Origin: a virus
Length of the DNA stretch: 64,000 nt
Virus record (IMG/VR): IMGVR_UViG_3300020165_000021
Location: 1 to 64,000 of that record
Reading direction: 5' to 3' (one strand)
Shown: in pieces, positions 1 through 64,000 of the stretch
Position numbering within the stretch: position 1 is the stretch's first letter
Layout: the number at the start of each line of letters is the position of its first letter
Made by a program: the position numbers and the translations under genes
The notes under the pieces: generated by a model
Databases searched by the model: none
What the model saw: the letters and a program-made list of their open reading frames with translations, nothing else
What the model was told of the DNA's origin: nothing

Positions 1-734
1 GTGATTAGGTATCCTTTACCTTCAAGAACTGATTGTAGACACATCAACTTGTTTGAACCCAAGTCAACTTCGTCAAGAAGAAGGACAGCACCTTTTCTCA
101 TTGCTTTGATAACAGGGCCTTCTCTGAAGACAACGTTACCATTAACAAGAGTGTGGCCACCCATCAAATCATCTTCATCGGTTTCGATGGTGATGTTGAC
201 TCTGTAAAGTTCTCTCTTCAATTGAGCACAAGTTTGTTCAATCATAAGAGTTTTACCATTACCACTCAGACCAGTAACGAATACTGGAAAGAAGATTTTG
301 GATTTAATAATATTTTTGACATCTCTGAAATGTCCAAAAGGAACATAGTTAGACATCTTCTCGGGAATGATTTTAACTTCATCATCGAGTAGATTAACTG
401 ACTCTGTTTGTGCAGCCACTGGCATATTACTCGGTGGAGTAATTGCAACGACTGGTGCTGGAGCAGGTTGGGGTGCTGACTCAGAGTACCCACCATTGTA
501 TCCAGTAATTACAGCCTGAAGATTGTACAACAAAGGCCCAGTCTCTTGAGCTTCTTTGAAGTTATACTTCGAGGATTTTATCCATGAAGGGAAGTATCCA
601 TCAAATGCATCTTTGATTTCCTTCCTTCCAAAGGACGTTTGGTTAGGGAATTTAGAAACGAGTTCTCCCAAAAACTCCGCCCTGTCGGGTGTGTAAGAGA
701 ATTTCTTACCGTTTATATCAATTGAATTTATCAT
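1..734 (-). CDS. cobS: CobS/MoxR-like AAA+ ATPase (3' end cut by window)
   Basis: The first 244 residues of a AAA+ ATPase are visible; the C-terminus lies beyond the window edge. Seen: Walker A GLSGNGKT at residues 155-162 and Walker B VLLLDE at 217-222, preceded by a Pro/Ala-rich linker (about 85-110). Phage homologues are usually annotated CobS, after the cobalt-chelatase ATPase. MoxR/CobS ATPases normally work with a VWA protein, and one lies two genes upstream (1070-3466). The ATG at 734 has a GGAGAG ribosome site and its own early-type promoter at 772-801. The real substrate is unknown: cobalamin synthesis is the name's implication, but protein remodelling with the VWA partner is equally plausible. 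Confidence 0.8.
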   Translation of the reverse strand, partial: MINSIDINGKKFSYTPDRAEFLGELVSKFPNQTSFGRKEIKDAFDGYFPSWIKSSKYNFKEAQETGPLLYNLQAVITGYNGGYSESAPQPAPAPVVAITPPSNMPVAAQTESVNLLDDEVKIIPEKMSNYVPFGHFRDVKNIIKSKIFFPVFVTGLSGNGKTLMIEQTCAQLKRELYRVNITIETDEDDLMGGHTLVNGNVVFREGPVIKAMRKGAVLLLDEVDLGSNKLMCLQSVLEGKGYLI

Positions 735-771
735 AGTCTCTCCGTTTTTCAATTCTTTTCTCATCTTTTAT

Positions 772-801
772 AGTATATCAAAAAGCCGATGGCACTGTCA
801 A
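772..801 (-). promoter_or_regulatory. Early-type sigma70 promoter for cobS
   Basis: On the minus strand TTGACA (796-801) and TATACT (772-777) are separated by 18 bp. The -35 sits in GCCTTGACAGTGCC, an extended context shared with the promoters at 3497-3502 and 3744-3749. The transcript would have a leader of about 30 nt with a good ribosome site. Confidence 0.75.
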
Positions 802-803
802 GG

Positions 804-1073
804 CTATTTCAGCGACTCGAATCTAGTTCCCATCTTCTCAACACACTTAATTAAACCCTTCTTGTTTTTCTCAGTCAGATAGTTCTCACCTTTATTGACC
901 CAAATCCTAAATGCAAAACATTCCTTCTCTTCAGTTTTACATTCATTAATCTTCGAACAATTGTGGAAGGTGCATGGGGCAGGCCCAACATCCATAACTG
1001 CATCTGCAAACTTTGAATAATCAGTTTGGTGGCTAATGTAATACGCTTCATCTACTCTTAATGGGTCTCTCAT
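804..1073 (-). CDS. Conserved small Cys-containing phage protein, function unknown
   Basis: This 89-residue protein has no recognised domain. Its five cysteines (C34, C39, C45, C52, C77) include four clustered within 19 residues, which suggests a metal or Fe-S site; that is inference. The ATG overlaps the stop of the VWA gene (ATGA at 1070-1073), so translation is probably coupled to it. It lies between the VWA gene and the CobS-like ATPase, which suggests a role with that pair. I recall similar small proteins in marine T4-like phages but cannot assign an activity. Confidence 0.7.
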   Translation of the reverse strand: MRDPLRVDEAYYISHQTDYSKFADAVMDVGPAPCTFHNCSKINECKTEEKECFAFRIWVNKGENYLTEKNKKGLIKCVEKMGTRFESLK

Positions 1074-3466
1074 GATATCTCCTTTATAAACTCATTTGTT
1101 AAAAACCTTGAAGTTGTTTTTGCTTTCTGATTCTTTTTGAAAGCAGCCAACACTCTTGACTTTTTGGCATCAACCAAATCATCATCTAATTCGTCTGAAC
1201 CATCAACACCAAGTGAAGAAGTTGCAGTCAAAAACATTTTGTTGTAGCCGTGACAGTCAACAACCAATCCATTCTTTCTAATCTCAGCCCAGATTTGTCT
1301 GTCGTTATCCCACCATGTATCTTTTAAAGAAGTGAATCCCATAAGGTCACCCATATCTCTCTTCTTGTCTAAAACAAAGTAACCAGTCACAGTGACGTTA
1401 CAAGTCTTAGACAACCATGACAATAAGTTCTGAGTCTTCTTGAAATTAGAAGCGTTGTAATATCTTCCTCTGTGGCTTGTTGCACCACTGTATTCAAATA
1501 CTTTGTTTGAGAAAGGGTCAATGATTTCTTCGACAGTCTGAACGTCCCAAGCGTCAATACCTTGCTCTTTACACCAAGCATACTTTTCATCACTATCTCT
1601 TCTCAACCAAGGACTTCCATGTGAGAATCCATCTGTGATAACTGTTAAGATTGACTTCTCAACTCCGTAAGCACTGTTGAACTCGGGAAGTATTTTTCTC
1701 AAGGCAATCAAACAATGGTCAAGTGGTGTACCACCAAGTCTATACTGCATTGGTCTGATATCGGTATCGAACCAAAAGTAAGGTTGGTCAATGTGGTCAA
1801 TTGCAAAACCACTGTCCCAGTCATAGAATGTATTGTGAGCCTTTGCAGTTTTCTCACTACCTCTCCAACCTAGTTTTCCTAGGAAGTGACACATCCATAG
1901 AGCTGCAACATTCACCATCATTTCTTTGTACTTCTTGTTGTTCATTTCGTTAGAGAACAATTCAACTAGGAAACCTTCGTCACCCATTGAACTCCACTCA
2001 CCTCTCTGATATGCATCAGAGAAAAGGTAAACTCTGTGAGGGATGTTTGCTTTTCTGCAGAACTCTGAAAGGATAATTGCTTGTTCCAGTAACTCAGCAC
2101 AACTGTTTGAAATTGAACCACTCCAGTCAAGTAAAACATTCAGACCGTGATTCTGTCCATCAGGCAAGTAAGTAACTCTCTTGAAAACATCATCAACGAT
2201 TTGGTACTTTGCAAGTTTGTTCATATCCAACTTACCAGTTTTACCACTGAAAGCTTTAACACTTCTTTGTGCAGTCTGCTTCATTTCGAATTCTTTAACC
2301 ATGTGAGCAACAATCTTCTTGTTCTTGTCAATAAGTTTCTTGGCAGTGAACTGGATTTTTGACATGTTGTGTTCAAATTCTTTTGAAGTGTTGTTCTTAG
2401 CATACTCGTTGAAGTATTTTTTCCAGTCTGATAACACTTGGTTGTGACCAATAATAATATCCATATCGTTGTTCTTGAAAGTATCTCTTAGATTGATTTG
2501 CTCTCTCCAAGCAGGGCTATCTTCAAGGAACATTTCTTCGTTGTTATGTGCATGGTGTTCAGTGGTAGATTCTCTAGCACCATTTTCACCATCGTAATCT
2601 TCGGGACTTGCAACACCACCTTCTTTAGAAGTTCCAGTAGTTTTTTTCTCAGACTTCTCTTCTTCTTCTACTTCGTCTTCGTCACCTTCTATGTCTTGGT
2701 TGCCCTCACCATACTCGGGTGCTTCGGGAAGTTTGTCTTCATCATCTTCTGAATCGTCTTCGTCTGAAGAACCATCTTCGTAATTATCTTCATACTCTTC
2801 ACCACCATCTGAATCTTCACCTTCCATGTCTTCATCTTCAAGGTCTTCATCATCAAGTTGAAACATTTTAGGAACGATTGCTTCGTCACTCTCATCCCTA
2901 GTCTCATTTTCTTTTGACCAGTTGTAAATTTCTTCAGCACAAACTTCAACGTCTTCCCAAGTGACACAGGCTTCTGCCATGTCCAAGAACTTCTGCTCTT
3001 GGTCGGTCAACTCAATTTGAACCCTAGAACCACACTTAGTAATCAAGTTGATTTTATCAATACAAGAAAGTGTGTTTAAGTCTTTACCTTTAAGACCAAA
3101 GAAATCTTTTTCCATCAACTCATTGTATGCAGTGTAGAAAGATTTTCTCAATCCTTGGAATTTGTTTTTGATTGCTTTCTCAATTCTGACATCTTCAACA
3201 ACGTTGAGATATCCTTTGAGTGTTTTGTTTTTAGTCAATGCATTATGAAGTCCCTCGTAAGGTGTATTCAATGCATGTCCAACTTCGTGACCCATGAACA
3301 AGTCATAAAGTTCGTCACTGATATCATCTTTGAAAGTAGGACAAGCAAGTATCCTATTCTTTACATCGAAGTATGCAGTTGGTATTGGTTTATGAACAAT
3401 AGTAATGTTCTCGGTTGCCATTAGTTTGGCAAGTTGGTCTTTTTGGTTTCTTTTTGTCTCAGTCAT
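1070..3466 (-). CDS. Zincin-like HExxH plus VWA (CobT-like) protein
   Basis: This 798-residue protein has three visible parts. The N-terminal part carries HEVGH at residues 60-64 with VEDVRIE about 30 residues later, the arrangement of a gluzincin zinc metallopeptidase. Residues 205-270 form a very acidic D/E linker. The C-terminal part is a von Willebrand A domain with a MIDAS start DWSGS at 447-451, a later GGTPLD threonine and an ITDGFS aspartate. VWA proteins with an acidic linker pair with MoxR/CobS ATPases, and such an ATPase is two genes downstream. Whether the zincin site is active is not known. The ATG starts about where the promoter at 3473-3502 would start transcription, and no ribosome site is visible. 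Confidence 0.8.
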   Translation of the reverse strand: MTETKRNQKDQLAKLMATENITIVHKPIPTAYFDVKNRILACPTFKDDISDELYDLFMGHEVGHALNTPYEGLHNALTKNKTLKGYLNVVEDVRIEKAIKNKFQGLRKSFYTAYNELMEKDFFGLKGKDLNTLSCIDKINLITKCGSRVQIELTDQEQKFLDMAEACVTWEDVEVCAEEIYNWSKENETRDESDEAIVPKMFQLDDEDLEDEDMEGEDSDGGEEYEDNYEDGSSDEDDSEDDEDKLPEAPEYGEGNQDIEGDEDEVEEEEKSEKKTTGTSKEGGVASPEDYDGENGARESTTEHHAHNNEEMFLEDSPAWREQINLRDTFKNNDMDIIIGHNQVLSDWKKYFNEYAKNNTSKEFEHNMSKIQFTAKKLIDKNKKIVAHMVKEFEMKQTAQRSVKAFSGKTGKLDMNKLAKYQIVDDVFKRVTYLPDGQNHGLNVLLDWSGSISNSCAELLEQAIILSEFCRKANIPHRVYLFSDAYQRGEWSSMGDEGFLVELFSNEMNNKKYKEMMVNVAALWMCHFLGKLGWRGSEKTAKAHNTFYDWDSGFAIDHIDQPYFWFDTDIRPMQYRLGGTPLDHCLIALRKILPEFNSAYGVEKSILTVITDGFSHGSPWLRRDSDEKYAWCKEQGIDAWDVQTVEEIIDPFSNKVFEYSGATSHRGRYYNASNFKKTQNLLSWLSKTCNVTVTGYFVLDKKRDMGDLMGFTSLKDTWWDNDRQIWAEIRKNGLVVDCHGYNKMFLTATSSLGVDGSDELDDDLVDAKKSRVLAAFKKNQKAKTTSRFLTNEFIKEIS

Positions 3467-3472
3467 AAGTAT

Positions 3473-3502
3473 ATGCTATCATTAGCTGCATGGCATTGTC
3501 AA
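3473..3502 (-). promoter_or_regulatory. Early-type promoter giving a near-leaderless mRNA
   Basis: TTGACA (3497-3502), an 18-bp spacer and TAGCAT (3473-3478) on the minus strand, with the same GCCTTGACAATGCC context as the neighbouring early promoters. Only 6 nt separate the -10 from the ATG at 3466, so the transcript should begin at or next to the start codon. Confidence 0.65.
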
Positions 3503-3505
3503 GGC

Positions 3506-3691
3506 CTAGAGCGTAATAAATTTTCTCCTTGATTTAGAGAATTGTTTCATTGGAGATTTGAAGATGATTTCTTCTTTGGTTCCAGTCTTGATGTATCCAA
3601 CTAGTTGTCCAGCATCGTTGACTATGTAAGTATGGTTTGGAACTGTAGACTTCGACTCAGTCCAGTCCGTAATCTCTTTTAGGTACTTCAT
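3506..3691 (-). CDS. Small conserved phage protein, unknown
   Basis: A 61-residue basic protein containing PNHTYIVN, a GYIKTGT segment and a C-terminal SRRKF. I recall a similar small protein family (PNHTY...SRRKF) in marine T4-like phages, without a known function. The ATG follows an AGGATGAGGG ribosome site and a clear early-type promoter (3720-3749), so it is probably expressed early. No membrane segment or catalytic motif is visible. Confidence 0.7.
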   Translation of the reverse strand: MKYLKEITDWTESKSTVPNHTYIVNDAGQLVGYIKTGTKEEIIFKSPMKQFSKSRRKFITL

Positions 3692-3719
3692 CCCTCATCC
3701 TTTTTCATAATATACACAT

Positions 3720-3749
3720 AGTATATCAAAAAGCTTAGGGCATTGTCAA
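3720..3749 (-). promoter_or_regulatory. Early-type sigma70 promoter
   Basis: TTGACA (3744-3749), an 18-bp spacer and TATACT (3720-3725) on the minus strand. The block around it (GCCTTGACAATGCCC...GCTTTTTGATATACTAT) closely matches the promoter at 772-801. It drives the small gene 3506-3691. Confidence 0.78.
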
Positions 3750-3756
3750 GGCACGA

Positions 3757-4428
3757 TTAGCGGGGGATGTAGGAGTTTTCTCTTTGGATTTGGTGTTGGT
3801 TTTGGTCTAGATTGATGGGTGTATCGATGATAATCTTATCTTCGATGTCTGTAAACCACATGGATATGGTGTGTCTTGGGCCTCTTCTTACTGGATAAAC
3901 CCCATGTTCAAGGTATAGTCCTTGAAAAAGAAGTCCCTCACCGGCCTGTGGGGGATGCTCATGGCCAACTGGGAAGGTCTCACTGGGTGGAAAATAGGTC
4001 TGTCCACCGTTATAATTGTCATTTAGATACAGAATACACGTCCATTCCCTAGAGTTTCCCTCTTCGGGAACAGCATTCTCATTGATTTCTGAGTTGGAAT
4101 AGGTATCAAAGTGTGGGTTCTGAACCCCACCTATGTCCCATTCATTGAGTGCTAACATTTCGGGATAGAAATGTTGTCCTGTTTCTTTAAAGATGTGGGA
4201 TGTACAGACCTGTGCAGAACGTCTAAAGATATCACGAACCCATGGAGTCTTTATGTGACAAAAGTCTATAGCACGATAATCAGAACCGTCACCAACTGTT
4301 CTTAAATGTTTATGCTGTAGATGATAGTTTATCAGATTCAGACTGTCCTTCTGACTCAGAAGGTTGGGAATCACTATTGGCTGCAGCACTGTTTTGGATG
4401 TACTTTGCAAATGCTTGTCGTTTTTCAT
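3757..4428 (-). CDS. 2OG-Fe(II) oxygenase, prolyl-4-hydroxylase-like
   Basis: A 223-residue 2-oxoglutarate/Fe(II) dioxygenase. Seen: iron ligands H106 and D108 in NPHFDT, distal H175 in LEHGVYPV and the 2OG-binding R185 in RHTISMW, with the GG.T.FP strand expected of P4H-like enzymes. It would hydroxylate a protein or small-molecule substrate using O2 and 2OG; the substrate is unknown. The start overlaps the end of the deformylase gene by 119 bp in another frame. The N-terminus still reads as genuine protein (IVIPNLLSQKDSLNLI is typical of the family). No later ATG occurs before residue 91, which would remove much of the N-terminal part, so the overlap looks real. A GTG at about residue 19 is a possible alternative start. 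Confidence 0.82.
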   Translation of the reverse strand: MKNDKHLQSTSKTVLQPIVIPNLLSQKDSLNLINYHLQHKHLRTVGDGSDYRAIDFCHIKTPWVRDIFRRSAQVCTSHIFKETGQHFYPEMLALNEWDIGGVQNPHFDTYSNSEINENAVPEEGNSREWTCILYLNDNYNGGQTYFPPSETFPVGHEHPPQAGEGLLFQGLYLEHGVYPVRRGPRHTISMWFTDIEDKIIIDTPINLDQNQHQIQRENSYIPR

Positions 4429-4927
4429 ATTCTATTCTCTTTGCACGTTCTTTGGGACGTGACTTCAATGCTCTATCTAACTTCAATTTAGATGCACGTT
4501 GTAGGAAGATGATACCATTTAGATGGTCAACTTCATGTTGGACACATCTAGAGGCAAGACCTTCTAGACTGACCACTTTATCTTCACCTTGTGCGTTCTG
4601 ATACTTCAACTCAATCAACTTTGCACGTTTTATCATAAGGTATATATCGGGAAACGATAAGCATCCTTCTTTCATCAAGTCGGTCTCTTGTGATACCTTT
4701 GTTATTTCGGGATTAAAAAATGCAACTATCCCTTGGTCTTGAGATTTCATTACAAAAACTCTTGCATCCAATCCTACTTGGTTTGCACTTAGACCGATTC
4801 CACCAAACTTTTCCATTGCTTCTGTTAAAGATTTTTCAATCTCTTCAGCATCGGTACGATTTTCGAAATCAAATACGAGGGGTGGTGTTCTTAACACCTT
4901 TGAGGCTTCTTCTATCAATTGGTACAT
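4310..4927 (-). CDS. def: Peptide deformylase
   Basis: All three deformylase motifs are present: GIGLSANQ (43-50), EGCLS (87-91) and QHEVDH (130-135), with C89 and the two His as metal ligands. It removes the formyl group from nascent peptides. Phage deformylases in marine cyanophages are thought to help the turnover of host membrane and photosystem proteins, but that role is only one possibility here. At 205 residues it is longer than the roughly 130-150 aa of many phage versions because of a Ser/Gln/Glu-rich tail. The end of that tail is read from DNA that also encodes the N-terminus of the next gene. It starts 3 nt after the stop of the upstream gene. Confidence 0.9.
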   Translation of the reverse strand: MYQLIEEASKVLRTPPLVFDFENRTDAEEIEKSLTEAMEKFGGIGLSANQVGLDARVFVMKSQDQGIVAFFNPEITKVSQETDLMKEGCLSFPDIYLMIKRAKLIELKYQNAQGEDKVVSLEGLASRCVQHEVDHLNGIIFLQRASKLKLDRALKSRPKERAKRIEYEKRQAFAKYIQNSAAANSDSQPSESEGQSESDKLSSTA

Positions 4928-4929
4928 AA

Positions 4930-6273
4930 TTATTTCTTTAGTAGTCCGTTATATTTTACGGCAAGGTTATAAAATTGTCCGAGTTTCTTAAGTCCAGCAT
5001 GTCCTGCCTTGTTAGTTCTCACTGACATCTGCATGGTGTACGTTGTATCTTTCGATGCAAGGTGTAGGAACCAATTCTGTTTTGATGACTTTGAAGCTTC
5101 TGCTTTGATGAACTTAACTACTGGTAAAAATACTCCGAGTTCATCATCATCTGTAACCTGTTCATACGTGGAACCGATACCCTTAATTACTTTAGTTGGT
5201 ACGCCTGGGGCTTCACGTAAAATCTCTTTCTTTATATAGTCGAATGCTTTCCCACCCTGTTTACCATTCTTATTGAATAGGTCTATCAGTGCTTGCCTGA
5301 CTATCTCTAAGTGTTCGTTATAGTACTGTTCGTACTTACCATTATTATTCTTATCAAAATCCTTTAGGACTTGTTGGGTAATCTTTCTATCTTTACTGTC
5401 ATATGTTTTTGCAGAAGGCATACCCTCAATCTTAGAGTATACTTCTTTATGTAACTTCTGAGATAACTTAGGTACATTGCTTCCTTCTTTAAATGCTTGA
5501 AAGATTGGGTTAACATATGTGTTGAGTTTAGGTTCAGAAGTTTTCTTACCACCTGCTTTGAGAGAGGTTCCTAAGATTGCACCATCCGTAAACTGAAGGA
5601 AGATGTCGCCTGGATGTTTGGATGGAACACCAGCTGGTTTTGCACGGTATCCCCAAAAAACATTCTTGATTGACTTCGCTTTCATTTCATCATAGATATA
5701 CTTTGTAATACCTATTGCATTCTCTACTTTCTCTTGAAACTTAGATGAGTCTTCTGCCTGTGCAATGAAGTCTTTTGCAGCTTGTTTGTCTGAACTACCA
5801 ACACACTTTAACTTATCTACATTCTGTTCAAGTATCCACTCATAGAATGATGAAACTGAACTAGGTTTGTAGCCTTTCTCCCATGCAATACAAGGGAACA
5901 ACTCTGTGATACTTGAGTTTAGTGTTGTCTCATTCATGCCACCACTCTTAGGTTTAAACATGATGATTGCACGGTCTCCATTCAATGATGGGATGAAGAT
6001 AGGGTCAAAACTTGATAGGGAACTTCCCTTCACCTCTGCAGTGATATCTGCATTCCTTAACTTCTTTTCTACCTCGTCTCTATCACCGTCTCTGTCTTGT
6101 GTCTTGACAACAAAAACTGTAGTCTTACTATTAGATTTCTTATGTTTCTCAATTGTTAAACCATCGATTACTTCTGAAGGCAAGTCTTTAACTTCTAGTG
6201 CTTCATTTAATGAAGGGATATCTAGTTTGATATCTTCTAGTTTTGGGTCGAGTAGTTCTGAGAAAGTTTTCAT
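4930..6273 (-). CDS. Unknown 447-aa protein, possible PD-(D/E)xK-like nuclease
   Basis: I do not recognise a family with confidence. The centre reads HPGDIFLQF followed about 15 residues later by GTSLKAGG, which recalls the strand-turn-strand of PD-(D/E)xK nucleases, although the acidic residue before the lysine is missing. The frame is open upstream to 6324. I chose the ATG at 6273 (MKTFSELL) because the late box GATAAATA ends exactly 5 nt before it, and because the longer form would overlap gp46. The C-terminus is basic. It lies between gp46 and deformylase, so a DNA-metabolism role is plausible but unproven. Confidence 0.7.
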   Translation of the reverse strand: MKTFSELLDPKLEDIKLDIPSLNEALEVKDLPSEVIDGLTIEKHKKSNSKTTVFVVKTQDRDGDRDEVEKKLRNADITAEVKGSSLSSFDPIFIPSLNGDRAIIMFKPKSGGMNETTLNSSITELFPCIAWEKGYKPSSVSSFYEWILEQNVDKLKCVGSSDKQAAKDFIAQAEDSSKFQEKVENAIGITKYIYDEMKAKSIKNVFWGYRAKPAGVPSKHPGDIFLQFTDGAILGTSLKAGGKKTSEPKLNTYVNPIFQAFKEGSNVPKLSQKLHKEVYSKIEGMPSAKTYDSKDRKITQQVLKDFDKNNNGKYEQYYNEHLEIVRQALIDLFNKNGKQGGKAFDYIKKEILREAPGVPTKVIKGIGSTYEQVTDDDELGVFLPVVKFIKAEASKSSKQNWFLHLASKDTTYTMQMSVRTNKAGHAGLKKLGQFYNLAVKYNGLLKK

Positions 6274-6278
6274 AATAC

Positions 6279-6286
6279 TATTTATC
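6279..6286 (-). promoter_or_regulatory. Late-type box GATAAATA, 5 nt before ATG
   Basis: Minus-strand GATAAATA-GTATT-ATG. T4 late promoters carry TATAAATA at about -13 to -6, so the +1 would be the A of the ATG at 6273. One base differs from the T4 consensus. Confidence 0.6.
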
Positions 6287-8002
6287 CTAATCTGCCAGTC
6301 TAGAGAAGTTTTTATACTTCTCAAATCTCAATACATTACTGAACTTATCATATAATGTATCGCCCTTATGACTAATAATAAATGCATTTACTCCATCTGT
6401 CAAGGTGTTTAACAGCTTTAAAAATTCATCTGTACCAGCAACATCTAAAGATGAGTCAAAGACTTCGTCTAGGATGAGTAGGTTGGTGTTTACTGAGTTC
6501 TTCATTCTTGCAACACTTCTCCATGTGAATAGTAGTGCAAGGTCGATTCTCATCTTCTCACCTTGTGAAAAGTTTTCGTATTTGAATACGTCTCTGAATC
6601 TTGACTTGATTGTTTCATCAAAGGATTCATCTAATTCAAATCCAACATAGAACTCTAATTGTGCAAGGTACTTATTGATAAGCTTGTTCATGATAGGAAC
6701 GTACTGTTTAATAATCTTTTCCTTCACACCTTGGTCTCTGAGAAGCATTGTTGCAATCTCATAGTAGTGAGTCTTGTCTATTAAAGATTTGTGTTTAGTG
6801 TGTAGAACATCTAACTCATCTTCACCTTTGGTTATTCTTTCATGTACATCTGTACCACCATCGGATTCGATTTTTAGTGCTTCGATTTCACCGTTAATTT
6901 TTTGTATGTATTTTTGATTGGATAGGATTTCGGTTTGGTGTAATCCTATTTGTCGCTGGATATTGTCGATGTCGTATTGGATGTCTCCGATTTCTGATAT
7001 TCGTTTTGATGCATCGGTAACTCCATCTTCAATTTGTTGGAGTGCATGTGCAATCTCCGTTGCCTTCTTAGTCTTTGATTCGAGGTGTTCCTTCTTATGT
7101 TCCTCATCTAAACCTTGCTTACATGTTGGACATTCATCATTCTCTTCATAGAATTCGACTTCCTTAAGTGCTTTCTTTCTTGCAGTTTCAAGTTGTTTCT
7201 CCATTTCTTGTAAGTCTTTCAACTTTTTAGAAATAGAATCCTTGTCTGAAATTGTTAATTGAATCTTATCAATCTCTTGACTGTTAGTATCTATAACATC
7301 CATTAGCTCACCTATATTAATGTTGGTGTCTATTACATTCTTTTCGAACTGTGTAATCTTTGCCATTCGATTTTCTGTCATGACTTTGACTTGTTCGTTC
7401 AGACCATTGAGTCTTTCTTCTAGAATCTCTACTTGATGTTGAGTATCTTTCAAATCGATTTGATGTGCAGCTTTCTTCTTTCTTAAAAGTTGCATCATGG
7501 TTGTGAAAATGTTGATATCCAGTAAGTCTTCTACCAACTTCCTTCTATCCTTTGCTCTGAGTTGCATGAAAGGTGTGAAGTTTGCAGAACCCAATATTGC
7601 AACCTGTGTAAATGAACGATAAGACATCTTAAGTATATGTTTCTCTAGATGGTCTTGGTAGTCTCTCACTGTTGCATCTTGATTGACTAGGATATCGTCA
7701 ACATACAATTCAAAGATGTTTGGTTTTGCGCCACGGATAATTTTATAACTTTTCTTACCAATAGAGAACTCTATTTCTACTACCAAAGCTTTCTCATTAA
7801 TACTATTAATAAGAAGTTCTTTTTTTAGATTCCGAAATCCACGTCCGTATAATCCGAAACACAATGCATCTAATAGTGTGGATTTACCAGCACCATTGTC
7901 ACCAAGAATAAGGGTGGTTTGATGTCCGTCTAATTGTATTTCAGTAAATTTATTTCCCGATGAAAGTAAATTCTTCCATCTCACCTTTTTGAAATTTATC
8001 AT
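6287..8002 (-). CDS. 46: gp46 recombination endonuclease subunit (SbcC/Rad50-like)
   Basis: A 571-residue SMC-like ATPase. Seen: Walker A GDNGAGKST at 34-42, long coiled coils on both sides of a zinc-hook CPTC (291-294), an ABC-type signature NFSQGEKMR and Walker B LLILDEVFD near the C-terminus. With gp47 it forms the Mre11/Rad50-type nuclease that resects double-strand ends for recombination-dependent replication and degrades host DNA in T4. The ATG overlaps the gp47 stop (ATGA at 7999-8002), giving coupled synthesis of the two subunits. Confidence 0.95.
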   Translation of the reverse strand: MINFKKVRWKNLLSSGNKFTEIQLDGHQTTLILGDNGAGKSTLLDALCFGLYGRGFRNLKKELLINSINEKALVVEIEFSIGKKSYKIIRGAKPNIFELYVDDILVNQDATVRDYQDHLEKHILKMSYRSFTQVAILGSANFTPFMQLRAKDRRKLVEDLLDINIFTTMMQLLRKKKAAHQIDLKDTQHQVEILEERLNGLNEQVKVMTENRMAKITQFEKNVIDTNINIGELMDVIDTNSQEIDKIQLTISDKDSISKKLKDLQEMEKQLETARKKALKEVEFYEENDECPTCKQGLDEEHKKEHLESKTKKATEIAHALQQIEDGVTDASKRISEIGDIQYDIDNIQRQIGLHQTEILSNQKYIQKINGEIEALKIESDGGTDVHERITKGEDELDVLHTKHKSLIDKTHYYEIATMLLRDQGVKEKIIKQYVPIMNKLINKYLAQLEFYVGFELDESFDETIKSRFRDVFKYENFSQGEKMRIDLALLFTWRSVARMKNSVNTNLLILDEVFDSSLDVAGTDEFLKLLNTLTDGVNAFIISHKGDTLYDKFSNVLRFEKYKNFSRLAD

Positions 8003-9069
8003 AAGTAAGTATGTTCATCCAATGCTTCATTATATAAGCTCTTCATTATCTCATCGAGCTTCTCTTTCTTACCTTGTATCTCCAACCCATCAACATACTT
8101 GGATAATATGGTTAGGGTATCATCTACTCCTTCGATTTCATCATCATCAAAGAAGTCCATGTGTTTATTATCATCAACAACTGCAACGTGTAAAGGATTA
8201 GATGCATGTACTTTATCAAGGAATGAATCAAACCAATACGGATTGTCTTTGTTAACAACAATAATTTTTACAAACTTGCCGTCGAATTTTGAGTAGTCCA
8301 TGTTTTGTAACTCATCAAAATCTTTTATCTTACCATCGTCATAATATCCTTTCTCAAACATAGTGAGAGGATTGTGAACTGGGGTAATCTCTTTTGTCTC
8401 TGTATCAAAAATATGAAAATACTTTTTATCATTGTAATCAGACCAAGTGAATTCCATTTGGGAACCTAGGTATCTTACATTCTTTACTTCTGATTTATGA
8501 TGGAAATGACCACTGTAGACTTGTTCGAATCTCTTAAGATAAGATATGTCTAGTCCATGTTGACATGTCATATTAGGTAATAGTAATGCACCTTCTATTT
8601 CAAAGTGACCCATACAGTGTGTTGCTGGAGCTGTCTGCATAAACTCTACCATGTCAGCATAGTTCTCGGGATTAATCCATGGAACTAATGCAATAGGAAA
8701 ATCATCATACTCCTTTACAATAGGGTCGGCATGAACGGTAATGTTAGGTTGATTGTATAATAATAACTCGGGTGAGTTAACATCATTCGTGTTTTTATAA
8801 TATGTATCATGGTTACCTAGAATCAAGTCCATCTTGATTCCCCTTTCATTCATAGGCTCAACAAAGTGTTCGATGTTTGCTTTCATCGATGCAAAGTTGA
8901 CATACTTACGTCTATCAAAGTAATCACCCATATGGATAATCTGTTTGATGTTATGCTCATCTAGATATGGAAAGAATATCTCTTCATAGAAACGTCCTTG
9001 ATACTTGGACATTTCAACCATATCTGAACGGACACCACAATGGGTATCATTTAATATCGCTATCTTCAT
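7999..9069 (-). CDS. 47: gp47 recombination endonuclease subunit (SbcD/Mre11-like)
   Basis: A 356-residue calcineurin-like phosphoesterase. Metal-binding motifs are visible in order: D8 and H10 in LNDTH, GDYFD, GNHD and GHFHH. It is the nuclease partner of gp46. The start overlaps the gp55 stop (ATGA at 9066-9069) and the stop overlaps gp46, so gp55-47-46 is a tight translationally coupled operon. Length and motif spacing match T4 gp47 (339 aa). Confidence 0.95.
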   Translation of the reverse strand: MKIAILNDTHCGVRSDMVEMSKYQGRFYEEIFFPYLDEHNIKQIIHMGDYFDRRKYVNFASMKANIEHFVEPMNERGIKMDLILGNHDTYYKNTNDVNSPELLLYNQPNITVHADPIVKEYDDFPIALVPWINPENYADMVEFMQTAPATHCMGHFEIEGALLLPNMTCQHGLDISYLKRFEQVYSGHFHHKSEVKNVRYLGSQMEFTWSDYNDKKYFHIFDTETKEITPVHNPLTMFEKGYYDDGKIKDFDELQNMDYSKFDGKFVKIIVVNKDNPYWFDSFLDKVHASNPLHVAVVDDNKHMDFFDDDEIEGVDDTLTILSKYVDGLEIQGKKEKLDEIMKSLYNEALDEHTYL

Positions 9070-9623
9070 TCAGTAAAGTTTTCTAAGTTCTTGTTAGCTT
9101 TCTTCTTTTTGTTTTTTGATTTACGTGGTTCATACTCTACACGATTCATATTCTCTTGCATCCATTCCACATTCGTGTTCGATAAACTTGGGTCGTGTTG
9201 ACCATCGATGGTTGCAAATGAATCCATAGTAATAGATGATTCCATGATTTGTTTTTGTTTGATGTAGACTTGTTTCTTTTCCTTCTGTATCCTTCTTAAG
9301 AAAGCGTAATAACAAATCTGAGTAACATATGCAAATGCATTGTTGGACTTTTCAACGTTGAAGTTACCAATGTATTGTATGCAATTTTCGATTGCATCAC
9401 AAATCATTTCGTCACGGTAAGTATAGTTGATGAAATTGGGTCGAGTGGATAATCGGGTTGCAATCTTATAGATGCACTCACCAATGTATTCAGTCATTCG
9501 AGGGGGTTCTTTCCCAGCAGATTCTGCCTTTGCAACTAAAGTATTAAACTCTGCAACTGCAGCTGTAAACTCTTTGTTGTTAACGTAGTGTTCTGCTTTT
9601 TTGGGGTCTTTTTTCTTAGTCAT
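9066..9623 (-). CDS. 55: gp55 late-transcription sigma factor
   Basis: A 185-residue protein resembling the T4 gp55 family of minimal sigma factors: a helical core (RDEMICDAIENCIQYIGNF, then AFAYVTQICYYAFLRRI) that corresponds to sigma region 2, and a lysine-rich C-terminal end. It should direct host RNA polymerase to TATAAATA boxes, which are abundant in this window upstream of structural genes. Its position before gp47/46 matches marine T4-like order. The ATG lies at the predicted transcription start of the promoter at 9630-9658, and no ribosome site is visible. Confidence 0.88.
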   Translation of the reverse strand: MTKKKDPKKAEHYVNNKEFTAAVAEFNTLVAKAESAGKEPPRMTEYIGECIYKIATRLSTRPNFINYTYRDEMICDAIENCIQYIGNFNVEKSNNAFAYVTQICYYAFLRRIQKEKKQVYIKQKQIMESSITMDSFATIDGQHDPSLSNTNVEWMQENMNRVEYEPRKSKNKKKKANKNLENFTE

Positions 9624-9789
9624 GTATACATTATACCCTTTTTATGTGGTATTGTAAGGGGCTTTCTTAATAAAAATAAATTTTAAAAGCCACTGTACAA
9701 ATAGAAAAACTGTGATAAAATGAATATGTCCCAAGGGGGATATACTTAGCTAGTAATAACTAACTCTATCTTCTTATGTACAATTGTAT
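9624..9789. other. Noncoding gap upstream of gp55 with hairpins
   Basis: No convincing gene. On the minus strand it holds a 7-bp hairpin (AGTTAGT-TATT-ACTAGCT, one G-U pair, about 9749-9766), then TCCC-CCTT-GGGA, and a GGCTTT/AAAGCC inverted repeat around an AT-rich loop just upstream of the gp55 promoter. The last could be a weak terminator. Confidence 0.4.
9630..9658 (-). promoter_or_regulatory. Sigma70-type promoter of gp55, near-leaderless
   Basis: Minus strand: CTTACA (9653-9658), 17-bp spacer, perfect TATAAT (9630-9635), then 6 nt to the ATG at 9623. This would start gp55 mRNA at the start codon, before late promoters are usable. Confidence 0.6.
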
Positions 9790-9794
9790 TTATA
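9787..9794 (-). promoter_or_regulatory. Consensus late box TATAAATA upstream of gp55
   Basis: A perfect minus-strand TATAAATA overlaps the last codons of the 40-aa gene. A transcript from here would have a structured leader of about 155 nt before gp55, giving late expression of gp55-47-46. Confidence 0.45.
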
Positions 9795-9912
9795 ACGTCT
9801 GAACGTGTCGTTTGAATTGTTCCAATTCTCGGACTGCACGTAACGCTCCAGGCTCTCGTTCGAGGAACGTCCATTGCATAAGAAGAATCACAGCAAAGGA
9901 ATACTTTATCAT
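9790..9912 (-). CDS. 40-aa microprotein with hydrophobic N-terminus
   Basis: Predicted MIKYSFAVILLMQWTFL followed by a charged helical segment. It is a short hydrophobic stretch that could be a membrane anchor or weak signal. The ATG overlaps the stop of the 67-aa gene (ATGA at 9909-9912). It is the last of five tiny coupled genes. Function unknown; the start choice rests on the ATGA coupling and on membrane character. Confidence 0.5.
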   Translation of the reverse strand: MIKYSFAVILLMQWTFLEREPGALRAVRELEQFKRHVQTL

Positions 9913-10112
9913 GACACAAACTTGTCAATGATATAGAATGAAAGTAACATGAATCCAAATACAGAGATTTGAATTATCGATGCCCAAAAGACTTGTCTCA
10001 TGGGATGCATCTCAACTAACTTTTCTATAGAACTTTCACTGGGTGATAGGTTAACAATCTGCAAAGCAGTTCTTTCGTTTTCGGGTTTTTGAAACCAAGG
10101 TACATGTATCAT
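9909..10112 (-). CDS. 67-aa single-pass membrane protein
   Basis: An amphipathic charged N-terminal half is followed by a hydrophobic segment (about residues 42-64, FWASIIQISVFGFMLLSFYII). No family is recognised. It starts with an ATGA overlap on the 27-aa gene (10109-10112) and ends with another on the 40-aa gene. It could be a membrane-modifying, lysis-related or superinfection-exclusion protein, but the sequence does not say which. Confidence 0.6.
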   Translation of the reverse strand: MIHVPWFQKPENERTALQIVNLSPSESSIEKLVEMHPMRQVFWASIIQISVFGFMLLSFYIIDKFVS

Positions 10113-10192
10113 TTTGGGTTATAAAGGTGAAGGGCTATTAGTACTATAAGTTGAAAGGTCAACCCACTAATCAATAACCAAATATCAGACAT
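10109..10192 (-). CDS. 27-aa hydrophobic microprotein
   Basis: Nearly the whole product is one hydrophobic segment (IWLLISGLTFQLIVLIALHLY). The ATG lies inside the last codons of the 33-aa gene (8-nt overlap) and its stop overlaps the next ATG. There is no separate ribosome site, so translation would be by coupling. It is supported by its position in the overlapping chain, not by homology. Confidence 0.45.
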   Translation of the reverse strand: MSDIWLLISGLTFQLIVLIALHLYNPK

Positions 10193-10286
10193 TAGGAATT
10201 AAACCTATAATGGATGCGATGAAAACAAGACAGAGACATACTATCTCTGTCTGTTCCCGTAGCTTGTTTAGTTTCTTAGAACTCAT
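10185..10286 (-). CDS. 33-aa membrane microprotein
   Basis: A short basic N-terminus is followed by a hydrophobic segment (IVCLCLVFIASIIGLI). The ATG comes 1 nt after the stop of the 54-aa gene, and the end overlaps the 27-aa gene. No homologue is recognised. Evidence is the coupled arrangement plus membrane character. Confidence 0.45.
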   Translation of the reverse strand: MSSKKLNKLREQTEIVCLCLVFIASIIGLIPNV

Positions 10287-10287
10287 T

Positions 10288-10452
10288 TCAGTACGGTGAA
10301 CTGAATGAAATTACTAAGAATGGTAGAGCAAATGGAAGAGTTAACAGCACTAGAAATTCGATAGTGTCACAGATTGCACAAACACGTTTGTTCTCTTTGA
10401 CTTCTCTAGCTTTTCGTACCATGCTCTTCGCAAACAAAGTTGCTGTGGTCAT
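10288..10452 (-). CDS. 54-aa membrane microprotein
   Basis: A basic N-terminus with a CAIC cysteine pair (residues 26-29) is followed by a hydrophobic segment (FLVLLTLPFALPFLVISF) at the C-terminus. The ATG at 10452 has a good ribosome site (AAGGAAAACC). This is the first and best supported of the five overlapping membrane microproteins at 9790-10452, and presumably feeds ribosomes into the rest. Function unknown. Confidence 0.6.
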   Translation of the reverse strand: MTTATLFAKSMVRKAREVKENKRVCAICDTIEFLVLLTLPFALPFLVISFSSPY

Positions 10453-10518
10453 GGTTTTCCTTTTAATTAAGTTATAAAAATTTTGTATAATAGTATATAG
10501 ACACCAATTATACGCACT

Positions 10519-10526
10519 TATTTAGA
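10519..10526 (-). promoter_or_regulatory. Late-type box TCTAAATA for the microprotein chain
   Basis: Minus-strand TCTAAATA, the same variant seen in front of genes 28382-28642 and 31570-33150, placed about 60 nt before the ribosome site and ATG at 10452. Confidence 0.4.
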
Positions 10527-10538
10527 CAAATAAAAATC

Positions 10539-11000
10539 CTAATGGATAGTTTTATTGGGGTCGAAGTCTTCAAGGTCGAAGTCTTCATCGATTAAGTCTA
10601 TGTCTTCGGGGACAAGGGACTCCATTACTTTCGTTAGATAGTCTCTACGTACATCATCGGGTGTGTTCTTTTTATTGGTTAGAGGAATGGTTTGTGTTTC
10701 TACCATCTCCAACCACCTTGATGAAGCTTCATCATAGAATGGAACGAACTGCTGGTTCATATTACTACGGTATAGTATTTGGTCATTTGGAATAACGATG
10801 ATTGGGTCATCACTAAGAGGTGCATACGGATAGAAGGTTGCAAGAGTTTCAAGTTTATTTTGCACGGTTAACTGACACATCATAGGTAGTGTTATCTCAA
10901 TACCTTTAGTTGTGTCTCTTACCATACCCACCACTTCACTACCAGTTTTTAGTTTTACAACTTCGTATTTTTGTGGTGTTAAATCTGAGGGTCTTGTCAT
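10539..11000 (-). CDS. Sm/Hfq-like small phage protein, function unknown
   Basis: A 153-residue protein. The N-terminal segment KYEVVKLKTGSEVVGMVRD followed by further short strands reads like an Sm/LSm-type beta barrel; I infer this from pattern only. The C-terminus is acidic (DLIDEDFDLEDFD). The frame is open further upstream, but I chose the ATG at 11000 because it overlaps the UvsW stop (ATGA at 10997-11000); a longer start would run deep into uvsW. Its neighbours are recombination and late-transcription genes. RNA binding is possible but untested. Confidence 0.65.
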   Translation of the reverse strand: MTRPSDLTPQKYEVVKLKTGSEVVGMVRDTTKGIEITLPMMCQLTVQNKLETLATFYPYAPLSDDPIIVIPNDQILYRSNMNQQFVPFYDEASSRWLEMVETQTIPLTNKKNTPDDVRRDYLTKVMESLVPEDIDLIDEDFDLEDFDPNKTIH

Positions 11001-12421
11001 TTTAAATCGAACTGCCTTATCTCGTATGTAAAGTTTTCTTCGTTGTATATATTTATACGTTCTTTGAGGTGATTTAGGGTATGATTTTCGCATTGCATAT
11101 CATCTGATATGTCAAACAATTTCATCTCTGTTTTACCGTCAGCCTTACGAAGTCCTCTACCTATAGATTGAAGGTTTCTGATTCGACTTTTACTTGGGGA
11201 TGCGAAGACAATATTGTCTATTCGTTTGATGTTAACACCTGTAGAGAAAGTTCCGTATGATGCTAGTATGACGTTATTGTTACTTCTCTCTACTATTTCT
11301 CTAACTGCTTCTCGGTCTTCTACATCTGTCCCACCATTGACATAGTGGAGCGTTCCCTTTCTTCGTGTGACCATGGGGTTGAACATTTCCCATAGTGGTT
11401 GTCCATGTTTCTCAATGTATTGAAATAGTACTAGGGTATTACCTTTCAGTGACCCCACAAGATTAGTTATGAAATGATTTCTTTCTTGATGTGATACTAG
11501 ATAATCCATCTCATCTTGGTATGACATTTTTTTCTGTTTAGTATGACGAAGTATGACACATTCTATTTTTAAATTTGCAATCGTTCCCGAATCCATCAAC
11601 TCCTTTGTGCTTATGACCTTTTTGACAGGGCCGAATAAACCTTCTAGTTGTAGTCTGTGTACTTCTGTTCCGTCCAGTGTACCAGTACATCCAATACGTA
11701 CAGCAGTAGTCTTCATCTTTTCAAGTATACCTTTCAGTACATTTGCTTTAAACAGATGAGCTTCGTCTCCTATTACAACATCGAATGATTGCATTACTTC
11801 CTTTGGTGCTTTACTAAATGACTGCCATGTGGTAACTGTGATTGGTGCATCGAAAACTTCTTGACCATGATAAATTTTACAGATAGGGTCTTTGTATCCG
11901 TAGTCTTTAAAATCCTTAGTCATCTGTTCCACTAATGATGTGGTGGGTACAATGATGACTGTCTTAGAGTCATAGTATCTTGCAAGTAAATAAATGATTA
12001 GAGACTTACCACTTGCAGTGGGTGATAATAATAGTTGCCTACCATATTGAACTGCAGTTTTAAAAGCTTCTAACTGGTAATCTCTTGGTTCAAATGGAAG
12101 GTCTAATATACTAATCCAATCTTCTATTGATATCGGCCCGTTGTTTCTTTGCTTCTTACCAATAACATCTTGAATACCTTCAAACTCGTAACCTCGTTCT
12201 CTGCAGAACTCATCTACGTATGGAAGTAACCCAATATAAATCTTATGTGTTTTGATTGAGAAAAGATATACTTTACCGTCCCACCATTTGTTTTTATAAC
12301 TTGGCATGAACTTTGCGTTTGGTACAGTGAAAGAGAAATAGTCATGAAGGTCTTTGGCTAAACCGTCATCACAGTCTACCCTCATGAAACATTCGTCCAC
12401 CTTTGATACTATGACTTTCAT
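10997..12421 (-). CDS. uvsW: UvsW DNA/RNA helicase
   Basis: A 474-residue SF2 helicase. Seen: motif I SPTASGKS (133-140), motif II DEAH (219-222), motif III-like GCTGTLDG and motif VI QSIGRGLRKADG near the C-terminus, with the gp uvsW-type N-terminal domain before residue 110. In T4 UvsW unwinds branched intermediates and R-loops and helps switch from origin to recombination-dependent replication. The length is close to T4 UvsW. It starts 1 nt after the upstream oxygenase stop. Confidence 0.92.
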   Translation of the reverse strand: MKVIVSKVDECFMRVDCDDGLAKDLHDYFSFTVPNAKFMPSYKNKWWDGKVYLFSIKTHKIYIGLLPYVDEFCRERGYEFEGIQDVIGKKQRNNGPISIEDWISILDLPFEPRDYQLEAFKTAVQYGRQLLLSPTASGKSLIIYLLARYYDSKTVIIVPTTSLVEQMTKDFKDYGYKDPICKIYHGQEVFDAPITVTTWQSFSKAPKEVMQSFDVVIGDEAHLFKANVLKGILEKMKTTAVRIGCTGTLDGTEVHRLQLEGLFGPVKKVISTKELMDSGTIANLKIECVILRHTKQKKMSYQDEMDYLVSHQERNHFITNLVGSLKGNTLVLFQYIEKHGQPLWEMFNPMVTRRKGTLHYVNGGTDVEDREAVREIVERSNNNVILASYGTFSTGVNIKRIDNIVFASPSKSRIRNLQSIGRGLRKADGKTEMKLFDISDDMQCENHTLNHLKERINIYNEENFTYEIRQFDLK

Positions 12422-12422
12422 T

Positions 12423-13133
12423 TTATTTGTATGGATATCCTATAAACCAACCGACTAAACTGGTTCGAGTTCCCTTAGTGACAGGAGTCACTTGATGATG
12501 TACAAAGGAAGGGAACAATATCAATGACCCCTTTTGTTTTGATGAGTTGGGAATTTGTCTATAGAAATCTCTCATGTCTCGTGTATAATCTTCACGTGTA
12601 AGTGTGTCCTTTGCACGGACATCTTCTATCCACTGGAAGTTACCACCTTCATATTCATCGGGGTCTGTCAGCTGAATAGACATACTTAACTTTCTAATCA
12701 TACCACTATTTTCGTATGGTTTATCTCCAGCATCTGTATGCCATGTATAGAATCCACCTCGTTCACCTTGTTGTGCATGGTAAGTTGTATGCTGAAATGG
12801 TTCTACTTGTTCTATGTCAACATTCCATCCACTCTGTTTCATCCCCATGGTAACTGCTTCGGTAATCTTGGTGAATACATCTCCCAAGATTTCTAGGTGG
12901 TCTCCATGCAACCAACGAACATCTGATGCTCTTATGTTATCAACAACTTTACCACCACTACCGTTTCCTCTTTCCATATGAGCTTGTTCTGCATCGGGGT
13001 CTAGGTCTAACCTTCCACCTTGACCAACTGCACCTTCCTCTAGAGGGAAGTCTAAAGCTTTACCATTGATAAATTCAACTTCCTCTGAAGTTAATAGAGA
13101 CGGATATGTCCACATGTAATTTTGTAAATTCAT
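12423..13133 (-). CDS. 2OG-Fe(II) oxygenase (PKHD/PiuC-like)
   Basis: A 236-residue dioxygenase with iron ligands H132 and D134 in TWHTDAGD, a distal His in SFVHHQVTPV (about 213) and the 2OG arginine R223 in GTRTSLVGW. This is the pattern of prolyl-4-hydroxylase-like PKHD-type enzymes. The frame continues upstream, but the ATG at 13133 overlaps the UvsY stop (TAATG) and gives a natural N-terminus. Substrate unknown. It sits between uvsY and uvsW, away from the other oxygenases. Confidence 0.85.
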   Translation of the reverse strand: MNLQNYMWTYPSLLTSEEVEFINGKALDFPLEEGAVGQGGRLDLDPDAEQAHMERGNGSGGKVVDNIRASDVRWLHGDHLEILGDVFTKITEAVTMGMKQSGWNVDIEQVEPFQHTTYHAQQGERGGFYTWHTDAGDKPYENSGMIRKLSMSIQLTDPDEYEGGNFQWIEDVRAKDTLTREDYTRDMRDFYRQIPNSSKQKGSLILFPSFVHHQVTPVTKGTRTSLVGWFIGYPYK

Positions 13134-13576
13134 TATTGTCCTGCCATGAACTTTCTCCAATCGATTGTGTTTCTAATCGTTTGGTGTCTCCAAGTGATAT
13201 TTTGCATACACTCTTTGAGAAAGTCTACCGTAACTTTGAGATACTCAATCTTTGCATTGAGTTCTTGTAAATCTTTATCTGCATTGAAGAAGATGTTCAT
13301 ATCATTCTTCATAATCTTAAGACCATCAAAAGGGTCGGGGTTCCACCCTAACTCTCTGATTCTATCGTCATCCATTTTACCATTAAACCATAACCACTTA
13401 TCTTTAAGTAAGGTGTTGTATTGTTCTTGGTATTTCTTAAGGACTAGAATCTTATTGGTAAGTAAGTCTTGGTATTTTGCATGAAGCTTAGGTACTTCTA
13501 AGGATGCAGTATCCAATTCAATGTCATCTATTTCACAGTCACCTGCCCACTGGGCTTTCAATTCTTCTAAAGTCAT
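13133..13576 (-). CDS. uvsY: UvsY recombination mediator
   Basis: A 147-residue helical protein matching T4 UvsY (137 aa) in size, charge pattern and gene neighbourhood, including a YSG/FNG-type D-rich segment and a C-terminal RKFMAGQ resembling T4's RAFEAGK. UvsY loads the UvsX recombinase onto gp32-coated ssDNA. The stop overlaps the next ATG. A CACG-TTTT-CGTG hairpin lies just upstream, between it and the tube-like gene. Confidence 0.85.
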   Translation of the reverse strand: MTLEELKAQWAGDCEIDDIELDTASLEVPKLHAKYQDLLTNKILVLKKYQEQYNTLLKDKWLWFNGKMDDDRIRELGWNPDPFDGLKIMKNDMNIFFNADKDLQELNAKIEYLKVTVDFLKECMQNITWRHQTIRNTIDWRKFMAGQ

Positions 13577-13604
13577 AATAATATTATATCACGAAAACGT
13601 GAAT

Positions 13605-14141
13605 CTAACTAGTGGTTTCTATGTCGTAGTAAGTAAATTTAAACTCAATAGTTGCAACCACAGATTCACCATCTGCACCCGATTCAAACTCTAATCCACT
13701 TAGACCGATTGGAAAGCAGTCATGAAATCTAAAGTATCTATTGGGTATGTTTTTGTTTGTTGTTGTAATAAGAGTGATATCAGATACTTCTGAGCCTGCA
13801 TCTCCCTTATCCGAAGACGTTCCTATTAGATTTCTACTGGTACCAACATAGGTCTCATAATCTTTAGGGTCTTTAATTGGTACAATTGCATTCATCCATT
13901 CGTACACTTCTTTGAAGTTCTCTAGGTCTTCATCCACCAAGAAGTCTACAGATAGATTTTCAAATGTAACTTTGTCGCCTGGAAAATATGCATCCAACCC
14001 AACCCCAGCACCATGTGCTAATTCTGAGAATGACACGCCTGGAATATTACACTTCTTGACAAAGTATTCTGCAGTTGGTATCCTATCAATAAGAAGTCTA
14101 AAGTTGTTCTTATTGAGAAGGGATTTATTGATGTCAGCCAT
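13605..14141 (-). CDS. Tail-tube-fold (gp19-like) structural protein
   Basis: A 178-residue protein that aligns by eye with gp19 of this phage (20994-21491): NNFRLLIDRIPTAEYFVKKCNIPG against NRFRVFLPRAG...CKGANIPAG, then a strand-rich segment and LENFKEVYEWM against ARTALEAWQ. It is therefore probably a tube-fold paralogue, for example a tube initiator/cap or a tail-completion protein. The position between gp23 and uvsY is where marine relatives often annotate gp3; I cannot confirm that identity. Confidence 0.65.
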   Translation of the reverse strand: MADINKSLLNKNNFRLLIDRIPTAEYFVKKCNIPGVSFSELAHGAGVGLDAYFPGDKVTFENLSVDFLVDEDLENFKEVYEWMNAIVPIKDPKDYETYVGTSRNLIGTSSDKGDAGSEVSDITLITTTNKNIPNRYFRFHDCFPIGLSGLEFESGADGESVVATIEFKFTYYDIETTS

Positions 14142-14352
14142 GGACTCTTGTTATCCGTTTGTTAGTAGTGATGTCGTGATAATCGTCACCCCTATACTCT
14201 CTTGTTGTAGTTTCCTCACATAGATATCCTTCTTGGATATAAGTGGTTACAGTTTTTCTAGAGATTACATTTGTGTTCTCTCGACCTTGTGGAAATATTT
14301 TTGCTTCCCATGGGCCCTCTAAAACTTGTACACTCTTTTCATAATTTGACAT
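14134..14352 (-). CDS. 72-aa conserved phage protein, unknown
   Basis: A small hydrophilic protein rich in Thr, Tyr and Arg (ISRKTVTTY, ETTTREYRGDDYHD). No domain is recognised. The ATG has a GGAGAAC ribosome site, and its end overlaps the start of the tube-like gene by 8 nt, suggesting coexpression with that structural gene. A late-type variant CCTAAATA lies at 14372-14379. Confidence 0.6.
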   Translation of the reverse strand: MSNYEKSVQVLEGPWEAKIFPQGRENTNVISRKTVTTYIQEGYLCEETTTREYRGDDYHDITTNKRITRVHG

Positions 14353-14370
14353 ATTGTTCTCCGTATATAC

Positions 14371-15168
14371 TTATTTAGGTGTTTTGATATGCCAGAACCT
14401 ACGGAAGTGAACATAATTTGGTGGTATTGATGCAAACTTAACTGGTTCCATAGGATTCTTAGGGTGTACATCTTCTAGTGTCCAACTATACACGTCTCTT
14501 CTGTAGACTTCGTTAGGTATGATTATACCAAATTCATTATCCAAATCTTCATCATCATATCTTGTGTAGGTCTTACCTATCTCGTCTAAGTATTCTTCTA
14601 CATGTGTATCATTAAATGAAGCTTCCCACTGGTCGAACCCATTAAAGACTCTAGAATTTTTCTTCTTCTTTTCGCCTGGAGCTCCATGTACACCCGACCA
14701 CTCTTCTTGTCTAAACCATGGTGCTGGCATTGGTAATGAATTGACTGCAGTCTCTAAGAACATTTCATCCGTATGATTAAATGCTCTTCTCAAATCATCA
14801 TAGATGTTTTTAACATGATATAGAGTACCAAAGTGTATAATCAAATCCCACTTTCTATTGAAAGACCATTCGTCATTATGATTGATACATAACTTTTCTG
14901 AGTCTGTTTCTATGGAATCCAGTAGTTCTTGTCTAGCATCTGCATAACTTACAGTTGCACCCAACTTCTCAAAGTGTCTACCAATCAATCCATGTGCAGT
15001 TCCTAGTTCTAGGATAGTCTTACCATCAAACCAGTCTTCACCTTTACAATCGATAACCTTTTTAACTCTTGCTTCCGTTGGAAGGTACATTGTGTGTTCG
15101 TCATCTGTGATTGGATTCTTCCATTTAAAGAAACCTTCCAACCCCTCACCATACTTAATCATCTTCAT
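14371..15168 (-). CDS. Class I SAM-dependent methyltransferase
   Basis: A 265-residue protein with the SAM-binding motif ILELGTAHGLIG at 52-63 (usual form E/DxGxGxG; here GTAHG) and an acidic/aromatic end of the second strand (SYADA, 74-78). A later WDLIIHFGTLYHV resembles motif IV of small-molecule and tRNA wobble-type methyltransferases. The substrate is unknown. The ATG lies 5 nt after a GATAAATA late box, predicting leaderless expression. An in-frame ATG two codons later is an alternative. It is isolated from gp23 by a terminator and the RNA gene. Confidence 0.75.
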   Translation of the reverse strand: MKMIKYGEGLEGFFKWKNPITDDEHTMYLPTEARVKKVIDCKGEDWFDGKTILELGTAHGLIGRHFEKLGATVSYADARQELLDSIETDSEKLCINHNDEWSFNRKWDLIIHFGTLYHVKNIYDDLRRAFNHTDEMFLETAVNSLPMPAPWFRQEEWSGVHGAPGEKKKKNSRVFNGFDQWEASFNDTHVEEYLDEIGKTYTRYDDEDLDNEFGIIIPNEVYRRDVYSWTLEDVHPKNPMEPVKFASIPPNYVHFRRFWHIKTPK

Positions 15169-15173
15169 ATACT

Positions 15174-15181
15174 TATTTATC
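15174..15181 (-). promoter_or_regulatory. Late-type box GATAAATA, 5 nt before methyltransferase ATG
   Basis: Minus-strand GATAAATA-AGTAT-ATG. It is separated by 3 bp from an oppositely oriented perfect TATAAATA (15185-15192), forming a near-palindromic divergent late promoter. Confidence 0.6.
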
Positions 15182-15184
15182 GCG

Positions 15185-15228
15185 TATAAATATGTGCCTT
15201 GACAATGGATATCATATTTTGGTATACT
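15185..15228 (+). promoter_or_regulatory. Tandem plus-strand promoters: late TATAAATA and early sigma70 type
   Basis: TATAAATA at 15185-15192 is a perfect T4 late box on the plus strand. Directly after it, TTGACA (15199-15204) and TATACT (15223-15228) with an 18-bp spacer reproduce the early promoters at 772-801 and 3720-3749, including the upstream GCC and downstream ATG context. Both point into the gene-free 15235-15520 region, away from all protein genes. Confidence 0.72.
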
Positions 15229-15234
15229 TGTAAG

Positions 15235-15550
15235 GTAGGAAGTCGAGACGGAAGTTAGATGGTTGTGAGAGGTTGTTCCGTATAGACAAGGTGTTCCACA
15301 CTGTTAAAGTCAATTAAGACGTGGCATATAATCGTGAGGTGTGGATAGAATCCGAACAGAGAAGCACTTGAAATTTCTGACAAATTGGAATGGTGTGGTA
15401 AACGAACTTCCGTATGGTCACTACCTATTGACCTTAATAAAATTGGGGTAAGGCCCCACTAGAAGGACACGGTGTAAAGAATTGGGGTCATACCCAAGAC
15501 ATTGAACGATTCAGTCATGCTAAAAAAAACCCCTCGTGAGAGGGGTTTTA
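15235..15550 (+). ncRNA. Predicted structured RNA of about 315 nt, family unknown
   Basis: No ORF of useful length lies here, but it has plus-strand promoters in front and a terminator behind. Complementarity seen by eye: a perfect 9-bp long-range helix (15248-15256 with 15405-15413) enclosing about 150 nt; a 7-bp helix (15295-15301 with 15339-15345) or the alternative CCAC/GTGG (15296-15299 with 15321-15324); GGAT-AGA-ATCC (15343-15353); CAGAGAA/TTTCTG with one bulge (15357-15379); GGTCA/TGACC (15416-15433); TGGGG-TAAGG-CCCCA (15444-15458); TTGGG-GTCATA-CCCAA (15482-15497). I do not recognise the family. It could act as an sRNA, a decoy or a structural RNA. The 3' end would meet gp23 transcripts at a shared terminator. 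Confidence 0.55.
15521..15550. terminator. Bidirectional terminator for gp23 and the plus-strand RNA
   Basis: A 10-bp stem AAAACCCCTC/GAGGGGTTTT with GTGA loop. On the minus strand it is followed by eight T, ideal for ending gp23 mRNA; on the plus strand it ends in TTTTAG. Confidence 0.85.
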
Positions 15551-15583
15551 GTATTCCAATTAAGGAATGAGAACCTAAGTTCC

Positions 15584-16888
15584 TTACAGAATGTTAGACA
15601 CTGCCATCTTTCTGTAGTACTGGTTAGTTCCAGCGGATGCAAGTCCGTCAGCAGGTGTAGCACCTACGAATGGATTTGAAACCATACCATATCTAGTTTT
15701 GAAACCGATTTTTGGTTGGAATGTGTTCTCACCTACTGCACGAACCATTTGTAATGGAACGTATGGGCAATAGAAAAGACCAGCATCATAAGGGTTAGTT
15801 CCTCTATAACCTACTGTTAAGTAGTCAACACCAGCATATGGGTCAACATATACTTTAACTCTTCCGTTTAGAAGACCAGCAAAAGTATTACCAGTATCGT
15901 CAACGTTTAAGTTTGTGTTAAGAGCAGGAGTGTAATCTAATACACCTGCCATTGAAAGAGCAGAAGCTACATCAGATGAACATAGGATAAAGTTACCTTT
16001 TCCTCTACGTGTATCTTTAGCGATGAAGTTTGATTCTCTTTCGATTTGGAACAATAATCCTTTGAATTTCTCAACAGACCATCTACCGTTAGCATCAACG
16101 TCTAGGTTGAAAGTACCTGCTGAAGCTGTTGAAGCTGCACCAGTTTTTGCTTGTAAGTTAACATTTCTGATAACTTCACGGTTGATTTCTGCAAGAATTT
16201 CTGATGAAAGAATATTTGCAAGTTCTGATTCTGCGTCAAGACCGTGGATTGCTTTGAGGTCTTGTGCAAGTTCGAGTGTGTACTCAGCTTTTAATGCTCT
16301 GGATTTAGCAGTGACAGTAGCTTTCTCGATTGAGAATGCCATCTCTGCAAAGTGATTTCCTGCTCCATCACCTAATGCTTCAGCAGAAGCAGTACTCATA
16401 CCACCACTTGTAGTGGATGCGTATGAAGGAGATGATGTGTCGAAAGGGTCACCTATTGGGTCTGAACCTAGTGAAGTACCTGTTCCTTGAGGAGATGCAG
16501 AGTAATCAGTTCTTGCTTCGTTATGAAGTGCTTCTGATTTTGCAGCTCTATCGGCGTCAGTATCATCGTTATATCTTGCTTTCATAGCAAAGATAAGTCC
16601 AGTTGGGCCTGTCATTGGTTGAACACCACAAATGTCGTATGCAACGAGATTTGGCATAGCACGTCTTACTAATGAAATCAAAATAGGATTCCAGTTTGCA
16701 ACCGCGCTTCCAGTAGCATTTAAAGGTGCTGCTTCTTCCAAGTTTCCTTGCTCTTCGAAAAGGGCCTTCTCTTGGTTTTCAAGAATAACAGCAGTAACAG
16801 CACGCTTGTAGTTGTCTTCGATTTTTGGTAAATCGGAGTGTTCTAGAATCGGCTCCCACTTTTCTTGTAAGTTTTCTGATAAAAACAT
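15584..16888 (-). CDS. 23: gp23 major capsid protein
   Basis: A 434-residue T4-type capsid protein. It shows typical segments: NLVAYDICGVQPMTGPTGLIF, EMAFSIEKATVTAKSRALKAEYTLELAQDLKAIHGLDAE and a C-terminal GFKTRYGMVSNPF, all hallmarks of gp23 in marine T4-likes. The ATG has an AAAGGAAAA ribosome site 18 nt after the gp22 stop. A T4-like cleavage site for the gp21 protease is expected in the N-terminal 60-70 residues (acidic EEQGNLEEA region). It is followed by a strong terminator. Confidence 0.95.
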   Translation of the reverse strand: MFLSENLQEKWEPILEHSDLPKIEDNYKRAVTAVILENQEKALFEEQGNLEEAAPLNATGSAVANWNPILISLVRRAMPNLVAYDICGVQPMTGPTGLIFAMKARYNDDTDADRAAKSEALHNEARTDYSASPQGTGTSLGSDPIGDPFDTSSPSYASTTSGGMSTASAEALGDGAGNHFAEMAFSIEKATVTAKSRALKAEYTLELAQDLKAIHGLDAESELANILSSEILAEINREVIRNVNLQAKTGAASTASAGTFNLDVDANGRWSVEKFKGLLFQIERESNFIAKDTRRGKGNFILCSSDVASALSMAGVLDYTPALNTNLNVDDTGNTFAGLLNGRVKVYVDPYAGVDYLTVGYRGTNPYDAGLFYCPYVPLQMVRAVGENTFQPKIGFKTRYGMVSNPFVGATPADGLASAGTNQYYRKMAVSNIL

Positions 16889-16906
16889 TTTATTTTTCCT
16901 TTAAAT

Positions 16907-18247
16907 TTAACCTAATGGTTTTAGTTTAGTTATTGCTTGAGTGTACTGTTGCATGTCGGGAGCAAGTAGTGGTTCTTTCTTTTCATCAAGTTCCCCTGTT
17001 CCTTCTTCTACAATAGTATCCTCAACTAGTTTATCACTTTCTTTTGGAAAGTAAGCTTCAGCGATTTCTGCAATCTTCTCAGCGAAGTCTGCTTCATCTT
17101 TGAAGTCTACACCATTAGATAATGATTCTAGCTTCTCTTTTTGTGACTCGGACAAACTGTCACCAGCTGCCTTAACCACGTTACTTCTCTTGAGGGCATC
17201 TAACTCTTCTGTGATATCAATATTTTTACTGACTTCACCATCAAGCTTTTGCTCCATCTCATCGAGACGATTTGCGAGTTCATCGATAACGTTGTACTTA
17301 TCTTCTGGCACGTCAACATAGTGTTCTGTGAACAATGTTTTCAAACCATCGATGAAGTTCTCTGTCATCTCTGCTCTCAATCCTCTTTCTATTGCAAGTT
17401 CGTTTTCTTTCGTCCACTCGTCTGCAACATATGAAAGATATTTGTCAACGCCTTCTGCGAGGTCAGCTTTGACTTTTTCCACTGAGGATTTTAATTCTTC
17501 TGAATATTGGGTTTCTAAAGACTCTTTAATCTCTTCTACTTTAGATGAGACTGCAGCCTTGAAGATAGTTCTTGCTTTCTCAGCACTTTCTTCTGAAAGG
17601 TCTAGTGCTTCAGAGATTTTAGATAGGTCGTCTTCTACTTCAATCTCGACTAGGTTTGCTTCGAGCTCTGCAGAAGTTTCTTCGTCAACGATTTCCTCTT
17701 TGACTTCTTCTTCCTCTTCTTCCTTTTCAGACCACTTTTCAGCAAGTTCTGCAACTGCTTCTTCGTCCATAGACTTTAGTGATTCTACAATTTTTCTAGC
17801 TACTTCTGCTTTAGTCAAGGTCTCGTCAACTTCGTCTTCTGAAATAGAACTGAATCTACTTTGAAGTTCTTCCTTAGTCATTTCCTTCATGTTGTTGACG
17901 ATAGCTTTGATTGATTCCATTTTTGTTGCCTTAACAACATCTTTAGACTCTTCTTCTTCTGAAACTTTTGCAAGTTTAGGTTGACTGTCACCTTTTCCAG
18001 CATTCTTTTGATGTGCATCACCACTAACTGGTTTCACATTCTCTGCTTTCTTTTGTGCATCAACTGCTTTGTCAACAGGATTTTCTTCGGGTTTGACGAC
18101 TTCAGCTTTACCGCTTTCGATTTTCTCGGCATCTGATGAACCTTGCTTAACAGGTTTCGCGTCACCTTTTTGAGCACCGTCTGTAGGTTGCTTCTCTTCA
18201 GAAACTTCTACTTCTGTACTTTCTAGGTTATTTTCTAACTCTGCCAT
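16907..18247 (-). CDS. 22: gp22 prohead scaffold protein
   Basis: A 446-residue, extremely Glu/Lys/Ser-rich helical protein lying between gp21 and gp23, as expected for the prohead core. The N-terminal 110 residues are low-complexity (E, K, A, Q), followed by long amphipathic helices. It is longer than T4 gp22 (about 270 aa), as is common in marine relatives. It is presumably degraded by gp21 during maturation. It has a late promoter (18276-18283) and an AGGAG ribosome site. Confidence 0.85.
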   Translation of the reverse strand: MAELENNLESTEVEVSEEKQPTDGAQKGDAKPVKQGSSDAEKIESGKAEVVKPEENPVDKAVDAQKKAENVKPVSGDAHQKNAGKGDSQPKLAKVSEEEESKDVVKATKMESIKAIVNNMKEMTKEELQSRFSSISEDEVDETLTKAEVARKIVESLKSMDEEAVAELAEKWSEKEEEEEEVKEEIVDEETSAELEANLVEIEVEDDLSKISEALDLSEESAEKARTIFKAAVSSKVEEIKESLETQYSEELKSSVEKVKADLAEGVDKYLSYVADEWTKENELAIERGLRAEMTENFIDGLKTLFTEHYVDVPEDKYNVIDELANRLDEMEQKLDGEVSKNIDITEELDALKRSNVVKAAGDSLSESQKEKLESLSNGVDFKDEADFAEKIAEIAEAYFPKESDKLVEDTIVEEGTGELDEKKEPLLAPDMQQYTQAITKLKPLG

Positions 18248-18275
18248 GTTTTTCTCCTGTTTGAGTTTACTTTTT

Positions 18276-18283
18276 TATTTATA
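18276..18283 (-). promoter_or_regulatory. Late promoter box TATAAATA for gp22-gp23
   Basis: A perfect minus-strand consensus box about 28 nt before the gp22 ATG; the AGGAG ribosome site lies between, so this is the leadered type of late promoter. Confidence 0.7.
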
Positions 18284-18285
18284 TG

Positions 18286-18939
18286 TTATAGGCTTTCAAC
18301 AAACCTTTTCCATAGATTTAACTTGGTTTCTTCCAATTTATTCAGTTTTGCACCCCTTAATTCGGTTCGCATCTGCTCTGAATCAACTGCTTTCAATATA
18401 CCATTAGACATAATCCACTCTACACCTTCGTATATACCTTCAACGAAGGCCTCGGGTGCAGAAGGGTCTGCAACTATATCGGCTGCTGTTGCTAATTGAA
18501 AGTCCCCTTTCACGTATTGAGCTCCACCTTTTTCTTCCAAGGAACCTAATCCTCTAGATGATACTCCTAGTTTGGCACCGTCATCAATCAAATTTCTTAC
18601 GATTTGACCGTTTGGTGTGCTCAAAATCTTTGCACGTCCCACATAATTGTTACCATCTTCTTCTAAAGATGTGATTAAGTGTGACACTTTGTCAAGATTA
18701 ATAGTCGGGCCCTCGGGATGTCCGAGTTCTCCAAATGCTCTATCTTTCTCAACGAATTCTTTTCTGTAACGGTTTACTTCTTTTTCCATTATCTCTTTAG
18801 GATATACACGGCCGTTACGGTTCTTAATTTCAGACTGCATGAAAACACCTTCGATGAAGTATTCCTTCTGTCCCTTTGCGTTTTCTTCAATGACAACTGG
18901 TGTCATTTGATAATCGTTATACTCTGATATTAATTTCAT
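18286..18939 (-). CDS. 21: gp21 prohead core protease
   Basis: A 217-residue serine protease of the T4 gp21 type. The catalytic His lies in GELGHPEGP (H74) and the nucleophile in GVSSRGLG (S127/S128), with an NRNGRVYPKEI N-terminal signature. It cleaves scaffold and capsid N-termini in the prohead. The start lies inside the end of the upstream 102-aa gene (23-nt overlap). Confidence 0.93.
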   Translation of the reverse strand: MKLISEYNDYQMTPVVIEENAKGQKEYFIEGVFMQSEIKNRNGRVYPKEIMEKEVNRYRKEFVEKDRAFGELGHPEGPTINLDKVSHLITSLEEDGNNYVGRAKILSTPNGQIVRNLIDDGAKLGVSSRGLGSLEEKGGAQYVKGDFQLATAADIVADPSAPEAFVEGIYEGVEWIMSNGILKAVDSEQMRTELRGAKLNKLEETKLNLWKRFVESL

Positions 18940-19225
18940 GTATTATTTCCTCTATGTTTATTCCTTCTTCAGACATGTTTGACATAATCTTTCTAATGTC
19001 TTTCATCTCTTTTTCAGCAGATTTCAAATCTTTGTAAGGTGAATCACCACTAAACAAATTCCCATCCATATAAACATCTACTTTATTTCTTTTATTCTGT
19101 ACAAAAGAAACTGAAACTTTCTTTCCACCAATCTTTAAAACATCAACCTTGAGCTCCTTTGAACCACTAGGCAATTTTAGTTTTGCCTCGTTCAACTCAG
19201 ATTGTACTGTTCTAAATGACTTCAC
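18917..19225 (-). CDS. Prohead core protein, gp68 position
   Basis: A 102-residue protein with a basic beta-rich first half (VKSFRTVQSELNEAKLKL, KIGGKKVSVSFVQNKRNKV) and an acidic helical tail. It occupies the slot of T4 gene 68 between the gp67-like gene and gp21, which is the main reason for the call; sequence similarity is not evident by eye. The start is GTG at 19225, next to the stop of the 58-aa gene (TAAGGTG). Confidence 0.55.
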   Translation of the reverse strand: MKSFRTVQSELNEAKLKLPSGSKELKVDVLKIGGKKVSVSFVQNKRNKVDVYMDGNLFSGDSPYKDLKSAEKEMKDIRKIMSNMSEEGINIEEIIHEINIRV

Positions 19226-19226
19226 C

Positions 19227-19403
19227 TTACTCTCCTGTAGGTTCCTGTGGTGTATTCATCCAGTCGACTTGAGCATTAACTCTCTTCATGTCTACTGCAT
19301 CTGCAGCTGCTTTCTTAATTCCATCACCGATAGAACCTTTTGCAGCTTCAAGTTGACCTGCTTCTATTTGGTCAACGATTTGTTTTGATATTTCACTACT
19401 CAT
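19227..19403 (-). CDS. Small prohead core protein, gp67-like
   Basis: A 58-residue alanine-rich helical protein (MSSEISKQIVDQIEAGQLEAA...). It lies directly after the portal gene as T4 gp67 does, and marine relatives carry a similarly short, Ala/Gln-rich gp67. It has a strong AGGAG ribosome site before the ATG at 19403. It probably helps nucleate the prohead core on the gp20 ring. Confidence 0.68.
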   Translation of the reverse strand: MSSEISKQIVDQIEAGQLEAAKGSIGDGIKKAAADAVDMKRVNAQVDWMNTPQEPTGE

Positions 19404-19412
19404 AATTTACTC

Positions 19413-20951
19413 CTAAAAACCACCGAAGTCGTCATCGTCTTCGTTACCACCATCTTCATTGCCACCTTCATCTTTAATCTGTTGGTCAATGATACGGATA
19501 TCTTCTTCTGTCTGTCTCAGTATATACTTTCTAACATACTCGTCTGAATAGTATTTACCAACATAGTCAGCTGCCTGTGAGAGAGTATCTAGTCTCTCTC
19601 TTAAAATTTCTGCATCCTTCAACTCTGTAAAATGGTTGTCGGTTGCATAATCATACAAGAGAAAGTCCTTGAATTTATCGAACTCTTCTCCTGTTACAAT
19701 TTCCTTAAGTACTAATTGTGTCTTAAGAATATCTGTAAAAACTCTTCCAAACTTCTTCTGAAGTCTGTTTGTGAACTTATTAAACTTAAGTTCATCTCTA
19801 GAAATCTCTGAAGCACGACCCATGTTAAACCCATTGTCTGCTTCCATTCTAGATGATGGTACATTAAGAGACTGATATAACTTCTTCTTAAAGTATTCTA
19901 TATCATCTATATCTGCTAGGTTTTGTCCGCCTGGCAATGTAGTAATCTCTGTTCCTCTACCACCTTCTCTTCTAGGTAACCAAAAATCTTCTAACATACT
20001 CATATGTTTTCTATCATCTTTGATTTCACCTGTATCTGCATTATAAACCAACTTGTTCTTGTATCGGTTCATTACATCAGCAAGATACTGTTCTGCCTTT
20101 GCCTTTGGAAGGTTACCTACGTCAATGTAGAATATTCTTCTTTCGGGAGCTCTTGATATCCTATAGATAACAAGTGCATCTTCCATCATTGATAACTGAT
20201 TTGCAGTCTTCAATGCCTTGTGCAGATACCCGATGACTACATTCTTAGTGTAGTCAAGTAATCCCGAAGTCGTATATGTAACTGCCTCGGGTGCAATTCG
20301 TACAGTGTTTCCTTCAGCTGCACTGGATTTATCAAATCCCTTATCATTGAAAACGAAAAACTCTTCTATCTTAGAAATCCTTTCGACCTTAGTCTTGGGG
20401 TCTCTTTCTTTCTCAATGTTTCTGACCTTCTTAATTTTAATAGGGTCAATGTTTCTTAAATCTACTATTCCGCCTTTAGGATTTTTAGCGTTAACGACCT
20501 TATGGAAGTATACCCTTCCATCTACGTACCATTTTCGGAAAATTTCATGAGAGTTCTGATTGAACTTCATCATTGATAGGATGTTGTAAAACTCGTTTTG
20601 TATCTTTGTTTTGATACTATCAGAGAGTTTAACATCTCTGAGGTCGAGTGTGACTATCCTATCAGAACTATCCGATGTGATACACTCATTAACTATATCT
20701 TCGATTGCAGAATCACATTCTGGCACCAAAGATACTTCACGATATCTACGAATGAGTTCTGCCTCATTCTTGATACCACCTTCCATGTCGATGTAAGCAC
20801 CGTATGCTCCACCACCCACGAAACCACTTTGTTGTTGAATGACGGGCGTACCGTCATCGTCAACTGGTGGAACGAAAGAAGGTGCCTTCGGCAACTCCTT
20901 CGCTCTTAGTTCATCCCTTTTACGGGATATTTCAAATCCTAAAAATTCCAT
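19413..20951 (-). CDS. 20: gp20 portal vertex protein
   Basis: A 512-residue T4-type portal. It contains the recognisable YRISRAPERRIFYIDVGNLPK segment and SRMEADNGFNMGRASEISRDE, both highly conserved in gp20 of marine T4-like phages. It forms the dodecameric ring at the unique capsid vertex, where terminase and later the neck dock. The ATG follows TATAAATA by exactly 5 nt with no ribosome site. The C-terminus is Asp/Gly-rich. Confidence 0.95.
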   Translation of the reverse strand: MEFLGFEISRKRDELRAKELPKAPSFVPPVDDDGTPVIQQQSGFVGGGAYGAYIDMEGGIKNEAELIRRYREVSLVPECDSAIEDIVNECITSDSSDRIVTLDLRDVKLSDSIKTKIQNEFYNILSMMKFNQNSHEIFRKWYVDGRVYFHKVVNAKNPKGGIVDLRNIDPIKIKKVRNIEKERDPKTKVERISKIEEFFVFNDKGFDKSSAAEGNTVRIAPEAVTYTTSGLLDYTKNVVIGYLHKALKTANQLSMMEDALVIYRISRAPERRIFYIDVGNLPKAKAEQYLADVMNRYKNKLVYNADTGEIKDDRKHMSMLEDFWLPRREGGRGTEITTLPGGQNLADIDDIEYFKKKLYQSLNVPSSRMEADNGFNMGRASEISRDELKFNKFTNRLQKKFGRVFTDILKTQLVLKEIVTGEEFDKFKDFLLYDYATDNHFTELKDAEILRERLDTLSQAADYVGKYYSDEYVRKYILRQTEEDIRIIDQQIKDEGGNEDGGNEDDDDFGGF

Positions 20952-20956
20952 ACTAT

Positions 20957-20964
20957 TATTTATA
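20957..20964 (-). promoter_or_regulatory. Late promoter TATAAATA, 5 nt before gp20 ATG
   Basis: Minus-strand TATAAATA-ATAGT-ATG; predicted +1 is the A of the start codon. A small ACCAC/GTGGT hairpin lies directly upstream, after gp19. Confidence 0.72.
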
Positions 20965-20993
20965 CCACCTTAAAGTGGTGTTATTCACTGTTC

Positions 20994-21491
20994 TTAAAGA
21001 ACTCTTTCCCAGTGAGAGAAGGTCAAATCAACTGTAAATTCCTCTACTGCATCTACTGTGTCATAACCTAATGTTATTTCACCGATGTTTTTAGGGAACA
21101 TGTTGAAGAACTCATATCTCGCTAGTACAGAGTCGTCTTTGTTTAACTGTTCTACAAATGCTCTACTTAATAAGTAGTCCGTTGTTGTAGCACCTTCACC
21201 ACTGTCCATTGCTTGAATTTCAGTCTGCCATGCTTCTAGAGCAGTTCTTGCTGAAAATTCCATGTCATTGATGATGGTTATTGACCAGTCTGCAAAAGTA
21301 CGTTCTCCTGCTAGTTTAAGGTTATGTCCTCTAAAAGGAATGATGACTTCGCCTAAAGTTCCTGCTGGGATGTTTGCACCCTTACACATGAACTCGATAT
21401 TGTTACCAGCTCTAGGTAGGAATACTCTAAATCGGTTAGCTCTTGGGCCACCACCGACTAGTTGTGCTTTAAATTGGTCTATTGTTGCCAT
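20994..21491 (-). CDS. 19: gp19 tail tube protein
   Basis: A 165-residue protein matching T4 gp19 in size (163 aa) and features: NRFRVFLPRAG, CKGANIPAGTLGE, FRGHNLKLAGERTFADWSITIINDMEF. It polymerises into the inner tail tube through which DNA passes. It follows gp18 by 11 nt with an AGGAGATAA ribosome site. Confidence 0.94.
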   Translation of the reverse strand: MATIDQFKAQLVGGGPRANRFRVFLPRAGNNIEFMCKGANIPAGTLGEVIIPFRGHNLKLAGERTFADWSITIINDMEFSARTALEAWQTEIQAMDSGEGATTTDYLLSRAFVEQLNKDDSVLARYEFFNMFPKNIGEITLGYDTVDAVEEFTVDLTFSHWERVL

Positions 21492-21502
21492 GTTTTATCT
21501 CC

Positions 21503-23497
21503 TTAAACTGCACCATATATTTCACTAAACTCAACCCCCGACCTTGCAGCCACGAAGTTAAGAGTGATAAAGTTAATACTTCTAGAAGGTTTCACAAAGA
21601 TAGAACATACAAATTCGTTTCTATCGATGACTGAATCAGTGTTGTTTGTTTCGTCACAAACTACTGAGAAATCTACTAGTCCTCTTCTGTTTTTAACATC
21701 TCTTAAGAAAGGTTCAACAGCTGCTCTAAATTGAGCTCTTGTGAATGCATCGTTGAATTCAAAGAGTTGTGATTTAGCTGCAGTTGATATTGCCTTTTCT
21801 AGGACGATGAACAGTCTTCTTACATTGATTCTGTCGAATGCAGAAGGACTTGTTAATGCAGTCTTATCACCATAAAGGATTGTACCTTGGCCTGGGAATG
21901 TTACTACTGGGTTAACTCTTGCTCTGTACAAGTCATCTCTTGATGATTGTGAAGGATTGAATGCAAGTTTTGTGATACCTAGGTATTGTCCTCTAGAGAA
22001 TCCTGCTGGTGAGAACCATGCATCTCTAAGAAGGTCTGACCTTGCCATGATGCCTGCTGTGTGACCATTAGCTGGTACGTAACAGTACTTATCATTGAAT
22101 CGGTCATACTGGTATGTCCAACCGCTGTCGATTACGGCATATGAACTTGAAGACATTGTATTTGCAGTTGTAATGACGTTAGTTGCTTGTGTTGACTCTG
22201 AAGTAACACCAACAACGTCTGCACGTCTTGGAGAAACGATTGCAATACAATCCTTTCTATTTTCTGCAACTAATACTGCTTGGTTAGCAAGTGTTGTCCA
22301 GTCTGCAATTGTATCTTGGTCGACACCCAAACCGTTATCAGTTCTTGTTGAACCAACAATCAAGAATGAGATGTCATGTAAATCCCCATCTTTGAAATGG
22401 TCTTCCCATGCACCGTACTTCTGAGCTGCAGTTGGAGTTCTTCCATTTGCACCACCACTTAGTGAAGTAGTTGCTGGTAATGTTGGGAATAAGAAAGATG
22501 TTGTAGCAGATGCTAGGTGAGTTCTGTCTTGGTTTGCTGGTGTTATAATAGATGTATTATGTCCACTCCAGTATACCCATTCAGATTTGTTACCGATTAC
22601 TTTCTTATAATAGTTTGAATTGTTTGCAGAATCTTTTGCATCTGATGCCATTGACACGAATGCATATGTTTCTAAGATGCTGTGAGGTGTTCCACTGATT
22701 GTTCCATCTTCATCTGCAACTACAACGTGCATTTCGTCATTTGAACCACCAGCTGCAAGTGCAGATGCACTCTTGCCTGGAGCTTTGTCGAAAGATGCAT
22801 AAAATTCCCAGTATCTATTGACTGCTGTTCCACTTGCCACTGTAGCAATTAGTCCTGTTCCTACTGGTTGATTTAATGCTTCGACTGTGATGTTGTCTGT
22901 GTTGATTGCTGTAATTCTGTACTGTTGTGTGACTGCACCGAATGTGACGATGTCTCTTACTTTCAATAATACACCACCACCAGCTGCAAGAGTAATAACT
23001 GTTTGACCAGCTGCCTCTTCTCCACTAGTTGTAGTCGCTGCATCATTGTAATATGCATCGGATGAAGCACATACTGAAACCTTAATTGAGTTACCTAATG
23101 CGCCTGGACATCTTGCAATCCATTGACCTACTGTTCCATTGAGAGCTCCACTCTCATATGATTGTACGTATTCGTCATGATTTTTAAGTAATGAAGCAGT
23201 TGACCCAGCACCGTTTGCACTTAACAAACCTGTGGAGTTAACTCTTACTACTCTTAAAGATGAACCATACCTTAAAAATGCTTCTGCTGAATAGAAGTCT
23301 TCTGCTCCAGCGTTAGTATTAGCTGGTTCTGAAAACTCATCGACTAAACCCTTTGCGTCTGAAACTGTCTTTACTTCATCAACAGGGCCCCATTGAAATG
23401 AACCAGCGAAAGCACCACTTGTGCTTGATACTGCTGGTACAACATTTGTAAGGTCAACTTCTTTGACCTGTACGCCTGGTGATACTTGAAATGCCAT
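21503..23497 (-). CDS. 18: gp18 contractile tail sheath protein
   Basis: A 664-residue protein with the T4-type N-terminus (SPGVQVKEVDLTNVVPAVSSTSGAFAGSFQWGPV) and C-terminal NEFVCSIFVKPSRSINFITLNFVAARSGVEF, both diagnostic for gp18 sheath. It includes a variable, Ala/Ser/Gly-rich protruding region in the middle. It forms the contractile sheath around the gp19 tube. It has an AGGAGAAAAAG ribosome site and an upstream late promoter. Confidence 0.95.
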   Translation of the reverse strand: MAFQVSPGVQVKEVDLTNVVPAVSSTSGAFAGSFQWGPVDEVKTVSDAKGLVDEFSEPANTNAGAEDFYSAEAFLRYGSSLRVVRVNSTGLLSANGAGSTASLLKNHDEYVQSYESGALNGTVGQWIARCPGALGNSIKVSVCASSDAYYNDAATTTSGEEAAGQTVITLAAGGGVLLKVRDIVTFGAVTQQYRITAINTDNITVEALNQPVGTGLIATVASGTAVNRYWEFYASFDKAPGKSASALAAGGSNDEMHVVVADEDGTISGTPHSILETYAFVSMASDAKDSANNSNYYKKVIGNKSEWVYWSGHNTSIITPANQDRTHLASATTSFLFPTLPATTSLSGGANGRTPTAAQKYGAWEDHFKDGDLHDISFLIVGSTRTDNGLGVDQDTIADWTTLANQAVLVAENRKDCIAIVSPRRADVVGVTSESTQATNVITTANTMSSSSYAVIDSGWTYQYDRFNDKYCYVPANGHTAGIMARSDLLRDAWFSPAGFSRGQYLGITKLAFNPSQSSRDDLYRARVNPVVTFPGQGTILYGDKTALTSPSAFDRINVRRLFIVLEKAISTAAKSQLFEFNDAFTRAQFRAAVEPFLRDVKNRRGLVDFSVVCDETNNTDSVIDRNEFVCSIFVKPSRSINFITLNFVAARSGVEFSEIYGAV

Positions 23498-23536
23498 ACT
23501 TTTTCTCCTGTTAATGTAAAAAGTTGTTTACTGTTT

Positions 23537-23544
23537 TATTTATA
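23537..23544 (-). promoter_or_regulatory. Late promoter box TATAAATA for gp18-gp19
   Basis: A perfect minus-strand box 40 nt before the gp18 ATG, with a normal ribosome site between them. It lies just after the gp17 stop. Confidence 0.7.
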
Positions 23545-23580
23545 ACTTTTAATTTCCTACTAATAGCATTATTACTATTA

Positions 23581-25167
23581 CTACATGTTTTTGTGATACC
23601 ATCTATCACCTTCATTGTCTACAAACGATGCAGCCTGTTCAGTTGGTTCTCCAAATACTCCTGCTGGAAGCAAGTCGTCTTGAATAATCTTCTGTTGTTC
23701 TGCATATAACAAGTCTTTAACTTGTGTATCTGTCAAGTGATAAAAATATTCTGTGGTGATAAACCAACTAAACATGACAACATTCATTACCATGTCATCG
23801 TGATAACCTCTATCAGCTTCGAAACTAGTACCTTTATTTATGAAGGTCATAAGTTCAGTGATTGTAGGTCTATCTACCAACTCCAATCTATGTTCTTCCA
23901 ACAACTCTTTCATTGTAGAACAACCGATACGTTTAATCTTTCTCGACATTGTGACACCAATGTCTTCTGCTTTTGCAAAACCTTGAGTAAAGACGTTCTC
24001 GTACTCGATATCATAGTGTAATTGATTTGCCACCATAGCACCTTCGTTATTATTCTCAATTATTACAATTGGTTTATTGTAAGGTGTTACAAACTTATTT
24101 ATAATATCGGGGAAGAGAAGAGGACTTATCATATTGTCTCGATACACAGCAACCTGTTTGAACGGCTGTGTGGAAACATCGAATATACTAAAAGTCGACC
24201 AATCCATTCCTCTACCCTTCGCAACATCAACTGTACAGATGTATTCGTGACCTTCTACTGGTCTATCATACATAACAAAACCATCCTTTTCATACTCTCC
24301 GTCAACTGCTTTCATCTCCAATAGTGTATTACTATTAATAAGAGTATTACCAGTTCCTAGGAATGAGTTACCATACTCTTGTTCAAACTGTGCTTCAGAT
24401 GTGTTTGCAATAGTCTGTTCTTTCCATTCATCATCTCGGCCTGGCACATCAAACCAGTTAATAAGAAAGTCTTTGTACTCTGATTGTCCGTGTACTGCAC
24501 TCTCATATATTTTATGAAACATATTACCAACACCGTTTGCAGTAGAGGTAATGATGACCTTAGACTCTTTACCCGATGTTACCACTGGATATGTTGCAGT
24601 ATAGAAAGTTGCAGCGTCTTCTACGAATGCAAACTCATCTAGATATAGTAAGTTAATAGACATACCACGAATCGAACTTGAAGATGTCGCAGCTGCAACC
24701 ACTTTACTATCATTTGCAAATTCAATTGACCCTTTGTTAAGAATCTTCACGCCTGGTTGAAGGAAAAATGGAACTGATTCTAGCATGGTAACAATACGTG
24801 CAATCATCTCTCTTGCAATTGCACCTTTGTTTGCAAGAACCGCTACAGTAACCTCGGGATGAAATACTAGATACCACAATAAGTATGCACATGATGTGAT
24901 TGACTTACCACTCTGACGTGATGCAAGAACTACATTGAATCGATTGGTGTTGTAGTGATTTATAAGTTTGTCTTGATAACCACGGAGTTTGAATGGCACC
25001 ATACCTTCATCTAGTGAGATAATCTGTGTGTAGTTTTCAATGAAATGACAAGGGTCTTCAGAACACTTGACGTATTCTGCAAGTTCTTCTTTAGTATACT
25101 GGATATCAATCCCAGCTCTCTTGATGAGATTATTACCTAAGTACCCCTCATTTGTTGGTTGTACCAT
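23581..25167 (-). CDS. 17: gp17 large terminase subunit
   Basis: A 528-residue DNA-packaging motor. The ATPase domain shows Walker A SRQSGKS (83-89) and Walker B LLYLDEFA (173-180) with the adjacent catalytic Glu. The RNase H-like nuclease domain shows D314 (TVDVAKGRG), E371 (VIIENNNEG) and a late Asp in YHDDMVMN. It packages and cuts DNA at the gp20 portal. It overlaps gp16 at the start codon. Confidence 0.96.
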   Translation of the reverse strand: MVQPTNEGYLGNNLIKRAGIDIQYTKEELAEYVKCSEDPCHFIENYTQIISLDEGMVPFKLRGYQDKLINHYNTNRFNVVLASRQSGKSITSCAYLLWYLVFHPEVTVAVLANKGAIAREMIARIVTMLESVPFFLQPGVKILNKGSIEFANDSKVVAAATSSSSIRGMSINLLYLDEFAFVEDAATFYTATYPVVTSGKESKVIITSTANGVGNMFHKIYESAVHGQSEYKDFLINWFDVPGRDDEWKEQTIANTSEAQFEQEYGNSFLGTGNTLINSNTLLEMKAVDGEYEKDGFVMYDRPVEGHEYICTVDVAKGRGMDWSTFSIFDVSTQPFKQVAVYRDNMISPLLFPDIINKFVTPYNKPIVIIENNNEGAMVANQLHYDIEYENVFTQGFAKAEDIGVTMSRKIKRIGCSTMKELLEEHRLELVDRPTITELMTFINKGTSFEADRGYHDDMVMNVVMFSWFITTEYFYHLTDTQVKDLLYAEQQKIIQDDLLPAGVFGEPTEQAASFVDNEGDRWYHKNM

Positions 25168-25586
25168 TATTCTTTATTCTTTTTTAGAAACTTTTGTAGT
25201 TCTGAAGTTGAACCTACGTATAGGTGATTGTGTTGTGTACCAATTTTCTGACCTTCTTCGTCCTTTTCTAATTCTTTAATTTTCTTCTGTAGGTCTAAAA
25301 GTTTTTCTGCAGTATCACCGACTGTTTTCAGAAGCTGCCCAGCAACTTCGTATGCACGTGGATGTTCCGTTTCTTTTGCAACATCCAATATACCATCGAT
25401 TGCATCTTGTCCACGCTCTACTAAACCATACAAGTTTTCACGAGCATATTTGTAATCGTTTACTATGGATTCTCCCCTGTCTTTAGTAGTGGGAAGTTGT
25501 TTAGGAAGTATCTCTACCTCTTGTTTGATTTCAGTGTTGATATCTAGGATATCATCTAACTGTTTATCTATCGTATCTTTTGCCAT
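25167..25586 (-). CDS. 16: gp16 small terminase subunit
   Basis: A 139-residue, mostly helical protein directly upstream of gp17. Residues 40-110 (NDYKYARENLYGLVERGQDAIDGILDVAKETEHPRAYEVAGQLLKTV) form the conserved central coiled coil of gp16. It recognises DNA and stimulates gp17. Length is close to T4 gp16 (164 aa). Confidence 0.92.
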   Translation of the reverse strand: MAKDTIDKQLDDILDINTEIKQEVEILPKQLPTTKDRGESIVNDYKYARENLYGLVERGQDAIDGILDVAKETEHPRAYEVAGQLLKTVGDTAEKLLDLQKKIKELEKDEEGQKIGTQHNHLYVGSTSELQKFLKKNKE

Positions 25587-25588
25587 TA

Positions 25589-26662
25589 TTAACTCGCATC
25601 TGTAGTCCTATCGCCTGCAAAACTTCTAGTAGAACCATCATCATAAAACGTTACTGTCTCTGCAACAACAAAGGTGTCATTGGGATTAACCGACCCAACA
25701 AACTTAAGATTGGTTTTTGCATCTAGTGTCACTGCACTTGATACTACAATACTCAATCTATCCTCAGCAATAGAGGATATAGTTGGATTCGTTCCTAAAT
25801 TAGTACCGAACACTTCATCGTTTACACTTATCTTTGTATTTATTGCTGTTGGGAATGTTATTGTGGTGGACGAAGATACTGCATTTGAAACAGCTGCAAA
25901 AGCAGGTTCATATGATTTGACCTCTTTAACCAATCCACTATCTTCTATTTCACTGGTAGTGAATAGACCACTTGCAGTCTTAACTTGTCCTTGCACTCCG
26001 TCTGATATGTATGTTCTTTCGATAACATTCTTAATAATTTCACCAGTATATACTGGGCCGAAGAAGTACAGTTTCATCTGAAACTCCAATGTGTATTCTA
26101 TAACACGTCTTTCTTCGAACGTACCTTCGTATTGGTCTTCCATTGATACGGTACTTAGAATAATTGGAACATCTCTATGGTCTGTCATAGAATCAATCAT
26201 CTTCATAGTAACCGTATATTCGGGTTGGAAATATGGTAGTATTTGTTCTACTATTTGTAGTGCATCATTCATGTTCTTTGCAAGAATTGATAGATTAAAT
26301 GTTAAATTATATGGTGCTGGTTGATACTGAAATCCTCTCTTTCCTGTATCTGAACTTTCCAAATCGGATTTAGAATGACGTATTAGTTTGTTTTGTTGTC
26401 TAGATGCATCATATTCAAACCCTGTAAGTTCGAATGCAAGTCTAGGCATACTAATTGCAGTTCTCATACCATCACCAAGGTCAGCATCTTCTGCTAGTCT
26501 TTGTAAGAACTTTTGTTTTGGCCCGTATGATATTGGTACCTTTTGTTCTGTTAGAACTGTACCATCTGATTTGGTTTTCTTAATTGTAATGTTATTGAAC
26601 AGTGTTCCAAAAATGGATACTGCTCGTTTGAAAGTTTCATTATAAAAATAGGTACCGAACAT
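25589..26662 (-). CDS. 15: gp15 tail sheath terminator/stabiliser
   Basis: A 357-residue protein. The N-terminus FGTYFYNETFKRAVSIFGTLFNNITIKK and the segment IVEQILPYFQPEYTVTM match T4 gp15 strongly. gp15 caps the tail and joins it to the neck. It is longer than T4 gp15 (272 aa), with extra beta-rich sequence at the C-terminus (about residues 240-350). Its stop is adjacent to gp16. Confidence 0.9.
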   Translation of the reverse strand: MFGTYFYNETFKRAVSIFGTLFNNITIKKTKSDGTVLTEQKVPISYGPKQKFLQRLAEDADLGDGMRTAISMPRLAFELTGFEYDASRQQNKLIRHSKSDLESSDTGKRGFQYQPAPYNLTFNLSILAKNMNDALQIVEQILPYFQPEYTVTMKMIDSMTDHRDVPIILSTVSMEDQYEGTFEERRVIEYTLEFQMKLYFFGPVYTGEIIKNVIERTYISDGVQGQVKTASGLFTTSEIEDSGLVKEVKSYEPAFAAVSNAVSSSTTITFPTAINTKISVNDEVFGTNLGTNPTISSIAEDRLSIVVSSAVTLDAKTNLKFVGSVNPNDTFVVAETVTFYDDGSTRSFAGDRTTDAS

Positions 26663-27525
26663 TATGTGACCTCACCGAATGGGTTTGTCTCTGAGAAGTC
26701 TAAGTATCCATCTGCCTTGTCTTCAAAGTCTTTATTCTGTGCATCACCGTCATTAGCAAACGTTAGCACATCTGTAATCGATTCTATGACCACTGTCTTA
26801 CCACTTGATGCACCAACTAGGGTGTCACCAACTGCAAGCGTTCTAGTAACATCTTTGATAGTAAGTTTACGGATATTCCCAGTAGGGCCAGGTGTCCAAC
26901 CGATGACTTCACCTGTTGCAGCTCCACTATAATTAAGAACTTCTTGAATCACAAAGTCTCCACTTGTATTTGAAACTTGCATTTCTATTGTATAGGCTTG
27001 TTCATTCTCCACTAAGTCTACCACTGTTCCAGTATCGAAATCCTCTCCACTGTATTCGAACAATTCACACTGTAGTTTAAATACGAATAGTTTTCCAACT
27101 TGATAGAATGGGTTCTCGTGTTCTACGAATTTGATTTCAAACATTGAACCACTCATAGGGAAGTAAATTAAATCTCCCTCGTTGGGTCTCAATGATGTTG
27201 TAAGGTTTGAATCTAGAGAAATGAATCGTTCCCATGTTCTTAGGGATATAACGAATGTTGCTTGGTCTCTTACTTGTACACCGAACTTGGACATGAGGTC
27301 TCCATCACCCTCAAATCCATCTGTATTTTCTAGATACATCTCTACTGAGTACGCATCTCCAAATTTAGACTGCACATCTTCACCAAGAATCGTGTCTTCT
27401 TCTACAATCTCTCTTGGAAGATAATACGTCTCGTGTCCAAACATCCTAAGTGACTCAACAACGATGTCTTCATATAACATCTGTTCAGTATTAACTGCAT
27501 GGTTAAAAAATACATTTGTCGGCAT
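26662..27525 (-). CDS. 14: gp14 neck protein
   Basis: A 287-residue protein with the conserved gp14 N-terminus (NVFFNHAVNTEQMLYEDIVVESLRMFGHETYYLPR) and FVISLRTWERF. It builds the neck with gp13 between portal and tail. It overlaps gp15 by one base (stop/ATG). The C-terminal third carries a second beta-rich segment with repeated VVDLVENE/VVIESITD-type strands. Confidence 0.9.
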   Translation of the reverse strand: MPTNVFFNHAVNTEQMLYEDIVVESLRMFGHETYYLPREIVEEDTILGEDVQSKFGDAYSVEMYLENTDGFEGDGDLMSKFGVQVRDQATFVISLRTWERFISLDSNLTTSLRPNEGDLIYFPMSGSMFEIKFVEHENPFYQVGKLFVFKLQCELFEYSGEDFDTGTVVDLVENEQAYTIEMQVSNTSGDFVIQEVLNYSGAATGEVIGWTPGPTGNIRKLTIKDVTRTLAVGDTLVGASSGKTVVIESITDVLTFANDGDAQNKDFEDKADGYLDFSETNPFGEVT

Positions 27526-27529
27526 GTTT

Positions 27530-28345
27530 TTATCCCATTAAGTCCATGACTGGCATTTCAAAATTCAGTCTAGACTCTTCTTCTAATCTTGTAATTTCCT
27601 CTTGTGCTTCGGACTTCATCTGTGTAGCGTCTAATGTAACTCCGCCAGGCAATGCAATTCCCGAAAACTTCGATAGGTTTTCACCCCACTGATACTTAAC
27701 TAATGCAGTACAGTATTTCTTTAACCACATATCATTATAGATATCTGTCATGTCGGTTGGGTCTATCTTTCTATAACACTCAATAATTAAGAACTCACCA
27801 GCTGTAAGACTATCTGCATCTAAATCTAGATACAATCTATTAGAATGCATATTGTATCTAATTGGAGTTCTTCCAACTAGGATGTTATCCATCATTGAAA
27901 TGTTCTGTTGAACCATCTCGTAATACAAGACATTGGTTGATGTCAAGTCATACATATCGTTTAGTCTTAATTGATATCTTAAGTCAAACATGTTTAGATT
28001 ATGTTTGTCATTGAATGGTAAAATGTTTAAAACGGATAATACGTGTTCGGGTAGGGTAAGATAGTTCTGTTGCTCTTTGTAAGTTTGGTTATCCACAGCA
28101 TGACTACCAGCCGTAGCTGCAGAATGAGATTCGTTTGTCTTGAATGAATCTATCTGATTTTGGGTTAGTTCGTGCTTAAGATAACACTTGATACTACCAT
28201 CATAGCAGTATTCTCTAAAGTATTGAAGTCCTTCATCAATTCTATCATCAAACTGGTCATCATCCACGTTGATTTCCAACACAGGTGCGCCTAGTTTTCT
28301 CTTCACATACTCTTTGAGGGTTGCTTTTGAATTGGGTTGTGCCAT
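27530..28345 (-). CDS. 13: gp13 neck protein
   Basis: A 271-residue protein with the marine gp13 signature: LKEYVKRKLGAPVLEINVDDDQFDDRIDEGLQYFREY. It forms the neck collar with gp14. The gp13-gp14-gp15-gp16-gp17 order equals T4. A CATAAATA late-type box lies upstream. Confidence 0.9.
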   Translation of the reverse strand: MAQPNSKATLKEYVKRKLGAPVLEINVDDDQFDDRIDEGLQYFREYCYDGSIKCYLKHELTQNQIDSFKTNESHSAATAGSHAVDNQTYKEQQNYLTLPEHVLSVLNILPFNDKHNLNMFDLRYQLRLNDMYDLTSTNVLYYEMVQQNISMMDNILVGRTPIRYNMHSNRLYLDLDADSLTAGEFLIIECYRKIDPTDMTDIYNDMWLKKYCTALVKYQWGENLSKFSGIALPGGVTLDATQMKSEAQEEITRLEEESRLNFEMPVMDLMG

Positions 28346-28367
28346 AATAGTATTTCCTGTTTAATAC

Positions 28368-28375
28368 TATTTATG
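28368..28375 (-). promoter_or_regulatory. Late-type box CATAAATA upstream of gp13
   Basis: One mismatch to TATAAATA, 22 nt before the gp13 ATG, and overlapping the end of the intergenic gap after the 86-aa gene. Confidence 0.45.
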
Positions 28376-28381
28376 CGTTTT

Positions 28382-28642
28382 TTATTCTTGGAAATAAGTC
28401 TTAGATGTAAGTTTATCTATTTTGTCTGAAATACGGTTCATTTGGTCAAGTAACTTGGTCATATCACGTTCTATTTCTTCTCTTGTGACGTAGTCCTTTG
28501 CTATCTCTTCTCTAGTCTTGTTGACTAGTATTGAGAGCCTAGATAGTTCTGATAATGAACTTCTTAATAGAAAACCAATGGGTACGATTACGAATACCGT
28601 AACGAGGTTCCATAATAGATAAGGTGTAATAGTAATTTCCAT
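28382..28642 (-). CDS. Small membrane-anchored coiled-coil protein
   Basis: An 86-residue protein with one N-terminal transmembrane segment (about residues 7-27, PYLLWNLVTVFVIVPIGFLL) and a charged coiled coil over the rest (LSRLSILVNKTREEIAKDYVTREEIERDMTKLLDQMNRI). This is the topology of inner-membrane spanin-like or tail-associated proteins; no lysis partner is visible, so the role is open. The ATG is 5 nt after TCTAAATA, a predicted leaderless late gene. Confidence 0.65.
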   Translation of the reverse strand: MEITITPYLLWNLVTVFVIVPIGFLLRSSLSELSRLSILVNKTREEIAKDYVTREEIERDMTKLLDQMNRISDKIDKLTSKTYFQE

Positions 28643-28647
28643 ACTAC

Positions 28648-28655
28648 TATTTAGA
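28648..28655 (-). promoter_or_regulatory. Late-type box TCTAAATA, 5 nt before ATG
   Basis: Minus-strand TCTAAATA-GTAGT-ATG at 28642; the same variant and spacing occur at 33156-33163. Confidence 0.5.
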
Positions 28656-28659
28656 ATTT

Positions 28660-29379
28660 CTAGTTGATTATGGGGTCGCCATTTGAATCTAATTCAAAAG
28701 TAAATTCATCTTCAGGCGGTGGGTTTCTCCACGGTTTTCTTGCATCTGAGGGATTACCAATGTATTGTACTCTACAATTGAAAGAGATTGAGTATCTATC
28801 TTTGTCTGTGGGATTGGGTTCTACCATATGCATTGCACCACTAGGAAACAATATGAGTCTTCCAGTTTTAGGTTGGTACTGAATACTCTCTTGGTGTCGT
28901 TGCAAAGATGGGTGGTCTGCAACTACTTTAGCATCGGTATTAATCATATTGAGGTCTCCCTCGTCACCGTCACCATGTATATAACATACTCCACTATACC
29001 AACAACCATTATGTAAGTGTGGTGTGTTCCACGCACCTTTATCATTTATGTTTGCCCATGTGTTGTCTATTTTAATTTGGGCTGCATTTGGATTTACTCC
29101 AAAGAATGTCTGCACCTCTTCTCTCAATGCAGCTTCAATACATCTTATAATCTTTGCAAAACTTGGATGTTGTTCTATACCATCTTCCGACTGCCAACCA
29201 GTATATCTATTTGAAATCTGCCTTCCCTTCGGGTCTCTTTGTCTCCATGCATCCATTTCATTTCTAAGAGAATCGATGTATTCAATTGTAACAGCATCGT
29301 TACCATACTTTTCTTTGTCAAGTAAATCTCTTTCAAATATAGCAGTAGGGAATGCTAATCTAACTGTCATCTTGACCAT
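28660..29379 (-). CDS. 2OG-Fe(II) oxygenase of the TIGR02466 type
   Basis: A 239-residue dioxygenase: H121/H123 in TPHLHNGCWYSGVCYI, distal H184 in LILFPSGAMHMVEPN and R195 in DRYSISFN. This His-x-His first motif and the SGVCYI strand fit the putative 2OG-Fe(II) oxygenase family TIGR02466, common in marine phages. The substrate is unknown. Its ATG overlaps the end of the upstream gene by about 20 nt; an ATG three codons later is also possible. It is the last gene of a block that starts with a glycosyltransferase. Confidence 0.83.
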   Translation of the reverse strand: MVKMTVRLAFPTAIFERDLLDKEKYGNDAVTIEYIDSLRNEMDAWRQRDPKGRQISNRYTGWQSEDGIEQHPSFAKIIRCIEAALREEVQTFFGVNPNAAQIKIDNTWANINDKGAWNTPHLHNGCWYSGVCYIHGDGDEGDLNMINTDAKVVADHPSLQRHQESIQYQPKTGRLILFPSGAMHMVEPNPTDKDRYSISFNCRVQYIGNPSDARKPWRNPPPEDEFTFELDSNGDPIIN

Positions 29380-30286
29380 CCCAATTCAAATCAGTTTGTT
29401 TCAATTGTTCTTTTTTATAATCCCTTTCCATCTCTACCTCGTCATTTACATCGGGGTTGTGCATAGGACATTCGGGTGGTGGATTATCTTCTTTGAACAT
29501 CCTTCCCTTTTCATTCCAATATTTAATTCTTCTGTATGCACCAGCCATTCCTTCTATGTGTCTCTTCTCTTCTCTGAGTTCGGGTGACCTATTCCATTCG
29601 TCCATGGTCTTGAGTTTCTCACCGTCCTCTCCTACTCTATGTGTAGTTCTTACAGAACGATTCTCTTGCCATGATTTATTATCATAAGTTATATAGGATG
29701 CATTCCACACTTCTCTTCTGTAAGGAACGACCTGTACTAGTGGTGTACCCTCTTTGATTACAAAGTCCTTATTCGTTTTAGGATAGAATATAATCTGAGA
29801 ATTATCCATATTCACATTGAATGTATCTGTATCGATGATTCCCTGCCATGTTGCAAAATGAGTATTCTGAAATAGAAAGGGGTCTAGATATAGACATGAA
29901 TAGCCTGGTGGTGTAATAATATTCCAAGGAGCTCTCATTTTAAATGCATCTTTAGTGGGTGCATCCTCTTTGGGTAGGTAGGTAAAGTTATGACCACCTT
30001 GTGCAGCTGGATGAGTTGGAGAATGAAGGGGATTGTTTGGGTCTGTCATTGACCTACCGTCTTCATTTACCTTTACTTGCATATCTGTTTTTGCACATAT
30101 GTACCAACCACTCTTTAACCAGTCGTCCATTGCTGGACATGACCTAATAGTTTGAGTCTTATTCCCACGAACCATCTCTTGAACTTTCATGGTCTTCCAC
30201 CAATCGGGAACAACCTTTTTAGCTAAAACAGGTCTCCATAACTCTGTGGTTCTCTTATCGTAAGTTGTGAATTCAATCGTAGGCAT
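29360..30286 (-). CDS. Unknown conserved phage protein of about 308 aa
   Basis: I do not recognise it with confidence. Seen: an N-terminal strand TIEFTTYDKRTTELWRPVLAKKVVPDWW, a Trp-rich core, PWNIITPPGYSCLYLDPFL and a charged C-terminal helix ending in a DxNxDGxDD acidic tail that might bind metal. The architecture suggests a cupin or jelly-roll-like core, by impression only. A GTG two codons upstream is an alternative start; I prefer the ATG at 30286, which follows GGGGTGA. It overlaps the upstream oxygenase by 14 nt, so it is probably coupled to it. Confidence 0.65.
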   Translation of the reverse strand: MPTIEFTTYDKRTTELWRPVLAKKVVPDWWKTMKVQEMVRGNKTQTIRSCPAMDDWLKSGWYICAKTDMQVKVNEDGRSMTDPNNPLHSPTHPAAQGGHNFTYLPKEDAPTKDAFKMRAPWNIITPPGYSCLYLDPFLFQNTHFATWQGIIDTDTFNVNMDNSQIIFYPKTNKDFVIKEGTPLVQVVPYRREVWNASYITYDNKSWQENRSVRTTHRVGEDGEKLKTMDEWNRSPELREEKRHIEGMAGAYRRIKYWNEKGRMFKEDNPPPECPMHNPDVNDEVEMERDYKKEQLKQTDLNWDGQDDS

Positions 30287-30977
30287 CTTCACCCCATAAA
30301 GTTCTTATACTAATTTCGTCTCCTCTTATTACCAAAGAACGTCTATCCATATATCGTGCCTTTGGAGATGGTGCATCTGCACCATGTGGTATTCTTCCGT
30401 CAAATATCAACAATCTATTTGGTTTAAAATATATTTCTTGTGTTTGATGATTTTTAATGTGGTCTGCTCTTCCATGGATTCCTTGTTGTGGTTCATCATA
30501 CAATCGTAAAGACCCACCCCATGAATCATTCCAAAATCTATTTGGATAATATAAGAATGATAGATTCCAATCATCTTCCATATCACAATCTGAATGTGTG
30601 GTTCCTTCCAATCCTTGAGTTTGTGAGTTCAATCCAAAGTATTGAAACCTTTCCCACATAAAACCAAAATCAGTTTGTAGCTTTCTATTGAACCATCCCA
30701 TTAAGTATGTGTCTTTAGGTTCCATACCGTGTTCTATTTCTTGATTCTCTCCTCTGAAAAACCCAGCACCCCAAAAACTATGGTGCGGTAATCCTGTAGG
30801 TGAGTTTGAATTCACTTGGTTGGTCTTTGCCCAGTAAGACTTTCGAACTATCTGTTCGTCTATTGCATGATGTAATGTTGGAGATAGATAGTCATCAAGG
30901 ATATACATATTTTTCAAAGGCATATCTTTGATATGAAAGGGTTCCTTGATGAACTCTAACTCAACATTTTCGAACAT
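30273..30977 (-). CDS. 2OG-Fe(II) oxygenase
   Basis: A 234-residue dioxygenase with H128 and D130 in TTHSDCD, distal H198 in GRIPHGA and an arginine pair (R212/R213) before SLVIR, the usual set of iron and 2OG ligands. The GGSLRLYD strand and FKPNRLLIFDG are typical of P4H-like enzymes. The substrate is unknown. It lies between a glycosyltransferase and another oxygenase, downstream of the proline-rich fibre genes. Confidence 0.83.
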   Translation of the reverse strand: MFENVELEFIKEPFHIKDMPLKNMYILDDYLSPTLHHAIDEQIVRKSYWAKTNQVNSNSPTGLPHHSFWGAGFFRGENQEIEHGMEPKDTYLMGWFNRKLQTDFGFMWERFQYFGLNSQTQGLEGTTHSDCDMEDDWNLSFLYYPNRFWNDSWGGSLRLYDEPQQGIHGRADHIKNHQTQEIYFKPNRLLIFDGRIPHGADAPSPKARYMDRRSLVIRGDEISIRTLWGEDAYD

Positions 30978-30980
30978 TAC

Positions 30981-31538
30981 TTAAGCTCTGGTATCTTCGG
31001 GTACGTATGGACTTGGTAGTTCACTCTGATAAGCGTCATAGTCCTTTAAGAAATCTTCTCTAGTTTGTTGGACTTCGTCTACAAGTTGTGCAAGAACACA
31101 ATTGATTGCGTCTGCATATTCAAGAGCTCTTCTTGCATTGTTTCTATGGGGATGGGATGAACCTTCTCTACCAGCATACATTGCTTCATTCAAGTCTTTG
31201 AATCTGTATTGTCTACACTCTTCGTCAACATATTTATCTGTAGTTCTATAGAGACTGTCAACGATTTGACTATTGAGACTATGACCCATAGGTGGTTCAC
31301 TATTCTCAATGTATTGTTCAATAATTTCACACTCTTCTCTTGAAAGTGCAACTTTTTGTTGTTGGTCAAAGTTTAGACCGTCTTCCCACTTCTCAATCTT
31401 TACTTCGATATCATCATAGATGACAACATCATATTCAAAATCAAAAGCAGGTTTGTCGACATTCTCATAGTTGTATTCCAGTCCGTTTGGTTTACGGACA
31501 AAAATTGTACCATCACTGTCGTATATAAATGCATTCAT
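30981..31538 (-). CDS. Unknown 185-aa protein beside the glycosyltransferase
   Basis: No family recognised. It is acidic with an N-terminal beta-rich third (FIYDSDGTIFVRKPNGLEY...VVIYDDIEVKIEKW) and a helical remainder. This layout resembles phage tail-fibre assembly chaperones, but that is only a resemblance. It has a GAGGAAC ribosome site before the ATG at 31538 and ends 3 nt before the next gene, so it is cotranscribed with the oxygenases. Confidence 0.6.
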   Translation of the reverse strand: MNAFIYDSDGTIFVRKPNGLEYNYENVDKPAFDFEYDVVIYDDIEVKIEKWEDGLNFDQQQKVALSREECEIIEQYIENSEPPMGHSLNSQIVDSLYRTTDKYVDEECRQYRFKDLNEAMYAGREGSSHPHRNNARRALEYADAINCVLAQLVDEVQQTREDFLKDYDAYQSELPSPYVPEDTRA

Positions 31539-31569
31539 AATTATAGTTCCTCGTTACTATTATAACATA

Positions 31570-33150
31570 CTAATCGCCAATTGGCAACTTTCTTTTCACT
31601 TTTAAAAAGTCTTCAAGATTATTTATGGTAGAATAATCCATGCCTTTTACCCATGGGCCACCACGAGTATAGTGAATACCACTATAATTATACTTTTCTT
31701 CGTGATTATCATACCCTTCCACAAAGATATAGTGTTCGGGTATAGGTGAAATCTTATCAGTCCATTCGAATTGATGTAACTGTTTTCCTGTCCATGTGTT
31801 GACAACTTCGGGTGTTAACTTCTTACAGTCTTCATGTCCGTTGTTGAACACCATCATACTAGACCACAGCTTCTTTGGATAATCGATATTAACTTCACCG
31901 TCAAACTTGGTTGCATCATGTTCGTATTGTGGGTATTTAATACATGCAACAGCATCGTTTGGGTTTAGATAGTAGAACATAGGTAGTATGCTTTTGTTGA
32001 AGATGAAATCATCATCAATGAAGATACTAAACCCTTCATAGTTCTCTAGGTAAGGTATTAGAAATCTACTGTATGTAAATTCAGTACTTTGATTAGCATA
32101 CTCTCTAGTATACTCGGGAATCTCAGCAATGTCAAGTATCTTGACTTCGGGTTCCCATTTAACTTGGTCGTGCATCCAGCCTTTACCGAATCCACTTTTA
32201 ATACTTTCTAGGATTGCAAACTTAGAACACTTAGACAAATCTCCATGCCTACTATCATGTCCAATATAAATTGTTAGGGGTTTACCCTTTGCAAGTTCAA
32301 AGACTTGTTTGTTGAATGCATGTACTTCTTCTCTGAAATCTAAGTCCATCAATGCAGTATTGTATTCAATACATCCATCAACATACGTAAATGAACAATG
32401 ATATGCTTTACCTAATCTCGTTAACTTATTATACCACATTTCTAACACATCGTCTAGGCTTGATGGTTCAACTTTCACGACATCAAAATTATCTATTACC
32501 ATAATTTCCATATCATTATCATTCAATTCTTCAAACACACCACTCCTAATAGAGCCTGGATGTATTCTAAATGTATAAGTTGGTTCTACATTATTACCAG
32601 TAATACCATGACTGATAACATATCCTTGAATAGGAGCTCTAAGACCTTCCTCTTGAATACTTTGAATTAACCAATGTGCTTTTGCACCATGATAATACAT
32701 CGATAGTAATGACCCTTCTGCACTTTGGTCTCTATTTTCAACGGTATCCCAATCGATTAATGTGTCTATATCGACATATCCATCAGCATCTTTCATATCC
32801 ATACCTGCTACGCCTGGGATAACCTTTCTAGGTTTCTCTGCATAACCTCTTGGTAGGAACTTGTGATAGGTTACTGATTCATTTCTCAAACCATTGAACC
32901 CACCAAATCTATTTTCCTTTCTTAGGTATTCAAAGTCTGACCACTTTGCAATTTTTACAGGTGGAAGAATCTCTTTGAATAACCAGTCTAGAATTTTATA
33001 TGTTTCACTAGTTTTACTAAAGCCTGGTTCTATATTAAATGAACCTAGATGGAAATTACCAATGTGTCTTCTATCTTGGTCTCTTAGTTTGTCCCAATCT
33101 TGTGGGATAATTAACTCTTTTGCTTCTTCAAGGGTGCTTATATTTTTCAT
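31570..33150 (-). CDS. Glycosyltransferase (GT-A) with ParB-like N-terminal region
   Basis: A 526-residue protein. The C-terminal half looks like a GT-A/GT8-type glycosyltransferase: TIYIGHDSR (293-301), STEFTYSRFLIPYLENYEGFSIF and the metal-binding FIDDDF with DDD at 379-381. The N-terminal half contains AHWLIQSIQEEGLRAPIQGYV (158-178) and FRIHPGSIRSG (194-204), which recall ParB/sulfiredoxin-fold motifs; this is a tentative reading. The start is ATG 33150 because TCTAAATA ends 5 nt before it and the upstream open frame is just the wrong frame of the repeat gene. It may decorate virion proteins. Confidence 0.72.
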   Translation of the reverse strand: MKNISTLEEAKELIIPQDWDKLRDQDRRHIGNFHLGSFNIEPGFSKTSETYKILDWLFKEILPPVKIAKWSDFEYLRKENRFGGFNGLRNESVTYHKFLPRGYAEKPRKVIPGVAGMDMKDADGYVDIDTLIDWDTVENRDQSAEGSLLSMYYHGAKAHWLIQSIQEEGLRAPIQGYVISHGITGNNVEPTYTFRIHPGSIRSGVFEELNDNDMEIMVIDNFDVVKVEPSSLDDVLEMWYNKLTRLGKAYHCSFTYVDGCIEYNTALMDLDFREEVHAFNKQVFELAKGKPLTIYIGHDSRHGDLSKCSKFAILESIKSGFGKGWMHDQVKWEPEVKILDIAEIPEYTREYANQSTEFTYSRFLIPYLENYEGFSIFIDDDFIFNKSILPMFYYLNPNDAVACIKYPQYEHDATKFDGEVNIDYPKKLWSSMMVFNNGHEDCKKLTPEVVNTWTGKQLHQFEWTDKISPIPEHYIFVEGYDNHEEKYNYSGIHYTRGGPWVKGMDYSTINNLEDFLKVKRKLPIGD

Positions 33151-33155
33151 ACTGG

Positions 33156-33163
33156 TATTTAGA
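33156..33163 (-). promoter_or_regulatory. Late-type box TCTAAATA, 5 nt before glycosyltransferase ATG
   Basis: Minus-strand TCTAAATA-CCAGT-ATG, placed immediately after the terminator of the repeat-fibre gene, so the gene must use its own promoter. Confidence 0.58.
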
Positions 33164-33195
33164 GGATAAAAAAAACCCCTCTTTCGAGGGGTTTG
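33164..33195 (-). terminator. Rho-independent terminator after repeat-fibre gene
   Basis: Minus strand: CCCCTC-GAAA-GAGGGG stem followed by eight T. Almost the same sequence as the gp23 terminator at 15521-15550. Confidence 0.85.
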
Positions 33196-33214
33196 TTCAC
33201 TGTCGGGTAAGTTC

Positions 33215-34519
33215 CTATGATGTAATTGGGGTTGCAGGCCACTGTTGTGATACCACTCCATCCCATCTTGCTTCGGGGGTTTGACCCTGTCTTGCATATG
33301 TGAATGGACTTCTGTGTTGATACGTAAACGGTGTTTGACCTGTTCTTTGATATGTGAACGGACTTCTATGTTGATACGTAAACGGTGTTTGACCCTGTCT
33401 TGCATACGTGAATGGAGACCTGTGCTGATAAGTGAACGGTGTTTGACCTGTTCTCTGATAAGTAAACGGAGTCTGTGCATTACGTATATTAGGTTCTTGA
33501 GCAGCTGCAATGTATGGATACGGTTGCTGTGCATTTCTAATATTAGGTTCCTGTGCGCTTACTGGATTCTGATAAGTGAACGGTGACCTGTACTGATATG
33601 TAGCAGGTTGACGTGCATTACTAGGATTCTGATAAGTGAACGGACTTCTATATTGATAAGTGAACGGAGTCTGAGCATCCCTAATGTTAGGCTCTTGTGC
33701 AGAACGTATATTAGGTTCTTGAGCAGAACGTATATTAGGTTCTTGAGCAGATACAGGGTTCCTATATGTAGATGGAGACCTGTGATTGTACGTAAACGGT
33801 GTTTGACTGTTTCTAATATTAGGTTCTTGTTGACTTCTAATATTAGGTTGTTGTGCAGCTCTAATGTTCGGTTCTTGTGCAGATACAGGGTTCCTATAAG
33901 TGAAAGGAGACCTGTGCTGATAAGTGAACGGTGTTTGACTATTACGTATATTAGGTTCTTGCTGACTTCTAATGTTAGGTTGCTGTATGTTTCTAATATT
34001 AGGTTCTTGAGCAGATACAGGGTTTCTATAAGTGAACGGACTTCTATATTGATAAGTGAACGGAGTCTGTGCAGAACGTATATTAGGTTCTTGTTGACTT
34101 CTAATATTAGGCTCTTGTGCAGAACGTATATTAGGTTCTTGACCATTTACAGGACTTCTATATGTAAATGGTGACCTATAGTTGTACGTAAATGGAGACC
34201 TATAACTGTATGTAAATGGATTCCTTGCGTTGTTAGGTTGTCTCGCAGACATAGGGTGTCTGTAAGTAAACGGATTCTGAAACGTAAACGGTTGCTGTCC
34301 ATTCGCTGGATATCTTGCACTATATGTAAATGGTGCTTGGAACGTAAAAGGTTGTTGAGCACTCGCTGGATATCTTGCACTATATGTAAATGGTGCTTGG
34401 AACGTAAAAGGTTGTTGAGCACTCGCTGGATATCTGTTTGCATATGTGAACGGATTCTGAGACGCGACAGGTTGCTGTGCGTTCTTAATAGTAGGTTGTT
34501 GTCTATTACCTATAGGCAC
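33215..34519 (-). CDS. Repeat-built tail fibre protein (Pro/Tyr-rich 6/8-mers)
   Basis: A 434-residue protein made almost entirely of short modules such as RSPFTYQH, QEPNIRNA, TPFTYQHR and ARQGQ. Prolines recur every 6 or 8 residues. The start is a GTG with a strong AGGAG ribosome site 7 nt upstream; no ATG fits. The regular spacing of P-F-T-Y strands suggests an extended fibrous, probably trimeric beta structure, by analogy with viral fibre shafts. It is followed by a terminator. A similar C-terminal cap to those of its sisters is not obvious; it ends VVSQQWPATPITS. Confidence 0.72.
   Translation of the reverse strand: MPIGNRQQPTIKNAQQPVASQNPFTYANRYPASAQQPFTFQAPFTYSARYPASAQQPFTFQAPFTYSARYPANGQQPFTFQNPFTYRHPMSARQPNNARNPFTYSYRSPFTYNYRSPFTYRSPVNGQEPNIRSAQEPNIRSQQEPNIRSAQTPFTYQYRSPFTYRNPVSAQEPNIRNIQQPNIRSQQEPNIRNSQTPFTYQHRSPFTYRNPVSAQEPNIRAAQQPNIRSQQEPNIRNSQTPFTYNHRSPSTYRNPVSAQEPNIRSAQEPNIRSAQEPNIRDAQTPFTYQYRSPFTYQNPSNARQPATYQYRSPFTYQNPVSAQEPNIRNAQQPYPYIAAAQEPNIRNAQTPFTYQRTGQTPFTYQHRSPFTYARQGQTPFTYQHRSPFTYQRTGQTPFTYQHRSPFTYARQGQTPEARWDGVVSQQWPATPITS
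33250..34500 (-). repeat. Degenerate 24/18-bp coding repeats
   Basis: Dozens of near-copies of 24-bp (8-codon) and 18-bp (6-codon) units, for example those coding RSPFTY.. and QEPNIR... Third-position differences between copies show the repeat is old and kept at the protein level. Confidence 0.85.
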
Positions 34520-34570
34520 TTTAAAACTCCTGTTAGTTTAATATTATTTCTTGTCATGTTTTTCATCGGC

Positions 34571-36001
34571 TTATGGCTCACAGAAGTTGCCACCACCCCC
34601 AGTAAAGTAGTAGTTGAATGGTGACCTATGACTATATGTAAACGGTGACTGAGAAATAACAGGTTGCCTTGCATTAGCAATGTAAGGTACTCTATAAGTG
34701 AATGGGCTTCTTGCACTATTCGGTTGTCTTGCATTAGCAATGTAAGGTACTCTATAAGTGAATGGGTTCCTTGCACTATTCGGTTGTCTAGCATTTGCAA
34801 TATACGGTACTCTATACGTAAATGGGTTCCTTGCATTATTCGGTTGTCTAGCATTACTTGGTTGTCGATAAGTAAACGGATTTTGGAACGTAAACGGTTG
34901 TTGTGCCGAACGTATATTAGGTTGTTGTGCCGAACGTATATTAGGTTGTTGAGCAGATACAGGGTTTCTGTAAGTGAACGGAGACCTATGACTGTATGTA
35001 TATGGTGACCTATGACTATATGTTAACGGACTTCTATGTTGATACGTAGAAGGTTGTCTTGCATTACGTATATTAGGTTCTTGAGCAGATACAGGACTTC
35101 TATATGTAAATGGTGACCTATGTTGATACGTGAATGGTGACCTGTGACTATATGTTAAAGGTGACCTGTGCTGATACGTAGCAGGTTGACGTGCATTTCT
35201 AATATTAGGTTCCTGTGCGCTTACAGGACTTCTATATGTAAATGGAGACCTGTGCTGATATGTAAACGGAGACCTATGACTATATGTTAACGGTGACCTA
35301 TGTTGATACGTAGCAGGTTGTCTTGCATCTCTAATGTTCGGTTCTTGAGCATTCACTGGACTTCTATATGTGAATGGAGACCTATGACTGTACGTAAATG
35401 GTGACCTATGATTGTACGTAAATGGACTTCTATGCTGATACGTAGAAGGTTGACGTGCATCTCTAATATTAGGCTCTTGTCCATTCACTGGATTTCTATA
35501 AGTGAAAGGTGTTTGACTATTACGTATATTAGGTTCTTGACCATTTACTGGGTTTCTATATGTAAATGGAGACCTATGTTGATAAGTGAACGGTGTTTGT
35601 CCCTGTCTTGCATATGTAAACGGACTCCTATGTTGGTACGTAGAAGGTTGTCTTGCATTCGCTATATAAGGATATGGTTGCTGTGCATCCCTTATGTTTG
35701 GTTCTTGTGCATTAGCAATATATGGATACGGTTGCTGTGCATCTCTTATGTTTGGTTGTTGTGCATTTGCAATGTATGGATATGGTTGTTGAGCATCCCT
35801 TATGTTTGGCTGTTGTCCATTTGCAATGTACGGATATGGAATTTGAGTTGCAGTCTGCCCTGATGCATTGTTCCATCCAGTAGGGGTTTTAATATAGATT
35901 TGGTCGACTGCTTTCCATGTGGAAGAACCTGTCTTTACCCATGCACCTTGGGTTGAATTCCAACCTGCTGGTGTTTTGACCTTTTGTGAACCTGTTGCCA
36001 T
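34571..36001 (-). CDS. Repeat-built tail fibre protein with distinct N-domain
   Basis: A 476-residue protein. The N-terminal 50 residues are non-repetitive and internally duplicated: VKTPAGWNSTQGAWVK...WKAVDQIYIKTPTGWN, a common attachment-type module in phage fibres. Residues 60-460 consist of the PYIANAQQP/QEPNIRDA/RSPFTYSH repeats. The end is TGGGGNFCEP, a short Gly-rich tip. The N-domain probably fixes the fibre to the virion and the repeats form a shaft. ATG start; AATAAATA box at 36026-36033. Confidence 0.75.
   Translation of the reverse strand: MATGSQKVKTPAGWNSTQGAWVKTGSSTWKAVDQIYIKTPTGWNNASGQTATQIPYPYIANGQQPNIRDAQQPYPYIANAQQPNIRDAQQPYPYIANAQEPNIRDAQQPYPYIANARQPSTYQHRSPFTYARQGQTPFTYQHRSPFTYRNPVNGQEPNIRNSQTPFTYRNPVNGQEPNIRDARQPSTYQHRSPFTYNHRSPFTYSHRSPFTYRSPVNAQEPNIRDARQPATYQHRSPLTYSHRSPFTYQHRSPFTYRSPVSAQEPNIRNARQPATYQHRSPLTYSHRSPFTYQHRSPFTYRSPVSAQEPNIRNARQPSTYQHRSPLTYSHRSPYTYSHRSPFTYRNPVSAQQPNIRSAQQPNIRSAQQPFTFQNPFTYRQPSNARQPNNARNPFTYRVPYIANARQPNSARNPFTYRVPYIANARQPNSARSPFTYRVPYIANARQPVISQSPFTYSHRSPFNYYFTGGGGNFCEP
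34600..35850 (-). repeat. Degenerate 24/18-bp coding repeats
   Basis: The same unit family as 33250-34500, including longer higher-order blocks, for example two consecutive near-identical stretches coding ARQPATYQHRSPLTYSHR around 35150-35330. Confidence 0.85.
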
Positions 36002-36025
36002 TTAATTATCCATTAATAATACTGT

Positions 36026-36058
36026 TATTTATTAGAATTCTAAACTCCTAGATTAGGA
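36026..36058 (-). promoter_or_regulatory. Weak late box AATAAATA and stop-overlapping hairpin
   Basis: Minus strand: an ACTCCT-AATCT-AGGAGT hairpin overlaps the stop of the 775-aa fibre gene and may be a weak terminator. AATAAATA (36026-36033) follows, 24 nt before the next ATG. Confidence 0.35.
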
Positions 36059-38380
36059 GTAAAGAATCCACATATCACCAACCGCTCCATCTGAACCGCC
36101 AGGTGCAGAAGTTGATTGGTAAACATTTCTTGCAGTTCCACCACTGTTAGATGCATTCGTTATTGTTAATGCACCTGTAGATACCGCTGCTGGTGTTACT
36201 GATAAAGCACCAGTTGAAGAACCTGTTGCAGTAGTTGTTCCGAATGCAAAACTTGATGCACTGTCGTCCCAACCCATAAACACGTTACTTTCATCACCTC
36301 TTTCAATGACAATACCTGCGTCTCCAGCTGGAGCACCAGTTGTCCCTGTTCCTAACTCAATCAAAGAATCTTCGATGGTTGTGTTAGTTGAACTTACTGT
36401 TGAAGTGGCACCATTAACTGTTAGGTTACCACTTAATGTTAAGTTTCCAAACGTTACGTTACTTGAAGTTGCAACTGCCTGACCAATACTGAATGCACCA
36501 CCACTATATGATACACCAGTTCCAGCACTTAAATGAGCTCTTGTCTCAGATGCACTTGGCCCTGTGTAAGTTATTGCACCAGTTGAACTATTATATGAAA
36601 GTGAACCATCTCCACCACTGTCTGTTACTGATACTAGACCTCTTACTTCTGCATCTGTTCTCTCTGTGAATGAGAATGCACCAGTTCCACTGTTGTATGA
36701 TAAATCTCCACCAGCAGATAATAAACCTCTGATATCTGCATCTGATGAACCAGCAAGTGTAAGTGTTCCAGCTGCATCATCATATGTAGAAGTGATGTTT
36801 GTTCCACCAACTACTAATCCATTTACGATGTCTTCTACTTGTTCTGTAGATAGTTGAGTGTTAGTTGTTGTGACCGAACCACCCAATGCAACTGATTGAC
36901 CATCAACTGTTATTGTGCTGTTTGATAATTTTGCGTTTGCAATAGAACCTGCTAACATGGCATTAGTAATACCAAGTGCTTTGACTCTTAATGCATCTGT
37001 ATTTGTTTCGATTGAACTATCGTCTACTCCGACTGACAGAACACCACTTGAATGTGCAAGACCGTCACCAGCGACTGATGCGTCTAGGTTTAAGGTAACT
37101 GCACCAGTTGAACCACCACCACTTAGACCGTCACCTGCTGTAACACCTGTGATGTCCGCTGCGTTTCCGTCAATTGTAAGTGTTCCAGCTGCATCATCAT
37201 AGGTTGCAGTGATGTTTGTACCACCAACAATTAATGCACCAACTCTGTCATCTACTCTTTCGTTTGTATAGTAAAGGTTTGTATTTTCTGTAATTCCACT
37301 AGTGTTTAGTGTGATGTTTGCTGTACCGTCAAAGGAAACACCCGAGATAGTTCTTGCATTTGCAAGTGCAGTAGCAGTTCCTGCTAATCCTGTTGTATCT
37401 TGGTTAAGTGTTCCAATTGTAAAGTCTAAAGTGTTATCTGCATCTTGGTAAGCAACTGTAATACCACTTTCTGTATTTGATGATACCATTGCACCAACTG
37501 TATCTGCAATATACTCTGAAGATACTGCAAGGTCAACTGCACCGTCACCAGCATCATCGTAAGTTGCTGTAAGACCAGTGTGTGAACCGTTAGTTGCTAA
37601 TTGAGCACCAACTACATCTTGAACTCTTTCTGAAGTATGATAGAGATTGGTTGTCCCTTCACCTAAGTCATCTGAATCAAATGCACCCATGTTTACTGAG
37701 ATTGCATCTGCAGCTACTGAGATACCTGTTCCACCACCAATGTTTAATGTTGCAGCTCCACTTGTTGCACCACCAGTTAAACCCGAACCAGCAACTACTG
37801 ATTCGATGTCACCAGCATCGTTTGTGAAACTGAATACACCAGTTGAACTATTGTATGATATATCACCAGTTGCTGATAGAGCAGCTCTTGCTCTTGCATC
37901 TGTAAAGTAAAGGTTACTTGACCCTTCTGTGATTTCGTCTGTGTTGTCTTTTGTTAGAATACTTGCATCAACATAAGCTTTAATTGATTGTTGTGATGCA
38001 GCGTGAGATGCACTGTTCGAAGACATATCGTCTTCGTCTTTAAGGTCGATTGCAATGTCATCTGCATTTACAGTAATACCTGTACCAGCACCGATGTTTA
38101 ATGTTGCATCACCCGAACTTGCAGTACCAGTTAAACCAGCACCAGCATTAACTCCAGTGATATCACCTTGTTGTCCGTTGATTGTAAGTGTTCCAGCAGA
38201 GTCGTCATATGATAATGATACACCTGTTCCTGCTGTTAGTAAGGTATTGACTTGGTCATCGATGACCTCTAGAGCTGCAGTTCCGAATGCAGCTGCTACT
38301 AAGTCACCCGAACTATCTAGAACATCGTTTGTTCCTACGGATAGACCGTTCTTAAGTATAAAATTCTTTTCACCTGCCAT
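36053..38380 (-). CDS. Large tail fibre-like protein with Ser/Thr/Gly beta repeats
   Basis: A 775-residue fibre-type protein of low complexity. Recurrent units are LFxxGDISYNSSTGVFSFT, xxITGVxAGxGLxGGxxTGAxTLNI and YFTDARARAAL/LYYTNERVDDRV, typical of tail-fibre shafts of marine phages. Near the C-terminus is the module GNLTVNGxTSTV...IEDSLIELG found also in two neighbouring fibre genes, and it ends in GAVGDMWILYS. The ATG overlaps the stop of the 72-aa gene (TAATG). A receptor-binding or fibre-shaft role is inferred. Confidence 0.75.
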   Translation of the reverse strand: MAGEKNFILKNGLSVGTNDVLDSSGDLVAAAFGTAALEVIDDQVNTLLTAGTGVSLSYDDSAGTLTINGQQGDITGVNAGAGLTGTASSGDATLNIGAGTGITVNADDIAIDLKDEDDMSSNSASHAASQQSIKAYVDASILTKDNTDEITEGSSNLYFTDARARAALSATGDISYNSSTGVFSFTNDAGDIESVVAGSGLTGGATSGAATLNIGGGTGISVAADAISVNMGAFDSDDLGEGTTNLYHTSERVQDVVGAQLATNGSHTGLTATYDDAGDGAVDLAVSSEYIADTVGAMVSSNTESGITVAYQDADNTLDFTIGTLNQDTTGLAGTATALANARTISGVSFDGTANITLNTSGITENTNLYYTNERVDDRVGALIVGGTNITATYDDAAGTLTIDGNAADITGVTAGDGLSGGGSTGAVTLNLDASVAGDGLAHSSGVLSVGVDDSSIETNTDALRVKALGITNAMLAGSIANAKLSNSTITVDGQSVALGGSVTTTNTQLSTEQVEDIVNGLVVGGTNITSTYDDAAGTLTLAGSSDADIRGLLSAGGDLSYNSGTGAFSFTERTDAEVRGLVSVTDSGGDGSLSYNSSTGAITYTGPSASETRAHLSAGTGVSYSGGAFSIGQAVATSSNVTFGNLTLSGNLTVNGATSTVSSTNTTIEDSLIELGTGTTGAPAGDAGIVIERGDESNVFMGWDDSASSFAFGTTTATGSSTGALSVTPAAVSTGALTITNASNSGGTARNVYQSTSAPGGSDGAVGDMWILYS

Positions 38381-38598
38381 TAGATAGTACCCCCATCAAT
38401 AACTGCATTTGATAATCTAGTATCGAATGAAGAGTTAAATCTACTTGAAGTAAAGTATTGATTAGTTGAACCTTCTGTGAGGTTATCTGAAGTAAGTAAT
38501 GATATTGCAGTCGCAGCTAATTTTCCTGCTGAGGAAATAATCTCTGTCGACCCAACTGTCAGACCGTATTCTATTACGAATGTATTTTGTGTTGCCAT
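38380..38598 (-). CDS. 72-aa truncated fibre paralogue
   Basis: A short protein whose N-terminus (NTFVIEYGLTVGSTEIISSAGKLAATA) parallels the start of the 775-aa protein (KNFILKNGLSVGTNDVLDSSGDLVAAA) and whose middle (NLTEGSTNQYFTSSR) matches its internal repeats. It reads as a duplicated, shortened fibre fragment kept as a separate gene. It ends in IDGGTI, similar to the ends of two other fibre genes. It has an AAGGACA ribosome site and a GATAAATA box at 38640-38647. Confidence 0.6.
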   Translation of the reverse strand: MATQNTFVIEYGLTVGSTEIISSAGKLAATAISLLTSDNLTEGSTNQYFTSSRFNSSFDTRLSNAVIDGGTI

Positions 38599-38639
38599 AT
38601 ATGTGTCCTTTTAGGGTTTACCTCGAGGGGTGATACATT

Positions 38640-38647
38640 TATTTATC
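38640..38647 (-). promoter_or_regulatory. Late-type box GATAAATA
   Basis: 42 nt before the ATG at 38598, with a ribosome site in between. Confidence 0.45.
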
Positions 38648-38675
38648 GATTCTGCCCACTCATAAGTAACGTATT

Positions 38676-39509
38676 TTATACATCTACTAAAATCTTTTTA
38701 AATTTATAGACGGTTGAGTTTGTAGAAGCAGAAGTTGCTCTAATTCTTAGAGTTCCTATATTGATATCTACACCAAATGTTGCAAGTTCTGAATTCCCTG
38801 TAAGAACTGTACCGTACTGAGACACACTTGCAGTTGTTCCATTATGAACAATTGCTAATTCTGTAAATTGATATACTCCACTTGTTGCATCTGAAATAGA
38901 TACTTCATACTTTGCACTTCTATATGCAGTAGTAGAGAATGTATCCATACTTGTTTCACTTGTAGATGTTGTGGTAAGTGTACCACCATCTAAACCAGCT
39001 GCTGATTGAAATGTTAATGTACCACTACCATTTGTAGTAAGTACTTGACCCGAAGTACCATCCGAGGTTGGATAGTTGATACTTGCACCTGTTAAACTAT
39101 TTGTTGCAGTCAATGTTGTTGCAACTAAGTCACCAACATGTAAGTCTGCTAATGCATAACCACTTCCACTTAAATTAACAGTAGATGTGGGTTCAACTTC
39201 TAAACCATCAAATAATTTCCATGTTGAATCTGAAGCATCTCTGAATAGACCTGTATATTCACTTGCACCCCCTTCTCCACTTAAACCATCATTATAGTTA
39301 CCATAGATTCCTATGTCTACTGTATCTGCAGTGGTGTTACCACTTGCAAGTTCTATCAATGAATCTGTAACCGATTGAGTTGTAGAATCTATGACTGTGT
39401 TAGTTCCATTTACAGTTAGGTCACCAGTGACTACGAGATTTCCACCAATAGATGTATCTCCCGATGTTTGGATGCCTACGTCTGCAAAAAATTTGGATTG
39501 AGTTGCCAT
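38676..39509 (-). CDS. Tail fibre-like protein with shared C-terminal domain
   Basis: A 277-residue protein. The N-terminal part carries the NLVVTGDLTVNGTNTVIDST...DSLIELASG module shared with the 775-aa and 537-aa fibre proteins. The last 95 residues form a beta-rich domain (YRSAKYEVSISD...HNGTTASVSQYGTV...LRIRATSAS) repeated in the next two upstream genes. The ATG is exactly 5 nt after TATAAATA with no ribosome site. A role as fibre tip or decoration is inferred. Confidence 0.7.
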   Translation of the reverse strand: MATQSKFFADVGIQTSGDTSIGGNLVVTGDLTVNGTNTVIDSTTQSVTDSLIELASGNTTADTVDIGIYGNYNDGLSGEGGASEYTGLFRDASDSTWKLFDGLEVEPTSTVNLSGSGYALADLHVGDLVATTLTATNSLTGASINYPTSDGTSGQVLTTNGSGTLTFQSAAGLDGGTLTTTSTSETSMDTFSTTAYRSAKYEVSISDATSGVYQFTELAIVHNGTTASVSQYGTVLTGNSELATFGVDINIGTLRIRATSASTNSTVYKFKKILVDV

Positions 39510-39514
39510 AGTAC

Positions 39515-39522
39515 TATTTATA
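39515..39522 (-). promoter_or_regulatory. Late promoter TATAAATA, 5 nt before ATG
   Basis: Minus-strand TATAAATA-GTACT-ATG, directly behind a strong terminator, so this promoter must supply the gene and the start must be leaderless if T4 spacing holds. Confidence 0.75.
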
Positions 39523-39554
39523 GCAAAAAAAAGGGGAACCGAAGTTCCCCTTAA
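39523..39554 (-). terminator. Rho-independent terminator with UUCG loop
   Basis: Minus strand: 9-bp stem AAGGGGAAC/GTTCCCCTT with a TTCG loop and a run of T. It ends the transcript of the 137-aa gene. Confidence 0.88.
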
Positions 39555-39571
39555 AAGATTTTAATCTTTGT

Positions 39572-39985
39572 CTATGCGTCTACTGTTGTCCTAATAAATT
39601 TAGTAACGGTTGAAGTGGCACTAGCAGGTGTGATTCTCAATCTGAGGTCATCACCACTAATGTCAGCATCAAATGTTGCCAAAGCAGAACCACTTTTTAA
39701 CGTGCCGTATTGAGTTAGTGTCACATCACTTCCATCATGAACTAACATGATTTCAGTTGAATGAAACTCTCCCGCCGAAGACATTGCAACCACATACCTT
39801 GCAGCTCTATGAGTTGCATGGGCAAACGTATCCAAATTAATTTGGGTAGTTGCAGTCGTAGTGGCATCACTACGTGTGGTATTCTTATCGCTCATAGGTT
39901 TAGTCGTACTAATCTCATCTGTAGATGTATTATACTGTAAGACACGGATTAATTCTGCTATTTTAAATGCATTAGATTTAGCCAT
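39572..39985 (-). CDS. Small fibre-like protein with shared C-terminal domain
   Basis: A 137-residue protein of which about the last 100 residues match the C-terminal domain of its two neighbours (HRAARYVVAMSS...HDGSDVTLTQYGTLKSG...LRLRITPAS). The N-terminus is short and helical. It therefore looks like the domain in nearly free form. It has an AGGGGGAT ribosome site, and a terminator lies behind it. Confidence 0.68.
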   Translation of the reverse strand: MAKSNAFKIAELIRVLQYNTSTDEISTTKPMSDKNTTRSDATTTATTQINLDTFAHATHRAARYVVAMSSAGEFHSTEIMLVHDGSDVTLTQYGTLKSGSALATFDADISGDDLRLRITPASATSTVTKFIRTTVDA

Positions 39986-39998
39986 AGTTCAATCCCCC

Positions 39999-40826
39999 TT
40001 AAGAATGTCTAATTTGGAATGTATCAATTGTAGTGTTAGTGTTGGTTGGAGTTACGAGTAATCTCATATTCCCCGAATCAACATCTGCACTCAATGTGAA
40101 CAAACTTGCTGTTGAATACACATCTCCGTATTGTACGAAGTATGCATTCGAGCCGTTATTAATAAGTAAAACTTCACATGCATGTGTCCCTGCCGAAGCA
40201 TGAGTTGCATTAATTACATACTTGATGCCCTTAATTGCAACTGCATTTGAAGATAATACTTGGTCTGCTGTGGTCGCAGTTAAAACAGATGCAGTATAAT
40301 AACCTTGTACAAGGTTAGCTGCTTCTGTAATTGCTACTACTTCTAGCACATCTCCACTTAAAGCATTTGCTTCTAGTGTGATAGTACTACTATTTGTTGC
40401 AGCGTAGTCGACACCGCCATCGATTAACTTAACACCATTCAAATAAACTTGTTCCGTACCTGCTGTATAGAGCAACGTATTACTGTTATCATCATTACCT
40501 GTGATAACAGTCGTTGTTGAACCAATTGTGTAGGTAAACGTTACAACTCCACTTGATGCTTGAGAAGTGAATGATAGTGCGCCTGAACCATCTGTTTGTA
40601 GTACTTGGCCTGAAGTTCCGTCACTAGTAGGAAAGGAGTAGGCATCATTAACAGAAAGAGTTTTAGGGTTAGAACCGATTTCAGTAATCGCTGCTGACCC
40701 ATCGTTCTTTTCAGTATACATTCTACCATGATAGGTATTAATCGCGACTTCACCTAGTGATAAATCACCAGTAGTCGGGACTGCATTCTGAGTCGAACTT
40801 CTTTTAAAATTAATAACTGTTGCCAT
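39999..40826 (-). CDS. Tail fibre-like protein with shared N- and C-terminal modules
   Basis: A 275-residue protein. The N-terminus (ATVINFKRSSTQNAVPTTGDLSLGEVAINTYHGRMY) is the attachment-like module also seen at the start of the 537-aa protein. The middle has DGTSGQVLQTDGSGALSF repeats. The C-terminal 95 residues are the third copy of the local domain (IKYVINATHASAGTHACEVLLINNGSNAYFVQYGDVY). It has an AGGAGAG ribosome site. Confidence 0.7.
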   Translation of the reverse strand: MATVINFKRSSTQNAVPTTGDLSLGEVAINTYHGRMYTEKNDGSAAITEIGSNPKTLSVNDAYSFPTSDGTSGQVLQTDGSGALSFTSQASSGVVTFTYTIGSTTTVITGNDDNSNTLLYTAGTEQVYLNGVKLIDGGVDYAATNSSTITLEANALSGDVLEVVAITEAANLVQGYYTASVLTATTADQVLSSNAVAIKGIKYVINATHASAGTHACEVLLINNGSNAYFVQYGDVYSTASLFTLSADVDSGNMRLLVTPTNTNTTIDTFQIRHS

Positions 40827-40864
40827 GTTACTCTCCTAGTATTGATTGATTAGTGAAATATTAA

Positions 40865-42478
40865 TTAAAATGTTCCGCCGTCAATACCAGTGACTGTAAC
40901 TGCACCCGAAGTTACCGTGAAGTTTGCAGAAGCAAAACTTGCGATACCTTTGTTAGATGTTGTTGCATCTTCACCAGCGACTGTTACTGTTCCGCCAGAG
41001 TATGATGCATCCATCCCTTCTCCAGCTGCAACGATAACGACACCAAGGTTAGAACCTGTACCAACTTCTGATGCAATAGTGATAGCACCATCTGCATTAG
41101 TTACGTCAATACCTTCACCAGCAGTTAGAGTTGCAAGTTCCATGTCTCCATTAGAACCATTACCAACCATCAACTGTCCAGCTGTTGGAGCTGCACCGTC
41201 TAATGAAGTAATTGAACCACTTAATGCAAGACCAGTTGCTTCTAATCCACCGAATACTGCGTCCATTGCTGTTCCACTGAATACAGATGAACTATCTGTT
41301 GCAGCTTTTAATGCAGTAAATTTCTGAGTATTTTCGTCCATACCGAAGAAACCAAGTTTAGCAGCTCCATCGTTATATTTGAATTTAATACCACGGTCTA
41401 GATTATCATCTGAACTATCTGAACCAATTTCAAACACTGGGTCTGCAATTGATACTGTTGTTGAGTCTACAGTTGTTGTTGTGCCTTGAACTGTTAAGTT
41501 TCCAGTAATAGTAGCATTACCTGCAACACTGATATTTGTAGATGTGATGTCATCCGATGTAAGTGTTCCATCAACGTCTACGTTGTTGAAAGTTACGTTA
41601 GATGTTGTTGCAACTGCCTGACCAATAGCGAAAGTCGCTGCTTGACCCGATACAGAAGTTGTTACACCAGTTCCACCAGTAAATGTGATTGACTGAGAGT
41701 CTAAGTCGACTGCACCAGTTCCACTATCACCAGCAAGGTCTAAGTCCTGTGCTGTTACTTGTGAATCTACATATGCTTTTACAGATTGCTGAGAAGGAAC
41801 TTTGACTGCAGAGTCAGAAGCCATATTGTCTTCGTCTACTAAGAAGTCGATTTTTCCTACTGTTACATTACTGTCTAGAATCTTAGCAGTTGTAACTTTA
41901 TCGTTTCCGATTGTTACTGCACCACTAGATGCTAATGTTACGTCACCACTTAATGCTACGTTGTCGAATGAATCACTTCCGTCATGAACAAGAACGTGTC
42001 CTGCTGCTGGAGCAGAAATATCTGAATCCGTTGCACCTGCTAGTGTTGATGTTGTTGATAAGAATGATAAGTTACCACTGCCATCTGTACCGATGACTTG
42101 GTTAGCAGAACCATCCGCTGTAGGTAGAGTAAAGGTTGTCGAAGCACCTAATGTGTCAGCAGCTTTTAATGCAACGAAGTTCGTTCCATTATCACTGTCT
42201 TCCATTAACTGAACACTTGCACCTGCTGAAGCACCGTTACCAACTTTGAAGTTAGATGGTGTTGCAGTTGAACCTGCTAACATATCCGTGTAATACTTAC
42301 CACCGATGGCTTGTATTAAAGGAGTACTGTTATCAGAATCTACGGATTCAATGTAAAGTTTTGCTCCGGCGCCTGAATTCGACCTATCCTGTACGTACGC
42401 TAATTCACCTTCCGAAAGGTCGGAGATAGCTGGTGCAGATACACCTGTACTTCTTTTAATCTGAATTACTGTTGCCAT
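40865..42478 (-). CDS. Tail fibre-like protein
   Basis: A 537-residue fibre protein with the KRSTGVSAPAISDLSEGELAYVQD N-terminal module, LPTADGSANQVIGTDGSGNLSF repeats, a MASDSAVKVPSQQSVKAYVD segment also found in the 775-aa protein, and the GNLTVQGTTTTVDST module. It ends GIDGGTF. It has an AAGGAAAA ribosome site and is preceded by a 148-bp gap with a late-type box (42616-42623). Confidence 0.72.
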   Translation of the reverse strand: MATVIQIKRSTGVSAPAISDLSEGELAYVQDRSNSGAGAKLYIESVDSDNSTPLIQAIGGKYYTDMLAGSTATPSNFKVGNGASAGASVQLMEDSDNGTNFVALKAADTLGASTTFTLPTADGSANQVIGTDGSGNLSFLSTTSTLAGATDSDISAPAAGHVLVHDGSDSFDNVALSGDVTLASSGAVTIGNDKVTTAKILDSNVTVGKIDFLVDEDNMASDSAVKVPSQQSVKAYVDSQVTAQDLDLAGDSGTGAVDLDSQSITFTGGTGVTTSVSGQAATFAIGQAVATTSNVTFNNVDVDGTLTSDDITSTNISVAGNATITGNLTVQGTTTTVDSTTVSIADPVFEIGSDSSDDNLDRGIKFKYNDGAAKLGFFGMDENTQKFTALKAATDSSSVFSGTAMDAVFGGLEATGLALSGSITSLDGAAPTAGQLMVGNGSNGDMELATLTAGEGIDVTNADGAITIASEVGTGSNLGVVIVAAGEGMDASYSGGTVTVAGEDATTSNKGIASFASANFTVTSGAVTVTGIDGGTF

Positions 42479-42615
42479 TTTTATTTTCCTTTAAATAAAA
42501 TTAATTAGTTTATGTCTCTCGTTCACTATCCCGAGAAAAGTTGAGTTCATAATGTAGTCTGTCCACTCACAATGTGGGTCGTTGCCTCACTGTCGACAAC
42601 CTTGATTTGTACTAG

Positions 42616-42623
42616 TATTTAGA
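42616..42623 (-). promoter_or_regulatory. Late-type box TCTAAATA with a long leader
   Basis: Minus-strand TCTAAATA followed by about 130 nt of noncoding leader before the 537-aa fibre gene. The leader contains CCAC/GTGG, GTCG/CGAC and CTCG/CGAG inverted repeats. Confidence 0.42.
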
Positions 42624-42626
42624 CAA

Positions 42627-42872
42627 TTAAAACGTTCCACCGTCTAGTACGGTAGTCGTTGTCCATTTGTCTGAAGTTGCATCATAAGACAATAATCCAT
42701 CGTCTGTTTCAGATGCGTTTACGTCTGCAAGTTCATTGATAGATTTTGCAGTGATGTCTGTAGAAGATGCCGAAGTTCCACCCATAGCAACCTGTGTTGC
42801 TTTGATGTTTCCACCACCAGTGACTTTACCACCAACGGTTACAACTCTACTTAATGTTCCTCTAATCGCCAT
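42627..42872 (-). CDS. 81-aa small fibre-associated protein
   Basis: A short protein: MAIRGTLSRVVTVGGKVTGGGNIKATQVAMGG, then SINELADVNASETDDGLLSYDATSDKWTTTTVLDGGTF. The ELADVN...DGLLSYD...W segment is a known motif style of phage fibre N-terminal or shaft modules. It has a GAGGTGA ribosome site and follows the 109-aa gene by 4 nt. It ends in LDGGTF like two other local proteins. Confidence 0.65.
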   Translation of the reverse strand: MAIRGTLSRVVTVGGKVTGGGNIKATQVAMGGTSASSTDITAKSINELADVNASETDDGLLSYDATSDKWTTTTVLDGGTF

Positions 42873-42876
42873 ATTA

Positions 42877-43206
42877 TCACCTCGTTACACTTGGGGTTAC
42901 GATGGCCTGTCCTTCTATTACTCTAGTAGTTGTTGAACCACTAGTTACAGTCATATCATATACATAACGACCTGGCTCCAATGCTCCGCTTTGTGTATCA
43001 GTTAATGATAATGTTACCTTACCATCGGATGCTGATATTGATGTTGTAAATGTTGCACTTGCACTTGAGGAAGTATAAGTCTTTCTCATTTGTGCAGCTG
43101 CAGTATAACCTGTTAAGTTAAGAACATTTCCAGTTGCATCGGTTACATCTACAGTAATACTGAAGTCTGTATGTTGGTCGATGAATATGTTTGCAAGAAT
43201 AGCCAT
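42877..43206 (-). CDS. 109-aa Ig-like phage structural protein
   Basis: A beta-rich protein (FSITVDVTDATGNVLNLTGYTAAAQMRKTY...VTLSLTDTQSGALEPGRYVYDMTVTSG) with the strand pattern of BppU-type upper baseplate or Ig-like domains of phage tails. The ATG is exactly 5 nt after TATAAATA, without a ribosome site. Confidence 0.65.
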   Translation of the reverse strand: MAILANIFIDQHTDFSITVDVTDATGNVLNLTGYTAAAQMRKTYTSSSASATFTTSISASDGKVTLSLTDTQSGALEPGRYVYDMTVTSGSTTTRVIEGQAIVTPSVTR

Positions 43207-43211
43207 GTAAC

Positions 43212-43219
43212 TATTTATA
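43212..43219 (-). promoter_or_regulatory. Late promoter TATAAATA, 5 nt before ATG
   Basis: Minus-strand TATAAATA-GTTAC-ATG; predicted start of transcription on the A of the start codon at 43206. Confidence 0.72.
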
Positions 43220-43224
43220 CCTTT

Positions 43225-44394
43225 TTAAGTTTGATACTGAGCAGTTGGTACAGATTGGTGTATTTTTCTTGCCGTTCCGTTGTCATTTACGTGAACTTCG
43301 TCTAATTTCCTTAAAGTTCCATTGTCATTTATGAACACACCTTTGACCCTTGCATATCTAGGTATGACCCTAGTAGTATTGTAAGTGACTTGATATGTGA
43401 ACGGACTTCTGTGTTGATATGATACTTGACTACCAGCATTATAGAAGAACGGTGTTTGTGAATTTCTAATATTAGGCTCTTGACCTTGCACTGGATTCTG
43501 ATAAGTGAAAGGTGACCTATGCTGATATGTAAACGGTGTCTGACCCGCTGCAATATATGGATACGGTAATTGTCTGTTTCTAATGTTAGGCTCTTGACCA
43601 CTTGCAATATAAGGATATTGTATATCCGTATTGGCATTCACTGGTGTTCGTCCTGTTCTCTGATATGTGAATGGACTTCTATATTGATACGTAAACGGTG
43701 TTTGACCTTGTCTAGCATATGTGAATGGAGTCTGACTTTCCTTAACAACATTTGTTTGTGCATTAGAAGGATTACGATACGTATACGGTGATTGATGCTG
43801 ATATGATACTTGTCTTATTGCCTGTCTTGCATAGGTAAACGGTGACCTATGGTTATATGTAAGTGGTGACCTATGTTGATAAGTCGCTGGTTGCCTTGCA
43901 TTACTAGGATTCCTGTAAGTGGATGGAGACCTAAAGTTGTAAGTAAATGGTGTCTGACTGTTACGTATATTAGGCTCTTGCTGATTTCTAATATTAGGTT
44001 GTTGTATGTTTCTAATATTAGGTTCTTGAGCATTCACTGGACTTCTATATGTGAATGGAGACCTAAAGTTGTAAGTAAATGGTGTCTGACTATTACGTAT
44101 ATTAGGTTCTTGACCATTTACAGGGTTTCTGTAAGTGAATGGAGACTGATGCTGATATGTAGCAGGTTGACGTGCATTACTAGGATTCCTGTAAGTGAAT
44201 GGAGACTGGTGCTGATAAGTAAAAGGCGTTTGCCCTTGTCTTGCATATGTTCCTGGCTGTCTTGCATCCCTTATGTTTGGTTGTTGTGCATTTGCAATGT
44301 ATGGATACGGTTGTTGTGCGTTCTCAATAGAAGGCATCCTATATCCTACAATTATAGGGTTACGATATGCGTATGGTTGTTGTCCTGTTGCCAT
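43225..44394 (-). CDS. Repeat-built tail fibre protein with C-terminal NDNGT module
   Basis: A 389-residue protein. Residues 1-340 consist of the same Pro/Tyr-rich 6/8-residue units (RSPFTYRNP, QEPNIRNS, NARQPATYQH). The C-terminus is a duplicated motif, VFINDNGTLRKL then VHVNDNGTARKI, resembling the small beta modules of fibre ends. Here the non-repeat module is at the C-terminus, the reverse of 34571-36001. The ATG overlaps the upstream stop (TAATG). Confidence 0.73.
   Translation of the reverse strand: MATGQQPYAYRNPIIVGYRMPSIENAQQPYPYIANAQQPNIRDARQPGTYARQGQTPFTYQHQSPFTYRNPSNARQPATYQHQSPFTYRNPVNGQEPNIRNSQTPFTYNFRSPFTYRSPVNAQEPNIRNIQQPNIRNQQEPNIRNSQTPFTYNFRSPSTYRNPSNARQPATYQHRSPLTYNHRSPFTYARQAIRQVSYQHQSPYTYRNPSNAQTNVVKESQTPFTYARQGQTPFTYQYRSPFTYQRTGRTPVNANTDIQYPYIASGQEPNIRNRQLPYPYIAAGQTPFTYQHRSPFTYQNPVQGQEPNIRNSQTPFFYNAGSQVSYQHRSPFTYQVTYNTTRVIPRYARVKGVFINDNGTLRKLDEVHVNDNGTARKIHQSVPTAQYQT
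43390..44390 (-). repeat. Degenerate 24/18-bp coding repeats
   Basis: The same repeat family as in 33250-35850, in a third gene about 7 kb upstream. Confidence 0.82.
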
Positions 44395-46112
44395 TACTGG
44401 AAGCCTCCACCACCACCGCCACCAGTGTTGAATGCGCTTGGTCTAACTGTCCCAGCACTATAACTAGTGTATAATGATGTTTGTCCTGTCTTGGATACTT
44501 TTACGGTAAATACGACACCTGTACTCTGTACCGATGCTTCTGATTCGCCCTGATTACCCACAGATGCTCTCCATTTGAATTCTACCAAATTTGACGTAGA
44601 AGACCCATTCCATATATTATAATATGTATCTTTTGCTTTGTAACTACCTGTAGAAGTGCTCCATTGATGAGGAGCAAAACTGATACCCAGCTCGTTCAAG
44701 TTGGAGTCTCCAGTAGAATTCCATTTTGCTTCCCATGACCACGTACTGTCAATTCCACTTGGGGAATGATGGTTTATAGTATCTTCGTATACAGGGAAGA
44801 ACTTGGTGGCTGGTTGGAAAGTTCCCGCCCATTCTACATCAACATCAGCTGATGTTGTTCCACCATAAGTGAATCTAAAAAATGCTGTAGCACTATTAGC
44901 CGTAGTACCGAAAGAACTAACAGCCTTATCCCATGCTCTATTTGTAGAGATTGGAAAAGCAGGAGAACCCACAGTATATTGAGCTTGAGCGCCTGGGCCC
45001 CAAGTTGTAGTTGGTGCTGGATTCGAATCATCCCCATCGATACCATCAAATATGTAAGGTCTCTGAGCAATCAAAGGTTGTTGTGAAGATGTATTTGCTG
45101 GTGTTTGCACAGCATAAGTAAATGGTGTTCGTCCTTGCCTTGCATATGTGAATGGACTTCTATATTGATACGTAAATGGTGTTTGTGAATTTGCAATGTA
45201 TGGATACGGTTGCTGGGCACTTCTAATATTAGGTTGTTGTCCATTCACTGGATTCTGATATGTGAATGGTGTCTGACTATTACGTATATTAGGCTCTTGA
45301 CCATTACTAGGATTCTGATAAGTGAATGGAGACTGATGCTGATATTCAGCAGGCTGTCTTGCGTTTCTAATATTAGGTTCTTGTGCGCTTACAGGATTTC
45401 TATATGTGAATGGTGACCTATGTTGATACGTGAATGGAGACCTAAAGTTGTAAGTAAGTGGAGACTGATGCTGATATGTAGCAGGCTGTCTTGCATCTCT
45501 AATATTAGGTTCTTGTGCATTCACTGGGTTTCTATATGTGAATGGTGTTTGACTATTACGTATATTAGGTTCTTGTTGATTCTTAATAGTAGGTTGTTGT
45601 CCAGCTGCAATGTATGGATACGGTTGCTGTGCATCTCTAATATTTGGTTCTTGTGCATTTACAGGATTTTGATATGTAAATGGACTAGGGTGCTGATAGA
45701 ATCCAGGCTGTCTTGCTTGTGCAATATATGGATAAGGTTGTTGTGCATCCCTACCATTTGGTTGTTGTGCTACTGCAATATATGGGTATGGTTGTTGATG
45801 TTGATATATTGCTGGTTGTTGACCTTGTCTTGCATATGTGAATGGACTTCTATGCTGATAAGTTGTTGGGGTCTGACCTTGTCTTGTATAAGTGAAAGGT
45901 TGACGTGCATCCCTAACGTTAGGTTGCTGTGCGCTTACAGGAGTATTGTATATGAATGGAGACCTGTATTGGTATGTTGATGGTTGACGTGCTTGTGCTG
46001 GTGACTGTACAGCAACCTGTCTAATGTTTGGTTGTTGAGCATTTACAGGAACACGAGCAATGTAAGGTTGCTGTATCTCCGTTGCTATATTTACAAAAGT
46101 TTCTTCAGACAT
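44394..46112 (-). CDS. Repeat-built tail fibre protein with C-terminal beta domain and poly-Gly end
   Basis: A 572-residue protein. Residues 15-345 are repeats (QQPYPYIA, QEPNIRDA, RSPFTYAR). Residues 350-560 form a non-repeat, Trp- and Ser-rich domain (YIFDGIDGDDSNPAPTTTW, WSWEAKWNSTGDSNLNELGISF) that could be a binding or jelly-roll-like module. The last residues are NTGGGGGGGFQ. It is the only one of the four repeat proteins with a large globular tip, hence a candidate receptor-binding fibre. The ATG is 2 nt after the stop of the 536-aa gene. Confidence 0.73.
   Translation of the reverse strand: MSEETFVNIATEIQQPYIARVPVNAQQPNIRQVAVQSPAQARQPSTYQYRSPFIYNTPVSAQQPNVRDARQPFTYTRQGQTPTTYQHRSPFTYARQGQQPAIYQHQQPYPYIAVAQQPNGRDAQQPYPYIAQARQPGFYQHPSPFTYQNPVNAQEPNIRDAQQPYPYIAAGQQPTIKNQQEPNIRNSQTPFTYRNPVNAQEPNIRDARQPATYQHQSPLTYNFRSPFTYQHRSPFTYRNPVSAQEPNIRNARQPAEYQHQSPFTYQNPSNGQEPNIRNSQTPFTYQNPVNGQQPNIRSAQQPYPYIANSQTPFTYQYRSPFTYARQGRTPFTYAVQTPANTSSQQPLIAQRPYIFDGIDGDDSNPAPTTTWGPGAQAQYTVGSPAFPISTNRAWDKAVSSFGTTANSATAFFRFTYGGTTSADVDVEWAGTFQPATKFFPVYEDTINHHSPSGIDSTWSWEAKWNSTGDSNLNELGISFAPHQWSTSTGSYKAKDTYYNIWNGSSTSNLVEFKWRASVGNQGESEASVQSTGVVFTVKVSKTGQTSLYTSYSAGTVRPSAFNTGGGGGGGFQ
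45090..46080 (-). repeat. Degenerate 24/18-bp coding repeats
   Basis: The fourth block of the repeat family, coding the N-terminal shaft of the 572-aa protein. Confidence 0.82.
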
Positions 46113-46113
46113 A

Positions 46114-47724
46114 TCATATCACAAACCATAAGTGTCCAACATCGGTACTCCCTACGGAAGTGGGTGCGTTTGACACTATTTCATAATCCAACATAATTTT
46201 GTCTGATACTCCACTGCCTGAATTTTTCAATCCATCGCCTGGGTCTGTAGAGAATGTCAAACTGTTTCCATCTCCAGTGTATGTTTCGGTAATACCTGTA
46301 CCGCCAACTGTTAAGTCTGCAACATCATTATCCCCATATTGAGGAGCTGCAGTAAGAATAATTTTATCATTTGAATCTTCATATGATGCAGTTATGTTTG
46401 AGTGACCATTGTGGTCTAGTAATCCTTTAACTCTGTCTTGTGCGTATTCTTGGAAAGTTGTACCATTGAATGTTAAGTCACCATCAATGTCAACATCCCC
46501 ACCAAAGGAAACGGTACCACTAATGTCTGCATTTCCGTTGATATCAAGTGAACCACCTTCTATCTCTCCAGTTGCAGTAATGTTTCTAAATCCACTGATA
46601 TCTTTTGATGAATCAACTGCAACTACGTTACTAGCAGTAACACTTCCTAGTGTAGTTCCGTCAAGATAGTTAATCTCTGTAGTGGTTAAAGTTGCACCGT
46701 CTAGTATCTCTAGTTCAGTCTCATTTACTCTTGCACTTCCGATTATGAATTCACTACCAGCAGTAATATCTGCTGTTGCAGTAATGTTTCTGAATCCACC
46801 AATATCTTTATTTGAATCTACTGCAACTGCTTTACTAGCAATTACAGTTCCGTTTGTTAGGTCATCGATTTTTTCTAAATCTGTTTCATCTATTCTTGCA
46901 CTTCCGATTACGAATTCACTTCCAGCAATTATGTCTGTAGATGAAGTAATGTCTCCACCAGCTTGAACTGTTGAAGTTAGAACTGCAGTCGTACCACTTA
47001 GGTTACCGTTAAATATTGTTGAGGTGATAGCACTAAAACCTGTACCCACACCGCCTGTAATCGTTGCTGTTGAATCGGTAAAGGTTGGTGCAGTGATTGT
47101 ATGTCCAGTGTCTACTGTAAAGTTTCCATCATGCAAAGTTTGACCATACATTGCAATTGTGTTTCCACCACTAAGAGCTGTTACCCTGTTGGCTGCATCT
47201 GCATAATTACCATTGATAATAACACCACTATCGTTGTTATTATAAATTGTATTTGCAGCTGTCTCTGTAAAGAACCCAATTGATTGAGCACCAATTGTAG
47301 ATGTTCCTAAGTATGAACCTGTGAATGAGTAGACAACAAGTTTATCACCTGCTGTTGCACCACTTGTTAGAGATAGTTTGAAATAAATGTTTCCAGTAAC
47401 AGCAGATATAGAATAATCAGCACCCTCTAATAATAGAGTAGAATTTTTGAATACTTGGAATCTATCCTTTCTTAATCTAAGTGTGTTGTTAAAATCATCA
47501 ACTTGCATTGATGTACCCAAACCAAATTCTGTTTGTCCACTGGTACATGTGTAGATTAACTCTTGGAAGAAGAATGATTTATCTTCTAAACTATTCAGAG
47601 CATCAATAACTGTTTCTTGATTCTCTGTTCTTAGGCCAGAGATATCACCAACATTAACTGCTAGTTCATTGTACTTTTGTCTAAACTCTTCAATAGTTGA
47701 GTATGTGTCTACTGTTTTTGCCAT
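46114..47724 (-). CDS. Tail fibre-like protein
   Basis: A 536-residue protein. Its N-terminus (TYSTIEEFRQKYNELAVNVGDISGL) followed by FQVFKNSTLLLEGADYSISAVTGNIYF is a T7/cyanophage-type fibre attachment module. The shaft carries INYLDGTTLGSVTASNVVAVDSSKDISGFRNITATGEI repeats, widespread in marine phage fibres. It ends GSTDVGHLWFVI, similar to the VGDMWILYS end of the 775-aa protein. It overlaps the coiled-coil gene by one base. Confidence 0.75.
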   Translation of the reverse strand: MAKTVDTYSTIEEFRQKYNELAVNVGDISGLRTENQETVIDALNSLEDKSFFFQELIYTCTSGQTEFGLGTSMQVDDFNNTLRLRKDRFQVFKNSTLLLEGADYSISAVTGNIYFKLSLTSGATAGDKLVVYSFTGSYLGTSTIGAQSIGFFTETAANTIYNNNDSGVIINGNYADAANRVTALSGGNTIAMYGQTLHDGNFTVDTGHTITAPTFTDSTATITGGVGTGFSAITSTIFNGNLSGTTAVLTSTVQAGGDITSSTDIIAGSEFVIGSARIDETDLEKIDDLTNGTVIASKAVAVDSNKDIGGFRNITATADITAGSEFIIGSARVNETELEILDGATLTTTEINYLDGTTLGSVTASNVVAVDSSKDISGFRNITATGEIEGGSLDINGNADISGTVSFGGDVDIDGDLTFNGTTFQEYAQDRVKGLLDHNGHSNITASYEDSNDKIILTAAPQYGDNDVADLTVGGTGITETYTGDGNSLTFSTDPGDGLKNSGSGVSDKIMLDYEIVSNAPTSVGSTDVGHLWFVI

Positions 47725-47924
47725 TACGTCCTATCCAATAATTGTTGAAGCATACTTTTCATTTCTGATACTTCACTCTTAAGTGTGTCTATCTCGTTCC
47801 TTTGTGCTAGAAACCGTTGTTTCCTAACCATATGTAATCTATACTGTTCTACATCTGTATTTATAATAGCATGAGAACTTTCGTCTCTATAAAGATTGGA
47901 TTGTCCTTCGACTTTAATACCCAT
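47724..47924 (-). CDS. Small coiled-coil structural protein
   Basis: A 66-residue protein whose second half is a clear coiled coil (NEIDTLKSEVSEMKSMLQQLL). I chose the ATG at 47924; the TTG three codons upstream lies inside the end of the 2271-aa gene. It sits between the large baseplate protein and the first fibre, so it may link or trimerise fibres. A TATAAATA occurs inside it at 47858-47865 and could serve the following fibre gene. Confidence 0.65.
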   Translation of the reverse strand: MGIKVEGQSNLYRDESSHAIINTDVEQYRLHMVRKQRFLAQRNEIDTLKSEVSEMKSMLQQLLDRT

Positions 47925-47925
47925 C

Positions 47926-50900
47926 TTATGCAAGTGCCATACATCTTAGTGCAGTTACCGCTGGTACTATAGATGTACTTGTTCCTTGACCTACTATTTT
48001 AACTACGAATCCACTAAATTCGGGTAAATCATTTGCAGTAAACTCATATTCTTTAAAGTTTCTTGCATCTTCTGCTGTTGAAACATCGGGTGAACCATCT
48101 GTATTGAAGTATTCAAAACCTACATCATCTAGTAGAGTTTCTTCATCATTCTTGATGATTTTATACATAAATTTAACTTCAGATGTTGGTGGTCTAAAGA
48201 CATCTGCAATAACTTTTAAGGATGTTGCTGGAGTCTTAAGGTTAACCTTTCTTGTTACATAGACCATTGCATTTGAATCACCCTCTGACTCTGTTGATGG
48301 TACGAATGGTGTACCAGCTGGTAGAGAAGTTGTTGTACCATTGTTCTTAGTACTAGTTGCACTGTCTATATTATTAATTCTGTTTCCTGTACCTAGACAA
48401 CCCGCTGCTTGAACATCAATCATAGGTGATATGTTAGGGTTGAATGACATTAACTGTAACTGTAAGTTGAATGATTTCTGTGATGACATCTCTGAAGCTT
48501 CGTTTTCGGGTGAAGCTACGATTGATGGTGAACCAAAGAATACGTTATCGTTCATTGTTACAAATCTATTTGCAGTTCTTCTTTGATATACATTTCCGTC
48601 AATAATTCCTTCGGGTGAATACATCGGTGTTGTAAGAACGTTTGCACTAATGATTGTTCCTTTCAATTGTACTGAAGGAATCATTGTGTGTAATGAGTCA
48701 AAGTAGTAGTTTCTTGTTGATGTTGCATTAGCACCACCACCTACTGTAGTCTCGAACACGTAGTTACTTGATAAATCATACGCTGAAAGAGAAGGTGCAA
48801 GTCTAAATGAGTCTATTCCTCTATCAGAAATAGTACTATGTGTTGCATTGATAAGAGATATAGGACAACCACCTAATGTGTCTTCGACTGCTCCTAATAC
48901 CACACTTACATCTGCATTCGAACTACCAATATTTGTAATTGTAATGTTATCAGCTGCAGTATAACCTTGTCCACATTTGAGAATGTTTACATCTGTAATT
49001 GCACCACTTGATATGATGACTTCACACTTGATTCCACTACCTGTTCCACCACTATGGGTATCACCTGTACAGTCGATTGTTCCATCTGCTGGTAGTGTAT
49101 CACCACCAATCTGTGAGAAACTTGTAATGTTTACTGCAGAATTCTGTTTATCTCCAGTGATTCCTGCTAGTGTCACATTATCTCTGTTAAATGTGTCATC
49201 ATAGAGACCATGGAAGTAAGAATATACTTTCACTTTATTGTTTGCAAAAGTTTCGATTGGATTAACCTGTAGGTTTGCAGCTGGAAGAGCATCATTTTCG
49301 AAATGTACACTACCAACCTTATCAATCTGATATTTTGCAGCCTTCAAGTTAAACTTAAGGTCATCTGTTTGTTCTGCAGTCCATGTAGATGCGTTCTGTG
49401 ATAAGAACAATGAACCAGCATATGGTTGACCACTAATAGTTTCTGCAGTTGTTAAATCTGTTTCTCCCATTCTTGAGATATATGCTTCGTATTCATTTGA
49501 GTTTGAGTAAACTACAAAACAGTATTCAGTATCTTCGTTCAAATGAACCATAGAATCGAATGTGAATGTAGTTTTCACTGAACCATCTGCAGATACATTA
49601 ATATCATCGGGATTTTTAGTAACATCTGAGAATGGTAGTACTAACTGGCCTGGATATCCATTAACCATGTTTCTGATTTGTACTGAACAAGGCATGAAAG
49701 TGTCTTTCTTTGCAAAGTATAAATCTATTGAGGTTAAATCTAATCCACCTACAGTGTCAACCAAGAATGATTGAGCAAGTGGGTCTCCCCATCCTCTTGG
49801 GTTACCACCATTCAAGACTTGAATCATAGGTCTTTCTAGCTGCAACTCAGGCATCTCTCTTCTATCTTGGATGACCATTACTTGTGGCACGTGTGGTGGA
49901 GTTGGGAATGTTAATACTGGTGGTACAAACACAATCTCGGGTATAATGTTTGGAATTTCCACGATTATTTCTTGAATCGAGATAGGTGGTATTATATCCA
50001 CTTCAGCGGGCAATGGGCCAGGTATTGGTGTTACTGGGGGTGGTTCTGGCGGATTGTTATCCACTGGAACCTCGTTAACTGGTCTTGGCGGTAAATCGGG
50101 TGCAGTTGTATCATGTATCTCTGAGTTTAACCTTTCACCTCTTCTTGAGAAGTCCCTTTGCATTGAACGGTCTTCTCTAATTACTCTTGCATTTCTTGTA
50201 GAGATAATTTCTGTTTGAGAAGCTTGTAATATACCTTGAGCAGTATATAATGTAGTTCCCTGTGAAGCAGGGTTAGGCATATTATATAAACTTGAAGTAA
50301 TTCTTAATTCTCTTGACCCTGTTGGGAATCTTTGAACTGCAGTATTAGGCAATTCGAAATATGCTCTTAGTCTTCCATTACCATCTGTTTTACAATGTGA
50401 AGCAACTGTAGTGCCACTATCTTGTGAATAGTTTGCATTGTAAGGTCTTACATATTTGTTTACTATGATGTTATCAAAGTAGAAGTAATGGTTTGAATTT
50501 GGTTTTAAGTTTGTTGCATCAATTTCAATAGTCTTTGCACGAATAAATGGTATCAAAGACATTGATACTATTCTGTCATTTCTTGTTTCTACTAAATCTT
50601 CAACAACTGTAGTTGTTACACCAGTCCTTGTTTGGATTTCGGGTGTGTCTGTAATCTCTCTAGTAATTTGTAAACCAGCAACCCATTGTCCACCTTGTAG
50701 TGGGTCTCCACTCCATGAACCGTTAGAGGTTGCTTGTACTTCTGAAGATGTTGTAGTAGGTTCACCAACCCATGTTGTTTGCCATGAGTTCCAAACTGTT
50801 CCTAATGCGTTTGCGTTTTCAGCTAGAACTGCATCAAAGTTACCCTCTCTGTTTATTGAAACATCGGGTAGTCTTTCGGTGTCTTGCCAAATATCTGTAT

Positions 50901-53900
50901 CGGGTGATAGTTTAACATTACCGATAAATGCAAACACGTGATAAGGGTTAACATTGATTGAACGAGACGCTTTGTTTTGGTTAACATAACTAACTTCGTC
51001 ATATGGTAAAGTGATTATATCACCAGTCTTTTGATAGTTAGATGATGCACCTTCGTTCTGTGTAACACCAAAGAATTGTGTAAATGCTTTGGGTCTTAAC
51101 ATACCCATTGCAGTATCGATAGCACAGTTATAGTCGGGATGGTTTACATCACCAATCTTATGACCTCTAAAGTTATCTACTAAGAAGCCTGACTTATATC
51201 TGTCAAAACCGTCTGCATCTAAAATTTGTTTTGTTTGTGTATCTTTTTCTAATAGAGAAAGAGATGTAATTCTTTCAAGGTTGGTAACCCTGTTTTGTAT
51301 CTTACCGATATCCTTCATGGTATATCGTCTATGGTCAAAACTTCTTACTCGTACATCTGATAGTTTATTAGTGTAAGCAGGAATTGATAATTCAAACAAC
51401 TGAATACAATCGTCTAACCCTGTTGGTTTAGTTGGTGATAAAGCTGGTGTTCCTTGAGATATTTCAAACTTACCTTTTTTGTGTAAGAAGATTTTATCGA
51501 TTCTTCCAACATAGAATGAGATGTCACCTTTAAGAGATGTTCCACTAACAGGAACGTCCACTGCGTTAGCATTTGTTTCGGAGATACCAGCTCTTGCACC
51601 TAAGAAAGAACGACCACTCTCATAACCAAATGGTGCATACACTGCTCCACTAGTGGAGTTTGATATGTCAACTGGACTTGATGGGTCTTGTGAATTGTTT
51701 GTTCCAAAAGTGGTACTACCAATAATCTGACCTACCACTGGTCTAAAGTCAAGACAATCTGAAAGTTCAAATGTTCCATCGGGTTCTAAACCACCCAAGT
51801 CTACTTTGTTTGGAGAGTAAACTGGAATCTGAGAATAATCGATTGCTGAATATGAGGATACATCAAAGAAGTCACCACCACCCGATACTCTGAAGTAATC
51901 GAACAATACCATGATTGGGCCGTTAGGTGTTGGTTGCCCAGGCTTAAGTGTTAATTTAGATAGGTCATAAAACCCATCTCTTTGACCATTGTCAAAGAAG
52001 TATCTATCTTTAATGTCGGGTGAACCTTGACTAATAGTTGCACCTAAAACTCCAACTGCAATAGATGTCTGTCCTACTACTGTTTCACCACCAACGAATG
52101 TTGCACCGTCTTTAGATGTGTAATACCAATATGATGCATTACCACCACCGTTGTTAATGAGTATTGCTCTTGCGCCTGATGTTTGTCCTATGAGTTCTTC
52201 ATAATTAACAAACGTACCACTTGATGTGGTAATAACACCGTTAGGTGTGATTGGTGTTCCGTCAACACCTTCGTATACTGCAATAATCTTATGTACGTCT
52301 GCAACACCTAATGTGATATCTTTATCATCGTATGCAGTTCCATAGAAACCGTTTGAACTTCTAGGACTTCCTACTTTAAGACATCTTGCTTGTGCTAAAG
52401 ATTTGCCTCTTGCAGTCGGGTCTGAAATTGTAACTGTGTAAGTTATATCAATAACTGCATTGTTATTTGATGATGCAACGGTGCATGCCAATGTTTCTGT
52501 TGAACCCGAAGTAGTCACATTTGGACTCAAGTCTTCGATGTTTAGTACATCACCAGCTGCATAACCACCTGCTGGTTCTCTTACTGAGATTGCAAAATTG
52601 TCTGTGTTTCTTGCACCGAATGTTTCTCCAGCATTAGTAGTGATACTGAAACCACCACTGGAAACTAATTTAGTGACCTGTCTTCTTACTGTAACAAAAT
52701 CTGGGCTGTGTGTTTTAACCCAATCTCTTGGCCATGCATGGATGTTTGCAGTTTGGTTTTGGTCAACCAGTTTTGCACGTCTTCGAACTGCATTACCACT
52801 GTATGATGAAGAACCATCCGCGGTCAAAGTTAAACTTGTTTCTGATTGTACTGAAGCAATGACTCTAACATTACCTGCTTGGTCTAATAGTTGGTCACCT
52901 TCTTTTAATTCTTTTATGAACTGAGTTGCAAAACCTGTAACGGTAGCGGAGTCCGAGGCCATTGTAATTGTTCCAGCTAGAACTTGGTCTGCATCTAAGA
53001 AGACATCTGCAGTAAAGATTTCTCTACCAGCAACGTTTGGTAACTGGGCAACTGACCTTGCACGGTCAATATTATATGCTCTAACTGCAGAACAACTTGT
53101 AAGTGTTGCATTTGAACCCGAACCAACTGCTGAGATATTATCAGAAGTTGAGAATGCACCCTGTACATCATGAACAAAAAGATTACTTCCCTCGACATGG
53201 TGAACAATAGCAGTTGTACCAGTTGCACTACCAGTGACTTTATCACCTGTTACGAATGTGTTTGCAATCGTACCAGTAAGTTTGGTGAACATCTTGATAT
53301 CAAACATATACATATTGAATAATGCATCTGTACCATAGACATCACTTGTGTCTACACCACTGACATGGTCTACGTTTCTAACTCTTGCAGTACCAATATT
53401 TCCTGTTGAGGAGTTTAAGTTTAAAGCATCTGTGTCTGATATACCTAAAGTTGATTTTAATCCATCATACAATAGTACTGGATTGTGTGGGTCAATAGTA
53501 TCCTGTCCAGTTTCATTACCGAACTCGGGTAGACCATGAGTATTATATACTCGTAATTTGTTTCCTAATCTAATAGGTGCTGATACATTATTTAATGTTT
53601 CTGTTGTTCTTGCTTTGTTTATGGAGAGAGTTGTTGTACCAACTTTATCGATTTCATATCCTCTTACATATGCCTTACCTGGCGATACCATGAATACAAA
53701 CCTATTTGCATCTCCACCATTTGCAGCTGCATAGAAACCTAAGTTATCACCTGTGTCTAAGTGTTCTCTTGAAGAAGCAGTAAATTGATTTACAACGAAG
53801 TCACCATTTGCTTCAAAGGTTCTTCTTGCAAGAGTGTTTTCTATCTCTGCATATTTTGTTTTATCAATCTTAAGTGTTATGACACCTTTGTTCACTCTTG

Positions 53901-54741
53901 TCAATTCAACAAAGGATGTACCTAATATTGAATCTAGTTTATGTTTACCTAGTACTAGGTTAAATTGTAATCTATCTGCACCACCAGCGTTCTCATTTGA
54001 AGAACCCGCTGCATTGTCTAATAATGTACCGTCTGCAGATGAAGTCACCAATGTTTCGGTGATATCTAGACCTACTCTATAAGATGGTGCTCCATTGTAT
54101 TTTTCTAGTAGGATAATTTGTTTATCAACCTTAGTGAAGAATCCTCTTACAAATACTACACCTTCAGATATTTCTGCAAGTGATGCTCTACCTACTGGTG
54201 ATTCTGAGGTTGGTTGAATTTCGAAATCGTTTTGTGAAGCTGAATCTGCAGATACCGTACCACTTGAATCGTATCCTACCAACTCCAATGTTTCGGATGC
54301 TTGGAATAAGAAATCGTTAGTGGCTGTTGTACCTTGTTGAACTGGTCTAACAAATAGAGTTAATTTATCTGCAGATGTTTCTGCAGTTGATGTTACTACC
54401 TTTGCTACAACACCACTAGTTTGACCTCTGACATACTTTCCATGAAATGATTCTCTATAAGTTTCTACTGCAGTATTACCACTTGGATTAGGGTTTGCAG
54501 CTTTAACTTTGACATAGTAAACATCCATATCGATGTTTGCTTGTGCGCCTTGGATGATAGTCCCTTCTTCAAAGAAGTGGTCTCCAAGTCTAGAGATTTG
54601 GTTTTGTAGGATTGACTGAGACTGTGTTAATTCCCTTGCTTGTAAAGGACGGCCTGCTCTATAAAGAACTTTATGAAATTTCTTATCTTCGGAATAGTCG
54701 TCATAATAAGGTGATATATTTAAGTCTGTCTTCTCTGCCAT
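47926..54741 (-). CDS. Very large baseplate/fibre-base structural protein (DUF4815-like N-terminus)
   Basis: A 2271-residue protein, the largest here. The N-terminus (YYDDYSEDKKFHKVLYRAGRPLQARELTQSQSILQNQISRLGDHFFEEGTII) is the signature of the DUF4815 family of phage structural proteins. Around residues 1540-1630 is an unusual Pro-rich stretch (NNPPEPPPVTPIPGPLP and PPVLTFPTPPHVP), followed by GDPLAQSFLVD, a motif typical of large marine baseplate proteins. Its place after gp8 suggests the gp9/gp10 level, that is, the attachment site for fibres. Precise T4 equivalence is not established. Confidence 0.75.
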   Translation of the reverse strand: MAEKTDLNISPYYDDYSEDKKFHKVLYRAGRPLQARELTQSQSILQNQISRLGDHFFEEGTIIQGAQANIDMDVYYVKVKAANPNPSGNTAVETYRESFHGKYVRGQTSGVVAKVVTSTAETSADKLTLFVRPVQQGTTATNDFLFQASETLELVGYDSSGTVSADSASQNDFEIQPTSESPVGRASLAEISEGVVFVRGFFTKVDKQIILLEKYNGAPSYRVGLDITETLVTSSADGTLLDNAAGSSNENAGGADRLQFNLVLGKHKLDSILGTSFVELTRVNKGVITLKIDKTKYAEIENTLARRTFEANGDFVVNQFTASSREHLDTGDNLGFYAAANGGDANRFVFMVSPGKAYVRGYEIDKVGTTTLSINKARTTETLNNVSAPIRLGNKLRVYNTHGLPEFGNETGQDTIDPHNPVLLYDGLKSTLGISDTDALNLNSSTGNIGTARVRNVDHVSGVDTSDVYGTDALFNMYMFDIKMFTKLTGTIANTFVTGDKVTGSATGTTAIVHHVEGSNLFVHDVQGAFSTSDNISAVGSGSNATLTSCSAVRAYNIDRARSVAQLPNVAGREIFTADVFLDADQVLAGTITMASDSATVTGFATQFIKELKEGDQLLDQAGNVRVIASVQSETSLTLTADGSSSYSGNAVRRRAKLVDQNQTANIHAWPRDWVKTHSPDFVTVRRQVTKLVSSGGFSITTNAGETFGARNTDNFAISVREPAGGYAAGDVLNIEDLSPNVTTSGSTETLACTVASSNNNAVIDITYTVTISDPTARGKSLAQARCLKVGSPRSSNGFYGTAYDDKDITLGVADVHKIIAVYEGVDGTPITPNGVITTSSGTFVNYEELIGQTSGARAILINNGGGNASYWYYTSKDGATFVGGETVVGQTSIAVGVLGATISQGSPDIKDRYFFDNGQRDGFYDLSKLTLKPGQPTPNGPIMVLFDYFRVSGGGDFFDVSSYSAIDYSQIPVYSPNKVDLGGLEPDGTFELSDCLDFRPVVGQIIGSTTFGTNNSQDPSSPVDISNSTSGAVYAPFGYESGRSFLGARAGISETNANAVDVPVSGTSLKGDISFYVGRIDKIFLHKKGKFEISQGTPALSPTKPTGLDDCIQLFELSIPAYTNKLSDVRVRSFDHRRYTMKDIGKIQNRVTNLERITSLSLLEKDTQTKQILDADGFDRYKSGFLVDNFRGHKIGDVNHPDYNCAIDTAMGMLRPKAFTQFFGVTQNEGASSNYQKTGDIITLPYDEVSYVNQNKASRSINVNPYHVFAFIGNVKLSPDTDIWQDTERLPDVSINREGNFDAVLAENANALGTVWNSWQTTWVGEPTTTSSEVQATSNGSWSGDPLQGGQWVAGLQITREITDTPEIQTRTGVTTTVVEDLVETRNDRIVSMSLIPFIRAKTIEIDATNLKPNSNHYFYFDNIIVNKYVRPYNANYSQDSGTTVASHCKTDGNGRLRAYFELPNTAVQRFPTGSRELRITSSLYNMPNPASQGTTLYTAQGILQASQTEIISTRNARVIREDRSMQRDFSRRGERLNSEIHDTTAPDLPPRPVNEVPVDNNPPEPPPVTPIPGPLPAEVDIIPPISIQEIIVEIPNIIPEIVFVPPVLTFPTPPHVPQVMVIQDRREMPELQLERPMIQVLNGGNPRGWGDPLAQSFLVDTVGGLDLTSIDLYFAKKDTFMPCSVQIRNMVNGYPGQLVLPFSDVTKNPDDINVSADGSVKTTFTFDSMVHLNEDTEYCFVVYSNSNEYEAYISRMGETDLTTAETISGQPYAGSLFLSQNASTWTAEQTDDLKFNLKAAKYQIDKVGSVHFENDALPAANLQVNPIETFANNKVKVYSYFHGLYDDTFNRDNVTLAGITGDKQNSAVNITSFSQIGGDTLPADGTIDCTGDTHSGGTGSGIKCEVIISSGAITDVNILKCGQGYTAADNITITNIGSSNADVSVVLGAVEDTLGGCPISLINATHSTISDRGIDSFRLAPSLSAYDLSSNYVFETTVGGGANATSTRNYYFDSLHTMIPSVQLKGTIISANVLTTPMYSPEGIIDGNVYQRRTANRFVTMNDNVFFGSPSIVASPENEASEMSSQKSFNLQLQLMSFNPNISPMIDVQAAGCLGTGNRINNIDSATSTKNNGTTTSLPAGTPFVPSTESEGDSNAMVYVTRKVNLKTPATSLKVIADVFRPPTSEVKFMYKIIKNDEETLLDDVGFEYFNTDGSPDVSTAEDARNFKEYEFTANDLPEFSGFVVKIVGQGTSTSIVPAVTALRCMALA

Positions 54742-54760
54742 AGTCTTTTAGCCTTGGTAT

Positions 54761-54786
54761 AAAATGTAAAGGGGGATTGCTCCCCA
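54761..54786 (-). terminator. Possible terminator after gp8
   Basis: Minus strand GGGG-AGCAAT-CCCC stem followed by CTTTACATTTT, a moderate stem with a broken T tract. Confidence 0.45.
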
Positions 54787-54789
54787 GTA

Positions 54790-56259
54790 TTACATTTCAA
54801 TAATTAATTTAATATCTTCGATTTGGTCTGCAGCTCTTGAAACAGCACCACGATTCTCTATGTACATGATGTTGCCTGAGTAATGTTCAACCTCGGGGTG
54901 AGCAGCGTTAACTGAAGACACCGTACCAATGTTTGAACCACCCTTGTAGACTACGTCTGCTTGAGCAAAGTTTGCATAACCACCTTCACTGTTTGCTACA
55001 GGTATGTGAGATATAACTGTTCCGTTTATAGAAACGATTCTAGAAACTGCTACTCCAACTCCGTCTGTAGATGCATCCATGATTATATCATCGGGTGATA
55101 AACCACTTGCACTTGACAAAGTCATTTGTGAGTATGCTGTCATAGAAGAGTCTGAACCAATAGTTGTTGTACCATTTTTGAATGGGTCTTGTACTAGGCC
55201 GATTCTTCTGAAATCGTTATCTGTTGGGAAGTCTCCATCACCTTCACCAAACTCAAATCTAGAGTTGATGATAATGTAGTTTCCACCTAGTTCTTCTACT
55301 GGGTCTGCACCATGTCCTATGATTGGTGAAAGGATAACTTTAATAGCTGCACCAGTTCCGCCTGGCACTGCAGCTGCAATGTCTACACTCGCACGTCTGT
55401 AACCAGAGCCTGGAGTTGTAACTGTTACGTGTGTGATAACACCACTTGATACGTGGATTGAACAAACACCACCTGTACCATCTCCATCGATTGCAACGTT
55501 TTCGTATGTACCATCTCCGTTTGTGTATCCACTTCCGCCTGCAGTTACTACTGCATGATAGATTGCTCCATCTACTGCATCATTTTCTACGTCCCATTGT
55601 GCAGTACTATCGTTTGTTGCAACGGTTCCTAAACCACCGTTATTGCCTGTTCCAAAGATTTCTGTTTGAGCACCGATTGTTTTAACTGGGATAAAGTCGT
55701 TAGTTACGAATTTGATTACGTCTGAAGCTGAGATTGAATACATGTATTTCCATTTGTATCCTCTACCTGTTCCCGCTCCTGTATCTGCAGTTTCGATAAT
55801 TGCAGTTGATGATGTACCACTAGGTGCTACAGTAGAGGCAACGACAGCACCGCCTGAACTTCTACCTGTTCTGATACATTTGTACACGTTATAGTCTTCT
55901 GTCATCACATAAAATCTAGAATCGTAAACGTTTGATGCACTAGTTGCTGTTGAGTTGTTCCCAACTGAACCTACATCGTGTTGATATTCGTCATAAGTTG
56001 TGTTTGCAGTCCAGTTATATCTAACTAGTCCATGAGTTACATCGCCAGTAGGCACTTTCTTTAGTGCAATCATGTCTGACCATGCGTCCAACTCTTCACC
56101 AACTGAGTTTGTTGGGTCTGTAGGAACTGCATCATTCGGCCATGCAAATGACCTTCCTATGAATATATAAGTTGAAGAGGAAGTTTCTGCTGATGAGAAG
56201 TCCTCTTTAAATTGTTTCGCATTATGTGTACGAAACTTCTCTGTTATTATTGCTGCCAT
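54790..56259 (-). CDS. 8: gp8 baseplate wedge subunit
   Basis: A 489-residue protein matching T4 gp8 at both ends: IITEKFRTHNAKQF with FIGRSFAWPND near the N-terminus (T4 TSKFRTEKM and FGRSEPW), and HYSGNIMYIENRGAVSRAADQIEDIKLIIEM at the C-terminus (T4 RHSGEMIYMENRPP...DQTEEINILF). It is longer than T4 gp8 (334 aa) because of a Gly-rich central insertion (about 200-330). It is a wedge component. Late promoter at 56290-56297. Confidence 0.9.
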   Translation of the reverse strand: MAAIITEKFRTHNAKQFKEDFSSAETSSSTYIFIGRSFAWPNDAVPTDPTNSVGEELDAWSDMIALKKVPTGDVTHGLVRYNWTANTTYDEYQHDVGSVGNNSTATSASNVYDSRFYVMTEDYNVYKCIRTGRSSGGAVVASTVAPSGTSSTAIIETADTGAGTGRGYKWKYMYSISASDVIKFVTNDFIPVKTIGAQTEIFGTGNNGGLGTVATNDSTAQWDVENDAVDGAIYHAVVTAGGSGYTNGDGTYENVAIDGDGTGGVCSIHVSSGVITHVTVTTPGSGYRRASVDIAAAVPGGTGAAIKVILSPIIGHGADPVEELGGNYIIINSRFEFGEGDGDFPTDNDFRRIGLVQDPFKNGTTTIGSDSSMTAYSQMTLSSASGLSPDDIIMDASTDGVGVAVSRIVSINGTVISHIPVANSEGGYANFAQADVVYKGGSNIGTVSSVNAAHPEVEHYSGNIMYIENRGAVSRAADQIEDIKLIIEM

Positions 56260-56289
56260 TTTTATTTCTCTCCCGAAATTATATAATAC

Positions 56290-56297
56290 TATTTATA
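56290..56297 (-). promoter_or_regulatory. Late promoter box TATAAATA for gp8
   Basis: A perfect minus-strand box 30 nt before the gp8 ATG, with GGGAGAGAAA before the start codon. It overlaps the gap after the 1414-aa gene. Confidence 0.68.
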
Positions 56298-56300
56298 ACA

Positions 56301-59300
56301 CTAACCCGACTTAACATAAGCGGAATAGGTCAAATTTGTTCTTTTATTTGCAAAACTCTTCTCATATTCATCTGAATATCTATTTGGGAAGTAGTTGTCA
56401 AAGGATGATATTCTCAGTCCTTCATATTTAGGTGTTTCCACCATTACGTTTCCATGCCCATCTTCTAATAATATATCATCGCCATCAGTTTCATCTTTTA
56501 GGTAATATGATATGTCATATGATTGTTGACTTGATAACATATTTAGTCTTCTCAAAGTTGTTCCGAATCCATAACTTGCATTTGCTCTTGCATAGTCTTG
56601 AGTTCGTTCTGTCACAAAGTACTCCTCTTCTCTTGAGATGGTTGCATCTTCCAAGAACATGATGTCTCCGTTTTCATATTGAATGAAGTCTCCTTCCTCT
56701 GCAGCTGTATTCTGTGCATGGGTAGGTTCCATTCTCATGAAGTTATCAATCTGTTCTTGTACAATCTTGTCTCCAGTTTCCAATACTAACGTTTCTTCGT
56801 TTAGTGTTTGGATTGTGGTTTGTACTTTTCCATCTAAAGAAGTTCTTGTTGGTAAAGATATAAGATTTGGTGGTGTTGATTGGTCATAAACAGCACTGTT
56901 CATATTACCACCGATGCCAGATATCTCTACATTAGTTCCATAAGTATCTGTTGGGTATAAAGATAATACCGTATCAAATGATGGAACACTTTTTGCTACT
57001 CTTCCACCCATACCACTGTGAAGTGTACAATAGTAGTATAGAGTGTCGGGTGTTGAACCATCAACAATCAAATGAGTCATGTTATATAAATCAGCTGAAT
57101 TGTTGTGGGTGTAGTTTATAACACCAGTTGTATAAATGGTACCACCACCATGAGTTCCGTCTGGCGTTGTTGAGAACTTAAGTATATGTGTTTTTGGAAC
57201 TGTAAAGTAGTAGTTGTATCCTTGTTTGATTTGAATTGCACCTGCCTCATCGGCTAAGTCCATTTTAAATTTACCACCACTGACTGTAACATTTACATGA
57301 GCGTGTTTAGGATTGGTATCAGTTCTTGTTGTTTTTCTTTGTAGTGGTTCAGACTTAGAAACAATTTTAAAAATGTTTACGTGTCTAGCCTGTAATCTAG
57401 AATGATGCAATATGGATGATGCATCTAATACACCATCTGACTCTGGCGAACCAGCATCATTGTAATGTATGATTGGATTATTAACTCTTGGTGGTGCAAT
57501 GAATCTTGCATCCGTAACTTTACTCTCGGGTCTCGCTAATTCGTTAATAACTTTAAACCCATCTTCTAACAGAATGCTATTGTTTTCATATAGTTTACCG
57601 TCTTCTTGTGTTTCAAGAACCAAGTAATCTGTAAGATAAGTTTGTAATTCCTTAAGTGTTTGTTTAGAGAAATGTGCAAAATTATCTCTAGAGTTTTCAT
57701 TCTCCAATAGATGTATGTTTGATACTGAATACAACTCATGGTCGGGTGCAAGACCATCTTCTAAGGCTAAGTGGTCTTCACTATTTCTATCTGAAGTTTC
57801 CAACAATACATTGTCTGTTGGATGTAATTGCATAACAACCATGGGTACGAATGTAGTTGATATAATACCCATTCTGTTTTCGAGGTTGAGGTCTTCCTCT
57901 GAGAAACGACCTTGAGGTACATCTGTACTTTTAACAGTTTTATGGATTGCAACTTCACCAAAGAATATATGACCAGCTGGATGTAGTAAATCTTTAACTA
58001 CACTTCTCCATTTGTTAATGGATTCACCAACTCTAACTATGTAAGAATGAGATTGGTATCTGTGACTGTCATGTATATTGGCTGCAGTTGTGTCTAACCA
58101 AGATTTGTCCCCAACAAAATGTTCTTGTATAAGACCTTCTCCACCAAAACTACCACGACCATTGTAAGGGTCATCGAACATAACTTTGAATGAGTCTTCA
58201 TTAGCATATGCAACTCTTTCATCCTGTAGGAAAGAACCTTTTAAATTTGTATACTTAAGAACGTGTCTGTCTTGGTCATAACTAAGAACGTCTGCAGTTG
58301 CACCCGAAATATCACCAACAATTTTTTCTCCTTGGTTTAGGGATGATGTTGGGGTTGTAATCATCATCGGGAAAGTTGATGTAGGACTTGCTACTGCATC
58401 TGAGGTGAATCTATTACCTTGGTCTAGTATGTTTAACTTTTCAATAGCACCAATGGTTGATGAGTATGCAAATAATGTCGCACCATTACCTGTTGCAACA
58501 TTCTGATTTCTAATAATGGTACTTTGGTTAGATAGCTGACTCGTGATAGGAGCTCCATCTTTAAACACACCTGTATGTGTACTATCTCTGAGGATAGTTA
58601 ATCTATTTTTCTGTACGTCTACTTCTAGTACTTTACCTGTTGCAGTTGTCTCAAAGTTTTCTACTTGAGTTATTAATTCACCCTCAACAAATTGACTTAC
58701 ATCATCAAGGAATATGTAACCGCCTGGATATACTTTTGGAAGAGTGTGATAACCTGCGCCTGGGTCTGAAATTATAACTTCTCTGATTCTTCCATCTTCA
58801 GAGTTATAGTTTATTGCTCTGCCATCTTCATATACTATTCTATAGTATTCGATGACAATCTCTACAACATCACCAGCACTACAAGGTTCTTCAAATACTA
58901 CTCTATCATTTTTGTGAGAGTAGTCATGTTTTGTATGTGATGTATTTGCTGTTTTTTCTATACCATTCTTAAATACTGTAATGGAGTTATCGTTAAAGAA
59001 CAAACTCTTACCATGGATGTCATCACCATTGAAAAGTGTTTGACCAGCTGTTGCAATGTATTCGTATTGACCAAATGTCTCATGGTTTTCTTGAATGACT
59101 TCGTCACCCACTGAACCTATGATACCAGCTGCACCCGAACCACCTGTGGCAGTGTTGTCAAAGACAACCATCTCTCCACCTTCGTAATTTGTTCCACCCA
59201 AATCAATGAATATCCTTTCAACTCCACCAAGTGATAAACCACTTACGTTAGTTTGACATTCTACTGAATCTAGGTTATCCTTTGCACCGAGGAAATTAAT

Positions 59301-60545
59301 TGTGTCAGCATTGCTATACATGGAACCAGCATTACCACCTTCAAGTAGTATACCACCACCATCTTCCCACAATAGGTCAAAATCTACAGGTTCTTTTAGA
59401 ATGAACCCACCATCTTCTAGTAATGTAGAATCCCCTGTTTCAGATAGCATCTTACCATCTTCTGAGTCTACACCGACATATGTTGAAGATGCATCATGGT
59501 TTATAGAATGTATTAAACCTTGAAGGGTTGCAGTTTCTATGGTAACCCCATCTCTGTCAACTAGGTCTACTTCAGCACCAGCAGTAAAGGTTCCTTTGTG
59601 ATTGTCTGTAATTTCTAATGAGTATTCATCGTTATTGATGTCAAGAACATATACAGATTCAATAACTGATTCGGCTTGAATTGCAGTCTTAGTTGAATCT
59701 CTATACTCTACAATCTTGTCTGTTGCAACTGGAACTCGACCTTGTATGGTCATCTTAACATTTACTCTTCTTTCTTGAGAGTAATCTGAATCAGATGCAA
59801 ATATAGTTTCGTTATAAGGGTATCGCACCTCTGCATCGTCCCCATATAGAAGTCTCATTAAGAACTTTAATGAATCTTCCGTACCCTTTTGTTGATATAG
59901 GTCTTTGATGTTTTTGATTGTAAGTCTCTTGTTCATTGTGAGACCCAAATCGAAAGATGGTGCTAAATCTGTTTGGAAGTAGTTTAAAAAATCTTCCGTT
60001 GTATGGTCGATATCAGAATAGTCTAATAGTCGATTGTTTGCGAGAATTGTATTTTCTTTATATGAAGTAACGGAAGTTTCTCGTCCACCTTCTCGTCCTT
60101 TAATGATTTCGCCTTTGGCAAAACCTGTTCCCGATATTGTTTGTAGGTATAATGTATTACCATTGATGACTACTATCTTAGATACAGTCTTACTAGTATT
60201 ACCTACAATGTATTCTCCAACTTTGTATGGAGATAAAAATTGTTCGTCACTGTCGTTATAACCATCGTATAGTATTTTTGAACTATCTTGGTCGGGTGAT
60301 GGTGAGATGGTAGCAGGTTCTAATAATATAGCACCTGTACCATCTTCTAATGAAACACCATCTATGTCACTCTTTGCAAACTCAGTTTTAGAACTGGTTT
60401 CAAAGACCAAGATTTCTGACTCTAGATATTCAAAGTATGCATTGAGGAAAGCCTCAAACATCGGAGACTCTTCCTTCAAATACTCGGGAAGTAATGAAGG
60501 TAGTCTATGACTTAGCTTATCTATTGAAAAATCTTGGTGAGACAT
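56301..60545 (-). CDS. Baseplate wedge protein in gp7 position, with cupredoxin-like domain
   Basis: A 1414-residue protein between gp6 and gp8, the slot of T4 gene 7 (1032 aa). The N-terminus (KLSHRLPSLLPEYLKEESPMFEAFLNAYFEYLE) is of the type seen at this position in marine relatives. Six or more copies of an LLEDG(G)-type motif are scattered along it. At about residues 1075-1185 lies NPKHAHVNVTV...PKTHILKFS...YYYCTLHSGMGG, which resembles the C-terminal Cys-His-Met region of a cupredoxin. No ribosome site is evident before the ATG. Confidence 0.7.
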   Translation of the reverse strand: MSHQDFSIDKLSHRLPSLLPEYLKEESPMFEAFLNAYFEYLESEILVFETSSKTEFAKSDIDGVSLEDGTGAILLEPATISPSPDQDSSKILYDGYNDSDEQFLSPYKVGEYIVGNTSKTVSKIVVINGNTLYLQTISGTGFAKGEIIKGREGGRETSVTSYKENTILANNRLLDYSDIDHTTEDFLNYFQTDLAPSFDLGLTMNKRLTIKNIKDLYQQKGTEDSLKFLMRLLYGDDAEVRYPYNETIFASDSDYSQERRVNVKMTIQGRVPVATDKIVEYRDSTKTAIQAESVIESVYVLDINNDEYSLEITDNHKGTFTAGAEVDLVDRDGVTIETATLQGLIHSINHDASSTYVGVDSEDGKMLSETGDSTLLEDGGFILKEPVDFDLLWEDGGGILLEGGNAGSMYSNADTINFLGAKDNLDSVECQTNVSGLSLGGVERIFIDLGGTNYEGGEMVVFDNTATGGSGAAGIIGSVGDEVIQENHETFGQYEYIATAGQTLFNGDDIHGKSLFFNDNSITVFKNGIEKTANTSHTKHDYSHKNDRVVFEEPCSAGDVVEIVIEYYRIVYEDGRAINYNSEDGRIREVIISDPGAGYHTLPKVYPGGYIFLDDVSQFVEGELITQVENFETTATGKVLEVDVQKNRLTILRDSTHTGVFKDGAPITSQLSNQSTIIRNQNVATGNGATLFAYSSTIGAIEKLNILDQGNRFTSDAVASPTSTFPMMITTPTSSLNQGEKIVGDISGATADVLSYDQDRHVLKYTNLKGSFLQDERVAYANEDSFKVMFDDPYNGRGSFGGEGLIQEHFVGDKSWLDTTAANIHDSHRYQSHSYIVRVGESINKWRSVVKDLLHPAGHIFFGEVAIHKTVKSTDVPQGRFSEEDLNLENRMGIISTTFVPMVVMQLHPTDNVLLETSDRNSEDHLALEDGLAPDHELYSVSNIHLLENENSRDNFAHFSKQTLKELQTYLTDYLVLETQEDGKLYENNSILLEDGFKVINELARPESKVTDARFIAPPRVNNPIIHYNDAGSPESDGVLDASSILHHSRLQARHVNIFKIVSKSEPLQRKTTRTDTNPKHAHVNVTVSGGKFKMDLADEAGAIQIKQGYNYYFTVPKTHILKFSTTPDGTHGGGTIYTTGVINYTHNNSADLYNMTHLIVDGSTPDTLYYYCTLHSGMGGRVAKSVPSFDTVLSLYPTDTYGTNVEISGIGGNMNSAVYDQSTPPNLISLPTRTSLDGKVQTTIQTLNEETLVLETGDKIVQEQIDNFMRMEPTHAQNTAAEEGDFIQYENGDIMFLEDATISREEEYFVTERTQDYARANASYGFGTTLRRLNMLSSQQSYDISYYLKDETDGDDILLEDGHGNVMVETPKYEGLRISSFDNYFPNRYSDEYEKSFANKRTNLTYSAYVKSG

Positions 60546-60559
60546 ATTTTAGTTTAACC

Positions 60560-61033
60560 TTAACTTAAAGTTGCACCTAGTGATGAGACAAGGAACCAAG
60601 AAGTTCCGTTCCACATCAACACTACTGCTTCACCACGAGCGTCTAACTTAATTTGCTCTGTAGTATCTGTGGAGTAACCCCAAGATGTTACAGTAATATT
60701 AGCTTTATGAGTTGAAGCTGGTTCGGTTGAAGCAAGGATAATTTTCAACTGACCTACGTCTGTTCCGTTATCCAAAGTGAATGCAACATCACCACTGAAA
60801 GCAGTACCATCAATGAACGTTGCAAAAGTTGATGCAAGGTTTGACGCTGTTGCTGTCAATGTAGCAATATCATCTACTGCTAAGTGAGTTGGAATGTTTT
60901 CAAACATCTGACCAATGGTCATCTTTTTGTTTACAGGAGTTCCGCCTGGGTTATCTACAATGTGCAATAAATCATCAGCACCGATTTCTGAATCAGCAAC
61001 TGCTGTTAAAGCTGTTATTTTCTTATCTGCCAT
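60560..61033 (-). CDS. Small virion structural protein, unknown
   Basis: A 157-residue protein with the common marine-phage N-terminus MADKKITALTAVADSEIGADDLLHIVDNPGGTPVNKKMT, found at the start of many tail or fibre proteins, followed by a beta-rich C-terminal half (DGTAFSGDVAFTLDNGTDVGQ...VLMWNGTSWFLVSSLG). It is probably a baseplate or fibre decoration protein. It has an AGGAGAAAT ribosome site and lies between the gp6 terminator and the gp7-position gene. Confidence 0.65.
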   Translation of the reverse strand: MADKKITALTAVADSEIGADDLLHIVDNPGGTPVNKKMTIGQMFENIPTHLAVDDIATLTATASNLASTFATFIDGTAFSGDVAFTLDNGTDVGQLKIILASTEPASTHKANITVTSWGYSTDTTEQIKLDARGEAVVLMWNGTSWFLVSSLGATLS

Positions 61034-61061
61034 TTTTATTTCTCCTAAAATTGACTAATTT

Positions 61062-61083
61062 AATTAAAACCTCTTTCGAGGAA
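61062..61083 (-). terminator. Small terminator after gp6
   Basis: Minus strand CCTC-GAAA-GAGG followed by TTTTAATTAAATT. The stem is only 4-5 bp but the GAAA tetraloop and T tract are good. Confidence 0.55.
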
Positions 61084-61131
61084 TGCTACTCTAAGCACTG
61101 AACCTACAGTCTTAGACCACTTTATGCATAA

Positions 61132-63003
61132 TTAATATGAAGAGGTTGATGTGGATTTATACCCAACACCAGCACTCGACTCACCACTTGCAATGGTGTC
61201 TACTTCACCTGTTACACTAACATCTGATGGGTCGATATCTACTAGATTACCTAGTGTTGCAACCACATCATTACCTGCTGGTATAACTGTGAAATCAATC
61301 GTTGAATCAGTATTAACCGTTGAGGTAATATTGATGGCATTGATTGTTACTTTCCCATTCGGATAATCCACTGTACCAGCTGTACTATCCAAATAAACTC
61401 TGGCACCACTTGATAAGTAGAACCGTCTTAGGTTACCTTTACCATCATCATCGAAATAATGAATGTTAACTGCATCCCCTTGAGTATAGAAACCTGTTGT
61501 TTGGGTGATACCACCACCCGCTGCATTATATCCATCGTTTGGATTGTATAATGCATTACCAAAAACACTTGTATATCCTGTCTCTTGACCAGTCTTTATA
61601 GTAGTTGCTTTTCGTAATCTGATATTACATGTGTTAGAAAGAATTGAACCATCCGTTTCGTCAATAGCTTTAACAAGATTCGAATGTCTGAATACAGAAT
61701 CAAAGTTTGAAAGGTTAGTATTGTCGAACGTATTGATTGCACTTGTTACTAGTGTCACCAATTCTCCGTTAGAGTATTGTGTTGCATTCTCGTTATATTT
61801 GAATACACATGTAATTAAAATTTTGACTATGTCTGCATCGATGATAGTAGGTCTAACAGTCAACATATTTAGTTTGTTGAGTTTGCTTTGAACTAACTTC
61901 TTCTCTGTATCAGATAAGTAGTCTGAGTTTTTGGGTTTAAGTGCAATGAACACTTTACCATATTCGGGTGGGTCATTGTCTTCACCACCCCATACTGCAA
62001 CTGCATCTGCGTTTGGGTAATACTCACTGACCTTTGCTTTGTAGTCATTCAGTGTTACCAATCTATTTTGAGATGTGTAAAACTTTGTTGCTTTAAATTT
62101 GATTGAGTCGATAGATTCTTTCTCTGCACCACCTGTAGCTGGAATGACTCTAGTTGTCCTTACATCTGAAAATCCATTGATACCACCCACCATTGTAAAT
62201 AAGTTAGCACCATCTGCATGAGCATCATCCACTACAATATAAGTCACTGCAATTGAATCACCATCTTTAAGACTAGCACCAAGAACACCATCACCAAAAT
62301 AAAGTTCAATGTATCCTTCTTCGTTTTCTTGAGTGTAATATACTTTAGAGGTTGTAGTAATTGCTGAGATATCTGTTGACAATGCATAGTTAGATGATAC
62401 ACCGCTACTTGTGACCACAACACTTAATTTAGATTTATCTACCCTTTGATTACTAAGCACAAACTTTGGATTTGCAATTTGATTATCAAACACATAGATG
62501 TCTGTTGCATAAGTTCCCTGTACAAGGTTTACATCCGTGTAATTATAAGTAGTTCCATTCTGACTTGGTCTTACTGTTGATGACACTACAAAATCGTAGT
62601 TGGTTCCATCGTATACTGTCTGAAAAACTGTTCCTCTTAAAAGTTGCATTTCTGAAGTGGTTGGCAATGTACCGTCTGCATTTCTTACACCACTACATGC
62701 AACATCTACTGTTGCTTCGGACGCTGCTTCAGACGCTGGAATAAATCCTAAATCCTTTGCACGTGATACTACATTCTTTCTCATTTGTGCAGAGTCTAGG
62801 AATAATTCCGAAGCTGCAATGTTAGTATTGATTGCACCAATATGAGATGCATATGCAAGAAGGTCAATCAAGACTGACATGTTTGACCCTTCGAAATCGT
62901 AATCTTTAAATTGTTGTTGTCCTTTTAGATACGACTTAAGGTTATCTGAAATTGAATCAAAGTCTAAATCTGTTACATTTATTTGTGAACTATTTGTTGC
63001 CAT
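61132..63003 (-). CDS. 6: gp6 baseplate wedge subunit
   Basis: A 623-residue protein of the gp6/gpJ-like baseplate family. The N-terminus (INVTDLDFDSISDNLKSYLKGQQQFKDYDFEGSNMSVLIDLLAYASHIGAINTNIAASELFLDSAQMRKNVVSRAKDLGF) is diagnostic for T4 gp6 in marine phages, and length is near T4 gp6 (660 aa). gp6 dimers form the inner baseplate ring with gp25 and gp53. It starts 1 nt after gp25 ends. Confidence 0.94.
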   Translation of the reverse strand: MATNSSQINVTDLDFDSISDNLKSYLKGQQQFKDYDFEGSNMSVLIDLLAYASHIGAINTNIAASELFLDSAQMRKNVVSRAKDLGFIPASEAASEATVDVACSGVRNADGTLPTTSEMQLLRGTVFQTVYDGTNYDFVVSSTVRPSQNGTTYNYTDVNLVQGTYATDIYVFDNQIANPKFVLSNQRVDKSKLSVVVTSSGVSSNYALSTDISAITTTSKVYYTQENEEGYIELYFGDGVLGASLKDGDSIAVTYIVVDDAHADGANLFTMVGGINGFSDVRTTRVIPATGGAEKESIDSIKFKATKFYTSQNRLVTLNDYKAKVSEYYPNADAVAVWGGEDNDPPEYGKVFIALKPKNSDYLSDTEKKLVQSKLNKLNMLTVRPTIIDADIVKILITCVFKYNENATQYSNGELVTLVTSAINTFDNTNLSNFDSVFRHSNLVKAIDETDGSILSNTCNIRLRKATTIKTGQETGYTSVFGNALYNPNDGYNAAGGGITQTTGFYTQGDAVNIHYFDDDGKGNLRRFYLSSGARVYLDSTAGTVDYPNGKVTINAINITSTVNTDSTIDFTVIPAGNDVVATLGNLVDIDPSDVSVTGEVDTIASGESSAGVGYKSTSTSSY

Positions 63004-63004
63004 C

Positions 63005-63424
63005 TTATCGTGCCCTTGTTACTGTGAATGTCAAATCGTTATTTGGAACACCCTCGTTAATGTTATAAAATACGGTTACATCCATATTGTTGTTGTCAAC
63101 ATCATCAAATCTTACAGACACATTTGAAACTCTTGGTTCAAACTTTTCTATGGTCTCTACTAAAGTTCTTTGCATTCTACGTACCTTTCTATCCGTGTCT
63201 AATTCAAATAACATGTTTCTGATAGACCCACCAAAGTTTGGTTTAAATGGTCTTTCATATTTGTTGGTTAGAACAATGTTTCTTACTGCTCTACGTATTG
63301 CATCCGTATCCGTTTTAAGAGTGACATCACCTGTTACTGGATGAGCTCTCATGGTTATATCCATATCAGAATATATGTTTTTGTTTGCAACGGTCTTTCC
63401 GTTATTTACTAGTTGGTCTGACAT
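63005..63424 (-). CDS. 25: gp25 baseplate wedge protein
   Basis: A 139-residue protein of the gp25/lysozyme-like baseplate family. The signature KFEPRVSNVSVRF contains the conserved EPR motif, and PFKPNFGGSIRNMLFE is also conserved. It starts sheath assembly at the baseplate. The ATG lies exactly 5 nt after TATAAATA (63430-63437), with no ribosome site. Confidence 0.93.
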   Translation of the reverse strand: MSDQLVNNGKTVANKNIYSDMDITMRAHPVTGDVTLKTDTDAIRRAVRNIVLTNKYERPFKPNFGGSIRNMLFELDTDRKVRRMQRTLVETIEKFEPRVSNVSVRFDDVDNNNMDVTVFYNINEGVPNNDLTFTVTRAR

Positions 63425-63429
63425 ATATC

Positions 63430-63437
63430 TATTTATA
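63430..63437 (-). promoter_or_regulatory. Late promoter TATAAATA, 5 nt before gp25 ATG
   Basis: Minus-strand TATAAATA-GATAT-ATG; predicted +1 is the start codon itself. Confidence 0.72.
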
Positions 63438-63448
63438 CTCGCATCATT

Positions 63449-64000
63449 CTATTCTTCAGCAGGAACTACAGGAAAATCTGTTGGGGCAGAGCCTGGGCCT
63501 GGTCTCTCGGACTTATTAGTCTTACCAGCATTTGCACCACTACCAGTATCCATTGATTTAGTCTTATGGTAATGAGTTGCAAGTGTTGGGCCGTTACCAG
63601 CAGAGGTTGATATATCCCCAGTTGCATGTATTGTTTTATCGTTAGTTTGTTTACCAGTGATATGAACCGTACCGTCAACTGTTAAATTTGTAGTCATTTT
63701 TGTAGTTGGTGAAGTGAATGTTGTGTTACCCACTACATCTGCATTTAATGTTCCACCTATCTGTGCATCTACGTTACCTTCGGTCACATCTAGATTGACA
63801 TTACCTTTTGATACGGTTGTAAGAACATTTCCTTCTGATACTGTTGTGGTCATATCACCCTTCAATACGTTTGTTGTTACGTTACCAGTATTCACATTGA
63901 TAGTTACATTACCCTTTTCTACAGTTATATCAGCATTACCTGCTATGAAAATACTATCGTTTTTACACACTACTTGATAGTGGTCATTTACTATTCTAGA
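63449..64000 (-). CDS. gp5-like baseplate spike, C-terminal beta-helix (5' end outside window)
   Basis: The last 183 residues are visible; the frame is open to the window edge. They contain an 8-residue-type repeat of a triple-stranded beta-helix: GNVTINVNTGNVTTNVLKG, then VSEGNVLTTVSKGNVNLDVTEGNV, the same architecture as the T4 gp5 C-terminal needle. A Ser/Gly/Pro-rich tail (GTNKSERPGPGSAP-like) follows a THYHKTKSMD segment, where paired His may hold a metal. Whether the missing part has a lysozyme domain cannot be seen. Confidence 0.75.
   Translation of the reverse strand, partial: SRIVNDHYQVVCKNDSIFIAGNADITVEKGNVTINVNTGNVTTNVLKGDMTTTVSEGNVLTTVSKGNVNLDVTEGNVDAQIGGTLNADVVGNTTFTSPTTKMTTNLTVDGTVHITGKQTNDKTIHATGDISTSAGNGPTLATHYHKTKSMDTGSGANAGKTNKSERPGPGSAPTDFPVVPAEE

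Follow-up and report, generated by a model that had tools for sequence, protein, structure and literature searches.

Conservation, covariation and a promoter of invariant spacing strongly support the presence of a gene for a structured RNA, with no protein-coding role, at 15235-15517 on the plus strand of the window (the whole stretch of 64,000 nucleotides of viral DNA analysed here). Such a gene had been proposed in an earlier annotation made from the letters alone, referred to below as the sequence-only reading. It lies in the gap of 415 nt (15169-15583) between a methyltransferase-like gene and the major capsid gene gp23, which is gene-free as that reading had described. With its own promoter motif, a covarying fold and the absence of coding, the predicted RNA has the features of a free-standing structured phage ncRNA, and the covariation-supported family that it represents is absent from Rfam and invisible to protein-based annotation. 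The features of the region are as follows.

14371-15168, minus strand: methyltransferase-like gene, divergent neighbour (PF13489, E 4.1e-07)
15185-15192, plus strand: TATAAATA, a T4-late-type motif, in 5 of 32 upstream regions and not judged part of the conserved unit
15199-15228, plus strand: sigma70-type promoter motif, TTGACA, 18-nt spacer, TATACT (motif scan and relatives)
15235-15517, plus strand: body of the predicted structured non-coding RNA, aligned and modelled (24 distinct full-length sequences; covariance model R1)
15238-15245 with 15403-15411, plus strand: helix P1, A15405 bulged, closing the main domain
15248-15253 with 15276-15281, plus strand: helix P2, with a 22-nt loop, all pairs invariant
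15290-15291 with 15352-15353, 15295-15301 with 15339-15345 and 15302-15311 with 15318-15326, plus strand: helix P3 and its extension
15364-15368 with 15392-15396 and 15372-15376 with 15382-15386, plus strand: hairpin P4, two pairs changed on both sides
15416-15420 with 15429-15433, plus strand: hairpin P5, two pairs changed on both sides, 100% paired
15444-15449 with 15453-15458, plus strand: hairpin P6, two pairs changed on both sides
15482-15486 with 15493-15497, plus strand: hairpin P7, one pair changed on both sides
15522-15549, both strands: terminator-like hairpin, the signal being strong on the minus strand (gp23) and weak on the plus strand (RNA)
15584-16888, minus strand: gp23, major capsid gene, convergent neighbour (PF07068, E 7.9e-147; phrog_138)

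The early-type promoter named in the sequence-only reading is borne out as a motif. It has 11 of the 12 consensus bases, TG precedes the -10 element, and it is the best of seven promoter-like matches in 14500-16200, where shuffled sequences give 4.7 matches on average. TTGACA, a spacer fixed at 18 nt, and TATACT (28) or TATAAT (4) are present in all 32 distinct upstream regions, a set from which L240 was left out as it starts too late. The RNA is presumably transcribed from this promoter with a start near 15235, and it would probably be made early in infection, a timing that the type of promoter suggests. The window has three more strong promoters of this type, near 772, 3720 and 32107, all on the minus strand. 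The late motif TATAAATA at 15185 is the sole plus-strand copy, with 11 copies on the minus strand. Its plus-strand carriers are the window, L098, L100, L101 and L110, and late expression from it was rejected on this count of five among 32 regions. The motif, which had been counted as part of the unit, is there in the window yet not in most relatives, and the late half of the proposal that the RNA is made both early and late is not supported. A simple greedy call places two of 58 ORFs on the plus strand, neither matching a PHROG, in agreement with the earlier statement that this is the only supported plus-strand unit in the 64 kb.

Folded alone, the window sequence is marginal, with a z of -1.84 and an equally good fold in 4 of 100 shuffles. 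The consensus fold was obtained from an alignment of 24 distinct full-length sequences, partial ones being left out; RNAalifold gives 59 pairs, and 57 are counted after two isolated pairs (columns 239-240 with 276-277) are dropped. Over the 24 sequences 99.3% of 1360 cells pair, and nine pairs, spread over P1, P3, P4, P5, P6 and P7, change on both sides, which is the covariation that the sequence-only reading had named as a check. The fold comes from the same, related sequences, which favours it, and the controls are not to be read as probabilities: in percentage paired, in the two both-sides counts and in the covariation score the fold is equalled by none of 500 shuffles, 121 of 500 reach the measure of further pair types, which is thus not above shuffles, and sliding the partners by 1-3 columns leaves 29-49% paired. 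Pairing is 88.8% when the alignment is read as the minus strand, against 99.3% on the plus strand, and the 17 variable pairs hold 79 G-U as against 6 A-C cells, which indicates the plus strand. A minus-strand RNA from the whole gap was rejected on its z of -1.02 and its poorer pairing.

Individual helices differ in how far they vary. P1 is paired in 100% of cells; one of its pairs is A-U in 15 sequences and G-C in 9, a change on both sides, and another is changed on one side only. The pairs of P2 are all invariant and so beyond the reach of covariation, as is most of P3, where one pair goes from C-G to A-U in 2 of 24 sequences and the remaining pairs are invariant. The lower part of P4 is paired in 94.2% of cells. 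P7 is paired in 98.3%, with A-U in 13 and U-A in 11 sequences. In L152 and L155 P5 is replaced by a different hairpin and P6 is absent. The 9-bp long-range helix of the sequence-only reading, ACGGAAGTT (15248-15256) with AACTTCCGT (15405-15413), is indeed perfectly complementary in the window, but among the 24 sequences 84.7% of its cells pair, none of its pairs is changed on both sides, and one of them is broken in 13 of 24 and another in 15 of 24. It was therefore rejected in favour of the overlapping P1, which covaries and joins nearly the same 3' strand to a partner further upstream.

The long invariant unpaired stretches, such as the 22-nt loop of P2, in a free-standing RNA with its own promoter, speak for what is the main rival to the accessory role favoured below. 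The RNA would be a trans-acting base-pairing small RNA that anneals through its conserved loops to mRNAs of the host or the phage, altering their translation or stability. On the other side, complementary 11-13-mers in the 64-kb window number 6, 2 and 1, against means of 11.0, 3.1 and 0.6 in mono-nucleotide shuffles. With no excess of such matches, antisense targets within the window were rejected, and the base-pairing role is given a minor, though real, chance of being correct.

As for the terminator assigned to the RNA, the hairpin is present, but its plus-strand side is weak. The hairpin (15530-15545) has eight T on the minus (gp23) side and four on the plus side, so it is mainly the terminator of gp23 and the 3' end of the RNA is uncertain. 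In a consensus scan it appears for the minus strand alone, and a terminator-like hairpin is retained beside gp23 in relatives without the RNA. A near-identical counterpart of the hairpin (15521-15548) is found at 33167-33194 of the window. In L239 (320-720) and the variants L241, L242, L254, L261 and L268, the RNA is longer at its 3' end by about 60-70 conserved nt, which precede the terminator hairpin and may form an extra domain; a separate RNAalifold run on six of the 3'-extended variants gives a partly different 5' fold.

Known classes of RNA were searched for in several ways. Rfam 15 gives no match at gathering score in the window, and in the gap at E up to 10 it gives ten weak hits, all far below gathering score, so the earlier statement that no known family fits stands. 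No RNase P family is among these hits, and RNase P RNA was rejected. In eight RNA-bearing loci (L152, L246, L120, L239, L238, L255, L116 and L281) Rfam finds glutamine riboswitches only, outside the RNA. The alpha-tmRNA model RF01849 finds nothing in ten IMG/VR phage records, and ARAGORN finds nothing in the window or nine other loci; both detect the tmRNA of phage Melnitz (106.7 bits with RF01849), and tmRNA was rejected. A riboswitch or cis-regulatory leader was rejected, as the gene that follows the RNA is gp23, encoded on the other strand, in all 31 distinct flanks; in L116, L152 and L281 a small minus-strand ORF region lies between the RNA and gp23. A cis-antisense RNA was rejected because the body lies wholly in the gap, between 15168 and 15584, and overlaps no gene. 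A small protein gene was rejected on stops in all three plus frames in the six of the 24 sequences that were inspected, and indels of 1-2 nt among the relatives also argue against a conserved reading frame. From the failure of the tmRNA, riboswitch-type leader, cis-antisense and Rfam tests it follows that the family is not in Rfam, and the predicted RNA is best placed as such a family within the broad known kind of phage-borne structured RNA. It might still belong to a known class (tmRNA, RNase P RNA, 6S RNA or riboswitch) but be too divergent for current models to find, as its size is in range and Melnitz, a related marine phage, is described as having a two-piece tmRNA (PMC9004378). This is very unlikely given the absence of any credible Rfam match, of any tmRNA besides that of Melnitz in the records and loci searched, and of a same-strand gene downstream. 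By eye, the RNA bears a loose resemblance to conserved motifs of RNase P.

Homologues of the RNA, reached via pattern and protein queries in IMG/VR, are present in 69 contigs besides the record of the window, so that about 70 is a lower bound; conservation in relatives, whose absence would by the sequence-only reading have counted against the gene, is thereby seen. The 17-mer TGGCATATAATCGTGAG leads to 65 stretches in 65 contigs, all of which align to the RNA (21 + 44), and a 15-base pattern yields at least four further homologues among the 60 new loci listed. In queries not aimed at it the RNA is a minority trait, found in 1 of 80 loci kept for gp23 (some of which end before the slot) and in 9 of 80 kept for the neighbouring gene g178. 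No locus was found with two copies. By blastn, the body is absent from 50,697 phage records, which give only 31-nt matches at about 15169-15199, outside the body, and plasmid records give no match. A copy in cellular genomes was rejected: one pattern finds 18 stretches in cellular genome contigs, and with E up to 0.1 three of them align, none over more than 36 nt. In 190 genomes from the class to which G017 belongs, model R1 has no match at E <= 0.001, a negative that carries no weight since the set has no positive genome, and in two genomes searched singly it gives one partial match of 14.9 bits, taken as chance. Also taken as chance are its matches in Melnitz and P-RSM4 (13.8 bits, away from gp23) and in G006 (9.7 bits). 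Two weak blastn alignments, of 55 nt in L051 and 47 nt in L062, were disregarded; that in L051 falls within a coding region upstream of gp23. Judging from their nearest annotated relatives, the phages carrying the RNA are presumably marine.

The RNA is more conserved than the genes around it. Mean nucleotide identity is 93.2% for the RNA (26 representative loci), 82.3% for gp23 (20 loci; 89.7% at codon positions 1 and 2, 67.6% at position 3), 78.4% for uvsY (23), 74.2% for g72 (25) and 70.2% for g178 (25), the genes being averaged over the representative loci where they were recovered. Pairwise identity of the RNA is uncorrelated with that of gp23 (rho 0.05, 190 pairs) or uvsY (rho 0.08, 253 pairs) and weakly correlated with that of g178 (rho 0.22, 300 pairs); g178 identity tracks gp23 identity (rho 0.58). 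The missing correlation with gp23 and uvsY, expected for exchangeable cargo, suggests that the RNA recombines or spreads largely independently, and its low divergence may partly reflect recent spread instead of constraint.

The site next to gp23 is, judging from comparison of flanks, an optional and exchangeable cargo slot. After merging of identical sequences, 121 distinct gp23 3' flanks of at least 300 nt were compared. Among the 63 near relatives (gp23 segment at least 79% identical to that of the window), 31 have the RNA, 7 a PNKP-type 3'-phosphatase gene, 25 neither and none both. Because the search was aimed at the RNA itself, the 31 of 63 should not be taken as its frequency in nature. 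Neither cargo occurs in the 58 flanks that are more distant. All 38 cargoes (31 RNAs and 7 PNKP-type genes) are convergent to gp23, and in every one of the 31 distinct flanks reaching gp23 the RNA lies just downstream of it, pointing towards it, at a distance of 55 to 418 nt. Such constant convergence and closeness would suit a purely local effect, in which convergent transcription limits read-through or tunes gp23. Neither 280 nt of sequence conservation nor covarying helices would be needed for this. The RNA body and gp23 do not overlap, and relatives without the RNA keep gp23 and its terminator; a local effect is accordingly held to be highly improbable.

In T4, R-loop transcripts at origins prime DNA synthesis. 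A lone promoter-driven non-coding transcript close to uvsY might likewise be an origin transcript, the promoter and RNA forming an R-loop that primes phage DNA synthesis. Against this, close relatives (L092 and L095) have an empty slot with both flanks and the terminator of gp23 retained, other relatives have a protein gene in place of the RNA, and the fold of the RNA is conserved, making an origin role most improbable. Origin transcript, local interference and hidden known class are the less likely explanations.

The protein alternative in the slot matches PF25109 (E 1e-26) and also PHROGs that bear the name polynucleotide kinase. In 10 of 11 distinct upstream regions the gene is preceded by a TTGAC-type promoter whose spacer is 18 nt, L373 being the exception; this count used a loose -10 pattern, and some of the 11 genes are elsewhere in the genome. 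In L104 (1850-2560) and the other PNKP-type loci L178, L192, L218, L226 and L009, the PF25109 polynucleotide 3'-phosphatase gene replaces the RNA in the same slot and orientation, behind an early-type promoter. Among whole records, a strong PNKP match is present in 5 of the 14 that lack the RNA and in 0 of the 13 that carry it, which is only suggestive since many of the records are fragmentary and related. Matches of 14-18 bits and 24-27% identity in a frame of 455-457 aa, which in the window lies within the gene upstream of gp23, were disregarded for this count. The argument from PNKP as slot partner is one of guilt by association and suggestive. The methyltransferase-like gene varies in presence independently of the RNA, and a fixed pair of the two was rejected. 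The methyltransferase occurs without the RNA in L087-L097 and next to the PNKP-type gene in L104, L106, L108 and L109. Of the 31 distinct flanks with the RNA, 28 show no methyltransferase within 1500 nt. A small protein family containing NGKSGFEIRADLL (L120 949-1233 and many relatives), with no Pfam or PHROG match, often adjoins the RNA promoter.

An RNA that is free-standing, optional and structured, has an early-type promoter and is interchangeable with an RNA-repair-type gene is most simply read as a trans-acting accessory RNA. The reading that we favour, believed and doubted in equal measure, is a free-standing early accessory RNA of about 285-315 nt, carried as optional cargo and serving in trans to take over the host or counter its defences. 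Transcription of this RNA would start early in infection at its own host-type sigma70 promoter and run towards gp23. In its fold, P1 would close a main domain with the arms P2, P3 and P4, and the hairpins P5-P7 would come after it. The slot content is exchanged between related phages as the RNA, a PNKP-type gene behind a like promoter, or neither. The structured RNA, plausibly binding protein, would then work in trans in early host takeover or counter-defence.

A role in counter-defence is suggested solely by the slot shared with the PNKP-type gene, and this exchange within one early-promoter slot gives a concrete, testable idea of function. In its specific form, which we regard as unlikely, the site would be an early counter-defence slot where an RNA-repair-type enzyme is swapped for an RNA serving the same end. 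The RNA might, for example, inhibit a host system for cleaving tRNA or other RNA, or be a structured decoy for it. If true, it would represent a new class of phage counter-defence RNA, an RNA-only weapon; if not, it is still a tightly conserved RNA of T4-like phages with no known job.

GOLLD, ROOL and OLE RNAs occur in phages and are much larger than the RNA next to gp23. They are likewise conserved, elaborately folded ncRNAs whose function is described as uncertain (PMC12286853), while the RNA next to gp23 has no Rfam match. Marine T4-like phages are described as carrying CfrI, PhotoRC-II, wcaG, manA, glutamine riboswitches and two-piece tmRNA (PMC9004378, PMC9602691, PMC2864571). The two-piece tmRNA of the Melnitz type is, like the present RNA, phage-borne, structured and reported from only part of its group, and is placed by its authors just downstream of an early promoter, as here (PMC9004378); unlike it, the gp23-adjacent RNA matches neither the alpha-tmRNA model nor ARAGORN. 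CfrI, an antisense RNA of cyanophage S-PM2, is also a non-coding RNA of a marine T4-like phage, and is described as complementary to the 3' end of psbA (PMC9602691), whereas the gp23-adjacent RNA overlaps no gene. In an open-access collection, which lacks most subscription journals and bioRxiv, none of the papers found describes an RNA next to gp23 in its title or the start of its abstract, and an earlier description may exist.

Other RNA elements occupy the neighbourhood of gp23. The manA RNA (RF01745, 171.5 bits) of cyanophage P-RSM4 (L301 3387-3578) is likewise in an unannotated gap next to gp23, but on the gp23 strand, and the window gap has no RF01745 match even at E up to 10. In the near-identical S-TIM4 record, an ORF of unknown kind is annotated at the manA position. 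Glutamine riboswitches (RF01739) occur in the same region downstream of gp23 in L003, L116, L152 and L281. In L116 and L152 the riboswitch lies between gp23 and the RNA, on the gp23 strand, as a separate element, and the RNA itself has no RF01739 match. The aptamers are at L152 1835-1898, L116 10782-10898, L003 4381-4495 and L281 9296-9359, and those of L116 and L003 are in tandem.
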